Notes under the pieces: model-generated
Databases searched by the model: none
Told to the model about the DNA's origin: nothing
The model's input: only the letters and a program-made list of their open reading frames with translations
Program-made: the position numbers and the translations under genes
DNA from: Microcaldota archaeon
GTDB lineage: Archaea > Micrarchaeota > Micrarchaeia > Anstonellales > J096
NCBI GenBank assembly: GCA_015522475.1
Contig: WAMF01000012.1
Span: 1 to 44,564, forward strand
Length of the DNA: 44,564 nucleotides
Reading direction: 5' to 3'
Shown here: piece after piece, positions 1-44,564 of the stretch
Numbering within the stretch: the stretch's first letter is position 1
How the letters are laid out: each line of letters starts with the position of its first letter

Positions 1-132
1 CGACTACGGGCCCTCTTGCCTTTTATAACGTGGAAAAACTTTTAAAGAGATGGGCTTGTCCACCTCATGCAATTTATCTCTTCTACTTATTCTTATTCGA
101 CTTGTTTGACCTCTTCGCCTTTTATTCACATC
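1..132. other. left-edge intergenic segment
   Basis: No gene is visible. Two A/T-rich elements (TTTTATAA near 21-28 and CTTTTAAAG near 39-47) resemble archaeal box A sequences. Read on the minus strand they could serve a leftward gene starting at or beyond the window edge. Confidence 0.4.
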
Positions 133-1032
133 CTAACTACTTTCGGTGCTTACGGAGACGACAATGCTTGAATTTGTATTACTGATTGTATTGCTTGAGT
201 TGTTGGTGGAGTTGGCATTGAGGAGTGTGCCATTTAACGTCATGTTGGATGAGAATGTTGGAGCCAACATCTTTTGTGCACCTTCTGCAAATTTGGCATA
301 GTTTGAACTTATGCTTGTGTTGTTTAATAGAGGTGAGAGGAGCTTAAACGTGAGTATTGTTATTGCTCCCGCCAAAATGTAGACGAGGATGATTATGATG
401 ACGAACCAGCCCATAGTTCCCCACAGGTCGTTTTGCACACGCTTCGCTACAATGAAGAGGTTGTATATGGCCCAAATCCATCCAAGCACGCCAAGGGCGT
501 AGAATGCACTAGGTATAAAAAGGCTTACAATAGATGCTGCGACGCTAGCTGCACTTATGTAGACGGTGCTGACTTTGAGCCAATCTACATCGCCTTTAGC
601 TATGAACATAAGCAGGCCCGCAAATATGCCAATGCTCAATATGAAGCTCACAGACCAGGGCATCCAAATGGCCGATGCAAGCAGGGAAGCATTTACTTCT
701 CCTACTTTGAGCAACGCGTTACTCTCTAGATAAGCGATGCTTGCGTTGGCCCATACAAAGTAACTTATCCAGCCCACAATCAAAGCCAGAACAAGCCATC
801 CGGCTACGTACTTCCAATCCTTTGACGAGAGTTTTTCTGAATATTCTTCATTCGGCAAATAAGCATACTTAACCTCGAGCCAGAGGCTTTGAATGGAGCC
901 TTTTTTTACGTTTTTAGCTTCATTTTTTGATCCTTTTCCTTCCGCTTTGTTTTTCCTTTCAACCCCGCTATTAGCGGCTCCACGCGCCGTTTTATGTGTG
1001 TAAGCTCTCCTCTTGTGTGATTTCCTTGCCAT
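133..1032 (-). CDS. multi-pass membrane protein of unknown function
   Basis: I do not recognise the family. From the ATG at 1032 the protein has 299 residues. About 50 very basic N-terminal residues, rich in Lys, Arg and Ser, come first. A stretch beginning with tryptophan-rich KYAYLPNEEYSEKLSSKDW leads into about five hydrophobic segments, and the C-terminal 50 residues are rich in Asn, Ser and Thr. The arrangement suggests a cytoplasmic basic tail, a membrane core and an exported, possibly glycosylated tail, which is inference. A longer reading from a TTG at 1050 is possible. However, a box A at 1051-1060 lies about 24 bases before the ATG at 1032, which fits a leaderless transcript from that ATG. 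The gene diverges from the one at 1169. Confidence 0.75.
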   Translation of the reverse strand: MARKSHKRRAYTHKTARGAANSGVERKNKAEGKGSKNEAKNVKKGSIQSLWLEVKYAYLPNEEYSEKLSSKDWKYVAGWLVLALIVGWISYFVWANASIAYLESNALLKVGEVNASLLASAIWMPWSVSFILSIGIFAGLLMFIAKGDVDWLKVSTVYISAASVAASIVSLFIPSAFYALGVLGWIWAIYNLFIVAKRVQNDLWGTMGWFVIIIILVYILAGAITILTFKLLSPLLNNTSISSNYAKFAEGAQKMLAPTFSSNMTLNGTLLNANSTNNSSNTISNTNSSIVVSVSTESS

Positions 1033-1050
1033 GAATAGGTTTCGAGGCAA

Positions 1051-1060
1051 GCTTTTTAAA
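1051..1060 (-). promoter_or_regulatory. box A for the membrane protein gene
   Basis: On the minus strand this reads TTTAAAAAGC, about 24 bases before the ATG at 1032, the spacing expected for a leaderless archaeal transcript. Confidence 0.6.
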
Positions 1061-1122
1061 TTGCTTCCCTAGGCGTTCTTTTATTGGTTTGCCGGATTTG
1101 TTGGGCAGAGTCTTTGGCCACT

Positions 1123-1133
1123 GCTTATAAACC
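1123..1133 (+). promoter_or_regulatory. box A for the gene at 1169
   Basis: GCTTATAAACC predicts transcription from about 1153. The leader then carries GAGGTGA at 1158-1164, four bases before the ATG at 1169. Confidence 0.6.
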
Positions 1134-1168
1134 TTACCCTACAATAAGCGCAGCTAAGAGGTGAAACC

Positions 1169-1663
1169 ATGATAATAAGCGACGCTGTAGTAAAAGTAGA
1201 AGCAGAGGTCAAAGAAAGGCCGAAGTCCAGGGCATGGAAGTCCACAATAAGCATTGAAGATGTGAAGGAAAGGGAAGACCTAACAGTCTACCAATACAAA
1301 TATCTAGTTACATATGAAGATGGAAAGGTAGGTAAGATTTCCATAGAAGGTGAATTGTACGGCAAGGATGAACCAAAGGAAGCCCTAGAGCTCTGGAAGA
1401 AGGAGAAGAAACTTCCGGCTAAAGAATTAGAGAGGCTTTTGAGCATCATAAACTACATCGGCCCTGCTCATGCTACGATTGTGGCCAGAGTCATAAATTT
1501 CCCACCGCCAATTCCTGTGCCAACAATAAGGATTCCCGGCGCCGAAGCTCAGCAAGCAGCAACATCTCAACAACCTTCTCCAAAGAAGGATGTGAAGAGC
1601 GCAAAGGCTGAGCAGGAGAAGGAGAAGTCCGCTGACAAAAAACAGCAAAAGAAAAGCAAGTGA
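1169..1663 (+). CDS. small archaeal protein, faint SecB-like core
   Basis: This 164-residue protein has an N-terminal beta-rich part (residues 1-65), then ELERLLSIINYIGPAHATIV followed by a proline-rich PPPIPVPTIRI strand (about 86-124), and a Lys/Glu/Gln-rich disordered tail (125-164). A helix, then a run of prolines, then a terminal strand recalls the end of the SecB chaperone core. That is a by-eye resemblance only. The start is supported by a strong GAGGTGA ribosome-binding site four bases upstream and a box A further up. A large hairpin follows the gene. Family assignment is uncertain; a conserved hypothetical protein is the safe call. Confidence 0.7.
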   Translation: MIISDAVVKVEAEVKERPKSRAWKSTISIEDVKEREDLTVYQYKYLVTYEDGKVGKISIEGELYGKDEPKEALELWKKEKKLPAKELERLLSIINYIGPAHATIVARVINFPPPIPVPTIRIPGAEAQQAATSQQPSPKKDVKSAKAEQEKEKSADKKQQKKSK

Positions 1664-1682
1664 AAAAGCAAGTGAGCGAGCT

Positions 1683-1726
1683 AGCCTAGTTTATGTTAGC
1701 TAAGTATTAGCTAAGCATATTAGGCT
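1683..1726 (+). terminator. long hairpin after the SecB-like gene
   Basis: AGCCTA at 1683-1688 pairs with TAGGCT at 1721-1726. Inside, two copies of the self-complementary TTAGCTAA (1696-1703 and 1707-1714) form a stem with a 3-base loop. It lies 20 bases past the stop and is followed by T-rich DNA from about 1738, so it may end or protect the transcript. Other roles are possible. Confidence 0.45.
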
Positions 1727-1844
1727 TATATAACGACCCTTTCCTTTTTCATGCTGCTTTGGTCTTTTTGGTCTTCTGTTTATCTTTATCCGTCGTCCGT
1801 GTTTTTTATCCGTATGTTTCTATAATATATCTTCCACTTTCTAC

Positions 1845-2972
1845 TTATACAAATAAGGCTTTGCCTTTTCCAACGAGGTAAACTGCCAAATATAGGGGAA
1901 AGCGCTTCAGCTCGCCTTTCTTTGCCTCTATATCCTCTTTTAAGAGCTCCACCTTTTTCACGTCTTCGAGCATTTTAATTTTTACGGGCTCGTCAGAGAA
2001 GACAATGGCCTTTTCCACTTCAAATCCCTCGAGGTTTTTTATGGGCATAACCCTAAAACCTGTGCTCCCGTGTATGCTGTTTGGCATGCGTATAAGCCTT
2101 TTGATGTCGTATGTGACAGCTCCATCTACGTCGATGCTGTGTATCTTCATAGCCTCTCCAATAACTGAGAAGCGCTCTATGAGCTTTTTGGCTCTAAGTC
2201 TACTCCATATACCCTCTTTGATGCCTTCGGCGAAGACTCGCGCTTCCTCTTTTGTTATGTTTCTATATATACGTCGAGGGTCTGCTTCTAAGATTTTGAG
2301 CGCCCGTCTGGCGAACCTCCCTGCATAACCTTCCCCTGTGGGCTTTGGTCCTCGTATTAAGCCACTCTCTTCCTTTGTAAATAGGCGCGTGTAGTCAAAG
2401 CCCCTTCCACTTACGTATTCGACGATTTTCCGCCGCTCATTTGAAGAAAGCTCTCTGAACACTTCATCCCACACATGTATATGGAAACCCTTATTGCCTG
2501 AAAATACAGCCAGGGTTTTCTTGGCTCCAAGCTCTTCCTTTATAAGATCTAAGAGTTCTGCTGCCTGCGCCTGCACGGCTTTAAGAGATTCTAAGCTCCC
2601 TTCTTCTGCGTCGAGGTCGAAGACAAGGTTAGCCCCTTGCCAGCCTTTTTGTTCCATGGGTAATGAGGGTCCTTCATAATATGCGATGGAATAACTTATG
2701 TAATGAGGTGTCTCATTGATGAGAAATGAACGAAGCTCATACGTGTCCTCGAAGGCTAGGTGCCGCCTCTCAATTTTCTTTTTATAGCCTATGCCGAACT
2801 CCCTTCGTTCTATGCTTGGCACGACGAGCTTGGCCTTTTTGTAATACTCTGCCAAGAGTGCATTGAATACAGCGTCGCTCCTTTTTTCCTCTGGACTTCT
2901 CTCTGCTTCCTCCCTTTCTCTGAACGAGAGGGCTTGCTTTAACTCTTTAGCTTTCGCGTCTATCTTTGCCAT
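1845..2972 (-). CDS. priS: DNA primase small (catalytic) subunit PriS
   Basis: This is the catalytic subunit of the archaeo-eukaryotic replicative primase, which makes primers with its partner PriL. The metal-binding pair is D119-L-D121. The second motif is SGNKGFH at 158-164. The third region is a D281-V-D283 pair followed by a conserved basic strand RLIRMPNS that ends in STGF (about 292-306). All catalytic signatures of the family are present and the length (375) is normal. The gene overlaps the end of priL by 26 bases, and AGGAGG lies 7 bases before its ATG, so the two are probably translated from one mRNA. Confidence 0.93.
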   Translation of the reverse strand: MAKIDAKAKELKQALSFREREEAERSPEEKRSDAVFNALLAEYYKKAKLVVPSIERREFGIGYKKKIERRHLAFEDTYELRSFLINETPHYISYSIAYYEGPSLPMEQKGWQGANLVFDLDAEEGSLESLKAVQAQAAELLDLIKEELGAKKTLAVFSGNKGFHIHVWDEVFRELSSNERRKIVEYVSGRGFDYTRLFTKEESGLIRGPKPTGEGYAGRFARRALKILEADPRRIYRNITKEEARVFAEGIKEGIWSRLRAKKLIERFSVIGEAMKIHSIDVDGAVTYDIKRLIRMPNSIHGSTGFRVMPIKNLEGFEVEKAIVFSDEPVKIKMLEDVKKVELLKEDIEAKKGELKRFPLYLAVYLVGKGKALFV

Positions 2973-3888
2973 TCTTACGCCTCCTGCCGTACTGCATAGG
3001 GTTTTTTATGCCACAGTTTTGCACACATAGGCCATACCCCCTTATCTTGTCACATGAAGGCATGGTGTACCTTCTTTTCTTTATGTGTTCGACTTGGTAG
3101 CGCGTTATCCTCTCCTTGAAATCCGGCAACGGTTCATACACTTTGACTATTTCGTCGACGCTGTAGCCTTTATTTACCAAATAGACTGCTAGTACCCATC
3201 TAGCTGAGTGCCCAAGATTTTCGTGCTGTTCTATTCTCTTCAAGAGGGCTTTTATGCAAGGAGGAAACGCCCCTTGATTCTTGGTAGAGAATCTTACGCG
3301 TCTTTTGGGTAAGCTTTCTTTGACTCTCTTTGCAAAGTCTTCCGCATCTTTGTCTTGGGATTTGGGTTGTGTTGACAGCAAGTTTTTGAGTGCCTCTTCG
3401 ACGATGCGCGCAAACCTTCTCCAACTCATCTCCACCTCGCCGTTCTCCAGAGAGAAATAAAAAAGGCTGTAATCTGGGCTTTCCGGTGCATGCTTGAGAA
3501 AGTCCACGACGTGCATGTGCACTCTCTTATGCTTATCGGCGCTTTCGTTTTCATCGTTTCTCACTGTCCTGAAGCGTAAGTGAAGGGCTTTTGCCATCTC
3601 TTCAACTTCTTTGTCATCTGCTTGAGAAGAAAATGCCTTAGAGTAAGCGACGGCTATTCTTCGCGTTATGTATGGGTTGGCAGCTCTAGCCATTATGAAG
3701 CGCTCAGCTAAGAACACGCGACCAAATGCCTCTTCCAGCTCAGGAGTCCACTTCTTCGGCAGCTCAATTTCTCCTGTTTTTATAGCATGAATCATTCTCT
3801 CAGCCGCTGCCTCATACTCGTCGTAGTTTGGTTTTCTTTCCTTGGCAAGCTTGGGCAGCACACCGAACAAGACGCGCGTGAATCCCAC
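2947..3888 (-). CDS. priL: DNA primase large subunit PriL
   Basis: This is the regulatory, iron-sulfur subunit of primase. Four cysteines that would hold the 4Fe-4S cluster are visible: C211 (in FPPCIKALL), C279, C288 and C292 (in PSCDKIRGYGLCVQNCG). The N-terminal half is helical, as in known PriL. The predicted start is a GTG at 3888. A box A at 3909-3918 lies 25 bases upstream, so the message is probably leaderless. The last 26 bases overlap priS, which points to coupled production of the two subunits. The gene diverges from the coiled-coil gene at 4048. Confidence 0.93.
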   Translation of the reverse strand: MGFTRVLFGVLPKLAKERKPNYDEYEAAAERMIHAIKTGEIELPKKWTPELEEAFGRVFLAERFIMARAANPYITRRIAVAYSKAFSSQADDKEVEEMAKALHLRFRTVRNDENESADKHKRVHMHVVDFLKHAPESPDYSLFYFSLENGEVEMSWRRFARIVEEALKNLLSTQPKSQDKDAEDFAKRVKESLPKRRVRFSTKNQGAFPPCIKALLKRIEQHENLGHSARWVLAVYLVNKGYSVDEIVKVYEPLPDFKERITRYQVEHIKKRRYTMPSCDKIRGYGLCVQNCGIKNPMQYGRRRKNGKDRRES

Positions 3889-3908
3889 AAAAAGAATAGG
3901 CCTTTAAC

Positions 3909-3918
3909 CTTTATAACC
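3909..3918 (-). promoter_or_regulatory. box A of the priL-priS operon
   Basis: On the minus strand this reads GGTTATAAAG, about 25 bases before the GTG start of priL. Confidence 0.6.
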
Positions 3919-3987
3919 TTGCTTTTTTGTTTACTCTTTTCTCTATGATTTCTCTATGACATGTCTAATTCATCTCAGCAAACATAT

Positions 3988-3999
3988 CTATTTAAAAGG
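3988..3999 (+). promoter_or_regulatory. box A for the coiled-coil gene
   Basis: CTATTTAAAAGG predicts initiation near 4018-4020. That excludes the upstream in-frame ATGs at 3961 and 4003 as starts and supports the ATG at 4048. Confidence 0.55.
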
Positions 4000-4047
4000 A
4001 TTATGACTAATCCCTATAAGACAAACTACGTATTCTGTGTGATATTA

Positions 4048-4653
4048 ATGGGAGAGACTTCACCTACTGTCAACGACGCGGGTAATGAAGGCAATAATGG
4101 CGTTCAGAGCCTTGGACCTAAAAAGGCCGACATGTTGGGTGAGAAAATTTCTAAGCTCAGCGAGGAGAAGCATGCTATTCTCCAGCAGCTCAGGTCTGCG
4201 AATAAGGCGCTGAAATACAAAACTATTGAATTGGAGGCTTTGAATAATCTATTAGCTAATTACAATGAGAAGGAAGTGCAGCACTTGCAGCGCCGACGTA
4301 AACAGCTTGAGTTCAAAATAGCGACAAATCCCTATGGGCCTAAGAGAGAGAAAGAGCTTGTTAAGAAGGTTGTTGAAATAGAGAAGAAACTTGAGAAATA
4401 CAGGCCTCAAATGAAAGCTAAGAAGAGGAAGAAGTTGCTGGAAGCAGATGTAGAAGAGCTTCAGAAAAAAGTTTCTGAGCTCGAAAAGAAGCTTAAGGGT
4501 ATTCGAGACGAGCTAAGACAGCTCTTCAAAAAGAAGCGCTTAAGGGAAGAGCTTTCTAAGAAGGGCGGCATAACTGTCTCAAGTGAAGAAGAGGCGGAAG
4601 AGGCAAGTCTCGTTACTTTGGAAGATGTCGTCGAATTCGAGAAAGAGGAGTAA
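4048..4653 (+). CDS. coiled-coil protein, COG1340-like
   Basis: The 201-residue protein is almost entirely heptad-patterned coiled coil. The central segment LEFKIATNPYGPKREKELV, followed by a Glu/Lys-rich helix, matches the look of archaeal coiled-coil proteins of the COG1340 type. In these, a short non-helical turn with a conserved basic-acidic EKELV step interrupts two long helices. No catalytic residues are seen. The tail is acidic. An in-frame ATG at 3961 gives 230 residues, but the box A at 3988-3999 lies inside that extension. The function of this family is not established; a structural or scaffold role is inferred. Confidence 0.75.
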   Translation: MGETSPTVNDAGNEGNNGVQSLGPKKADMLGEKISKLSEEKHAILQQLRSANKALKYKTIELEALNNLLANYNEKEVQHLQRRRKQLEFKIATNPYGPKREKELVKKVVEIEKKLEKYRPQMKAKKRKKLLEADVEELQKKVSELEKKLKGIRDELRQLFKKKRLREELSKKGGITVSSEEEAEEASLVTLEDVVEFEKEE

Positions 4654-4820
4654 ACCTGACGACATTGTGTGACAGCTTAGGATAGCTTGGTTCGCTCTTC
4701 TTTTCTTTTTTCGTTTTCATTTTTGGAAGGCCAACTTGCAATAGAGGGGCAGGTTAAGCAGAAAAGTAAACATGGAAATAAAAAAGAAAAGCTAGAGGGG
4801 ATTTAAGCCCTCAATGCTTT

Positions 4821-7709
4821 TCACTCTTTCATGTGCTTTGCTTTTTGTATTGGAGGTTTACGGGGAGCACTATGTTCATCTCTTTTTGTTATCTCTTCTC
4901 CGTCTAGCAGTTCGCCCTTTTCTTCTATACCTGCACTTGCGTTTGCACTTGCGCGTTTGCTTTTAGTGCCATATACACTAGCAGCTATGCTTTTTATGTC
5001 TCTGTCATCTTCTAGCTTAAACATCTTCACTATCTCGTCAAAGTGGTTCTCATGGATGAGGTAGGTCTTGTGTGCTAGACATAAATATGCTAAGAATATT
5101 TTTGCCGCTGTTTTTTGCATGCTTTCGTCACTAAGCGATTGAATTATATATATTCCATTTCTAACAATAGCACCTATTTTTCCTTCACTTATAACCAAGT
5201 TCTCATTTTGTTCCTTTTCAATTTTCTTTAGTATAAATCTGCCTATTTCTTCAATATTTTCTTTATAGTTGGTTCTGCCAGACAATGCATTATTCAACTT
5301 CTCCTTTTTACTATTACTTATGTACTCTTTCTCAATCTCTTCAACCCATTCTTTAAACAGCTCAAACCTCTTTTCTACATCTGCTTCGCGAATCATTCTT
5401 GCAATGTACGTTTGGTATGGAGGTTCTGCTGACTTTGGCTCACTTTTTTGTTCTTCTTTATTCTCCACCTTTTCCTCTTCGGGTGGCTTGCTTTCTATAT
5501 TTGTTTCTGTCTTTGTCTTGCTAACGTTAGCATTAGTTTCCAAGATCTGTGTTTCAGCATTCAAATCGACTTCTTCTTGTTCTTTAATCACTTGCGTCTC
5601 AGCATAGGGATCAACAATCTTATCTCTCTCTATATGATCTTCAATATTCTCGATTTTTGTAACTTCGTGCGGATACTGCTTAGCTTGGTAGTCCTCAAGT
5701 GGTGGTTTTGGATTTGGGGTTGGGCTGAGCTGAGGAGAGTCTCCCAGTTCTTTTTCAGCCCTTAGATATGTCATTAATGCCTTTGTAGTATAGTCGGCGA
5801 GCTTGTCCGCCCCTCCTTCAACTAATAGTATAATGTTAGGCTCTATCTCCTCTCTGTATATGCGTTGCCTACGGCCGTCATCTTCTGGGTCCACGCTAAT
5901 CGCGTGAACTACTCTGCCAACAACATCTCTAATCTGGACGTCGAACAAGTCAATGATGTTGACAGGGCTTCTGGTCCATCTGCTTGGCAATTCCCATTCG
6001 TAGTATTCATCTTCTCTTCCATCTTTTTTTAGATGTGTTACCCGGTGAAGCTTCGCTTTTGTCGCATAGTCAATAATAAGCGCCGCAACATGCCCTCTGT
6101 GCTCGTCGACAAAATCTTTCACAACTTCTCTAACCGCTTCCGTAGCCCATGTGTCTATGTCTGGGCTAAGCTTCGCTTCTAGCCTGCTCATCAGTTTATC
6201 CCATGTGCCAAAACCAAACGTCTCATTTATGAATGTTTTGCCATGCTCTTTCATCGTTTCTGCAAAATAATCCGGCACATCTAGAATTTTGACATCAGTG
6301 TCATTTGCAGCATCATTATTAAGGTCGGTTTGACTTATAGAAGGCTCTACAGATATATTCTCGAGCTTTTCTCTTGGTTTTATGGATATCACATCTTCTC
6401 CATTATTAAATATGTCTTCTGCTGCCTTTATCTTTTCTTCTTTCTCATCTAAATCAAAATTCCATTTTTCTTCATCCTCAAATTCTTCTGGGAGGGTTTC
6501 TTCCTCTAATTGGTCCAGCATCTCTTTTTCTATTTCCAAACCTGCTTCGGAAATAAGGCTTTCTCCTGCTCGTATGCCCGCTCTTTTCAAAGCATCGGCT
6601 ATCCTGTCGTATGTATCAACGTTCTCTTCTTCTAGGTATATAAAGCGTCCCGCAGCTATGAGCCTCTGGATGTTCTTTTTGGGTTTATCAACTTGTGCTT
6701 TTACTATAAAGTCGGATAGGCTCTCGAGCTCTTCGTCATCTAAGCTGTTCAGGAAGTCTTTTTCTTTTTCAAAGGCTTTGAGCTTAATTTTGGCGGCTAT
6801 GTCTTGAGCCTTGCTCATAAGTAACGGACGACTACTTTCAAACCTCTGTTTGCTAGCAAGCTTGAGAAGCTCATAGACTGTTGAAACACTTGTGTCACAT
6901 ATCTCGACGTACGTTTTTGCAGTCTCTAGTCTAAAGGCAGAGGGCAGCTGTTTGTCAAATACGATGCTTCTCAGCAAAGCCTGTCCTTTTTTTTTGTTGT
7001 CCTTGGCAAGACTGAGTATCTCGCTGCTTTTCTCTTCCAGAACTTTTTCAATTATTTCCTGCCTTATTACTTCGTAGTCTTCGCTTGCTTCCCTCCCAAG
7101 TTCATCTACTAATTTTTTATATGTCTCGAGTATGTGGCCTTGTTTTTCTATAAAATCATCTATGCGCTTTCTCAGTGCTTTTTCTCTCAACGAGCGGGAG
7201 AGGGCTGGACTTGCAGCAATACTCTCGACGAGGTATGGTTGAGCTCTTCCTTTTTCAACGACTTCTTCCAAAATTGTCTCTGCTTCATCAGCTAAGCTTT
7301 CGTCTATAATAAGCATGCCATGGGGTGGATGGCGTATGCTTTCTACAATGTCAACAAGCTCTGAGACACAGCCATGTTTGCCGAGCCCGTCTATAATAGA
7401 GTGAAGCAGCTCTTTGGTTTCGGTGTCCATCAACGAGTTAGGTGGTCTGCCTTCTCTCAATAGGGGCAAGAGGAACTGATGTGTATATACTACGACGAGA
7501 TTTTCTCTGGCTTTGCCCTTTGTGAGCTCTTCATAACCCTTCGATGAGAACTCTTCTTTTGCATAGGTCCATACTTGACTTGGCTTAACCTTTTCGTATC
7601 TTACGGCTTTCACAGCCTCGTCAAAAAGAACGTCTTCAGCCTGCTTTGCAGCTTTTACACTAGTCTTAAACACCTCCCAGTGTATGTTGTAGGATTTAGA
7701 CTCTGCCAT
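4821..7709 (-). CDS. large multidomain protein of unknown function
   Basis: I do not recognise this 962-residue protein. No signal peptide or membrane segment is seen, so it is probably cytoplasmic. Residues 1-400 are alpha-helical with irregular repeat-like helices. A very acidic stretch covers 393-450. A compact middle domain at about 475-655 has a conserved-looking core (WELPSRWTRSPVNIIDLFDV, then NIILLVEGGADKLADY). A Pro/Glu/Lys-rich linker at 657-765 carries short repeats of AETQ (PYAETQVI, NAETQILE). A helical C-terminal domain covers 765-935. The ATG at 7709 has a box A about 26 bases upstream. The gene stands alone, convergent with its left neighbour. Confidence 0.85.
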   Translation of the reverse strand: MAESKSYNIHWEVFKTSVKAAKQAEDVLFDEAVKAVRYEKVKPSQVWTYAKEEFSSKGYEELTKGKARENLVVVYTHQFLLPLLREGRPPNSLMDTETKELLHSIIDGLGKHGCVSELVDIVESIRHPPHGMLIIDESLADEAETILEEVVEKGRAQPYLVESIAASPALSRSLREKALRKRIDDFIEKQGHILETYKKLVDELGREASEDYEVIRQEIIEKVLEEKSSEILSLAKDNKKKGQALLRSIVFDKQLPSAFRLETAKTYVEICDTSVSTVYELLKLASKQRFESSRPLLMSKAQDIAAKIKLKAFEKEKDFLNSLDDEELESLSDFIVKAQVDKPKKNIQRLIAAGRFIYLEEENVDTYDRIADALKRAGIRAGESLISEAGLEIEKEMLDQLEEETLPEEFEDEEKWNFDLDEKEEKIKAAEDIFNNGEDVISIKPREKLENISVEPSISQTDLNNDAANDTDVKILDVPDYFAETMKEHGKTFINETFGFGTWDKLMSRLEAKLSPDIDTWATEAVREVVKDFVDEHRGHVAALIIDYATKAKLHRVTHLKKDGREDEYYEWELPSRWTRSPVNIIDLFDVQIRDVVGRVVHAISVDPEDDGRRQRIYREEIEPNIILLVEGGADKLADYTTKALMTYLRAEKELGDSPQLSPTPNPKPPLEDYQAKQYPHEVTKIENIEDHIERDKIVDPYAETQVIKEQEEVDLNAETQILETNANVSKTKTETNIESKPPEEEKVENKEEQKSEPKSAEPPYQTYIARMIREADVEKRFELFKEWVEEIEKEYISNSKKEKLNNALSGRTNYKENIEEIGRFILKKIEKEQNENLVISEGKIGAIVRNGIYIIQSLSDESMQKTAAKIFLAYLCLAHKTYLIHENHFDEIVKMFKLEDDRDIKSIAASVYGTKSKRASANASAGIEEKGELLDGEEITKRDEHSAPRKPPIQKAKHMKE

Positions 7710-7729
7710 GCTGTAATTTTAGGGAGAAA

Positions 7730-7740
7730 GGTTTAAAAAT
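7730..7740 (-). promoter_or_regulatory. box A for the 962-residue protein gene
   Basis: On the minus strand this reads ATTTTTAAACC, about 26 bases before the ATG at 7709. Confidence 0.6.
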
Positions 7741-7937
7741 ATGTGTATAAGTGTAACTGTTTACCAACTTTCTCTGATTGCTGCCTTGTCGTGCTTTTTT
7801 GTTTATGATTCCTCCTTTTACGACGTTTCTACATAGCTCTCCTCAAAGCTGTGGTTAGGATTAAGATTTGATCTTTGCAACCTAGCCGCTGCCAAAATGA
7901 AAGGGGCTGTTGATTTTCTAATTTGCTTCTAGCTCTC

Positions 7938-8351
7938 TTAGCTTTTCGACTCGCGTATGGGCTCAAATTTGAAGCCATAATGTATAAGACCTTCTGGATC
8001 TTCCTGTTGCCACTTTCTGAATACAACTTGGACAGGCAGCCCAATCTTCATTTCCTCGTCTCTCACGTTCACGATTTGGGCAGTAAGTCTTGTGCCCTCG
8101 TCGAGCTCTATTATAGCTATGTAGTAGGGCGCCATCTCTTCAAGGCCTGCCGGAGGCACAAACACTTTTGTGTAGCTCACGACCTTGCCCGTGCCTTTGA
8201 ATTTTACGGGGACTATCTTGCCAGCTCGTCTGCATTTTGGGCAGAGTGTGCGTGGTGGAAAGTAGTATGTGCCACACGTCTCACACTTTGTGCCTTCCAA
8301 TCTATACCTATGAGGAATACGTCGCCAATTAAGGGGTAAGCTGATTCGCAT
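7938..8351 (-). CDS. DUF35 zinc-ribbon/OB-fold protein
   Basis: The 137-residue protein has an N-terminal helix, a rubredoxin-like zinc ribbon (C23, C26, C37, C40 in CETCG and CPKC) and an OB-fold (about 45-130). This is the classic DUF35 arrangement. In archaea, members of this family bridge acetoacetyl-CoA thiolase and HMG-CoA synthase and help channel the first steps of the mevalonate pathway; that is established knowledge of the family. Those two partners are not beside it here, although the lower mevalonate genes lie at 22-25 kb. The ATG at 8351 is preceded by AGGTGG and by a box A at 8372-8383. Confidence 0.88.
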   Translation of the reverse strand: MRISLPLNWRRIPHRYRLEGTKCETCGTYYFPPRTLCPKCRRAGKIVPVKFKGTGKVVSYTKVFVPPAGLEEMAPYYIAIIELDEGTRLTAQIVNVRDEEMKIGLPVQVVFRKWQQEDPEGLIHYGFKFEPIRESKS

Positions 8352-8658
8352 GCTCCACCTTTTCTACCAAAACTTTTTAAAGCTCCTCTTCTCGCCTTCG
8401 GAAACTGTGGAAGCGTAGAATTGTAAAAGAGGGCTCTACTGAATGTGGTGTAGTTCATTGCTACAAGCCAAATTAGCGGCAGAGTCTGAAAAGTATCTCT
8501 GTTCTTATCCTATGCATTCCTGTACATATATGTCCTTTGGGTTTTTGTCTGGCACTCTTGTCGCTCTCTACACGCTTCCCTTTTGCTCAATCAAATATCT
8601 CTCTAGCCCTTTACTTCTATCCTATATTACCCTTCTATATCTCTTATTCCCTTCTACT
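8352..8658. other. pyrimidine-rich intergenic region
   Basis: This holds the promoter of the DUF35 gene (box A 8372-8383) at one end. From about 8530 it is very C/T-rich on the plus strand, so the 3' end of the leftward message from 8659 would be purine-rich. No credible gene or RNA is seen. Confidence 0.5.
8372..8383 (-). promoter_or_regulatory. box A for the DUF35 gene
   Basis: On the minus strand this reads GCTTTAAAAAGT, about 26 bases before the ATG at 8351. Confidence 0.6.
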
Positions 8659-9189
8659 CTACCTTTTCTCCAACTTACTCTTTTGCCTTTCCATATATTC
8701 GTCGAGCAGTCTTTTTGTCCTCAAAATCTCTTTTCTTACTCTCTCTATAGGAATTCTACCTCTTTCGTTACCTTTCTCCTCCGTTTCCTCTTGCCCGTCT
8801 CCTTCTCTTCTTTTTGTTAAAGGGAAGCCCTCAATGCTTGCCTTGAGCACGTTGTCTAAATAGTTGAGCTTTTCCACCACCGCTCTATCGGCCAATAAGC
8901 TGTTCAGAACTTCACCACCCAATTGAGCGGATGGTAGAGGCTCAGCCTTAGCAAGCTCGACAGCCAATATAAGCGCTCGCAGTTCTTTGGCAGAAGCTTT
9001 TTCTAAAATGACTTCTTCTGTCTTTTGCCATTCGCTTACTTTTCCCTTCAATACATGAAGAGCGAGAGGCCTAAGCTTCTCTTTATCCTCACGTATGGGA
9101 AGCATGATCTTTTCAATTAGTAGGAGATGCTCCTCAACGCTGTTATTAGCATTTTCTACTTTCTTGCCTTTGCGTTCTTCGAAAGCCAC
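8659..9189 (-). CDS. small helical protein of unknown function
   Basis: The 176-residue protein is not recognised. It is charged and alpha-helical throughout, with a Lys/Glu-rich hinge near residues 128-145 and a basic C-terminal helix. No metal site or membrane segment is visible. The start is a GTG at 9189, chosen because a box A is centred 25 bases upstream at 9214. The same palindromic box appears to serve the divergent KaiC-like gene, so the two may be co-expressed. Confidence 0.65.
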   Translation of the reverse strand: MAFEERKGKKVENANNSVEEHLLLIEKIMLPIREDKEKLRPLALHVLKGKVSEWQKTEEVILEKASAKELRALILAVELAKAEPLPSAQLGGEVLNSLLADRAVVEKLNYLDNVLKASIEGFPLTKRREGDGQEETEEKGNERGRIPIERVRKEILRTKRLLDEYMERQKSKLEKR

Positions 9190-9208
9190 ACCCTTTCTTC
9201 AACGGGAA

Positions 9209-9220
9209 GCTTTTAAAACC
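9209..9220. promoter_or_regulatory. palindromic box A shared by two divergent genes
   Basis: The core TTTTAAAA (9211-9218) is its own complement. It lies about 25 bases from the GTG of the leftward gene and predicts a rightward start near 9240, just before the ATGs at 9247/9250. The whole gap is 57 bases and no other well-placed box is seen for either gene. Confidence 0.55.
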
Positions 9221-9246
9221 TCACTCTTCATATAAGGCTAGGTGTT

Positions 9247-10044
9247 ATGATGGCAGATAAGACAAGCGGCGGAAATGGTGATGGAAGTACCGGCGAGAAA
9301 GCGCAAGGCACAAATGGAGGCTTAGCTGAGTCCGTCGATGTAAAGGCGGCTCTAAGCCAAAAGATCACACGCATATCGACGGGTATTCCTGGCTTGGACG
9401 AGATGCTTGAAGGGGGCATTCCAAAAAATAGGCACGTCGCTGTATTTGGTGGTCCTGGTACTGGTAAGACGACATTTAGCATTCAATACTTGTATGCAGG
9501 AGCGAAGGCCGGCGAGACAGGCTTGTATCTCAGTCTTGAAGAGCCACCTGAGCAGATCATAACCAACGCTGTTAATGTATTCTCTGACCTAAAGGATTTG
9601 CCTGAGTTCTTCGAGGGCAAGATTCTTGTTAAGAAGCCAGAAGCTTACAACCTCGACAACGTTATAGAGGTTATAGAAAACGCAGTTGTAAACCAAAACG
9701 CAACGCGTGTTGTTGTTGACTCATCCACAGTAGTCGAAGCCATGTTCTCCAATGACTATGATTACAGAAAATCTATAGTCGAGTTCTTAAATCTGCTTAA
9801 GACGCTTGACACCACCGTTTATTTCCTTGTTGAGGCTTCAAACGCCGAGATTGATATCAGGTACAAGTTGGAGCATTACATTATGGATGGTATAATCAAC
9901 CTTTACAATCTGCAGAGAGGAAACAGCAGAGTCAGAGCTTTAGAAATATACAAGATGCGTGCCACAAACCACTCTCAGAAGCTCGTAGCCATGAAGATTA
10001 CTCCTCAAGGCATAAAGGTTTATCCATCTGAGGGCGTTTTGTAA
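9247..10044 (+). CDS. single-domain KaiC/RecA-like ATPase
   Basis: This 265-residue ATPase of the KaiC family is common in archaea, where it is a likely signalling or regulatory ATPase. The sequence shows a disordered Gly/Ser N-terminus (1-35), the family lead-in ISTGIPGLDEMLEGGIPKN, Walker A GGPGTGKT at 68-75, the paired glutamates of SLEEP at 96-100, and Walker B RVVVDS with D158. There is one domain, whereas cyanobacterial KaiC has two. AGGTG at 9240-9244 is five bases before a second ATG at 9250, which may be the true start. T-rich DNA follows the stop. The promoter element is shared with the divergent helical protein, so a functional link is possible. Confidence 0.88.
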   Translation: MMADKTSGGNGDGSTGEKAQGTNGGLAESVDVKAALSQKITRISTGIPGLDEMLEGGIPKNRHVAVFGGPGTGKTTFSIQYLYAGAKAGETGLYLSLEEPPEQIITNAVNVFSDLKDLPEFFEGKILVKKPEAYNLDNVIEVIENAVVNQNATRVVVDSSTVVEAMFSNDYDYRKSIVEFLNLLKTLDTTVYFLVEASNAEIDIRYKLEHYIMDGIINLYNLQRGNSRVRALEIYKMRATNHSQKLVAMKITPQGIKVYPSEGVL

Positions 10045-10082
10045 TCCTTCTATTTTTTCTTTTTGATTCTTTCTGGGTTTTT
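10045..10082 (+). terminator. T-rich terminator after the KaiC-like gene
   Basis: Several T runs (TTTTTT, TTTTT, GTTTTT) follow the stop codon directly, as in archaeal poly-T termination. Confidence 0.5.
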
Positions 10083-10312
10083 AGAGCGGCAAGGCTTTGG
10101 GATTGAGATAATTTGGGTAAGGCAACAATGTAAGCATTGTAAGTGAGTCAACAACCCGAAGAGTTTGGCCCGGAAAGTTAAACAAGAAAAGTTAAAGGCA
10201 CGGTAAAGAATATGCTGACAACACTTTCTATGTTTCCCGTGTTGGGGTTATCTATGCAGTTGATGGCTTAGCGGTTGGCGAAGGGAAGGCTGAAAATTAC
10301 TCCTTGCATACT
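10083..10312. other. intergenic region with a small hairpin
   Basis: No gene is seen. ACAATG/CATTGT (10125-10140) can form a 6-bp hairpin with a 4-base loop. A short direct repeat (CATACTTCAAGG, twice around 10307-10334) crosses into the end of the hydrolase gene. Confidence 0.4.
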
Positions 10313-11107
10313 TCAAGGCTTACATACTTCAAGGAGTAGCCATCTCTCCGTAGCAGAGTAAAGTTCTTCTTCGTGATTCCGAAAACCGTGGCCTGCTTCT
10401 TCGATGAGGTAAAGTGTTGCTCCTGAGAGCTTGGCTCCTCTTTTTGACATCTGCCACGGGATTGTCTTATCCTCTGTTCCGTGGGCTATGAAAATGGGAA
10501 TAGAAAGTCCTTCCATCAATGAGCCTTGCTTAATTTTCTCTATCTCTTCGAATAGCTCTTTTGGTAGCGTGTGTCCTTTAACGATTATGCGACTATCTCT
10601 CTCTAAAATAGCTAATTCCTCTTTAGATAGGATCTCTTTTCTGTTCATGCTATTCGTGAGGGGTGCCCAGAGAACTAAACCGTTTATAGGCTTTTTCTTA
10701 GCAACTTCCAAGGCAACATAGCCTCCGAGAGTGAGACCTAAAAGCACCACTTTGTTATAACCTTCAGCTCTGGCTTTGTCTACAGCTACTGAAACCTCTT
10801 TAATCCAAGAGCTTGCAGTGATGGGCTCACCCTTCCTATGGCCTGAGCCGGGCATGTCAAATCGCCAAGTCTCTACACCTTTTTTCTTGATTCTCGAAGC
10901 AAAGTTTGTGAACAAGCCATGCTCACCCTTATCCCCAGTTAAGCCGTGGATAAAGATAAGTAAGACTCCTTTGCAGTTTATGGTAGAGGGAGAGTTGGTT
11001 TCCATGGTATTCACAACTCCTTTTCCTTTTAGCTTCATTCCACTTGTAGACTTAAAAAGCTTTTCTAAAAGAGGTGGTGGGTGAGTAATAATTAACATAT
11101 TTGTCAC
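10313..11107 (-). CDS. alpha/beta hydrolase with Thr at the nucleophile position
   Basis: This is an alpha/beta hydrolase-fold protein of the serine aminopeptidase/lysophospholipase-like group. It has the oxyanion strand IFIHGLTG (51-58), MPGSG (85-89), a nucleophile elbow G124-L-T126-L-G-G, an acid in AHGTEDK (D213) and the histidine in EAGHGF (H240). The elbow is normally GxSxG; here the codon is ACT, so Thr replaces Ser. Thr can still be a nucleophile in some enzymes, but in this fold activity could be altered or lost. The GTG at 11107 is preceded by GAGGTGG with a 9-base spacer, which supports this start. The substrate is unknown. Confidence 0.82.
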   Translation of the reverse strand: MTNMLIITHPPPLLEKLFKSTSGMKLKGKGVVNTMETNSPSTINCKGVLLIFIHGLTGDKGEHGLFTNFASRIKKKGVETWRFDMPGSGHRKGEPITASSWIKEVSVAVDKARAEGYNKVVLLGLTLGGYVALEVAKKKPINGLVLWAPLTNSMNRKEILSKEELAILERDSRIIVKGHTLPKELFEEIEKIKQGSLMEGLSIPIFIAHGTEDKTIPWQMSKRGAKLSGATLYLIEEAGHGFRNHEEELYSATERWLLLEVCKP

Positions 11108-11239
11108 TTCTTATCTCCACCTCTCGTCTGCCCATCGTATGCTTTATTTTTACTAGTTTTCTGCCTATATCGCTTATAATTTACAATTTCCAGTTAATGG
11201 GCTGCAGGTTATTGCAAGCAGATAATAAAAGCTGCCCCT

Positions 11240-11253
11240 AACTTTTTAAAGTT
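11240..11253 (+). promoter_or_regulatory. box A and ribosome site of ileS
   Basis: AACTTTTTAAAGTT, nearly palindromic, precedes ileS. GAGGTG at 11281-11286 lies five bases before its ATG. Confidence 0.65.
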
Positions 11254-11291
11254 CTCGCCTCAAAAGGAAGCATCTTTATTGAGGTGTCTGC

Positions 11292-14219
11292 ATGTATGAC
11301 CATAAGCCCCTAGAAGAGGCTATATTTAAGTTTTGGGAATCTGAGCACATATACGAGAAGCAAAAAGAGTGCGTGAAGGACAAGGAGCGCGTTTATTTCC
11401 TCGATGGCCCACCGTACGTGACTGGGAACATTCATCCGGGCACGGGCTGGAACAAGACGATGAAGGACATACTTATACGCTACTACAGGATGCGCGGCTA
11501 CAATGTGAGAGATACGCCGGGCTTCGACACACACGGCTTGCCAATAGAAGTCAAAGTGGAACAAAAGCTGGGCTTCAAAAACAAGCAAGATATAGAGAAA
11601 ATAGGCATATCACGGTTCATAAAGGAATGCAAGGACTTCGCCAACTATTACATCAACCTCATGACGAAGCAGTTCAAGAGCTTAGCCATATGGATGGATT
11701 GGGATAACCCATATGTCACATACAAGAACGATTACATAGAGAAGAGCTGGGCCACGCTCAAAAAAGCCCATGAGAAAGGCCTTCTATACAAGGGCGAAAG
11801 TGTAGTGCCTTACTGTCCCCGATGTCAGACGACGCTTGCCAACTATGAGCTTGAATATTGGGATGAGACAGACCCCAGTATATACGTAAAGTTCAAAGTG
11901 AAGGAAGAGACAGGCAAGGGCTTAGAGGGCTCACAAGGTCAACAGAGCCAGCAGGGCCAACAAAGACAACAAAAGCCCCTTTACTTGATTATTTGGACGA
12001 CGACGCCTTGGACGCTCGTCGCTAATATGGCTGTTGCTGCTAACCCCAACCTTACATATGTAGAAGTGGATGTGGGCGAAGAAAGGTGGATACTTCTCAA
12101 GGATAAACTCGACGAGGTTTTGGAAAAAGCGGAAACATCCGGCGTTGTCATACGCGAGATGGACGGCTCGGCCCTGGAGGGCCTCGCCTATGAGCATCCT
12201 CTGCAGGAAGAAGTCAAAAAAGACTATGACAGGCGTGTTGTCCTATCGGAGACGCTCGTATCTGCAGAAGAGGGAAGCGGCCTTGTTCATATAGCTCCTG
12301 GCCATGGTCCAGAGGACTTTCAACTCGGCCAAGAAAAAGGCATAGAGGCTTTCTCGCCCGTAGACGACAAAGGGCAGTATACAAGCGAAGCTGGCGTGTT
12401 TGCTGGCAAAGAGGTGAAAGCCGCTAACCCCGAGATTATAGCCTTGCTCAAAGACAAAGGCCTGCTTTTGGCAGAGGAGCGAATAACGCACCGCTACCCC
12501 CACTGCTGGCGCTGTAAGACGCCGCTCATATACATAAAGACAAAGCAGTGGTTCCTCAAGATAGGCGCTGTAAAGGATAAGATGCTCGGAGAGGCTGAGA
12601 AGGTTGTGTGGGTGCCCAATATAGCAAGGAACCGCTTCCAAGACCTCATAAAAAGCGCCCCCGATTGGTGCATAAGCAGACAGCGTTATTGGGGCATTCC
12701 TTTGCCTATATGGGTTTGTGAGAAGTGTGGCCATATAAAAGTTGTAGGTAGTGCAGACGAGCTTCCCGTAAAGCTCGACGACCTTCACAAGCCGGAGATA
12801 GACAAAGTCGAGCTCAAGTGTGAAAAGTGCGGAGGCACGATGAAGCGCGTGCCCGACGTTCTAGACGTGTGGTTCGACTCCGGCAATGCTGTATGGGCCT
12901 CGCAAGACGGCGAATGGGGTGATACAGCAGATTACATTCTAGAAGGCCACGACCAGATAAGGGGTTGGTTCTACTCCCTTCTAGGCAGCGGTGTCGTCTA
13001 CCATGGGAAAGTTCCATACAAATCCGTCGTCATGCACGGCTTTTTTGTCGACGAGAAAGGAGAAAAGATGAGCAAGAGCTTGGGCAACTTCATACCTCTC
13101 GAGGAGATCGTTGAAAAGGCGGGCGTCGACGCATTCAGGCTTTTTGGCGTCTTCACGAACGTATGGGAGGATGTGAAGCTCAGCTGGAACGCCCTCAAAG
13201 AAGCAAAGGAAGAAATCAACCTCTACCTCAACGTCATAAGCTTCATGGAGCGTCACTATACAGCGGAGATTCACGAGAAAGTTAAAGGCCTAACTCCTGA
13301 AAGCTTAGCAGAAGAGGACAGGTGGATGCTCAGCAGACTCCACAGCACACTCGCCCAATACATTAAGGGCTTAAACGACAAAGAACTAGCTAAGACGTTC
13401 AAGCTTGTGCGTTCTCTTTTGATAGACGATTTGAGCAAGCGCTACATGAAGCTGGCAAAGACGCGCATAGCCAAAGACGAGAACAAAGAGGGAGCCCTCT
13501 ATACACTTTACCAATCTATATGGTATATCTCTCTAATGCTCTCGCCAGTTGTGCCTCTAGCTACAGAGCACGCCTATCAAGCGTTTTTCAAGCAGTTTGA
13601 AGCTGAAAAAGAAGGCAAGGAGCCGCTGATAAGCATACATCTCCATCAAATTCCAGACGAGCAACCCGAGCTTATAGACCAAAGGCTTGAGCAGCTTGGT
13701 ACTATAGCCTTTGATATTGTTTCAGAGCTCAACATGCTGCGCAACGTCGTTAAAGTAAAGCTGAGATGGCCCCTTGCTAAGGCTTTCATAAAGACAGAGG
13801 ATGCAGACAAGCGAGCTGCAGTGAAGAAGTTTATGACACTTATAGCGAAGCTAGCCAACGTTAAAGCGGTTAAGATTTTGAGCGCAGATGAGCAGGCAGA
13901 TGAGGAAGTGGAGTGCAACGAAGACGGTAGCATTTGCTTAGCAAAAACACTTCATGAAGAGCTGTGGGAAGAGGGCATGGCCAACGAAGTCATACGACGC
14001 GTGCAGCTCGTTAGGAAGAAGCTTGGCTTGAAGGAGAAAAATATCGTGCCTATATACCTTGACGGCGATGCTGAGCTTATGGAGATTGCTAAGAAATTCT
14101 CTTCGCTCATACAGAAGAGGACACACGCTTCAAAGCTCGAGTTCCGCACGCTCGAAGAAGACAAGGCAGAATCCTTCATGATCGATGGGAGGCCTCTTTT
14201 GGTAAGAATAGAAGGCTAA
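11292..14219 (+). CDS. ileS: isoleucyl-tRNA synthetase
   Basis: This class I aminoacyl-tRNA synthetase charges tRNA-Ile. It has the first signature as GNIHPGTGWNK (HPGT at 48-51 in place of HIGH), DTHGLPIEVKVE typical of IleRS, an editing domain starting with TTTPWTL, a zinc-type CWRCKTPL, the DWCISRQRYWGIPLPIW block and KMSKS at 592-596. At 975 residues it is slightly short for archaea. A Gln/Gly-rich low-complexity insertion (about residues 210-230) sits just before the editing-domain threonines, probably a surface loop. Start, GAGGTG site and box A agree. The gene is followed by a 195-base gap with T-rich tracts. Confidence 0.97.
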   Translation: MYDHKPLEEAIFKFWESEHIYEKQKECVKDKERVYFLDGPPYVTGNIHPGTGWNKTMKDILIRYYRMRGYNVRDTPGFDTHGLPIEVKVEQKLGFKNKQDIEKIGISRFIKECKDFANYYINLMTKQFKSLAIWMDWDNPYVTYKNDYIEKSWATLKKAHEKGLLYKGESVVPYCPRCQTTLANYELEYWDETDPSIYVKFKVKEETGKGLEGSQGQQSQQGQQRQQKPLYLIIWTTTPWTLVANMAVAANPNLTYVEVDVGEERWILLKDKLDEVLEKAETSGVVIREMDGSALEGLAYEHPLQEEVKKDYDRRVVLSETLVSAEEGSGLVHIAPGHGPEDFQLGQEKGIEAFSPVDDKGQYTSEAGVFAGKEVKAANPEIIALLKDKGLLLAEERITHRYPHCWRCKTPLIYIKTKQWFLKIGAVKDKMLGEAEKVVWVPNIARNRFQDLIKSAPDWCISRQRYWGIPLPIWVCEKCGHIKVVGSADELPVKLDDLHKPEIDKVELKCEKCGGTMKRVPDVLDVWFDSGNAVWASQDGEWGDTADYILEGHDQIRGWFYSLLGSGVVYHGKVPYKSVVMHGFFVDEKGEKMSKSLGNFIPLEEIVEKAGVDAFRLFGVFTNVWEDVKLSWNALKEAKEEINLYLNVISFMERHYTAEIHEKVKGLTPESLAEEDRWMLSRLHSTLAQYIKGLNDKELAKTFKLVRSLLIDDLSKRYMKLAKTRIAKDENKEGALYTLYQSIWYISLMLSPVVPLATEHAYQAFFKQFEAEKEGKEPLISIHLHQIPDEQPELIDQRLEQLGTIAFDIVSELNMLRNVVKVKLRWPLAKAFIKTEDADKRAAVKKFMTLIAKLANVKAVKILSADEQADEEVECNEDGSICLAKTLHEELWEEGMANEVIRRVQLVRKKLGLKEKNIVPIYLDGDAELMEIAKKFSSLIQKRTHASKLEFRTLEEDKAESFMIDGRPLLVRIEG

Positions 14220-14414
14220 AAGCTACAATGGAAACTTAAGAAAACTATACGTGGACGTGAAAATAAGGGATAATAAAGAGACACGTAGGAGAGGAGGGAG
14301 TGGCAGCGAAGAGAAAGGGATTACTCAGCTTGCCTTTTTCCTTTTCCAGTCCATCACCCTTTTGTTTTGCTTTTTGCCCTTGCCTTTTGCTTCACCCTTT
14401 AGCTTAATTTTAGC
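14220..14414. other. intergenic gap with T-rich tracts between convergent genes
   Basis: ileS and the second primase gene converge here. Many T runs lie at 14337-14410 on the plus strand, which could terminate ileS transcripts. TTTAGCTTAA occurs twice near 14399-14418. No gene is seen. Confidence 0.4.
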
Positions 14415-15761
14415 TTAATCCACTTTTAGCAGGCGGAGTATGAGCTTGCTTTTTATGACGTCAAGGATTCCTTTATTCTCTTTATATGGCCAAGGGCAAC
14501 CTGCAAGCCTTTCAAATAGGCTAAGATGTGCCTCACTTATAGGGCGGTGTAGGGGTTGCGCAGGTATGTAAAGCTCTTCCTTCTTAGCTTTCTCGAGGAC
14601 ACATAGCTTTTTATCCAGCGTTTCTAAAGGCAGAGCCACATGCCCATAACGTCTTAATTGGCTATAAGCAGGACTGCCCACTATTTTGGCAAGCTTTTCC
14701 ATCTCAGCTCTTTCAAAAGCAAGGGGTGAGAAAAAGATGCGCTTGTTGCCCAAGTTGAGCCTTACATAGGGTATGGCTCTTTTCTGCAACTCAACTTTGG
14801 CTTTCTTCGACGTCTCTCTTGTAAGGGCTGTGATGGCAAGGGCATGCCTTTGGCCTTTCTTCACCCTCTCCTCTTCCTTGGCTTTTCCGGCTTTTCTTCC
14901 TGTTTCAACCGTGGATGAAACAGCATGCATAAAGACGGGCTGTGGCCCGGGGAAGGCCACGGGCCCAAGAGATAGTCTCCCAACCTTGCGAAGCGCGCTC
15001 ATAGCCAGCCTCGCTCTTTTCACGAAGCGGCTCCAGTTCCCCTTTTTATTCTCTCTTAGCCTCTTTAAAAGCCTTTTCATGGGCTCGTTGAGCTCTTCTT
15101 CGCTAATTATTCTGCACAAGAGCCCTGTCTTGGAGTTGTATGTAAAGGGCAAGCGCACAATTCTGCGCGTGTCTTTCGTGACTTTTTCGTCTATGGCTAC
15201 GTGTTTGCTTATACTCTCTACTATCTCTGCATAGGTCTCTTTGGCGTACACTTCCCTTTCTTCTGGCAGAGCAGGATACTCTTTTATAACGTCTTTAAAT
15301 GAGAGGTGAAAGCCCTTTGCTCCGGAGAAGGCAATGTATTGAAGGACCCAGCCTTTTTCTTTGGCAATGGATAAGAGGCGCTTGGCTTCATTCCTTGCTT
15401 TTTCTATGTTTTTATCGAAGCTGCTCTCTACAATATCTATATCAAAGAAAAGGTCCATGCCTAAAAACAGCGTCTGAAAACGCCTCTCCTTGCTGCTTGA
15501 CTCTATTCTATGAGGGTTAAGGAAACGGCCGATAGAGTAATATGCGTCAAGGTAATTCTTACTATAGACGTAGCTGTATATGGACCCCCACGACGTAAAG
15601 CGCCGTTTAACTTTGACAAAGCTACCCCACTTGTTTACATATCTTATGTGTCTGAACCGCGGAAAGGCTGGCAGATAAGAAAAAGCTGGTTCAAGCGAAG
15701 CGCTAAAAGGCAAAGTCGAAGGCAAGGAGGAGCTTACTTTCTTACGAATACGTGCTTCCAT
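14415..15761 (-). CDS. second archaeo-eukaryotic primase (AEP) catalytic protein
   Basis: This 448-residue protein carries the AEP catalytic set: D107-I-D109 in LFFDIDI, SGAKGFH at 146-152, and D191 with the downstream strand RRIVRLPFTYNSKTGL (199-214). The spacing matches priS at 1845. Overall sequence differs, and about 230 C-terminal residues are extra, with a basic segment (about 225-320) followed by an uncharacterised region. No PriL partner is adjacent. AEP paralogs are known in translesion synthesis, repair and mobile-element replication; which applies here is not known. The start overlaps the small gene at 15734-15973 by 28 bases, so the two are probably coupled. Confidence 0.82.
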   Translation of the reverse strand: MEARIRKKVSSSLPSTLPFSASLEPAFSYLPAFPRFRHIRYVNKWGSFVKVKRRFTSWGSIYSYVYSKNYLDAYYSIGRFLNPHRIESSSKERRFQTLFLGMDLFFDIDIVESSFDKNIEKARNEAKRLLSIAKEKGWVLQYIAFSGAKGFHLSFKDVIKEYPALPEEREVYAKETYAEIVESISKHVAIDEKVTKDTRRIVRLPFTYNSKTGLLCRIISEEELNEPMKRLLKRLRENKKGNWSRFVKRARLAMSALRKVGRLSLGPVAFPGPQPVFMHAVSSTVETGRKAGKAKEEERVKKGQRHALAITALTRETSKKAKVELQKRAIPYVRLNLGNKRIFFSPLAFERAEMEKLAKIVGSPAYSQLRRYGHVALPLETLDKKLCVLEKAKKEELYIPAQPLHRPISEAHLSLFERLAGCPWPYKENKGILDVIKSKLILRLLKVD

Positions 15762-15973
15762 ACGCCAGAATCTATGTAGCGTCTAAGCGCCTCTCTCTTG
15801 TTTTTGGCCCTCGTTCTCTTTAATAAGTTTAGGAGTTGAGTTCTAACGCTCTTTTCGTTGCCGGGCGTTATTTTTGTAGAGAGCCATTTATGAATGGACT
15901 GGTAGTTGTTAAGGTTCGGCTTGCCTTTAAATATGCCAAACAGTGCATCCCAAAAACCCATGTGCTCACCCAT
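15734..15973 (-). CDS. small basic protein upstream of the second primase
   Basis: A 79-residue basic protein (75 residues from the second ATG at 15961) with an amphipathic N-terminus (GFWDALFGIFKGK) and a helical core rich in Lys and Arg. I know no family for it. The promoter box A at 15991-16000 lies about 25 bases before it and it overlaps the primase-like gene by 28 bases, so it is the first gene of that operon and a candidate partner or DNA-binding accessory. GGTGA sits four bases before the second ATG. Confidence 0.6.
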   Translation of the reverse strand: MGEHMGFWDALFGIFKGKPNLNNYQSIHKWLSTKITPGNEKSVRTQLLNLLKRTRAKNKREALRRYIDSGVWKHVFVRK

Positions 15974-15990
15974 GAGAAATGGGCTCGCCC

Positions 15991-16000
15991 CTTTAAAAAC
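15991..16000 (-). promoter_or_regulatory. box A of the second-primase operon
   Basis: On the minus strand this reads GTTTTTAAAG, about 25 bases before the ATG at 15973. Confidence 0.6.
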
Positions 16001-16052
16001 CTTGCTGAAATCTGTAAAGTATGGGACATTTTCTTAGAAACTACCCTTATTT

Positions 16053-16060
16053 CTTTTTAA
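16053..16060 (+). promoter_or_regulatory. box A of the CYTH gene
   Basis: CTTTTTAA lies about 27 bases before the ATG at 16083, which supports that ATG as the original start of the now-broken gene. Confidence 0.45.
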
Positions 16061-16082
16061 CGCTTTCTAATCCAACTGCTCC

Positions 16083-16467
16083 ATGAAAGTTGAGCTGCGC
16101 TTTTTTGTAAAGGACATTGCTACTTTTGACGGCCGTTTTAAGGAGCTTTCCGCTGAGCGACGAGAGCAAGCCTTATATAGATATTTATTTTAAGCCAAAG
16201 GCATTTGATGTGCTTGACGAGAGTGAGAAGCAGCTGTGGCAAAAGGGTGAGAAAAGCCCTCGTCTCCGTTTTTGTCGCGGCAAGGCTCGACTTCTATTTT
16301 CGCATGTGCGTTTGATTGAGAGGAGTGGTTTTGCAGTTAAGCAGTCTGTATATGGTAGAGAGAAGCTTGTGCTTTTCGAAGCTGGGATAGAAGAGGCACA
16401 TGGCTTAGCAGGAGACTTGGGCTTTGAGGAGTGGCTCACGATAAGGAAGCTCAGAGCGCATGAATAG
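16083..16467 (+). pseudogene. CYTH-domain (class IV adenylate cyclase/ThTPase-like) gene, frameshifted
   Basis: From the ATG at 16083 the first frame gives KVELRFFVKDIATFDGRFKE, a CYTH opening, but stops at 16191. A second frame, one base later, supplies YIDIYFKPKAFDVLDESEK, SPRLRFCRGKARLLF, and LGFEEWLTIRKLR, the following CYTH blocks, ending at a TAG at 16465. The distance between the two halves fits an intact CYTH domain if one base is skipped near 16150-16170. The C-terminal third is missing; past the TAG the same frame reads ISGLPIYVEEIEEW, which looks like a decayed end. A sequencing error or programmed +1 shift are alternatives. CYTH enzymes act on triphosphate compounds. Confidence 0.6.
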
Positions 16468-16578
16468 CTCATCAGTGGTTTACCTATTTATGTAGAAGAG
16501 ATTGAGGAGTGGATATTCTTCATCGTTTTCCCCAATAGATACAAATTATAGGAACAATAAAGTTTTAGTAGGTGTTGA

Positions 16579-16587
16579 TTTAAAAAT
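16579..16587 (+). promoter_or_regulatory. box A of the PPR-like gene
   Basis: TTTAAAAAT is centred 26 bases before the ATG at 16609, the textbook spacing for a leaderless archaeal transcript. Confidence 0.65.
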
Positions 16588-16608
16588 ATTATTAACCATA
16601 ATCCCTCT

Positions 16609-18465
16609 ATGGCCCGTGGGCGCTTCAAGAATAAAGAGACTCATTCGAGAGAAGACTTGTATGGCGGCAGAAGAAAGGACTTTATGCGCAACAACCCCCT
16701 CAGCGAGAGAAAACCAGAGGAAGGGCGATATAAGAACTTATATCATATACTGGAGGAGATATACAAAGGGAACGTGAGGCACAATCTTGAGGCCATGAAA
16801 GAAGCTGCCAAGAGAGATATATCAGAGAAAGAGAGGTTCTCTAAATCCTATTCAAAGAAGATTTCGGAAATTGTAAAATTCTTTGTCAGAAATGGCAGAT
16901 ATGGGTATGCTCTAGAGATATTAGATGTGGCGATGGAGGTAGATAAGAATGACATTGTATTTAAAAGTCAGTACTTAGATATACTAGCAAAATCGATAGG
17001 GGACCCTGTTAAAGTATGGGGATTTTTTGAAAATATAGAGAACCCTGACTCTGTGACATATTCAACGATGATAAGCTTCTACGCTGATTTGTATGAGAAG
17101 ACGAAAAGCGACAAATACTTCAAAAAAGCAGAGGAGTTATTTACCGAAGCTAAAAGCAGTAACAAGATTGATGTTGGTGTTTATAATAGCTATCTAAAGC
17201 TGCTGACAATCGAAGGCGAAGAGAAGCGAGCAGAGGAGCTACTGAAGCGGATCAAAAACCCCACTCCTATAACCTACTCAACGATGATAAGCTTCTACGC
17301 TGATTTATATAAAAAAAGAAGGGACAATGAATACTTTGAAAAGGCAAGAGCTCTCTTTAACGCATCTAAAAACCATAATAAAGTTGACATTGGTGTTTAT
17401 AGTAGTTACCTAAAACTGCTGACAATTAAGGGTGATGAGGAACAGGTAAAGGAATTATTCGAGCAGATTAAGAATCCAAACTCAATAACCTACTCTACAA
17501 TGATAAGCTTCTATGCTGATCTATATGAGAAGACGAAAAGCGACAAATACTTCAAAAAAGCAGAGGAGTTATTTGCCAAGGCTAAAAACAGTAACAAGGT
17601 TGATGTTAGTGTTTATAATAGCTATCTAAAGCTACTGATAATCAAAGGTGACGAAAAAACGTTAGAAAAAATCTTCAAGGAGATTAAGAATCCAAACTCA
17701 ATAACCTACTCAACGATGATAAGCTTCTATGCTGAGTTGTATGAGAGAACTAAGAATGAAGAATATCTCGAAAAGGCAAAGGCGTTATCTACTAACGCTA
17801 AAAGAAATAACAAAATTAGTGTTGGTGTTTATAATAGCTATTTGAAGATGTTGACGGTTAAGGGTGAGAAGAAAGAGATTGAGGAGTTTTTCAACCAGAT
17901 TAAAGACCCTGATAATGTTACGTATCGTACCTTCCTAACATATTTGTACAAGCGTGAAGAGTATGCAGAAATTGTAAAATTTATGAATGAGCTTAAAGAA
18001 AGAGGAAATTTACCCCTCTCTGGTTTTATTGAACTATATATTACTGGCTTGGAGGCCCTAAGAAAGTTGAAGAGGTGGGATGAACTAGAGAAGGAATTAG
18101 AATCACTCGAAAAGTTAGTCGAGGGTAAATCTCTAAATGAGGATATGCTTGTGCATTTGAAGGTGATAAAAGCCTATTCTTTGATGGTAAGAGGGAGAAA
18201 ATCTGAGGATGCTAAAGAGAAAGAAGCTCTTCTACTTGAAGCCAAAAAATTATTTAGGCATCTAAGGGATACTATTAGCAGAGATTCGCCCCATTACATA
18301 AGAGTGCTCGTAGGATGGGTCTTCATAAATGATGATCTTCGTGATTATGAGTTACTTAAGAAGGACTACGACGAGCTGATCGATGCATTAGAGGTGGCTT
18401 TGGATAGAGGAGAAGGTAATCAGATAGATATCGAGAATGCTTTGGACATTCTCCTTGATTTATGA
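16609..18465 (+). CDS. pentatricopeptide-repeat-like protein
   Basis: The 618-residue protein starts with a basic tail (1-45) and has four consecutive units of exactly 72 residues (145-432) followed by degenerate repeats. Each unit is NPxSITYSTMISFYADLY, a second helix such as YFKKAEELFAKAK, then VxVYNSYLKLLTIKGD and a last helix ending EIK. The YSTMI and YNSYLK first helices, paired with A/LF second helices, match PPR motifs, with a longer motif of about 42 and a short one of about 30 residues alternating. PPR proteins bind single-stranded RNA and are mainly eukaryotic. TPR or a related helical repeat is the alternative. The 3' end overlaps the convergent HAD gene by 6 bases. Confidence 0.75.
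   Translation: MARGRFKNKETHSREDLYGGRRKDFMRNNPLSERKPEEGRYKNLYHILEEIYKGNVRHNLEAMKEAAKRDISEKERFSKSYSKKISEIVKFFVRNGRYGYALEILDVAMEVDKNDIVFKSQYLDILAKSIGDPVKVWGFFENIENPDSVTYSTMISFYADLYEKTKSDKYFKKAEELFTEAKSSNKIDVGVYNSYLKLLTIEGEEKRAEELLKRIKNPTPITYSTMISFYADLYKKRRDNEYFEKARALFNASKNHNKVDIGVYSSYLKLLTIKGDEEQVKELFEQIKNPNSITYSTMISFYADLYEKTKSDKYFKKAEELFAKAKNSNKVDVSVYNSYLKLLIIKGDEKTLEKIFKEIKNPNSITYSTMISFYAELYERTKNEEYLEKAKALSTNAKRNNKISVGVYNSYLKMLTVKGEKKEIEEFFNQIKDPDNVTYRTFLTYLYKREEYAEIVKFMNELKERGNLPLSGFIELYITGLEALRKLKRWDELEKELESLEKLVEGKSLNEDMLVHLKVIKAYSLMVRGRKSEDAKEKEALLLEAKKLFRHLRDTISRDSPHYIRVLVGWVFINDDLRDYELLKKDYDELIDALEVALDRGEGNQIDIENALDILLDL
17041..17904 (+). repeat. four tandem 216-bp units inside the PPR-like gene
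   Basis: Units begin at 17041, 17257, 17473 and 17689 with no length variation. Units 1 and 3 share an uninterrupted 51-base identity (17092-17142 and 17524-17574). Units 3 and 4 share their first 23 bases. A fifth, partial unit begins at 17905. The pattern points to fairly recent duplication or gene conversion. Confidence 0.85.
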
Positions 18466-19203
18466 CGAATTGCCTAAAAGGTCCTTTAAGCCCTCTAATC
18501 CCACCACCTTATCGCAGCCAGCTTCCCTTAGCCATCTCTCGCCGGCCATGCCATCTTTTATGCCTATGAAGTCTGTGCCAGCTCTTTTGGCAGCGATGTA
18601 ATCGCTGATAGCATCTCCGACATAGATGGCTTGTTGAGGCGTTGCATTTAGCTTTTCTAAGGCCATTAATAAGCCTTCGGGATCTGGCTTTTTCTTCTCC
18701 ATATCCTCATCGGCTATAACGACATTGAAGAATTGGAGTAAATCGCCAATATCTCTTTCTAGGCTTTTGTGAGAGGCGTTGCTTACTATCGCTAGGTTAT
18801 ATTCTTCTTTGAGGGCTTTCACTACCTCTTTGGCTTTGGGATGTAACTTAATAAGAGCTCTTACCTCATCGGAGGAAAATACCTCTTTATACTTTGCTCT
18901 TATCCTCTTCACTTTACCTTCATCCACGGGCCGTTGTAGGAGCCTCTTGCCTTTCTCCTCAGCTTCCCTATAAGGCAACGACGGCAGTTCTTTACAGCTT
19001 TCCATATCGGCGAGGCAAGCGTGGATAAAAGGCTTTGAGCCGTTTAAGGAGAGAAGGCCTCGAACACGCCACACCTCGTCGGCGTTAAGCGTTAAGTTAT
19101 AGCCTTCTTCTTCGAAGCCTGCTTTCATAGCCGTATGAATAGCTTCCCTACTATCCCTAAAAACGCCGCCTACATCAAATATTATACTCTTTGATCCTCT
19201 CAT
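18460..19203 (-). CDS. HAD-superfamily hydrolase
   Basis: This is a 247-residue haloacid-dehalogenase-like protein with a helical cap. Motif I is FDVGGVFRDS with the nucleophile D10, motif II is IVSNAS, the lysine of motif III lies in KKKPDPEG, and motif IV is YVGDAISD. It most resembles phosphoglycolate phosphatase-like members. However, position D+2 in motif I, usually an Asp acting as general acid in phosphatases, is Gly12. Similar changes occur in dehalogenases and some YihX-like enzymes, so phosphatase activity should not be assumed. A box A (CTTTATAAAG, 19227-19236) precedes the ATG by about 28 bases. Its end overlaps the PPR-like gene. Confidence 0.85.
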   Translation of the reverse strand: MRGSKSIIFDVGGVFRDSREAIHTAMKAGFEEEGYNLTLNADEVWRVRGLLSLNGSKPFIHACLADMESCKELPSLPYREAEEKGKRLLQRPVDEGKVKRIRAKYKEVFSSDEVRALIKLHPKAKEVVKALKEEYNLAIVSNASHKSLERDIGDLLQFFNVVIADEDMEKKKPDPEGLLMALEKLNATPQQAIYVGDAISDYIAAKRAGTDFIGIKDGMAGERWLREAGCDKVVGLEGLKDLLGNSS

Positions 19204-19226
19204 GGGAGCGTGTCATATTTAGAAGA

Positions 19227-19236
19227 CTTTATAAAG
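19227..19236 (-). promoter_or_regulatory. box A of the HAD gene
   Basis: CTTTATAAAG is self-complementary and lies about 28 bases before the ATG at 19203. The rightward gene has its own box at 19254-19265. Confidence 0.55.
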
Positions 19237-19253
19237 CTTCTGTTATCATAGGT

Positions 19254-19265
19254 GTTTAAAAATAT
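19254..19265 (+). promoter_or_regulatory. box A of the methyltransferase-HD operon
   Basis: GTTTAAAAATAT predicts a start near 19286, followed by AGGTGA at 19290-19295 and the ATG at 19300. An upstream in-frame GTG at 19252 overlaps this box and is therefore not the start. Confidence 0.6.
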
Positions 19266-19299
19266 TTGTGTATTAATACTAGGCTACACAGGTGAAACT

Positions 19300-20514
19300 A
19301 TGTTGAAAGATGAGGCCAGTATAAAAAACTTTGATAGGTTAGTGAATAAGGTGACTAACGGTAAGCTTAGAGGTGGATCTATTTTGAGGCTGCCTGTATA
19401 TGCTTGGAAGAAATGGCACCTCCCTCTAGAAAAAGCTTACATTAGTAAGGGTAATAAGGCATATTGGGATGAATGGAAACACGCTGCACCTAATGTAGAG
19501 GTCGTATCTAAAGCAGCTATTGCCTCTGATATAGGCGACGCCAATGCAGAGATGAACAAACTTCTCGCTAGAAAAGTTGTTGAACACCTTCCTAAGAAGA
19601 AAGAGCCTTTGGTTATCTACGATGTCGGCGTGGGTAAGGGTGATACGTCTGCTAAGTTCTTAGGGGAATTATTCTCCCATAAACATGTTCCCGTTACACT
19701 TTACCTCTTTGATGTTAGTAACAAGCAGGGCTTAGAAGGTGTTGCCAAAGATATTAAGAAAAAGTTCGATGTGGATGTAAAGACCTTTGCTGAAGAAGAG
19801 GGTGATATGCTTATGCTGCCCAATGTACAAAGGGCTTACACTCTTCCTCCTGCAGATGTCGTTTTAGGGAATGCTAGTCTCCATCACACAAATACTTATC
19901 CTCTGACGCAAATCCGCGAAGTGTTAAACGAAAAAGGTTTATTGGGCATAGGTGAGTGGACCCATCCTATATGGGAAAATCCCGAGCTCTCTTACGTCTT
20001 TCTAGGCCTTCTTTCGCTCCAATATCAGACTAGGGCTTTAGAAGAAGTACTTAAATTGGCGAAAGATTTAATGATAACAAACGAAGAGAAATTTGATCTT
20101 TCGCTTATGACATACTTCTTACAACCACCCACTGTAACTGATCCAGAGGCATTAGAGGCTTTTAAACGAATCACCAATATGTTTGAGGTTATTATAAGCT
20201 CTTCCTACAAGGATTTCTCTCAAAAGGCATTTATCTCTGCTATAAATCATCGCCTCTCCGAATTAGCCGCTGATGAGTTAGAGGCCATATCTGCCTATAA
20301 AATCACAGAATTCTGGCTACAGACGCTAAGATTTGCTCTAGAAAGTGGTGCAGAATCGGGCATATGGTTCTGGGAAGGTCACCCCTCCAGAGCTAGGTTG
20401 AGGAGCATGCTCTTTGAGCACGGCTTTAACGTGCTGGTGGATACTACTATATATGAGCACGATGAAAAAAGGCGAAGCAACCTTAACACAATCATAGTCG
20501 CTGAGAAGCTCTGA
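19300..20514 (+). CDS. SAM-dependent methyltransferase-like protein
   Basis: The 404-residue protein has a class I Rossmann methyltransferase core: motif I VIYDVGVGKGDTS (D108, G110, G112, G114), an acidic end of strand 2 in LYLFDVS, ADVVLGNASLHHT for motif IV, and LLGIGEWTHP for strand 5. It has about 100 N-terminal and a long helical C-terminal part, so it is larger than simple family members. The substrate cannot be read from the sequence; the NASLHH motif resembles small-molecule or polyketide-type methyltransferases more than DNA ones. The start follows AGGTGA by four bases. An HD-domain gene begins 10 bases after its stop, so they form an operon. Confidence 0.78.
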   Translation: MLKDEASIKNFDRLVNKVTNGKLRGGSILRLPVYAWKKWHLPLEKAYISKGNKAYWDEWKHAAPNVEVVSKAAIASDIGDANAEMNKLLARKVVEHLPKKKEPLVIYDVGVGKGDTSAKFLGELFSHKHVPVTLYLFDVSNKQGLEGVAKDIKKKFDVDVKTFAEEEGDMLMLPNVQRAYTLPPADVVLGNASLHHTNTYPLTQIREVLNEKGLLGIGEWTHPIWENPELSYVFLGLLSLQYQTRALEEVLKLAKDLMITNEEKFDLSLMTYFLQPPTVTDPEALEAFKRITNMFEVIISSSYKDFSQKAFISAINHRLSELAADELEAISAYKITEFWLQTLRFALESGAESGIWFWEGHPSRARLRSMLFEHGFNVLVDTTIYEHDEKRRSNLNTIIVAEKL

Positions 20515-20524
20515 TAGTGAGAAT

Positions 20525-21703
20525 ATGGCAGTAGAAAAGTTCGGGAATCGTTTTAAGCAGAAGGTTAGTGATGTAAAAGCAGGGGCGACAAAGGCCTTAG
20601 TGACTATATACAAAGCTCAAGAAAAAGCCAAGAAGAGAAAGTCTGCCCATAATGCAGGGCACATGTTACGAGTGAGCGCAGCCATGAAGCAGTATCTGAG
20701 CGAGAAGGACGCAGATGATCGCCTGAAGGAGCTAGCAGAGTTTACAGGGCTCATCCACGACTTTGTGAGAAATCCTAGAGAAATCTCAGGTTTAAGTGAT
20801 GGTATTCTAACAGGTGAGTTGATAAGGTATATAAAAGACAAGGAGAGTTATAAGCCCAATGTAATTGCTATTATCTATGTCATAGACAAAAGTGTGGATG
20901 AATCTCTTGTAATTCAAGAAGTAAGAAGCCTCTATGAGGATATGGTAAGAGAGTTTCCAAAAGAGATGAAAGATTTGGAAGAATCTATTGAGAGTTTATC
21001 CAATGACGAAATCTCTGCCGTTGCCGATGCTATTATTATAAATGAGGGTGGTGTTGCTAGCATAAAGGCTTGGGCTGATAAGCAGGAAGATTGGAAGAGG
21101 CTTCTTCAATACGCTCTTATATATGGTGATAAGACTATTGAAGGCATCGGAGCTAACGTTGCCGTTAGGAGAGCTCAATTTGTCTCTGGAGAAAGGGTAA
21201 ATAATTCTGAGGATCTTGGCAGGATTTTTTCTCAGAGCGACAGGGATAGAATAGCAGCCTTCGCAGGTGAGAGTCTCTTGAGAATCTATGCCAAAAAGTC
21301 TGTGAAGGACTTCCCAAACGAACCCATTTTCAATAGGGCTATTGAAGAGGGGCGAAAACTGGAAGTGGAGATCTACAAAGCTGCCTTAGCTATGACTCTA
21401 AAACACTTGAACTTACCCTCGGAAAAAGCCTTTTGGCTTTGGTTGAGTGAGAAAGGTTATCCAAAGATAAATGAAGAAAAAATCCGCAAGAAGCTGGAGG
21501 AACGTTTTAAGGATGATGAAGGCTATACAGAGAGGGAGTTGAAGACTGAGTTAAGCAACGACTTCGTGAACGATGTGAGCAGGTTTATAGTGGGGCTAGC
21601 CTTGACACAGAACAAGGATGAAAAAGAAGTTGAGAGAGGGCACAGACTTCTCAAAGATATACATGACAAGACTCTTCGTGAGCTTACCCAGATAACGGGC
21701 TGA
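20525..21703 (+). CDS. HD-domain protein (putative metal phosphohydrolase)
   Basis: In this 392-residue protein the segment AHNAGHMLRV (H42, H46), then GLIHDFVRNP (H78, D79), and a later LIYGDKT aspartate give the H...HD...D pattern of HD phosphohydrolases, which hydrolyse nucleotides or cyclic nucleotides using metals. The rest is helical and unrecognised, with a basic N-terminus (1-40). It lies 10 bases downstream of the methyltransferase gene and shares its promoter, so the two proteins probably work in one process. The process itself is unknown; no nearby gene explains it. Confidence 0.7.
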   Translation: MAVEKFGNRFKQKVSDVKAGATKALVTIYKAQEKAKKRKSAHNAGHMLRVSAAMKQYLSEKDADDRLKELAEFTGLIHDFVRNPREISGLSDGILTGELIRYIKDKESYKPNVIAIIYVIDKSVDESLVIQEVRSLYEDMVREFPKEMKDLEESIESLSNDEISAVADAIIINEGGVASIKAWADKQEDWKRLLQYALIYGDKTIEGIGANVAVRRAQFVSGERVNNSEDLGRIFSQSDRDRIAAFAGESLLRIYAKKSVKDFPNEPIFNRAIEEGRKLEVEIYKAALAMTLKHLNLPSEKAFWLWLSEKGYPKINEEKIRKKLEERFKDDEGYTERELKTELSNDFVNDVSRFIVGLALTQNKDEKEVERGHRLLKDIHDKTLRELTQITG

Positions 21704-22176
21704 GGATAGACGAGGGTCTTAAACTCCACTTTTTTGCTTTTTGGTTCTCCTCATGTTATCTACACAGTAAGCTCATCTTCTTCGGAACACTTTTCATTTT
21801 GTTCCGCTGTTTTTGTTACTCTTTCTAACTATACAAATATATGCTCCTATGAGATTAAAAAATGCCCTACTTTCTCTGTCTGCTGGAGTGAGCAGTGCCA
21901 TTATGTATATGGCTCATCATGAAGGTTGTGTTGGATAAGCGTCGTGCGCGTCTACGATGGAGGGGAGCATTCTTTCTTGCTGTGAATGTCCCTCTCTATA
22001 ACATAGGTGGATCGTCCAGAGCTTTTATCCCCATAAAAATCAACTTCCTCTATCCTTCTATTTTCTTACTGTCAAACTTACCTCTTATAGATAAATACCC
22101 TCGTGACGATGAAGGCGTATAACTACTTATCCTATTACCTCTTCTATTTTTAAGTTTTTCCTCACATCCTCTAGGT
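21704..22176. other. 473-base gap without a supported gene
   Basis: It holds T-rich DNA just after the HD gene and, at 22145-22154 (TATTTTTAAG), a box A about 27 bases before the decarboxylase ATG. Short open frames (for example 21895-22122) have no promoter or ribosome site and unlikely composition. I see no tRNA-like or strongly structured RNA. Confidence 0.45.
22145..22154 (+). promoter_or_regulatory. box A of the mevalonate gene cluster
   Basis: TATTTTTAAG lies about 27 bases before the ATG at 22177, so the first cluster message is probably leaderless. Confidence 0.6.
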
Positions 22177-23259
22177 ATGGTAAGCGTAAATGTAAAAGCA
22201 CCAACAAACATAGCGTTAGTGAAGTACTGGGGCAAGAATCCCCTGTGGGAGAAGTTCCATATTCCCATGAAGAGCTCTCTTTCTTTTACCGTGGGCGATC
22301 TATACACGGAGACAACGCTTGAAGTGGAAGATGGCAGTGGAGAGCTCTCCTTCTACCTCAACGGCGAGGAGATAACACCCGAGAGAAAAGAGTTTGAGTA
22401 TGTGGACAAGTACATAAAAAAACTCTTTGAGCTCTTCCCTGAGACGAAAAAGTATAACTACCACGTCGAAAGCAAGAACAATTTCCCTACGGCAGCGGGC
22501 TTCGCTTCTTCTGCTAGCGGCTTTGCTGCTATGGCCAAGGCCTTGCAAGGGGCTATGAAAGAGCTGGAACCGCAGCTTTACGAGAAGTACTTTGCTGACG
22601 ATGCCAAGCTCAGTGTCTTCGCTCGTTTAGGCAGTGGTTCAGCTACGCGAAGCATTCCTTCAGAAGGAGGAGTTGTCATATGGCATAGAGGTATCGATCC
22701 TAATTATCCCTTTGGCCCTGAGGAAGTTAGCCCTTCTACTAAAGAGCATGTCATCTTTAGCAGCTATGCAGAATCTCTTTTCCCAGCTGAACACTGGCCG
22801 GAGCTCCGCATTATCTACACTAAAGTAAGGAAGGGAGAGAAGGCAGTGAAGAGCAGGGCTGGGATGAAGATGACTGTAAAGACAAATCCCCTCCATCGTC
22901 AATGGGTAGAGTATGAAGAAAGCGTTATGCTACCAAGGGTAGTGAATGCCATTAGGGAGAAAGATTTCGAAGCCTTAGCTAAAGACACGATGAAGCTTAG
23001 CAATGGTTTGCACGCCATGATGCTCTATACAGAGCCGCGCATTCGCTACTTAAATGATACATCTGAGCAGATTATAGATGCTGTGTTAGACTTAAACGAG
23101 AGCGAAGTAAAAGCCGCTTATACCTTCGACGCTGGACCCAACGCTGTTGTGTTTACTTTGGCAAAATACGAAAACGAGGTTAGCTCTCGTTTGGCCGAGA
23201 TCGTAGGTGAAGAAAACGTCTTTGTCACGAAGATGGGTAAAGGACCAGCGTTTATATAA
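22177..23259 (+). CDS. mvaD: mevalonate diphosphate decarboxylase
   Basis: A GHMP-family enzyme that converts mevalonate 5-diphosphate to isopentenyl diphosphate with ATP. The evidence is NIALVKYWGK (11-20), the phosphate loop FPTAAGFASSASGFAA (103-118), SGSATRSI with the catalytic-site R158, and AYTFDAGPNA with the catalytic D318. Having both the Arg and the Asp favours a true decarboxylase over mevalonate 3-kinase. The length (360) is slightly above usual. It is followed after 28 bases by phosphomevalonate kinase. Many archaea lack this enzyme and use a modified route; here the eukaryote-type route looks present. The stop codon lies inside a TTTATATAA element that may be the promoter for the next gene. 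Confidence 0.93.
   Translation: MVSVNVKAPTNIALVKYWGKNPLWEKFHIPMKSSLSFTVGDLYTETTLEVEDGSGELSFYLNGEEITPERKEFEYVDKYIKKLFELFPETKKYNYHVESKNNFPTAAGFASSASGFAAMAKALQGAMKELEPQLYEKYFADDAKLSVFARLGSGSATRSIPSEGGVVIWHRGIDPNYPFGPEEVSPSTKEHVIFSSYAESLFPAEHWPELRIIYTKVRKGEKAVKSRAGMKMTVKTNPLHRQWVEYEESVMLPRVVNAIREKDFEALAKDTMKLSNGLHAMMLYTEPRIRYLNDTSEQIIDAVLDLNESEVKAAYTFDAGPNAVVFTLAKYENEVSSRLAEIVGEENVFVTKMGKGPAFI
23250..23258 (+). promoter_or_regulatory. possible box A inside the decarboxylase stop region
   Basis: TTTATATAA covers the last sense codons and the stop of mvaD and would start transcription near 23280, just before the kinase ATG at 23288. Confidence 0.35.
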
Positions 23260-23287
23260 TGCGAATGGATGCTAAAGGGTGAAAAAG

Positions 23288-24361
23288 ATGGAAGTAACGT
23301 CGCCGGGTAAGGTGTTGTTTTATGGAGGTTATTCTGTATTGCTAAGAGGGCATATAAGCCTCTCCTTGGCTGTAGTGGATGAAGAAAGAAAGGGTGTAAC
23401 TGCTGCTTACGAAAAAGGCGAGCGCCGCATCATCTCCAAAGAATTCGGCATAGACCGCGAGCCCTCAGCAGAGAAAGCTGAGCTCTTAGACATCGCCTAT
23501 CTCGTTGGTGAGGCCTATCTGAAGAGCAGAGCTACCTTTGAACCTGTGAAGGTTGAAGTGGAGAACAGCCCCATCTTCGGCAGTAAAGAAGAGAAATCGG
23601 GACTGGGTTCTTCTGCCGCGGTTGTAGCTTCCACTATAAAGGCGCTCTTCGAAGCAAACGGCTACGACACTGCTCTCCATACAGAGAGCATTTTCAAGCT
23701 TAGCCAGATAGCCTATGCCATCTTTGCCAAGAAGATAGGCTCAGGTTTTGACATAGCCACAGCTTCAGTAGGAAAGAGCATAGTCTACTACCGTTACAAT
23801 CCAGAGGAAGTGAAGCTTAGCGAGAGCATTGATGAGACAGTAGAGAAGAGTATGGATGGCCCATGGAGTTGGGTTAAGGCAGAGCCTTTTGATGTTTCAG
23901 GTTTGGGCCTTATCGTCTTCAATATAAGGGGCGCTAAAACATCCAGCATCTCAGCAGTTAAAGCATGGAAGGAATGGAAGAAGAGCAACGAAGAAGAGTT
24001 TAAGGCTTTAATGAACAAGCAGGATGAAGTAGAGAGAAAAGCCATAGAAGCCTTAAAGGCCAGGGACTTCGCCGCTGTTAGGCAGTACACGCACGAGGCA
24101 AGGGTTGTGCATAGAGAGATGCAGGAGAAGATAAAAGCTATAGTGCCTGAGTTCGATCCCGTAGAGCCGGAGCCTCTTAGCCATATTATAGAAGAAGCGG
24201 AAAGTCTGCCTGGCATAGTGGCAGGAAGATGCCCGGGGGCTGGTGGCTGGGACAGCTTAGCCTTCATAACCGATGGAAGCAGCGTAGATATAGAGAGGAT
24301 CATCGAGGCAGGCGAAAAAGAGGGATTGAAGCTCTCGCCTTTGGATGTTAAGCTGATTTAA
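23288..24361 (+). CDS. phosphomevalonate kinase (GHMP family)
   Basis: Makes mevalonate 5-diphosphate from mevalonate 5-phosphate, feeding the decarboxylase encoded just upstream. Seen: SPGKVLFYGGYSVLLRGH at the N-terminus, the GHMP loop KSGLGSSAAVVAST (about 103-116), the GSGFDIATASVG block, and the C-terminal GRCPGAGGWDSLAFI. These match the eukaryote-type (ERG8-like) kinase also known in Sulfolobales. From the ATG at 23288 it has 357 residues; a GTG nine bases earlier is in frame, but GGTGA at 23278-23282 is placed five bases before the ATG. A T7 tract (24365-24371) follows the stop. Confidence 0.88.
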   Translation: MEVTSPGKVLFYGGYSVLLRGHISLSLAVVDEERKGVTAAYEKGERRIISKEFGIDREPSAEKAELLDIAYLVGEAYLKSRATFEPVKVEVENSPIFGSKEEKSGLGSSAAVVASTIKALFEANGYDTALHTESIFKLSQIAYAIFAKKIGSGFDIATASVGKSIVYYRYNPEEVKLSESIDETVEKSMDGPWSWVKAEPFDVSGLGLIVFNIRGAKTSSISAVKAWKEWKKSNEEEFKALMNKQDEVERKAIEALKARDFAAVRQYTHEARVVHREMQEKIKAIVPEFDPVEPEPLSHIIEEAESLPGIVAGRCPGAGGWDSLAFITDGSSVDIERIIEAGEKEGLKLSPLDVKLI

Positions 24362-24364
24362 GCC

Positions 24365-24371
24365 TTTTTTT
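24365..24371 (+). terminator. T7 tract after phosphomevalonate kinase
   Basis: Seven Ts begin four bases after the stop codon. Mevalonate kinase downstream has its own box A, so the message may end here. Confidence 0.45.
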
Positions 24372-24443
24372 ATTAAACATCTCAGTAGGCTTTAATTTTT
24401 GTTATGCCGTTTCACTGGTGTGATGATATAGCTAAACGATTGG

Positions 24444-24454
24444 ATTAAATAACC
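24444..24454 (+). promoter_or_regulatory. box A of mevalonate kinase
   Basis: ATTAAATAACC predicts initiation near 24473. GGTGG at 24480-24484 then lies four bases before the ATG at 24489. Confidence 0.5.
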
Positions 24455-24488
24455 TTCGCATTAATGGTTGGCCTTGGTTGGTGGAAAT

Positions 24489-25385
24489 ATGGCAGATGAA
24501 AAAATTGGTGTTGGCGTTGGATATGGAAAAGTGATTCTCTTTGGTGAACATTTCGTCGTGCATGGCTATGATGCCATCGTTGCCTCTTTGCCCTCACTTA
24601 AAACTGTCGTCGAAATTAAGGAAGGGCCCTGGAACATGGATGAGAAAGTAGTAGAGGCTTTTAAGCGTGTCCTCTTAGCTTTGGGTGTAGAAGGAAAGAG
24701 CTTCTCTGTCGTTGTTAAAGAGACTGTGCCCATTGGCCAAAATCTTGGTTCCTCAGCGGCTTTGAATGTTGCCTTTGCAAGGGCCGTGAATGAGCTCTTA
24801 GAACTGCGAAAGAGCGACGACGAAATAAACAAAGCGGCGTGGGAGGGTGAAGTCATTTTTCACGGAACGCCGTCAGGCATAGATAACTCTGCAGCGACGT
24901 ATGGAAAGCCCCTTGTCTTCAAGCGGTTGGGCCCCGGCAAATTCGACATAAAGCCCTTCAATGTAGGCAAGCCCCTCCACTTACTCGTTGTGAGCACTGG
25001 CCAGAATCTGAAGAGTACGAAGGAAACCGTCGCCTATGTAAGAGAGAAAAAGGAGCAGTATCCTGCTATGACGAATAGGGTTTTCGAGACTTATGGATTT
25101 CTTTTCAAGGAAGCCATAAAGGCAATAGAAGAGGGGGAGTTGCCTTACATCGGTTACCTCATGGATGTTGACCACGGCTTGCTAAGCTGCTTTAACCTCT
25201 CAACAGATAAAACAGAGCTGGCTAGACTGCTTTTACAAGAAGCGAGAGCATTAGGCTCTAAGATTACAGGGGGCGGAGCAGGCGGAAACCTCGTCTCACT
25301 CTTCGACAGCGAAGAAAAAGCCAAAGCAGCTGCTGAGCTTCTGAAAGCCCATGGCTTCAAGAGCTTCTATTCTGTGCTGGGCTGA
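24489..25385 (+). CDS. mvk: mevalonate kinase
   Basis: Phosphorylates mevalonate at position 5, the first step of the lower pathway. Seen: GYGKVILFGEHFVVHGYDAI (11-30), the ATP loop PIGQNLGSSAALNVA (81-95; most members have GAGLGSS or similar, here QNLGSS), HGTPSGIDNSAATYG with the expected catalytic Asp (D132), and GSKITGGGAGGNLVSL near the end. From the ATG at 24489 it has 298 residues, typical of archaeal enzymes. With the two genes upstream this completes mevalonate to isopentenyl diphosphate in one cluster. A TTG start 21 bases upstream is less likely because it precedes the ribosome site. Confidence 0.93.
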   Translation: MADEKIGVGVGYGKVILFGEHFVVHGYDAIVASLPSLKTVVEIKEGPWNMDEKVVEAFKRVLLALGVEGKSFSVVVKETVPIGQNLGSSAALNVAFARAVNELLELRKSDDEINKAAWEGEVIFHGTPSGIDNSAATYGKPLVFKRLGPGKFDIKPFNVGKPLHLLVVSTGQNLKSTKETVAYVREKKEQYPAMTNRVFETYGFLFKEAIKAIEEGELPYIGYLMDVDHGLLSCFNLSTDKTELARLLLQEARALGSKITGGGAGGNLVSLFDSEEKAKAAAELLKAHGFKSFYSVLG

Positions 25386-25477
25386 GTTGCTCTTAGGCAG
25401 TTTTTTACATCCAACCTTCCCCATTTCATTCTCTCTTTTCCATATGGTCCAGCAATGCCTAACAAAAAATCCATTTC

Positions 25478-25489
25478 CTTTATAAATAT
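25478..25489 (+). promoter_or_regulatory. box A of rpoH
   Basis: CTTTATAAATAT predicts a start near 25509, followed by GAGGTGG at 25519-25525. Confidence 0.6.
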
Positions 25490-25526
25490 TTCTCTCTAAC
25501 CGTAAGGGGAAGCGCCTCGAGGTGGG

Positions 25527-25790
25527 ATGTTGGCAACAAAAAAGGCAAAGCTTAATGTAGATGTTATAAACTATTTTTTGACACCGTCTGTCAGAGTCTT
25601 ATCCGAGAAGGAAAAGGCAAAAATTCTTGAAAAGTTTGATGCGCAGCCAGAGCAGTTTCCTGCTATATTCGAAACAGATCCTCTGGCTAAGGCATTGAAG
25701 CTTAAACCCGGCGATATGATTGAAATTACAAGAGATGACGGTACGGGCCGCTACAAGGCCTATCGTATATGTATAGCTGTAGAAGCATAG
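25527..25790 (+). CDS. rpoH: RNA polymerase subunit H (Rpb5 C-terminal-like)
   Basis: The 87-residue protein has the subunit H signature: LTPSVRVLSEKEKAKILEKF, then QFPAIFETDPLAKALKLKPGDMIEITR and a final YRICIAVE strand. It is a small assembly subunit of archaeal RNA polymerase. It is the first gene of the polymerase run, as usual in archaea. Ribosome-site placement is odd: GAGGTGG ends one base before the ATG, whereas most genes here have 4-5 bases. The next codon is TTG at 25530, four bases from the site, so that may be the real start. Confidence 0.93.
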   Translation: MLATKKAKLNVDVINYFLTPSVRVLSEKEKAKILEKFDAQPEQFPAIFETDPLAKALKLKPGDMIEITRDDGTGRYKAYRICIAVEA

Positions 25791-26122
25791 AATGCTAGCA
25801 TGTGGCCACTTAGGCCAGTCCAACCCCCATTAGTTGAGACTATAATCTGCGGAGAAGCATCCAGGCATGCCTCGTACGTATGTGGCTGTGGATAAGATTA
25901 TGGATAAAACTGTATGACTGTGAGGATTTTGAGCCCATTAGAGGCTTTAATAGGGTGTTTGGGCTTGATGTAGTATATGGGATGACGTGCCTATAATTTG
26001 CCTGTAATGCGTCGTTGTATAATGTTGTATAATGCTCGTGGGCTCTATGCCCGACATGAATGGTGTGGGATATAAACGGGTAAGTTGGGTGAAAAGGTTA
26101 GGTGGAACGTAAGGTGAAACGT
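25791..26122. other. gap between rpoH and rpoB
   Basis: No gene seen. A 10-base repeat (TTGTATAATG, twice near 26015-26034) and a box A GATATAAACGG at 26069-26079 lie here. The box shows that rpoB has its own promoter, about 25 bases of leader and AGGTGA five bases before its ATG. Confidence 0.5.
26069..26079 (+). promoter_or_regulatory. box A of the rpoB operon
   Basis: GATATAAACGG predicts initiation near 26098, ahead of AGGTGA and the ATG at 26123. Confidence 0.6.
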
Positions 26123-29100
26123 ATGGTAAAAGAATTGATTGGTGCATATTTTAAAGAAAACTCTCTAGTAAAACAACAGCTCGACTCTTTCAACCGCTTC
26201 CTTAATAAGGGGATGCAGGAAATCATAAATAGAGTGGGCACAATAAAGACAAACGTCGAGGGTTTTGAGATCCGCTTGGGAAAAATTCGGCTAGAGCCTC
26301 CTCGTTTCTACGAAGTGAAAGGCGGCTATAGGCCCATACTCCCTTCTGAGGCGCGCATGCGAAACCTTACATATGCCAGCCCTATATTCCTTGAAATGAT
26401 TCCTGTGTACAACGGCGTCGAAAAAACGCTGTACAGCGAAGTTTTCATAGGCGAGATTCCCATAATGGTTAAGAGTGAACTCTGCTATTTAAGCAAGATG
26501 AGCAGGGATGAGCTCATAGCTGCAGGAGAAGATCCCTTAGACCCCGGCGGCTACTTCATAATCAACGGCAGCGAGCGCGTCCTTATAAGCCTCGAAGACC
26601 TCGTGCCCAATAAAGTTTTGACTACGCCCGAAGACGAAAAGACCATCATAGCAAAGGTCTTCTCGACAAGGCATGGCTTTAGGGCTAGGTGCATTGTAAG
26701 GAGGGCCAAAGATGGCCGTTGGTACATAGAGTTCCCGTCGACGCCGGCCAACCTTCCTTTAACAAACGTGCTTCGCGTCCTCGGCTTTACAGAAGACAGC
26801 CAAATAGAGGAGCTCTTTGACATGGACGTAAACGAAGTGAAAAACGACGTCATATATAACTTGGCCTTAGATACAAGTAAGGACGATCCCACTGAATGGC
26901 TTTCCAAGAAGCTCTCGCCAGGCCAGCCAAAGGAGTACAGAGATGACCGCATGTGGCATCTCATAGACGAGTATCTCCTACCCCATCTCGGCACAGACGA
27001 GGAAGCAAGGAAGAAGAAGGCTTTCTATTTGGCAAGAATGGCTGAGAGAACGACGAAGGTCTATCACAAAAAGCTCATTCCCGACGATAGAGACCACTAC
27101 GGCAATAAGCGCATGAAAATAGCTGGCGATTTGATGGAGGAGCTCTTCCGCTATGCCTTCAACTTTCTCACGCGCGACATTATATACCAAGCGAGTAGAG
27201 TCAGCGTAAGAGGGAGAAAGCTGCAGGTGCATACACTTGTTAGACAAGATGCTCTTTCCGACAGAATAAGCTACGCTATGGCCACGGGCAATTGGATAGC
27301 AGGCCAAACGGGCGTTTCTCAGCTTCTCGATAGGGTCAGTTGGGCATCTAGCCTTTCCCACAGAAGGCGCGTTATCTCGCCGTTGAGCAGAAGGCATCCT
27401 CATTTCTTGGCTAGGGATTTGCATGGCACGCACTACGGCAAGCTCTGCCCTTCAGAGACGCCGGAAGGCATAAGCACCTCTCTCGTGAAAAACTTAGCGG
27501 TAATGGCAGAGATTTCTATAGGCACAGACGAAGAGCCCATACGCTCGGTTCTCGAGGGGCTTAAACTCAAAAAGGACGTCAAGAAGGTCAAAGATTACTT
27601 CGCCATCTACTTAAACGGCAACCTCGTTGGCTTCCACAAAGAGGGCGAAGACATAGCCAAGCAACTTCGCACAATGAGGCGCAACAGCGAGATAGATTAT
27701 CAAGTCAATGTTTATCTAAATGATAAGACAAAGGAGCTCTTCGTCAACACGACGAAAGGCAGGGTTAGACGTGCATACATCATTGTCGAGAATGGCAAAT
27801 CGAAGCTAACGCCCGAGCTCCTCGAGAGAGTTAGAGCCGGGAAGCTCAGCTGGCATCACCTGATTAAAATTGGCGTTATAGAATATCTCGACGCAGAAGA
27901 GGAAGAGAACGCCTATGTCGCCAAAAATGAAGAAGAGATAACAGAGAAGACGACGCACATGGAGCTTGAGCCATCAACCATATTCGGCGTCGTAGCTGCT
28001 ACTTTGCCCTATTCCAACTACAACTCCAGTCCAAGGCTTACGATGGCCTCAAGCATGCTCAAGCAGAGCCTCGGCTTATACATGGCCAACTACAACCAGC
28101 GTTTTGATACTAAATCGTACATTATGTACTATCCACAACAGCCCATAGCCCAGACAGAACTCTACAAGAGCCTTGAGATGAACAAAAGGGCGGCAGGCCA
28201 AAACTTCGTTGTCGCTGTTATAACGTACAGAGGATGGAACATGGCGGATGCCGTCGTTATAAATAAAGCCGCTATAGATAGAGGTTTGGGCAGGGTTATG
28301 ATGTTCAAGACGTACGAGACAGAAGAAGTGAGCTATCCCTCAAGACAAAAGGACAGCATAGAGTTGCCCTCACCGAAAATAGAAGGTTACAGAGGAGAAG
28401 AGTACTACAAGCATTTGGATGTCGATGGCATAGTCATCCCCGAGAGTGAAGTTAAGCCGAGGGATGTGCTCGTCGGCAAAGTCTCACCCCCGCGTTTCTT
28501 AGAAGAGCTTAGCATCTTCGGTATGGTGGAGGAAAAGAAGCGCGAAAATTCTCTGGCCGTAAAGCAAGGCGATGTGGGCAAAGTAGATGCAGTTGCCATA
28601 AGCGAAGGGCCTTCTGGCAATAAGGTCGTGAAGGTAAGGCTCCGCGTGCCCAAGATACCGGAGATCGGCGATAAGGTTGCTTCAAGGCATGGCCAAAAGG
28701 GCGTTATAGGTTTAATTGTACCTCAAGCAGATATGCCCTTTACAAAGGACGGCATAGTCCCCGACTTAATTATAAACCCACACGCCATTCCCAGCAGAAT
28801 GACTGCCGGCCATCTATGGGAGATGCTTGGTGGAAAACTTGGCGCCATCAAAGGCCAAAATATAGATGCTACTCCCTTCTCAGCCATGAAGCCAGAGGAA
28901 ATCATGAAACAGCTAAAGGAGATGGGTTTCAACAAATACGGCGAAGAGGAGCTCTACGATGGCATAACCGGCGAGAAAATGAAGGTTAAAATCTACGTTG
29001 GCGTGATCTACTATCAACGCCTGCACCATCTCGTCAGCAACAAGATGCATGCGAGAAGCAGAGGCCCAACACAACTTTTGACTCTACAGCCTACAGAAGG

Positions 29101-29410
29101 TAGGAGTAGAGAAGGTGGTCTCCGCTTCGGTGAGATGGAGCGTGATACACTTATAGGTTACGGCGCGTCTCTCCTTATACGCGAACGTCTTCTAGAAGAG
29201 AGCGATAAGACCATTCAATACGTGTGTAGAGACTGTGGCAGCTTTGGCTACATAGACTACGTTAAAGGAAGAGCTGTGTGTCAACTCTGCGGCAGCACAA
29301 ACGTTAAACCCATAGAAGCGGGCTACAGTTTCAAGCTGCTTTTCAACGAGATAAGTTCCTTAGGCGTCTTCCCACGCATAATAATAGGAAGAAGGGCCGA
29401 CGAGGTGTAA
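26123..29410 (+). CDS. rpoB: RNA polymerase subunit B (unsplit)
   Basis: The 1,095-residue second-largest subunit in one piece; many euryarchaea split it into B'' and B'. Seen: the N-terminal protrusion and lobe (GSERVLISLEDLVPN), the FAT block with SSLSHRRRVISPLSR, SETPEGISTSLVKNL, GDKVASRHGQKGVIG, the HARSRGPTQLLTLQPTEGRS region and a C-terminal zinc ribbon with CRDCG and CQLCG. It forms half of the active-centre cleft. A GTG at 26102 is in frame, but the ATG at 26123 has AGGTGA five bases upstream. rpoA1 starts 27 bases after its stop. Confidence 0.97.
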   Translation: MVKELIGAYFKENSLVKQQLDSFNRFLNKGMQEIINRVGTIKTNVEGFEIRLGKIRLEPPRFYEVKGGYRPILPSEARMRNLTYASPIFLEMIPVYNGVEKTLYSEVFIGEIPIMVKSELCYLSKMSRDELIAAGEDPLDPGGYFIINGSERVLISLEDLVPNKVLTTPEDEKTIIAKVFSTRHGFRARCIVRRAKDGRWYIEFPSTPANLPLTNVLRVLGFTEDSQIEELFDMDVNEVKNDVIYNLALDTSKDDPTEWLSKKLSPGQPKEYRDDRMWHLIDEYLLPHLGTDEEARKKKAFYLARMAERTTKVYHKKLIPDDRDHYGNKRMKIAGDLMEELFRYAFNFLTRDIIYQASRVSVRGRKLQVHTLVRQDALSDRISYAMATGNWIAGQTGVSQLLDRVSWASSLSHRRRVISPLSRRHPHFLARDLHGTHYGKLCPSETPEGISTSLVKNLAVMAEISIGTDEEPIRSVLEGLKLKKDVKKVKDYFAIYLNGNLVGFHKEGEDIAKQLRTMRRNSEIDYQVNVYLNDKTKELFVNTTKGRVRRAYIIVENGKSKLTPELLERVRAGKLSWHHLIKIGVIEYLDAEEEENAYVAKNEEEITEKTTHMELEPSTIFGVVAATLPYSNYNSSPRLTMASSMLKQSLGLYMANYNQRFDTKSYIMYYPQQPIAQTELYKSLEMNKRAAGQNFVVAVITYRGWNMADAVVINKAAIDRGLGRVMMFKTYETEEVSYPSRQKDSIELPSPKIEGYRGEEYYKHLDVDGIVIPESEVKPRDVLVGKVSPPRFLEELSIFGMVEEKKRENSLAVKQGDVGKVDAVAISEGPSGNKVVKVRLRVPKIPEIGDKVASRHGQKGVIGLIVPQADMPFTKDGIVPDLIINPHAIPSRMTAGHLWEMLGGKLGAIKGQNIDATPFSAMKPEEIMKQLKEMGFNKYGEEELYDGITGEKMKVKIYVGVIYYQRLHHLVSNKMHARSRGPTQLLTLQPTEGRSREGGLRFGEMERDTLIGYGASLLIRERLLEESDKTIQYVCRDCGSFGYIDYVKGRAVCQLCGSTNVKPIEAGYSFKLLFNEISSLGVFPRIIIGRRADEV

Positions 29411-29437
29411 GGAGGCGAAGAGGTAGGAGGTGGAAAA

Positions 29438-32964
<3,527 letters not shown>

Positions 32965-33120
32965 GACCAAAAGGTGAGCGAAGAAACGGTGGAGGAGTAA
33001 CGGAGGAGTAAAGAATAAAAACATAATCCTATAATAGAGTGAAACTTGTCGTGTATGTGCTTGCCACGCATGTGGATGGAGTATATAGATGAGGTAGTAA
33101 TAAGGTCTTGAGGGATAATT

Positions 33121-33456
33121 ATGGCAGATGAACCAAAAAGGCTTGCAAGAAAGAGGGAAAAGAAAGGTAAGACTAGTGATATAGAGAAGCAAATAGCTCT
33201 TCTCATGAGTACGGGCAAGGTTATGCTTGGCACAAGGCGTACAACGAAAGAGCTTATGCTTGGAGACGTTAAGGCAGTAATCTATGCAGACAACATTCCC
33301 GAGAGGACGCAGGAAGATCTCCAGCATTATGCACAGCTAGCTAACGTTAAGCTCATAAAATACGAGGGTAGTTCACTCCAATTGGGTAAGCTCTGTGGAA
33401 AACTCCATCCTGTGTCTCTTATAGCGGTTAAGGACTTTGGAGAGGCAAAGTTTTGA
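33121..33456 (+). CDS. rpl30e: ribosomal protein L30e
   Basis: The 111-residue large-subunit protein has the L7Ae/L30e fold: IALLMSTGKVMLGTRRTTKEL, VKAVIYADNIPE, and a final LCGKLHPVSLIAVKDFG. A basic N-terminal extension of about 18 residues (RKREKKGK) is longer than in most archaeal L30e. It keeps its usual place between rpoA2 and nusA. A possible box A (GTATATAGA, about 33080-33088) and a 155-base gap suggest its own promoter. Confidence 0.94.
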   Translation: MADEPKRLARKREKKGKTSDIEKQIALLMSTGKVMLGTRRTTKELMLGDVKAVIYADNIPERTQEDLQHYAQLANVKLIKYEGSSLQLGKLCGKLHPVSLIAVKDFGEAKF

Positions 33457-33595
33457 CCAAAGCTTCGACCTTTACTTTATTTTATTGTTTTAATTTATTG
33501 GGAATCTGGTGTATTGGTGTAGGTCTGCAAGCGAGCGACGTGGGCTTCTTTTCACATGGGCGTATGGAAACTAAATTGGAGCAGCGGTGACAAAG

Positions 33596-34030
33596 ATGCA
33601 GGAAATAAGCCAAGAAGAACTTGAACTTTCGCACATTTTTCAATCCATAACACATGTTAATCCAAACGACATTGTGGTTTTGGACGATATAGACGCGGTT
33701 GGCTTCACAGTGCCCAAGTTTTTGATAGGCAAAGCTGTAGGCCAAAAAGGCAAGAATGTGGATATATTGAGAAGAAAGTTAGGCAAAGCCGTCTATATTT
33801 TTGCAGATGACGACAACGCGGAGCGCTTTCTGAAAAACCTCTTCAGTAACGTAAACATCTTAGCCTTAGACGTCACGAACGTTATGGGTGAACAGGTTTT
33901 TACACTTCTCATATCTGAAAAAGATAAGGGCAAAGCCCTTGGCAAAAATAAAGCCCATATAAAATTAGCTAGGGAGCTCCTGAAGAAGAAGTTCAACGCA
34001 GCCCTCAACTTAAAGACAAAGGTTATTTAA
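33596..34030 (+). CDS. nusA: archaeal NusA-like KH-domain protein
   Basis: A 144-residue archaeal NusA, made only of two KH domains, without the N-terminal and S1 parts of bacterial NusA. The two RNA-binding GxxG loops appear as VGQKGKN and LGKNKAH. Its position after rpl30e is the standard archaeal order. An in-frame GTG at 33587 exists, but it is part of the GGTGA ribosome site, which lies five bases before the ATG at 33596. Confidence 0.93.
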   Translation: MQEISQEELELSHIFQSITHVNPNDIVVLDDIDAVGFTVPKFLIGKAVGQKGKNVDILRRKLGKAVYIFADDDNAERFLKNLFSNVNILALDVTNVMGEQVFTLLISEKDKGKALGKNKAHIKLARELLKKKFNAALNLKTKVI

Positions 34031-34120
34031 TAGCTTGCTTTCATATTCTCTTTAGTCACACATTTAAGTGTAGGTTAAGCTTTAGGCAGAAGTAGAGCAT
34101 ATCTATGTGGGTTTGGGATT

Positions 34121-35395
34121 ATGTTTGAGAGGTTGAGAACGGCTGTTAAGCGTTTTATGGGAAAGCCTGTTGTGGATGAAGCAGATGTAAAGGCACTCAT
34201 AAAAGAGTTGCAGAGAACGCTTATATCTGCGGACGTGGATGTGCGCCTTGTTTTAGAGATAAGTAAAGCTGTGGAAAAACGGCTTAAAGAAGAAGAAACA
34301 AAGGGCTTTACACTGAAACAGCGTCTTATATATGTGCTTAACGACGAGCTAGAGAAGCGTTTTGGCAGAGCCTATGAGCCACCCCTTGGCAAGCAGCGCA
34401 TAATGCTTATTGGTTTGTATGGCAGTGGTAAGACGACAACGACAGGAAAACTTGCTTATTTCTATAAAAAGAAGGGCTTGTCTGTCGCTGCGGGCTCTTT
34501 TGATACAGAGAGAGCAGCAGCTCAAGAACAACTTAAACAGCTCATGGAGCAGGTTGGAGCGAAGTTTTATAGCAGAGAGGAGTTAGAAGAGGTTCTCAAA
34601 AAGGGTCCAAGAGAGGATGTCTTTATTGTGGATACGCCGGGCAAGAATGCTCTCGACGAAGAACTCTTAGAGCGGCTCAAACAGGAGTATACGTTCTCTA
34701 AGCCTACTGTGGTCTACCTTGTCATATCTGCCGATATAGGGAAAATAGCGATGAAGCAGGCAGAGGCTTTTTCCTCTGCTTTGCCTATAACAGCCGCGAT
34801 AATCACAAAATTCGAAGGTAGTGGCAAAGCTGGTGGAGCTTTATCAGCCTTGGCTAAACTTGGCATTCCTATTGCCTTTGTAGGCACAGGAGAAAAACTT
34901 CATGCATTGGAAGTGTTTGAAGCGAGCTCCTTTGTGGCAAAGCTTCTTGGCTTGCCAGACGTGAAAGGCTTGCTTAAGAAGATGGAGGCTGTTGAACATC
35001 CTACAAATCTGGAAGAGTTGAACCTCGAAACCTTTTATCAACAATTAAAATCTGCTAAGCAGATGGGTTCTCTTGGCAACGTGCTTTCTATGGCTGGGAT
35101 GTATGACGTGCCTAAGCAAATGCTTATGCAGGGAGAGCAACGCTTGGCCGTATTCGAAGCAGCCATAAACTCCATGACGCCGTATGAAAGGAGACATCCT
35201 GAAGTGCTTAAAAAAAACCCATCTCGTATAAAGAGAATAGCAAGAGGAGCTGGCGTAAGGCCAGAAGACATCAATCTTTTGCTTTCTCAGTTTTTTAAAA
35301 TGGAAAAAGTGATGAAGCAGTTGAAGAAAGATAAAGGCTTAATAAAGAAGTTTGAAAAGCTCTTAAAGAAAGGTGGTGGCAACCTTCACCTTTGA
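34121..35395 (+). CDS. srp54: signal recognition particle GTPase SRP54 with altered G motifs
   Basis: SRP54 binds SRP RNA and signal peptides and delivers ribosomes to the membrane. N domain is 1-85, G domain about 88-295, and M domain to the end, with MTPYERRHPEVL and the RNA-binding SRIKRIARGAGVRPEDINLLL (split here for length as SRIKRIARGAG and VRPEDINLLL). G1 is GLYGSGKTT (98-106). Two motifs depart from the family: G3 is DTPGK (171-175) in place of DTAGR, and G4 is TKFE (229-232) in place of TKLD. It is 424 residues, slightly short. It takes the place after nusA usually held by rps12-rps7. Confidence 0.93.
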   Translation: MFERLRTAVKRFMGKPVVDEADVKALIKELQRTLISADVDVRLVLEISKAVEKRLKEEETKGFTLKQRLIYVLNDELEKRFGRAYEPPLGKQRIMLIGLYGSGKTTTTGKLAYFYKKKGLSVAAGSFDTERAAAQEQLKQLMEQVGAKFYSREELEEVLKKGPREDVFIVDTPGKNALDEELLERLKQEYTFSKPTVVYLVISADIGKIAMKQAEAFSSALPITAAIITKFEGSGKAGGALSALAKLGIPIAFVGTGEKLHALEVFEASSFVAKLLGLPDVKGLLKKMEAVEHPTNLEELNLETFYQQLKSAKQMGSLGNVLSMAGMYDVPKQMLMQGEQRLAVFEAAINSMTPYERRHPEVLKKNPSRIKRIARGAGVRPEDINLLLSQFFKMEKVMKQLKKDKGLIKKFEKLLKKGGGNLHL

Positions 35396-35403
35396 AAGAC
35401 TTA

Positions 35404-36372
35404 TTACCTCTTTTTGCCCTTTTGTTTTGTCTTCTTTGTCTTGTTGCTCCTTGTTCCGCCCTTTTTATCTGCCTTTTTTGTTTTCGATTTAGAAGCGGAC
35501 TTTGCTTTTGTTGAGCTCTTCGCTTTACTTGTTTGCTTCCTCTTTGCAGCTCTTTCCTCTACTTTTGCCTCAGACATTTCTTTTATCTTGGTATTCTGTG
35601 TTTCGACAAGTTCTATGAGATAAAGGAGCTTATCCCGCATGCTTAAATAATTGTCTTCTAATTTTTTGATGCGCTCTTCTAAAACATCGATGTTGTCGCC
35701 AAAGCCTTCCAAGCTTTCCTTCACGTCTTTCAACTCATTCATAAAGCGTTCGTGACTCTCCTTTATTTGTTGGATTTCCGGGTGAGCTAGCATTTTGGAA
35801 ACAGCTCCTTCTTTATGTGTAGCTCTTATTTGGCTAAGGGCGTCCCTTGCAAATTTGTAGGGGTTTACAACTCCGGGGATATGAATAGAATCGCCTTCTT
35901 TTATATGTGTAACGCCAGCTGTGTTTATTATGACTGTGCCTATGCCCAGAACGCGTTCTATGAGATTTCTCTCTATGTCTATGTCTTGAATTGCCACATA
36001 GGGGATGAGGAAGGCCTTTTTGCTGAATATGCCTCGCTCTACATATATACCTTTGTCTGCTAGTCCAAAAATGATGTTTCGTGTTTTTACCTCTTCATAG
36101 AGGGCATAAACTATGATACCTATAACGCCCAACCACCATACGATGGGTGTTAAGCTGACATTCAGGCAGCTGTTCTTGCAAGCGGCATCTATAAGCAGAG
36201 CAGCTACCAATAAAACAAAGAGAATTATGCTTAGCACGATGATATGGCCGACAATCAAAAGCCTACTTACGCGTTGTCTTTTGTGGGCCTCTGGCGGTTC
36301 TGGATTTTCATAAGAAAGACTCTCCTCAGCTTTTTTTCCATGGCTTGGGCCTTCACTGCTAATACCTACCAT
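35404..36372 (-). CDS. PH-like (bPH2/DUF304-type) membrane protein
   Basis: The 322-residue protein has two transmembrane segments (about 38-65 and 78-95), then a bacterial-PH-like domain (GIYVERGIFSKKAFLIPYV, IQDIDIERNLIERVLGIGTV) as in YdbS/YdbT-type proteins, a coiled coil (about 200-265) and a Lys-rich tail. The function of this family is not settled; a membrane-surface scaffold is inferred. The start has a box A (36391-36403) about 25 bases upstream. It converges with srp54, with 8 bases between the stops. Confidence 0.82.
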   Translation of the reverse strand: MVGISSEGPSHGKKAEESLSYENPEPPEAHKRQRVSRLLIVGHIIVLSIILFVLLVAALLIDAACKNSCLNVSLTPIVWWLGVIGIIVYALYEEVKTRNIIFGLADKGIYVERGIFSKKAFLIPYVAIQDIDIERNLIERVLGIGTVIINTAGVTHIKEGDSIHIPGVVNPYKFARDALSQIRATHKEGAVSKMLAHPEIQQIKESHERFMNELKDVKESLEGFGDNIDVLEERIKKLEDNYLSMRDKLLYLIELVETQNTKIKEMSEAKVEERAAKRKQTSKAKSSTKAKSASKSKTKKADKKGGTRSNKTKKTKQKGKKR

Positions 36373-36390
36373 ATAGGCCTATAACATTTA

Positions 36391-36403
36391 GTTTTTATAA
36401 AGC
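36391..36403 (-). promoter_or_regulatory. box A of the PH-like gene
   Basis: On the minus strand this reads GCTTTATAAAAAC, about 25 bases before the ATG at 36372. It begins 11 bases before the stop of the next gene. Confidence 0.55.
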
Positions 36404-36413
36404 TTGAGGTTTG

Positions 36414-37307
36414 TTAGCTAGATAGAAAAGCTTTCACGAGCTCTGCTCTTGCCTTCCTCAATGAAAGGCCTCTTGTCTCTAGATAAAATATCTCTTCCTC
36501 GTCAGGCGGCTGGGCGCTTGCTCCATGGACGAGCTCTTCAACAGGGCCTTCTAATTGTATAGCTGGCGTGAGCTTCACGGCGGCTTTATGTATGAGCAAA
36601 GCCTTTAGGTCGATTTCACCCTCTACCTGTTCTGCGTTTTTTGCGACGTGAGCTAGCGTTTTATAGCTTAGCTCTTTTTTTGGTATGGCCCTGAGCTTTT
36701 CTTTGAATGGGCCTTTGTGAAGTGCATGCTTTGCTTCTATGGCCGCGTCTATATTCCTGCCTTTTGTGCATAAGCTAAGCCCACCCCAAACACTGCTGTT
36801 TATGAAAAGCTCGTTTTTGCCTTCTAGGCGAAGCTTTGCATCTACTTTATTGTATGCAAAGAGGGCCAGGCTGAGGGCGCTGTCTTTTGGGCTTAATATG
36901 AGGTTGAGGGGCGTATTCGCGTGCACCGCTATATGAACGAGGCTCTGCTCTGTTTCAATTTCCAGCTGAATAGGGTTTAAGTTTTCTGTTGTTTCTCCTA
37001 CTTCTGTTTCCTCTATGTTGCTTTTTGGGCTATGTGGGCCATTCAGTGAGCCGTTTGAGTTATTGCTGCTTATTTCTTGTTTGTCGACGTGGATATTTAA
37101 GACTGCTATGCCTTTAATCTTTATCTTGTTTACTTCTTTTTCATTATGCCTTCCCCCCTCTAAAAACACGTCGTAGCCTTCTATGCCCGCTAGGGCTCTA
37201 TCCACGGCATTTTCTGCCTTTGTTATTCTATATGAGACAGACGCGTTGTTGAGCAGGCTTTGCGGAGAGATGTGGCTGCCTTTAAATGTCCTGCCGTTAA
37301 AAAGCAT
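36414..37307 (-). CDS. short, diverged SufB/SufD-like protein
   Basis: The C-terminal 65 residues match the end of the SufB/SufD family: LLIHKAAVKLTPAIQLEG, a HGAS motif, then EEEIFYLETRGLSLRKAR and a last helix. In iron-sulfur assembly these proteins form a beta-helix scaffold with the ATPase SufC. At 297 residues it is clearly shorter than usual members, with a low-complexity Asn/Ser insertion (about 78-108), and no sufC or sufB is adjacent. It may be a stand-alone or divergent scaffold. The box A at 37328-37338 supports the ATG at 37307. Confidence 0.75.
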   Translation of the reverse strand: MLFNGRTFKGSHISPQSLLNNASVSYRITKAENAVDRALAGIEGYDVFLEGGRHNEKEVNKIKIKGIAVLNIHVDKQEISSNNSNGSLNGPHSPKSNIEETEVGETTENLNPIQLEIETEQSLVHIAVHANTPLNLILSPKDSALSLALFAYNKVDAKLRLEGKNELFINSSVWGGLSLCTKGRNIDAAIEAKHALHKGPFKEKLRAIPKKELSYKTLAHVAKNAEQVEGEIDLKALLIHKAAVKLTPAIQLEGPVEELVHGASAQPPDEEEIFYLETRGLSLRKARAELVKAFLSS

Positions 37308-37327
37308 AGCTAGCTTTGAAGGGAAAA

Positions 37328-37338
37328 CTTTAATTAAG
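37328..37338 (-). promoter_or_regulatory. box A of the SufB/D-like gene
   Basis: On the minus strand this reads CTTAATTAAAG, about 26 bases before the ATG at 37307. Confidence 0.5.
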
Positions 37339-37456
37339 TATCCATGTTGTGTGTTTTATTTGTCTAATGTCCTTTTGTCTAATGGCCTCTTGCCTAATTT
37401 GTCCAATACTCCATTCATTTGCCTACATTCGCCCGTTAGTCCGCTTACTTAATAAT

Positions 37457-37466
37457 CTTTTTAAGC
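37457..37466 (+). promoter_or_regulatory. box A of the anchored protein at 37487
   Basis: CTTTTTAAGC is centred about 26 bases before the ATG at 37487, which argues against the earlier in-frame ATG at 37349. Confidence 0.6.
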
Positions 37467-37486
37467 ACTTTTCGCTAAACCGCTTT

Positions 37487-38143
37487 ATGGATCAAGCTAC
37501 GCTTCATTTGATACTGTATTCAGTTATTGCCGTAAGCTCAGTTTTGTATTTATACATCACGCTGAAAGATTGGAAGAAAGGACCTAGGGCTAGAGATGTT
37601 GGGAAGAAAGGCAAGATGTTTCACTGTGAGCTCGAGAAACCCATTAGATTTTCCAAGGGTGTCATCAAACAAAACAGCACCTACTTTTTTGTAGATGGGG
37701 ACAATATGTATTACTTAATCATCGCCCATGTTATCTACAACGATGGAAGAGATAAAATATATAAATCACTTGAGAGGAGATACGTTGGCGATAATGGGAT
37801 ACAATACGACGTTTATGAATCGCTAGATCTGTATCTTCATAATGATCTTGATCATCTCGTAAAAAAAGGTATGCTGATAGGCTGTGATTGGGTAACAAGC
37901 AGCGATATTAGTGAAGACGAAGAATGGGATGTAGATTTTCTCGCATCTACGCCAGCTGTAGATGTACTTAAAATACTGAACGATAGAAACGGCTTTTTTT
38001 CCGAAGAGGGATCTGAGGTGAGCGACGAGGTTATGGACCTACACATACAGTATAACTGCAAGATAGAGGATGCTGATAGAAGCTTATTTAGGATAGAGGA
38101 CCGCATTTGCGACATAGATCGGATTTTAGAGATGTACTACTAG
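37487..38143 (+). CDS. membrane-anchored protein of unknown function
   Basis: From the ATG at 37487 the protein has 218 residues: a single N-terminal transmembrane segment (LHLILYSVIAVSSVLYLYI), a basic stretch (KDWKKGPRARDVGKKGK), and a soluble, acidic domain with many Asp residues (for example DNMYYLIIAHVIYNDGRD, SDISEDEEWDVDF). The basic stretch just after the membrane segment suggests the soluble domain is cytoplasmic. I do not recognise the family. It is the first of several unrecognised genes up to 41 kb. Confidence 0.65.
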   Translation: MDQATLHLILYSVIAVSSVLYLYITLKDWKKGPRARDVGKKGKMFHCELEKPIRFSKGVIKQNSTYFFVDGDNMYYLIIAHVIYNDGRDKIYKSLERRYVGDNGIQYDVYESLDLYLHNDLDHLVKKGMLIGCDWVTSSDISEDEEWDVDFLASTPAVDVLKILNDRNGFFSEEGSEVSDEVMDLHIQYNCKIEDADRSLFRIEDRICDIDRILEMYY

Positions 38144-38395
38144 GAGCAAGTAGGAACAAGTGCCCAGCATCTGAAGTTCCGAATCTGTAGGGAGCAAGAG
38201 GTATTTGGGTGGAATTTAGTCTTTGGTCTGCAGAAAGTTTGGGCTTATTTGGACCTCTTGGAAAAGCTATCCCGAAGTTTATATGTTGAAAAGTTTAATT
38301 TGATTATAACTCTTACCTTATGCATGAGGTAATCTTCACTTAAACACATCTATTAACACAATCTTTTTAAAATGTTTGATGTTATACTTACATAC
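38144..38395. other. intergenic region with the promoter of the secreted-protein gene
   Basis: No gene seen. Box A CTTTTTAAAAT at 38363-38373 precedes the ATG at 38396 by about 28 bases and overlaps an in-frame upstream ATG at 38372, which is therefore unlikely to be used. Confidence 0.5.
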
Positions 38396-39241
38396 ATGAA
38401 TAAGGCTTTCGTATTATTTGCGGGTTTACTGATAGCTGGCTCTTTGAGAGCTGGGCAGCCGATTCACAAGCCACCTTCAATATCTTCTAAGCCTCCTCTA
38501 GAAGAGAGGAATACATATATGACACCCACTACACCTTTGGTTGATATATATGCTCTGCCTGTTAGCCGACAAAATGAGACCCAGCAACAACATGAGAGTC
38601 AGGAGGTGCTTCTGGGCATTCCAAACGAAGTAGTTAAAACTGCCATGAACAAGGCGTTTAAGAATAATCCTGATAGGGCCTTATTTTTGAAAGACCTGGT
38701 TTTAGCTGGAATATATCTTTCTCACCCTATAGGCAGGGCGCCGTCTTTTTCATCTCCTGAAGGTAAAGAGCATTTTATTAAGAGAGCTATTCATTTGGTT
38801 GACGAGTTGAGGCCACATATATTTGTGTTAAGAGAGGACGTAATTGTGGATAACTTAAATGAGTCACCTCTAAGCGATGATGTGAAGCGAACAACAGCTA
38901 TTTTATTGGCTCAATACCTGTTAGATGTGTATTTTGGTCCTAACTATCTCAATATGGCGAAGTCTGATGAGAGTATTCTTGCGTATAAGACGTTTGGAAG
39001 TAATCCTCTTAGTGTTGCAGGCTTCTGGTTTGGAGCTCTCAAACATTCAAAGCATATATGGAGAGATGTGGCAGAATTAATAAAAGATCACTTAAGGCAT
39101 CTTGTCCCTCTATTAAAGGAAATAGGCATTCGAGTTGAGAAGGTGGAATATAGAGAGAAGCCTTTTGGTGGCGTACGTATTCATGTGAGCTTAGAAGATA
39201 TAAGTGCTTTTCATCTGTTTTCAGAGAAATACGGAAAATAA
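38396..39241 (+). CDS. secreted or signal-anchored protein of unknown function
   Basis: From the ATG at 38396 (281 residues) a signal sequence is clear: MNKAFVLFAGLLIAGSLRAG, followed by a Pro/Ser/Thr-rich stretch and then a mainly helical domain (about 70-281). No catalytic motif is recognised. The protein probably acts outside the cell or on its surface. Its last 31 bases overlap the end of the convergent gene at 39211. Confidence 0.68.
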   Translation: MNKAFVLFAGLLIAGSLRAGQPIHKPPSISSKPPLEERNTYMTPTTPLVDIYALPVSRQNETQQQHESQEVLLGIPNEVVKTAMNKAFKNNPDRALFLKDLVLAGIYLSHPIGRAPSFSSPEGKEHFIKRAIHLVDELRPHIFVLREDVIVDNLNESPLSDDVKRTTAILLAQYLLDVYFGPNYLNMAKSDESILAYKTFGSNPLSVAGFWFGALKHSKHIWRDVAELIKDHLRHLVPLLKEIGIRVEKVEYREKPFGGVRIHVSLEDISAFHLFSEKYGK

Positions 39242-39759
39242 CTTGTAGGATACTCTTCTTTGAGGCTTCTTATAAGTTCATATGCGTCCCTCATATCTTC
39301 ATTTTCAGTAAATATATAATAATTTGGAGTTCCTCCTCTCCTTCCTACACTGAAGGCTCTTCCGCTTTCAGAATCCATAAATATATGATGAGAATATAGA
39401 GGAGCGTCTCCTGCTTCTTCCATCTTTTTTCCAATTTGGTAGAGTGGCCATTTGGGTTTGAAGTCTGAAGATGAGGTATCGGCTATTATATGCTGATTTA
39501 CTTTAATATGGAGCCAAGAAACAAATTTTTTGTTGTTAAGTGCACTCTCTATATACCTGGAAGCGATGGTGGGATTAATCCATAGAGAAGATAAGAAAAT
39601 GGCAGAATTAAAATGAGAAACACTGAACAGATTTTCTGATCCATATGCTGCATCTATTTCATCTCCAGAATATTCTGATGCCTCTCCATTTTTTATAATT
39701 TTATCCCAAACTTTTCGTTTGCTACCTGTTATAAAGTGTAAATCCTCCCCCGATAACAA
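39211..39759 (-). CDS. protein of unknown function, same frame as the upstream gene
   Basis: This 182-residue frame starts at best at a TTG (39759); the first ATG lies deep inside (MEEAG). It lies in the same frame as the gene ending at 39784, separated only by one TAA and eight codons. It may therefore be the end of one longer protein cut by a nonsense change, or a translationally coupled gene. No family is recognised. The end overlaps the convergent secreted-protein gene by 31 bases. Composition (rich in Ser, Asn, Tyr) fits its upstream neighbour. Confidence 0.5.
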   Translation of the reverse strand: MLSGEDLHFITGSKRKVWDKIIKNGEASEYSGDEIDAAYGSENLFSVSHFNSAIFLSSLWINPTIASRYIESALNNKKFVSWLHIKVNQHIIADTSSSDFKPKWPLYQIGKKMEEAGDAPLYSHHIFMDSESGRAFSVGRRGGTPNYYIFTENEDMRDAYELIRSLKEEYPTSYFPYFSENR

Positions 39760-39783
39760 TGTATTTATTAAAGTGAGAAGGCC

Positions 39784-40983
39784 TTATTGGCCAGGAAGCA
39801 GTGTCGTGCCATCCACATAGGTTATATCTCCAAAATATGTATCTTTTAAAGCCACTGTTCCATGGCCATATTTCTCTCTTTCTAAGGTGTTCCCAGTTTT
39901 CTTAAGCTTAAAGGCTGCATAATATTTTACTTTAAAATCTCCTGTAAGAGCTGCAGTTTCTCCCAAAAAGAATGCTGTGCCTATGCATGCCAAAAACAAG
40001 TTATCTTCTGTGGATCCCGCGAAATTTTCTGCGAGGGTCCTGACATTAAATTCTCCTTTGTTGTATTTGGCTATAGCTTTCCAGCTTGTCCCCAATCCAT
40101 GAGATTGCATATATTGTATCAGAGAAAATTGTGCTGAGATAATTAAGGCCTCTCCTCTGCCCATATTCGGTGCTTTTTCTTTGAAATAATTATAGTTCCA
40201 AATTGTCCCGAGGGCTAGCTCGGCGAACTTTTTAGTTGCTTTTTCGAGCTTGTTATAATCTATTGTGGAGTAATAAGCTTTTTCTGAACTCACTAAGCTT
40301 TGGTAAAAATGGTCAAAGGACATAATGTATTGGGCAGTTTCTTCAATCAACAGTTTCCTCTTTTTCTCTAATGTATGCTTGTAGGTTAGGAGCGTTTGTA
40401 TTTGTTTATTTATCTTGTGTATTTTCAATTGGATCTTTTTTATTTTTGTCTCGTAATCCGCAGGTTTGGTCTTCTTTAATTGATTTATCTTTTTAATGTA
40501 GAGATCTCTTTTTTCTCTTAATTCTGTGATTCTGTGATCTGCAAACCATATACCATATTGGATATTGTGGAGTCTAGAAGCATGGGATAATAAGTATTTT
40601 CTAATAACAGCATCTCTTTTATTACCATTATCGTAAATCTTAATTGCTACAATAGACTCTTTTCCTCTTCTCTGAACAAGAATAAGAGGGTGCAACCCAT
40701 TTTTTTCAAAGAAGTCCCTCAAAAAATACGTTTTTTTCTGAACTTCTTTCCAAGGTTTTGTAGATACAAATTGGAAGGTGCCGACGCCTTTTGTAAATGT
40801 ATTAAAGAGCGCTTCTTTAATTTTGAATATGGAGGGAGGTGGTAGATATACCTTCTTTTTTGTCGATTCTATCTTTAAGTTATTGGTGATCGATTCTAAT
40901 GTAGTCAGGGATATCTTCTGATTGAGCTTTTCAGGAGATCTTTTAAATTTCGTTCCCTCATTTCCTTGTCCATCAGATCCCAT
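39784..40983 (-). CDS. coiled-coil protein with a possible transglutaminase-like triad
   Basis: The 399-residue protein has a coiled coil at about 150-215. In its C-terminal part it shows DNLFLACIGTAFFLG (C333), then KYGHGTVAL (H374) and GDITYVDGTT (D391). The order and spacing (41, then 17 residues) match the Cys-His-Asp triad of transglutaminase-like cysteine hydrolases, in which the last motif is typically a W/Y..(V/L)D.T strand. This is a by-eye match only. No signal peptide is seen. The ATG at 40983 has a box A (41006-41016) about 28 bases upstream. Confidence 0.6.
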   Translation of the reverse strand: MGSDGQGNEGTKFKRSPEKLNQKISLTTLESITNNLKIESTKKKVYLPPPSIFKIKEALFNTFTKGVGTFQFVSTKPWKEVQKKTYFLRDFFEKNGLHPLILVQRRGKESIVAIKIYDNGNKRDAVIRKYLLSHASRLHNIQYGIWFADHRITELREKRDLYIKKINQLKKTKPADYETKIKKIQLKIHKINKQIQTLLTYKHTLEKKRKLLIEETAQYIMSFDHFYQSLVSSEKAYYSTIDYNKLEKATKKFAELALGTIWNYNYFKEKAPNMGRGEALIISAQFSLIQYMQSHGLGTSWKAIAKYNKGEFNVRTLAENFAGSTEDNLFLACIGTAFFLGETAALTGDFKVKYYAAFKLKKTGNTLEREKYGHGTVALKDTYFGDITYVDGTTLLPGQ

Positions 40984-41200
40984 AATGTATATGTTACCTT
41001 ATAAACTTTTAAAAACATCCCTGTTTAATGGCAAATTGCTGCCCAACGTTTTATATGAAGTTCTCTTAGCCTGAATGGACTTTTCTCCCCTAAAAGTCAA
41101 GGTTGAGTTGGACTTTTCAGAAAAATGAGTGGTGCATGTGGTTGAAACCTGGTTGAGCGTCTTAGAGCCAATTTTTCGAAAATTTTGTACCTATCAAAAT
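40984..41200. other. promoter and repeat-bearing gap
   Basis: Holds the box A of the leftward gene (41006-41016, CTTTTAAAAAC on the plus strand). A perfect 7-bp inverted repeat GACTTTT/AAAAGTC lies at 41078-41098, with another GACTTTT at 41111-41117. A palindrome TTTTCGAAAA at 41173-41182 lies past the stop of the ATPase gene and may belong to its terminator. Confidence 0.45.
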
Positions 41201-42562
41201 TTATATTTTCTTTAATTTTCTCTGAGCCCGCTGCCTATCTAAACCAATTTCTCCCAGCAGCCACTTCCACAGCGGGATGAATTTAACGCGTTTCCTTTCG
41301 GATTTGCCCCAGGGTTTTAACAGCTCTTCGCCTTTGTAATCCCACGTAATGATCAGCAACTCTTCTGCCTTTAACTGCTCGCTAGCCGCTAGAAGGGCTC
41401 TAAGCTCTCTCTTCTCTATCTCGTCTAAGCTGCTGGCATAGCTTACTTGGATAAGCTGCTTAACCTGGCCTCGCTCCTTAACGACGAAATCTACTTCATA
41501 ATCCCTGCCTTTGTAGTAGAAGAGGGTCTTACCCGGCACGTAACCTCGCCTATATAGCTCTAAGAACACGGCATTTTCCATACGCTTGCCTATATCCTTG
41601 CTGAACACTGATGGATATAGTGATAAGAAACCATTGTCCATTGCATAGAGCTTTCGTGGGTTTCTTAACATGTCAGAATACTTAAATGCATAGACTGGGG
41701 GTGTTGCAACCAAAAAGACATCTACCATGAGCTTTACATAATTTATAACAGAATCTTTGCTTATACGATAACCGCTGGATTTTAGCACATTAGTTAAGCG
41801 AGTGAATGTGAATGTTTTAGTGGCTCTCTCAAAGAGGAGGTTAGCCAATGCATCAATTACAATCCCTTTGTCGGGATCTACACGCGTCTTCACATCTCTA
41901 GCTAATATGTCGGACAGAGTATTCTCCACATATGTGAAGTCATCGTGGAGTATGGAATAGGGAAGGCCTCCCTTTTCCAAGAAAGCAGATAATGTAGCTT
42001 TTATCTTACTCACAGAGCTCTCTGTGGGTTTTACTGAGATGTTTTTGAATAATAAATACTCCCTAAAATTGAGAGGGAAGAACGTTAATGTGCGGTGCCT
42101 TCCACTCAGCAGCTCTCCATAATCATCTGAGAGAAGGTGTTTCACAGAGCCTGAGACAAAAAGCTTCACTTTTCCTCTGAATTCATCAAAGAGACTCTTG
42201 GCAAAGATTTCCCATCCTTTTACAGTCTGCACTTCATCTAAGAACACATAGACATTGCCTTTATTCAAGAGATCCTCACTATATATAATCTCTACAATAC
42301 TATTCAAATCCTGGTGGGAGAAGGGGTAAAGGAGCCTATGCTCGCAGTTGACATAAATAGCTTGTTTTACTGAACTTTCTCTTCTTATCTCGTTGATGAG
42401 ATGGTACATGAAATAGGTTTTGCCGCTTCGCCTTAACCCCACAATGTCCGTTATAAGTTCGTTTTTCAGGAGTGTATCGTCATATATACGAGGCATAACA
42501 CCCTCTAGCTTATCCTCCCAAAAGCCATATATGTATTGTTTAATGGCAGCCTTTTTGTCCAT
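41201..42562 (-). CDS. AAA_14/DUF4143-family ATPase
   Basis: The protein (453 residues from the ATG at 42562) has Walker A GLRRSGKT, Walker B VYVFLDEVQ, the sensor VSGSVKHLL, and a C-terminal DUF4143 part with LELYRRGY, YYKGRDYEVDFVV and LIQVSYA that resembles a nuclease fold. The family is widespread in archaea as mobile, patchily distributed ATPases; its role is not established. Upstream ATGs at 42577 and 42631 are in frame, but a box A at 42585-42594 lies about 27 bases before 42562 and overlaps the longest extension. It stands next to the AbiE-type pair. Confidence 0.85.
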   Translation of the reverse strand: MDKKAAIKQYIYGFWEDKLEGVMPRIYDDTLLKNELITDIVGLRRSGKTYFMYHLINEIRRESSVKQAIYVNCEHRLLYPFSHQDLNSIVEIIYSEDLLNKGNVYVFLDEVQTVKGWEIFAKSLFDEFRGKVKLFVSGSVKHLLSDDYGELLSGRHRTLTFFPLNFREYLLFKNISVKPTESSVSKIKATLSAFLEKGGLPYSILHDDFTYVENTLSDILARDVKTRVDPDKGIVIDALANLLFERATKTFTFTRLTNVLKSSGYRISKDSVINYVKLMVDVFLVATPPVYAFKYSDMLRNPRKLYAMDNGFLSLYPSVFSKDIGKRMENAVFLELYRRGYVPGKTLFYYKGRDYEVDFVVKERGQVKQLIQVSYASSLDEIEKRELRALLAASEQLKAEELLIITWDYKGEELLKPWGKSERKRVKFIPLWKWLLGEIGLDRQRAQRKLKKI

Positions 42563-42584
42563 ACTCGAATTAGACATAGAAAAG

Positions 42585-42594
42585 CTTATAAATA
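42585..42594 (-). promoter_or_regulatory. box A of the ATPase gene
   Basis: On the minus strand this reads TATTTATAAG, about 27 bases before the ATG at 42562. Confidence 0.6.
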
Positions 42595-42604
42595 TGCAGT
42601 TTTT

Positions 42605-42652
42605 GCTCATTTTGTCCAATCGAGTTGACAAAAATGAGCATTTTTGTCCAAT
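42605..42652. promoter_or_regulatory. overlapping inverted and direct repeats above the ATPase promoter
   Basis: GACAAAAAT (42627-42635) and ATTTTTGTC (42640-42648) form a perfect 9-bp inverted repeat. GCTCATTTTGTC (42605-42616) pairs with GACAAAAATGAGC (42627-42639) with one extra base. TTTTGTCCAAT occurs directly twice (42610, 42642). Three TTTTGTC half-sites next to box A look like an operator. Confidence 0.55.
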
Positions 42653-42963
42653 TGACTAGACAAACTAGTGATTTTACCTAATCGGCTAGCCCAGCAACCA
42701 CATCTACAATTCAGCTCAGATTAATCCCTAATTGGCATTGCCACTGCCAATTTTTCCCATGGTCCAAGCCTTAATATATAGCTTTGACATATAGCCATAC
42801 CAAATGTTAAGTATCCATAAAGCTTTCCTGAGTAGGGCCTTTCTCTCCATAAACTTTTCCCATAGTACCTTCTTATGGGTTAGTTCCTTGGGGTTTCTAG
42901 GGAGCGTCAATAGCCAAAAACATTGATTTAAAGAAAAGTAATATAAATGTTTCCTTTCTTAAA

Positions 42964-43632
42964 ATGAATGTGGAAACTGTAGATATTTTAAACGCCCTGA
43001 AAAAGATGCCTGTGTTCAGCCTCTCAGACTATGCGAAGCTCGTGGAAAATACGTATGCAAAAGCATCACTTAGGCGGCTGGTGAAAAAAGGCCTCGTTCA
43101 CCGCGTGCGCAGAGACGTTTATACTGTATATGACGACCCGCTTATGGTAGCGCCCTTTACTTATAGGCCTTCTTATATAGGAGGCTATAGCGCTCTTCAT
43201 ATGCACGGCTTACTGGACCAAATTCCAAAGGATATGCTCTGCTTTACAACTAGGCCTCTTTTAAAATTAAAGTTCTCAAACACGCTCATCCTCTACAAGC
43301 ATACAAAGAACCTGTTTGGCTATTCATTTGTGGAGTACAAGGGCTTCAAAATACCTGTGGCTACTCCTGAAAAAGCCTTTGCGGAATCCATTGGCCTTAT
43401 TCCCTTTAGCCTTATTTTACCCTATTTTGATAGCCTCGATATGGAAAAGATGAAAGAGCTTCTCCTGCGACTGCCTAAAGGAAAGGAACGCAGGGTTGCA
43501 TATCTCCTCCATTTAAAGGGGGTGGATGTTAAGGTTATTGCCAGTAAGAGACCTATCTTGCTAGACCCTTTAGGCCCAAGAGAGGGAGAGCTTGACAGGA
43601 GCTTTAACATAATAAAGAATGTGAGACTATGA
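42964..43632 (+). CDS. AbiEi-type antitoxin / winged-helix regulator
   Basis: The 222-residue protein has an N-terminal winged helix (FSLSDYAKLVENTYAKASLR, LVKKGLVHRVRRDVYTVYDD), then the AbiEi-family core YIGGYSALHMHGLLDQIP and VATPEKAFAESI. In AbiE systems this protein binds its own promoter and counteracts the toxin; that is known for the family. Its stop overlaps the start of the next gene by four bases (ATGA), typical of coupled toxin-antitoxin translation. Confidence 0.85.
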   Translation: MNVETVDILNALKKMPVFSLSDYAKLVENTYAKASLRRLVKKGLVHRVRRDVYTVYDDPLMVAPFTYRPSYIGGYSALHMHGLLDQIPKDMLCFTTRPLLKLKFSNTLILYKHTKNLFGYSFVEYKGFKIPVATPEKAFAESIGLIPFSLILPYFDSLDMEKMKELLLRLPKGKERRVAYLLHLKGVDVKVIASKRPILLDPLGPREGELDRSFNIIKNVRL

Positions 43633-44339
43633 TAGATAAAGAGGAAATCATCAGAATTGCAAAAGCAAAAGACTTATTGAACCGCGAGTTTATAGAGAAA
43701 GACTATTACATCGACTTAATCCTTTACAGAATATCCAAAGCCAACGTAAAAGCAGTATTTAAGGGAGGCACAGCGCTGTATAAAATATATAAGGTGCCTA
43801 GATTTTCAGAGGATTTGGATTTCGCACCCTTAGAGAGCATCGAAGCTATAGAGGAAAAAGTGGGAAACATCGCCAAAAGCCTGCGATTTGATATGGAGGC
43901 AAAAAAGTTTGGTACATCATTCTTTGCAAAACTCTCCTTTAAGGGCTTTCTCACTCAAAGGAACCGTATAAAATTGGAATTCAACAATCTCTTTAAGCCT
44001 CTTCATTACCATGTGGAAACGTACATCTCAGATTACATTGATATACCACCCTTCATGATATCCGTCATGGACAAGAGGGAAATTTTAGCTGAGAAAATCC
44101 ATGCCATTTACCATCGTCTAAGCGCTAGGGATCTTTATGATCTCTTTTACCTGCTCCGCACAGAGAGGCCCGATTTCGAATTGATTAGGGAGAAGGTGCC
44201 CGAATTCAATCATGAAAGCTTCGAGGAACGGCTCTCAGAATACGAAAGAGTGTGGGATAAAGAGATAAAGCTCTTTGCCTTGGAGTATGTGTCCTTCGAG
44301 GTTGTTAAAAGATATGTTAGCGAGAAGATGAAGTCGTAA
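43629..44339 (+). CDS. AbiEii-type nucleotidyltransferase toxin
   Basis: The 236-residue protein has the nucleotidyltransferase motif FKGGTALYKIYKVPRFSED followed by LDFA, giving GG(T) and the Asp pair of the AbiEii/AbiGii family. Downstream is the conserved DKREILAEKIHAI with RLSARDLYDLFYLL. AbiEii toxins modify RNA or tRNA by nucleotide transfer and arrest growth or block phage; this is family knowledge. Translation is coupled to the antitoxin by a 4-base overlap. All expected motif residues seem present, so the pair may be active. Confidence 0.86.
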   Translation: MIDKEEIIRIAKAKDLLNREFIEKDYYIDLILYRISKANVKAVFKGGTALYKIYKVPRFSEDLDFAPLESIEAIEEKVGNIAKSLRFDMEAKKFGTSFFAKLSFKGFLTQRNRIKLEFNNLFKPLHYHVETYISDYIDIPPFMISVMDKREILAEKIHAIYHRLSARDLYDLFYLLRTERPDFELIREKVPEFNHESFEERLSEYERVWDKEIKLFALEYVSFEVVKRYVSEKMKS

Positions 44340-44539
44340 AGCAAATAGGACTGCAACTCCACTATGAGCAGCTAAGACAGAAGTATCAGCCCGTATATGC
44401 TGCCCTAGAGGCAGGCATATCTGCTGAGGAGCTGAAGAAGCTCATCGAGGAAGAGCTGAAGAGGAGAGGGCAGGAGCATAGGCAGAGCAAGGCTTATATT
44501 GAGCTAGAGGTCGGCGTCTATGAGCACCTAGCTATATGA
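44321..44539 (+). pseudogene. start-less coding-like remnant
   Basis: A 72-codon open stretch overlaps the last 19 bases of the toxin gene in another frame. It has a protein-like helical composition (YAALEAGISAEELKKLIEEE, then LKRRGQEHRQSK) but no ATG, GTG or TTG. It ends at a TGA (44537) within a 13-base direct repeat, TATGAGCACCTAG, at 44519 and 44535. It is probably the tail of a truncated gene, or a frameshifted extension of the toxin gene. No family is recognised. Confidence 0.4.
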
Positions 44540-44564
44540 GCACCTAGAACACAAACTAACACAT

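Follow-up and report, generated by a model that had tools for sequence, protein, structure and literature searches.

Why would a Micrarchaeota genome of 0.91 Mb, already equipped with a replicative primase, carry a second primase-like gene coupled to a small basic one? The question arises from a stretch of 44,564 nucleotides (contig WAMF01000012.1; hereafter the window). A sequence-only reading had seen there a second archaeo-eukaryotic primase (AEP), referred to below as AEP2, and had proposed two roles for it: a lesion-bypass or repair primase-polymerase with a dedicated partner, or a domesticated mobile-element primase. The AEPs known to act outside replication come chiefly from NHEJ, eukaryotic PrimPol and mobile elements. 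We consider in turn what AEP2 is related to, what accompanies it, where it occurs and which of the possible roles these data favour.

The gene pair and the replicative primase

AEP2 (14415–15761, minus strand; 448 aa) is identified as a PriS-related AEP by its open reading frame, PriS models, a profile comparison with the PDB and Foldseek. The ORF of its small basic partner (15734–15973, minus strand; 79 aa) precedes it, and the two annotated frames, both of which exist as first read, overlap by 28 nt. Relatives of the partner begin with MG[FIL][FWL]D, which the window matches at the second methionine (MGFWDALFG, ATG at 15961); the true protein is thus probably 75 aa long (15734–15961). The start of AEP2 at 15761 is uncertain because residues 1–30 are unconserved and modelled with low confidence. 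A TTG at 15725, noted in the sequence, is perhaps an alternative start, and the overlap with the partner would then disappear.

A TATA-like TTTTTAAA, read from the sequence (15999–15992, minus strand), lies some 20 nt upstream of the partner's first ATG, a distance that suits either start. It is a plausible archaeal promoter element, which would give a leaderless or short-leader transcript. A sigma-70 promoter scan gave no match, as expected for an archaeal host.

The replicative primase is encoded in the same window by PriS, the catalytic subunit (1845–2972, minus strand; PF01896 E 1.6e-22, TIGR00335 above cutoff), and PriL (2947–3888, minus strand; PF04104 E 5e-21), whose frames overlap each other. 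A genome-wide search found PriL in single copy, adjoining PriS, and no second PriL. AEP2 is indeed a second AEP beside the PriS/PriL pair at 2–4 kb and has no PriL neighbour. Several AEP2 carriers searched by profile also contain a second, weak PriS-like match. The beginning of the Gins23 model aligns with the C-terminus of the window's PriS (E 3e-4); a domain shared by GINS and PriS has already been described (PMC2861644).

Other genes of the window deserve mention in their own right. Next to the AEP2 pair, 16609–18465 (plus strand) encodes a protein of 618 aa whose pentatricopeptide repeats (PPR_2, E 3.5e-18) belong to a class unusual in archaea. Further on, judged by eye, one ORF resembles a DUF4143-type ATPase (41201–42631, minus strand) and two adjoining ORFs resemble an AbiEi/AbiEii-type toxin-antitoxin pair (42964–44339, plus strand).

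The active site of AEP2 is intact and its nearest relative is PriS

The catalytic core of AEP2 (residues ~34–229; 15075–15660, minus strand; pLDDT mostly 85–96) carries the motifs DLFFDID (D107, D109), SGAKGFH (146–152) and ID191..D197TRRIVRLP. The residues D107, D109, S146-G-x-K-G-x-H152, D191, D197, R199, R200 and R203 are invariant among the 19 homologues compared, which represent eight archaeal lineages; the full catalytic set first noticed in the window is real. DxD, SGxxGxH and the Asp/Arg residues of motif III, together with the AEP fold, make AEP2 a member of the AEP superfamily.

AEP2 nevertheless scores under the cutoffs of the PriS families (PF01896, 19.4 vs 26.8 bits; TIGR00335, 44 vs 143.5; NF001641, 46 vs 326). 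The profile of the 19 homologues compared with the PDB retrieves archaeal PriS (1zt2) at E 3.8e-14 and an NHEJ polymerase at E 0.38. With the AlphaFold model of AEP2 (mean pLDDT 82) the top Foldseek matches are PriS structures (1zt2/5of3, E 6e-10), LigD coming later (E 4e-6). By profile and by fold AEP2 is nearest to archaeal PriS, and LigD-type enzymes are more distant.

The resemblance to PriS (PF01896/TIGR00335) extends from the AEP fold, DxD and SGxxGxH to a motif III with RxxRxP, and to a Y-x-S motif upstream of motif I that the accessible text of PMC12770985 describes for archaeal PriS. The differences are as clear: motifs II and III are separated by 45–51 aa in the AEP2 family (~47 in the window), the PriS median being 116, and AEP2 has an extra C-terminal domain and a small partner but no PriL neighbour, besides forming a sporadic, separate clade below the PriS cutoffs.

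These data bear on the possibility that AEP2 is a second replicative-type subunit using the PriL of the genome, for example under special conditions, with the small protein as a PriX-like accessory. Small accessory primase subunits such as PriX are a precedent in Sulfolobales, according to the accessible part of PMC12019639; the closest relatives of AEP2 are archaeal PriS, and 12 of 14 carrier genomes have exactly one PriL with which it could pair. However, AEP2 lacks the long insert of PriS between motifs II and III, possesses its own C-terminal domain and is not linked to PriL. In addition its gene is sporadic, and the transmembrane helices found in some partners (see below) are ill-suited to a replisome subunit. 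We hold this possibility to be decidedly unlikely.

An NHEJ-type polymerase, the archaeal analogue of LigD-PolDom, is less probable still. The short minimal core does resemble the LigD polymerase domain (PF21686) in its layout, and 9 of the 19 family members give a weak match to the LigD_Prim-Pol model. But in the profile comparison above the LigD-type structures fall far below PriS, the C-terminal domain of AEP2 is new with respect to LigD, and neither ligase nor Ku was seen adjoining AEP2. Ku is present in two of 22 AEP2 carriers and absent from the other 20, as it is from the window's genome; a role in NHEJ is unlikely for this reason, and we attach hardly any weight to it.

The C-terminal domain

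Everything beyond residue ~220 of AEP2 corresponds to the 230-residue extension announced by the first reading. Most of it is a distinct alpha/beta domain (residues ~276–448; 14418–14936, minus strand) of beta-alpha-beta-beta-alpha-beta order, modelled with pLDDT mostly 80–96, in which K356, S409 and H412 are invariant or nearly so in the alignment. The profile of this domain found no relative in Pfam or the PDB. That it could be a duplicated palm was considered and set aside, hhalign giving no signal against the catalytic core.

Two Thermoplasmata members of the family have neither this domain nor a recognisable partner. This joint absence, in a tiny sample, fits a C-terminal domain that would serve as docking site for the partner.

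A small partner gene is conserved beside AEP2

The small frame represents a genuine gene: its homologues adjacent to AEP2 elsewhere are found by BLASTP at E 1e-15, 1e-18 and 5e-14, each a single comparison. With two nanoarchaeal exceptions, the partner adjoins AEP2 in all 24 non-MGII members that possess the C-terminal domain, the labels MGII, "Nano" and "Therm" of some loci being inferred from the centre of the genome search. It is adjacent in eight Micrarchaeota (seven times upstream, and downstream in L028), three Altiarchaeota, seven Methanomicrobiales, one Woesearchaeota and one Undinarchaeales, and lies downstream of AEP2 in three Methanomassiliicoccales and in MGIII. The gene order thus switches while the linkage is kept. 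Since the small frame keeps its place beside AEP2 across archaeal phyla, the idea of a dedicated partner, first put forward from the window alone, is well supported. The two nanoarchaeal (Woesearchaeota-class) members without an adjacent partner are L116 and L117; by eye, the genes immediately preceding their AEP2 encode a polysaccharide flippase and an ABC ATPase.

In ~25 MGII loci where the sequence extends far enough, the gene 3' of AEP2 carries a similar core (Y-x-S-I-I-A...). Aligned by hhalign to the other partners, the MGII proteins reach a probability of 62% and a score of 24.5; the maximum over 150 column shuffles was 12.5, none of the 150 coming near. The MGII downstream gene is therefore a probable homologue of the partner core.

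The partner of the window is modelled (mean pLDDT 74) as a short hydrophobic N-terminal helix followed by three or four helices that form the core. This fold has no significant match in the PDB; MIT domains, the candidates retrieved, were rejected with E above 4.

Across the family the core is joined to varying N-termini. Short hydrophobic MGxFDxL helices are found in most DPANN, in Altiarchaeota L020/L021 and in some MGII, and zinc ribbons in L035, L080 and L081 (PF13240 at 1e-7 in L081). Many MGII partners have either a pair of transmembrane helices or a transmembrane/DUF3592 module, and separately that of Altiarchaeota L115 has one transmembrane helix (hydropathy 2.7). C-terminal additions also occur, with a sub-threshold SHOCT match in MGIII and AN1-like finger matches in MGII. 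The Methanomassiliicoccales/MGIII partners (L118 2897–3370, L119, L026 6317–7087) contain an inserted motif, RLRSLGLxxDxxxKQWVAK / HLKKFGFRWSHNQKTWFLK; a HARP/DUF5710-like identity was not retained for it, DUF5710 alone being matched, below threshold (E 0.03), in one of two cases (MGIII).

The window's own partner has no transmembrane helix, and the hydrophobic moment of its MGxFDxL segment (0.31) is at the background of the window (0.30). That it binds the membrane is accordingly a guess, suggested by the exchange of this segment with real transmembrane helices elsewhere.

AEP2 is sparse in most archaeal groups and common in Poseidoniia

In the search of the window's class, family members scored above 265 bits and PriS below 50 bits. 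Strong AEP2 family members were found in 8 of 301 genomes of this class, 8/232 of the Methanoregula class, 5/200 of the Methanomassiliicoccales class, 3/281 of the Woesearchaeota class, three of 29 Altiarchaeota and one of the 10 genomes of the Undinarchaeota phylum. The exception to this sparse distribution is the class of the MGIII genome, with 118 carriers among 293 genomes, which we take as the marine class Poseidoniia/MGII on the strength of the class itself and of loci with the sucCD-AEP order. AEP2 is single copy in nearly all carriers.

In a tree of 65 AEP rows, whose long branches leave the deep placements uncertain, all 34 family members lie together on one side of a branch with support 94/91 (94% of bootstrap trees), and 27 PriS rows of the Micrarchaeota class stand apart (100/99). 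AEP2 does not, then, simply group with PriS. Micrarchaeota members occupy more than one place in the tree and Altiarchaeota are nested beside the clade of the window, which suggests that the gene either moved between archaeal phyla or is an ancient paralogue subsequently lost in some lineages.

Apparent transfer and patchy distribution would be expected of a gene coming from a mobile element or virus, either domesticated or still the primase of a resident plasmid or virus. Haloarchaeal plasmids offer a further parallel. Their operon (L113, L114; e.g. NZ_CP084468.1) encodes a large ATPase, a remote minimal AEP of 295 aa and a "primase-associated protein" of ~505 aa, i.e. a minimal AEP in operon with a dedicated protein, as for AEP2. 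This separate AEP-partner pairing is worth a study of its own. The plasmid enzymes differ from AEP2 in size (~295 aa), in lacking the C-terminal domain, in the length of their partner and in the ATPase gene upstream. They were the only matches of the plasmid search, covering between one third and one half of AEP2 at 26–31% identity, limited to part of the core, and they fall outside the AEP2 family in the tree. No relative was found in 2.9 million viral contigs, searched with the single sequence and the profile, nor in 50,697 phage records.

Domain content points the same way. Like the mobile primases of the PrimPol-PV1 supergroup and PolpTN2, as the accessible text of PMC5862659 presents them, AEP2 combines an AEP core and a C-terminal extension; unlike them it is chromosomal, has no viral or plasmid members, and showed no PriCT or helicase domain when 19 family members, and the C-terminal domain by itself, were compared with Pfam. 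With regard to the UL52-type zinc finger of eukaryotic PrimPol, no Pfam zinc-finger match in AEP2 was supported by more than one member.

The gene neighbourhood also argues against a mobile origin. The chromosomal neighbours of AEP2 include sucCD, enolase and thermosome, and in many MGII genomes its place beside sucCD is stable. The second proposal of the first reading, a domesticated mobile-element primase, is thus unsupported, and we regard any origin of this kind as very unlikely. Apart from the partner, no neighbour shared across phyla was found. In one Woesearchaeota locus (L033 4944–7690) AEP2 and an apparent PriS-PriL fusion, judged by eye, are convergently oriented.

Another possible explanation is that AEP2 and its partner serve in defence or signalling. 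Upon entry of foreign DNA the AEP would respond at the membrane by synthesizing DNA, RNA or a signalling nucleotide, and the partner would be sensor or effector. The sporadic distribution and the interchangeable transmembrane, zinc-ribbon and SHOCT-like modules of the partner speak for this, and a Thermus mobile-element primase-polymerase is reported, in the accessible part of PMC7693054, to defend against environmental DNA. On the other hand, PADLOC gave no match, the loci read showed no defence-island neighbours, and the gene is retained as nearly core in many MGII genomes. We consider such a module unlikely, while giving it some weight.

Discussion

We propose, with a probability of about one half, that AEP2 is a chromosomal non-replicative primase-polymerase of PriS stock with a dedicated positioning adaptor, possibly at the membrane. 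It would share its ancestry with PriS, from which it differs by the missing insert between motifs II and III, and since its active site is intact we infer that it is an active polymerase. The helical core of the adaptor probably binds AEP2, most likely at the C-terminal domain. The N-terminal module of the adaptor, which may be a transmembrane helix, an MGxFDxL helix or a zinc ribbon, would hold AEP2 at a surface or scaffold, which in some lineages would be the membrane; linkage and module swapping are what lead us to this adaptor role and surface placement. So positioned, AEP2 would serve to prime DNA synthesis, or to extend DNA, where the template is single-stranded or damaged, in gap filling, repriming or the handling of foreign or imported DNA. 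The lesion-bypass or repair role suggested at the outset is plausible in this framework. Several observations count against the proposal: the weak homology between the MGII partners and those of other lineages, the two nanoarchaeal members lacking an adjacent partner, and a neighbourhood with neither repair nor defence genes.

A bolder version, which we put forward tentatively and think rather improbable, is a widespread membrane-linked archaeal system in which an adaptor with interchangeable anchors would hold an active PriS relative, which would act on DNA or RNA that enters the cell, is exported or is bound to the membrane.

The papers searched on AEP families, archaeal dark-matter islands and Asgard primases (PMC5862659, PMC4538821, PMC4158269, PMC12770985) contain, in their openly accessible text, no description of the AEP2 family. 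If our proposal is true, a chromosomal sister of PriS with its own partner would add a class of cellular primase, common in the abundant marine Poseidoniia and present also in Micrarchaeota with minimal genomes. AEP2 and its partner form a concrete gene pair with which archaeal DNA repriming and repair can be tested, and the transmembrane or amphipathic modules of the partner raise the unusual possibility that DNA synthesis may take place at the membrane.

What the first reader, a model, noticed from the sequence alone, without database searches (positions are those of the whole stretch)
16609..18465. Archaeal PPR-like protein with strictly periodic repeats
The YSTMI/YNSYLK first helices and paired second helices in a 72-residue double unit look like pentatricopeptide repeats, an RNA-binding family that is mainly eukaryotic and organellar, with few bacterial cases. 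An archaeal example with its own well-placed promoter would be unusual. Reading the PPR code positions (residue after the Tyr, and the last residue before the next motif) gives S/D, N/T, S/D, S/N, S/D, N/N, S/S, N/D through units 1-4. Under the established code this would favour a partly specified RNA of about G-x-G-A-G-C/U-x-U. That last step is inference.
Basis: partly seen in the sequence, partly recalled or inferred. Interest (0 to 1): 0.85.

Follow-up and report, generated by a model that had tools for sequence, protein, structure and literature searches.

The report
Archaeal PPR repeat protein family
A tiny uncultured archaeon carries a genuine pentatricopeptide-repeat protein, a type of RNA-reading protein known almost only from plant and other eukaryotic organelles, and it belongs to a small family scattered through its phylum with its own tail domain.

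Summary
The finding holds up. The ORF at 16609-18465 (618 aa) comes from a Candidatus Micrarchaeota genome. It contains four 72-residue double units (41+31 aa) followed by a ninth motif. It passes Pfam's curated PPR cut-offs (PPR_2 65.9 vs 30 bits; PPR_3 44.4 vs 25), and no TPR model reaches its cut-off. Its AlphaFold model (pLDDT about 90-97 over most of the array) best matches RNA-bound designer PPRs and maize PPR10. I found a 905-aa paralog in the same genome and relatives in about 20 of 301 Micrarchaeota genomes. Most relatives share a C-terminal helical cap of about 155 aa without a Pfam match; full-length matches to it were absent from 295 genomes of a methanogen phylum. Relatives' repeats are mostly 34 aa, the TPR length, with TPR-like Y11/A27 but PPR-like Y4, N/T5, I8 and final D/N. 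The published code gives roughly G-Y-G-A-G-Y-R-U, but this cannot name a target (at most about 12 bits, about 445 chance sites); the 41-aa motifs are non-canonical, and the "last" residue is also the helix N-cap. Archaeal PPR proteins are already counted in databases (49 in UniProt in 2024), so this is a new variant of a known kind. RNA binding is likely but not shown.

The parts
16609..18465 (+). 618-aa PPR protein gene
   Evidence: ORF; PPR_2 65.9 bits vs cut-off 30, PPR_3 44.4 vs 25
16579..16587 (+). possible archaeal TATA element, about 26 nt (centre) upstream of the ATG
   Evidence: TTTAAAAAT; 3 matches in the window vs 1.5 expected; weak
16609..16731 (+). residues 1-41, predicted disordered and basic N-terminus (net +5 over the first 40 residues)
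   Evidence: pLDDT <50 for residues 1-41; charge
16843..17049 (+). residues 79-147, N-terminal helical hairpins leading into the array
   Evidence: helices 79-94, 98-111, 116-129, 133-141 in the model; the equivalent region scores as TPR in relatives
17050..17265 (+). double unit 1: 41-aa motif (S5, last D) + 31-aa motif (N5, last T)
17266..17481 (+). double unit 2: 41-aa motif (S5, last D) + 31-aa motif (S5, last N)
17482..17697 (+). double unit 3: 41-aa motif (S5, last D) + 31-aa motif (N5, last N)
   Evidence: 80% DNA identity to unit 1
17698..17913 (+). double unit 4: 41-aa motif (S5, last S) + 31-aa motif (N5, last D)
17914..18018 (+). ninth PPR motif (NVTYRTFLTYLYKREEYAEIVKFMNELKERGNLPL), best single Pfam PPR_2 stretch
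   Evidence: residues 434-469 match PPR_2 positions 1-36
17941..18462 (+). C-terminal helical cap, residues 445-618, conserved across the Micrarchaeota family, no Pfam match
   Evidence: alignments A2/A3; phylum search, 183.6 bits for this copy; no Pfam family (protein 10)

Best explanation
The gene encodes a cytoplasmic pentatricopeptide-repeat protein. A basic flexible N-terminus leads into an alpha-solenoid of about nine PPR motifs, in which an extended 41-aa motif alternates with a short 31-aa motif. A helical C-terminal cap specific to Micrarchaeota relatives closes it. It most likely binds single-stranded RNA along the groove lined by the first helices, with residues 5 and last of each motif contacting bases, and acts without catalysis as a sequence-preferring RNA clamp that protects or remodels particular transcripts. 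The cap may seal the solenoid or recruit a partner. Shown by computation: PPR sequence class, solenoid fold, family, cap. Inferred: RNA binding (about 0.65), base-specific reading (about 0.45), a role in RNA stability or translation (about 0.35).
For: Pfam PPR_2 and PPR_3 exceed their curated cut-offs, and the best TPR model gets 15.2 bits against a cut-off of 26.2. The leading sequence hits among solved structures are PPR proteins, mostly designed; best E about 1e-17. The AlphaFold model (mean pLDDT 82.7; about 90-97 over most of the array) has RNA-bound designer PPRs and PPR10 among its top hits (6een: TM 0.84 by target, rmsd 2.6, 344 columns). Family: a 905-aa paralog with PPR_2 101 bits and PPR 92.8 bits; a canonical five-repeat relative (G120) with PPR_1 179 bits; the cap in 15 genomes at E<=1e-14. 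Residue 5, masked when the motif model was built, is N/T/S in 24 of 37 well-scoring repeats against 14% background, p=2e-12 with repeats counted as independent. SD, SN, NN and ND have measured specificities G, A, U/C and U (PMC4837458).
Against: No RNA-binding data and no catalytic or known RNA-processing domain. The last residue of every motif is exactly the residue before helix A, so D/N/S/T there could be helix N-capping alone. The 41-aa motifs are longer than any standard PPR type. Several relatives have A, G or C at position 5. The array is nearly neutral (net +9 over 297 aa) and the cap is acidic (net -9). Motif-model seeds were chosen by hand, so position-5 enrichment is not fully independent.
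Confidence: 0.62

Rival explanations
1. A PPR-shaped protein-protein scaffold: a TPR-derived solenoid that converged on PPR-like repeats and binds peptides or proteins, not RNA.
For: Relatives carry true TPR matches next to PPR ones. Repeats are TPR length (34 aa in 33 of 42 spacings outside the window protein) with TPR-like Y11 (79%) and A27 (55%). D/N/S/T at the last position fits helix N-capping. Some family members lack code-like residues at position 5.
Against: The window protein passes no TPR cut-off. The masked PPR model finds only 3 marginal repeats in a set of ORFs that includes archaeal TPR proteins, against 95 in the family. N/T/S at position 5 is not a TPR feature (own knowledge). 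Top fold hits are RNA-bound PPRs.
Confidence: 0.25
2. A single-stranded DNA binder with the same groove chemistry, for example acting in replication; the gene lies among primase-related genes.
For: A designed PPR (cPPR-Telo1, 5orq) was crystallised bound to ssDNA and is the second fold hit. A divergent primase small-subunit-like gene lies close by (14415-15761).
Against: The neighbourhood is not conserved: relatives sit beside unrelated genes, and the sister genome keeps the primase-like gene but has no PPR gene there. Natural PPRs characterised so far bind RNA (own knowledge).
Confidence: 0.08
3. A recently expanded, fast-evolving lineage-specific gene with little fixed function, for example a relic of a eukaryote-derived transfer.
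For: No close ortholog of the 618-aa protein was found in 118 relatives. Units 1 and 3 are 80-83% identical in DNA, implying recent internal duplication. The genus relative lacks the gene at the matching place.
Against: The reading frame is intact, a third to a half of the codon changes between units are synonymous and third positions change most, and the cap is conserved across several families of the phylum, so the family is old in Micrarchaeota even if this copy is young.
Confidence: 0.05

Closest known systems
P-type pentatricopeptide repeat proteins (e.g. maize PPR10; designer dPPR/cPPR)
   Same: Tandem helical hairpins with Y4, N/T/S5, a hydrophobic residue at 8, A20 and a final D/N; same solenoid fold.
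   Different: Motifs of 41 and 31 aa in this protein and 34 aa in most relatives, not 35; A at position 27 where PPR consensus has M (from my knowledge); family-specific C-terminal cap; no organelle.
PLS-type PPR proteins of plants
   Same: Regular alternation of long and short motifs; the 31-aa motif has the length of an S motif.
   Different: Two-motif period (41+31) without a canonical P motif; no E, DYW or SMR domain found; the long motif is 41 aa, not 35-36.
Tetratricopeptide repeat (TPR) proteins
   Same: 34-aa period and Y11/A20/A27 in relatives; true TPR matches at the N-terminus of relatives.
   Different: Residue 8 is I/L/M/V in over 80% of repeats rather than G; residue 5 is mostly N/T/S; no TPR cut-off is met by the window protein.
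Uncharacterised archaeal PPR entries (49 in UniProt in 2024, PMC11514114)
   Same: Archaeal proteins matching PPR signatures; this protein or its kin may be among them.
   Different: I found no publication describing them, their cap or their spread in Micrarchaeota (open-access library only).

Membership tests
Pentatricopeptide repeat (PPR) protein | Tandem degenerate motif that matches curated PPR profiles | tested here: met
   PPR_2 65.9 bits (cut-off 30), PPR_3 44.4 (cut-off 25); NCBIfam PPR is below its cut-off (16.9 vs 20)
Pentatricopeptide repeat (PPR) protein | Right-handed solenoid of antiparallel helix pairs like solved PPRs | tested here: met
   AlphaFold model and Foldseek top hits: 5i9f, 5orq, 6een, 4m57
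Pentatricopeptide repeat (PPR) protein | Typical motif length: 35 aa (P), 35-36 (L), 31 (S) | tested here: inconclusive
   Motifs alternate 41 and 31 aa in this protein and are mostly 34 aa in relatives. The 31-aa motif fits the S type; the 41-aa motif fits none. Length varies within the family and is not a strict criterion, so this marks a variant rather than an exclusion
Pentatricopeptide repeat (PPR) protein | Code residues (N/T/S at 5, D/N/S/T at last) | tested here: met
   All eight motifs of the array; enrichment across the family. The last position is confounded by helix N-capping
Pentatricopeptide repeat (PPR) protein | Sequence-specific binding of single-stranded RNA | not testable with these tools
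   Needs a binding assay
Tetratricopeptide repeat (TPR) protein | Match to a TPR profile above its cut-off | tested here: not met
   Best TPR model TPR_15, 15.2 bits vs cut-off 26.2; relatives do match TPR at their N-termini
Micrarchaeota PPR-cap family (defined here) | About 155-aa C-terminal cap with RK, AY and HYxRxLCGxVF-like motifs | tested here: met
   Alignments A2 and A3; this copy 183.6 bits. It was among the rows used to build the model; members not used to build it (G083, G124, G021, G119, G039 and others) scored 54-123 bits

The most novel reading that the evidence does not exclude
Micrarchaeota hold an archaeal branch of PPR proteins, with 34-aa motifs intermediate between TPR and PPR and a cap of their own, that reads RNA by the same two-residue code. 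It either arose from TPRs independently of eukaryotes or preserves a pre-eukaryotic stage of PPR evolution.
Probability: 0.25. Interest if true: 0.85.

Novelty: new variant of a known kind. Interest (0 to 1): 0.55.

Why it matters
PPR proteins are treated as a eukaryotic, mainly organellar invention with sporadic bacterial cases. A family with intact, sometimes canonical repeats in very small archaeal genomes gives a simple setting for asking how PPRs arose from TPRs, and supplies short natural PPR arrays (about 300-600 aa, no organelle import) whose RNA code can be tested directly. It also suggests some DPANN archaea may regulate RNA with modular binders.

Tried and rejected
RNA target: the code readout carries at most about 12 bits, so about 445 chance sites in 0.91 Mb on both strands; no site search was worth running. 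Promoter: the TATA-like 9-mer is not rare, and the sigma-70 scan is at chance level. Operon clue: flanking genes (HAD hydrolase, unassigned ORFs) are not conserved next to relatives. Code-position conservation between diverged ortholog pairs: 11 of 18 identical against 35% elsewhere, p=0.03, driven by the last position (7 of 9) rather than position 5 (4 of 9), so inconclusive. No hit in viral contigs. The masked repeat model gave too few hits among TPR proteins to compare position 5 directly.

Full report
Where it is. The window is contig 12 of a 910-kb, 88%-complete genome in 23 contigs. Named relatives found through the protein's C-terminal region are Candidatus Micrarchaeota MAGs, and the genome has a full archaeal 16S rRNA. 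The ORF is as described: 16609-18465, + strand, 618 aa.

The observation. Residues 148-435 are four tandem double units of 72 aa (216 nt), each a 41-aa motif followed by a 31-aa motif, and a ninth motif follows at 436-470. Units are 69-80% identical in DNA, with units 1 and 3 the closest, and half of the codon differences between units 1 and 3 are synonymous (16 of 32). This is a real, partly recent tandem expansion under coding constraint, not chance.

Is it PPR? By profile, yes: PPR_2 65.9 bits against a cut-off of 30, PPR_3 44.4 against 25, and the best TPR model 15.2 against 26.2. NCBIfam's PPR model falls just short (16.9 vs 20). Against the sequences of solved structures, the leading hits are designer PPRs at about 1e-17. 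AlphaFold with ten family sequences gives helix pairs throughout, with pLDDT about 90-97 over most of the array. Foldseek ranks RNA-bound designer PPRs first and has PPR10 among its best hits; 6een aligns over 344 columns with TM 0.84 (target length) and rmsd 2.6. A second model, of the 342-aa relative L011 (mean pLDDT 87, pTM 0.80), also has designer PPRs as its best fold hits, with consensus TPR arrays close behind.

The family. The same genome holds a 905-aa paralog (PPR_2 101 bits, PPR 92.8 bits), whose ortholog in a genus relative is 30% identical over 850 aa. Further relatives are mostly 280-520 aa and have a basic disordered N-terminus, one TPR-like hairpin, one to six PPR-like motifs and, in most, a C-terminal cap of about 155 aa. 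The cap has no Pfam match (protein 10). A seven-sequence cap model finds full-length matches in 15 of 301 Micrarchaeota genomes at E<=1e-14 (54-203 bits), across several families of the phylum. In 295 genomes of the phylum of the Methanothrix genome (G301), only weak partial matches appear (27 bits or less, within the first 50-97 positions). PPR_2 passes E 0.001 in 11 of 301 Micrarchaeota genomes against 2 of 295 in that other phylum, and in none of 14 reference genomes at that threshold. Adding PPR-only members (G065, G073, G069, G120, G097) gives about 20 genomes. The clearest member is a 302-aa protein in genome G120 with five near-consensus repeats such as VVTYNTMINAYGKAGEVADARELFDEAVMLGIAN (PPR_1 179 bits, PPR 165.5 bits).

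What kind of motif. I built a repeat model with position 5 and the last position masked and aligned the family to it. Outside the window protein, 33 of 42 repeat spacings are exactly 34 aa. Y4 (73%), Y11 (79%), G15 (75%), A20 (87%), F24 (73%), A27 (55%) and G31 (83%) dominate. Y4, I/L8 and the polar residue at 5 are PPR-like; the 34-aa length, Y11 and A27 are TPR-like (this comparison with TPR and PPR consensus rests on my own knowledge). The same model found 3 marginal repeats in a control set of ORFs that includes archaeal TPR proteins against 95 in the family, so these repeats are distinct from ordinary archaeal TPRs.

Code positions. Residue 5 is N/T/S in 24 of 37 repeats scoring at least 15 bits (background 14%), and the last residue is D/N/S/T in 22 of 28 (background 20%). 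Seeds were hand-picked and repeats within a protein are not independent, so the p-values are guides only. In the structural model, the last residue is in every case the one immediately before helix A, where D/N/S/T are favoured as N-caps; only position 5 is clear evidence for RNA reading. Using measured specificities (ND=U, SN=A, SD=G, NN=U or C; PMC4837458) the array reads about G-Y-G-A-G-Y-R-U, where Y for NT and R for SS are guesses from position 5. The 41-aa motifs are not a standard type, and plant L motifs mostly do not read RNA (PMC7190159, title and abstract). At most about 12 bits of information means about 445 chance sites in this genome, so no target can be named.

Surroundings. The gene lies between a 79-aa ORF and a divergent primase-small-subunit-like gene on one side and a HAD hydrolase on the other. 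In the genus relative G001 the primase-like gene and the 79-aa ORF are kept side by side, but no PPR gene follows. So this copy was gained here or lost there, and its neighbours give no functional clue. A TATA-like element sits where a leaderless archaeal transcript would need it, but the match is not statistically notable.

How it most likely works. A PPR solenoid with no catalytic domain is best read as an RNA clamp that occupies a stretch of single-stranded RNA, thereby protecting ends, blocking structure or exposing a site, with the cap closing the solenoid or recruiting partners. The fold is near certain (about 0.95); RNA binding is likely (about 0.65) by analogy and from position 5; regulation of particular transcripts is inference.

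Known or new. A 2024 census counts 49 archaeal PPR proteins in UniProt against 227,968 eukaryotic (PMC11514114), so the presence of PPR in archaea is on record as a number. I found no paper describing these proteins in the library searched, though that library lacks subscription journals. What is new here is the Micrarchaeota family, its cap, its 34-aa hybrid motif and this protein's 41+31 architecture.

Noticed in passing
window 14415-15761 (-): 448-aa protein with only partial similarity to DNA primase small subunit PriS (NCBIfam 46 bits, far below cut-off; PDB E 7e-4), in addition to a regular PriS gene at 1845-2972 next to PriL (2947-3888). It is kept with the 79-aa ORF 15734-15973 in genome G001, so it looks like a second, divergent primase-like gene.
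   Followed up: partly
window 22177-25385 (+): Three consecutive genes matching diphosphomevalonate decarboxylase (above its NCBIfam cut-off), a phosphomevalonate kinase-like protein (below cut-offs) and mevalonate kinase (above cut-off): a clustered mevalonate pathway ending in a diphosphomevalonate decarboxylase.
   Followed up: partly
window 4821-7709 (-): 962-aa ORF with no match in Pfam, NCBIfam or the sequences of solved structures.
   Followed up: partly
L086 5883-6791 and 6826-8403 (-), genome G120: A canonical five-repeat PPR gene directly beside a second, 525-aa TPR/PPR-like gene on the same strand.
   Followed up: partly
L017 and L020 (genomes G065, G073): PPR genes in two genomes of one genus both lie beside a gene that looks like SAICAR synthetase (purC) on the opposite strand, suggesting conserved placement (gene name from my reading of the sequence, not tested).
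   Followed up: no
L014 24-716 (+), genome G053: An ankyrin-repeat-like ORF lies just upstream of this relative's TPR/PPR gene (by eye).
   Followed up: no
window 19252-21703 (+): Two adjacent ORFs (420 and 392 aa) without NCBIfam or Pfam matches; the first has methyltransferase-like and the second HD-domain-like sequence by eye.
   Followed up: no
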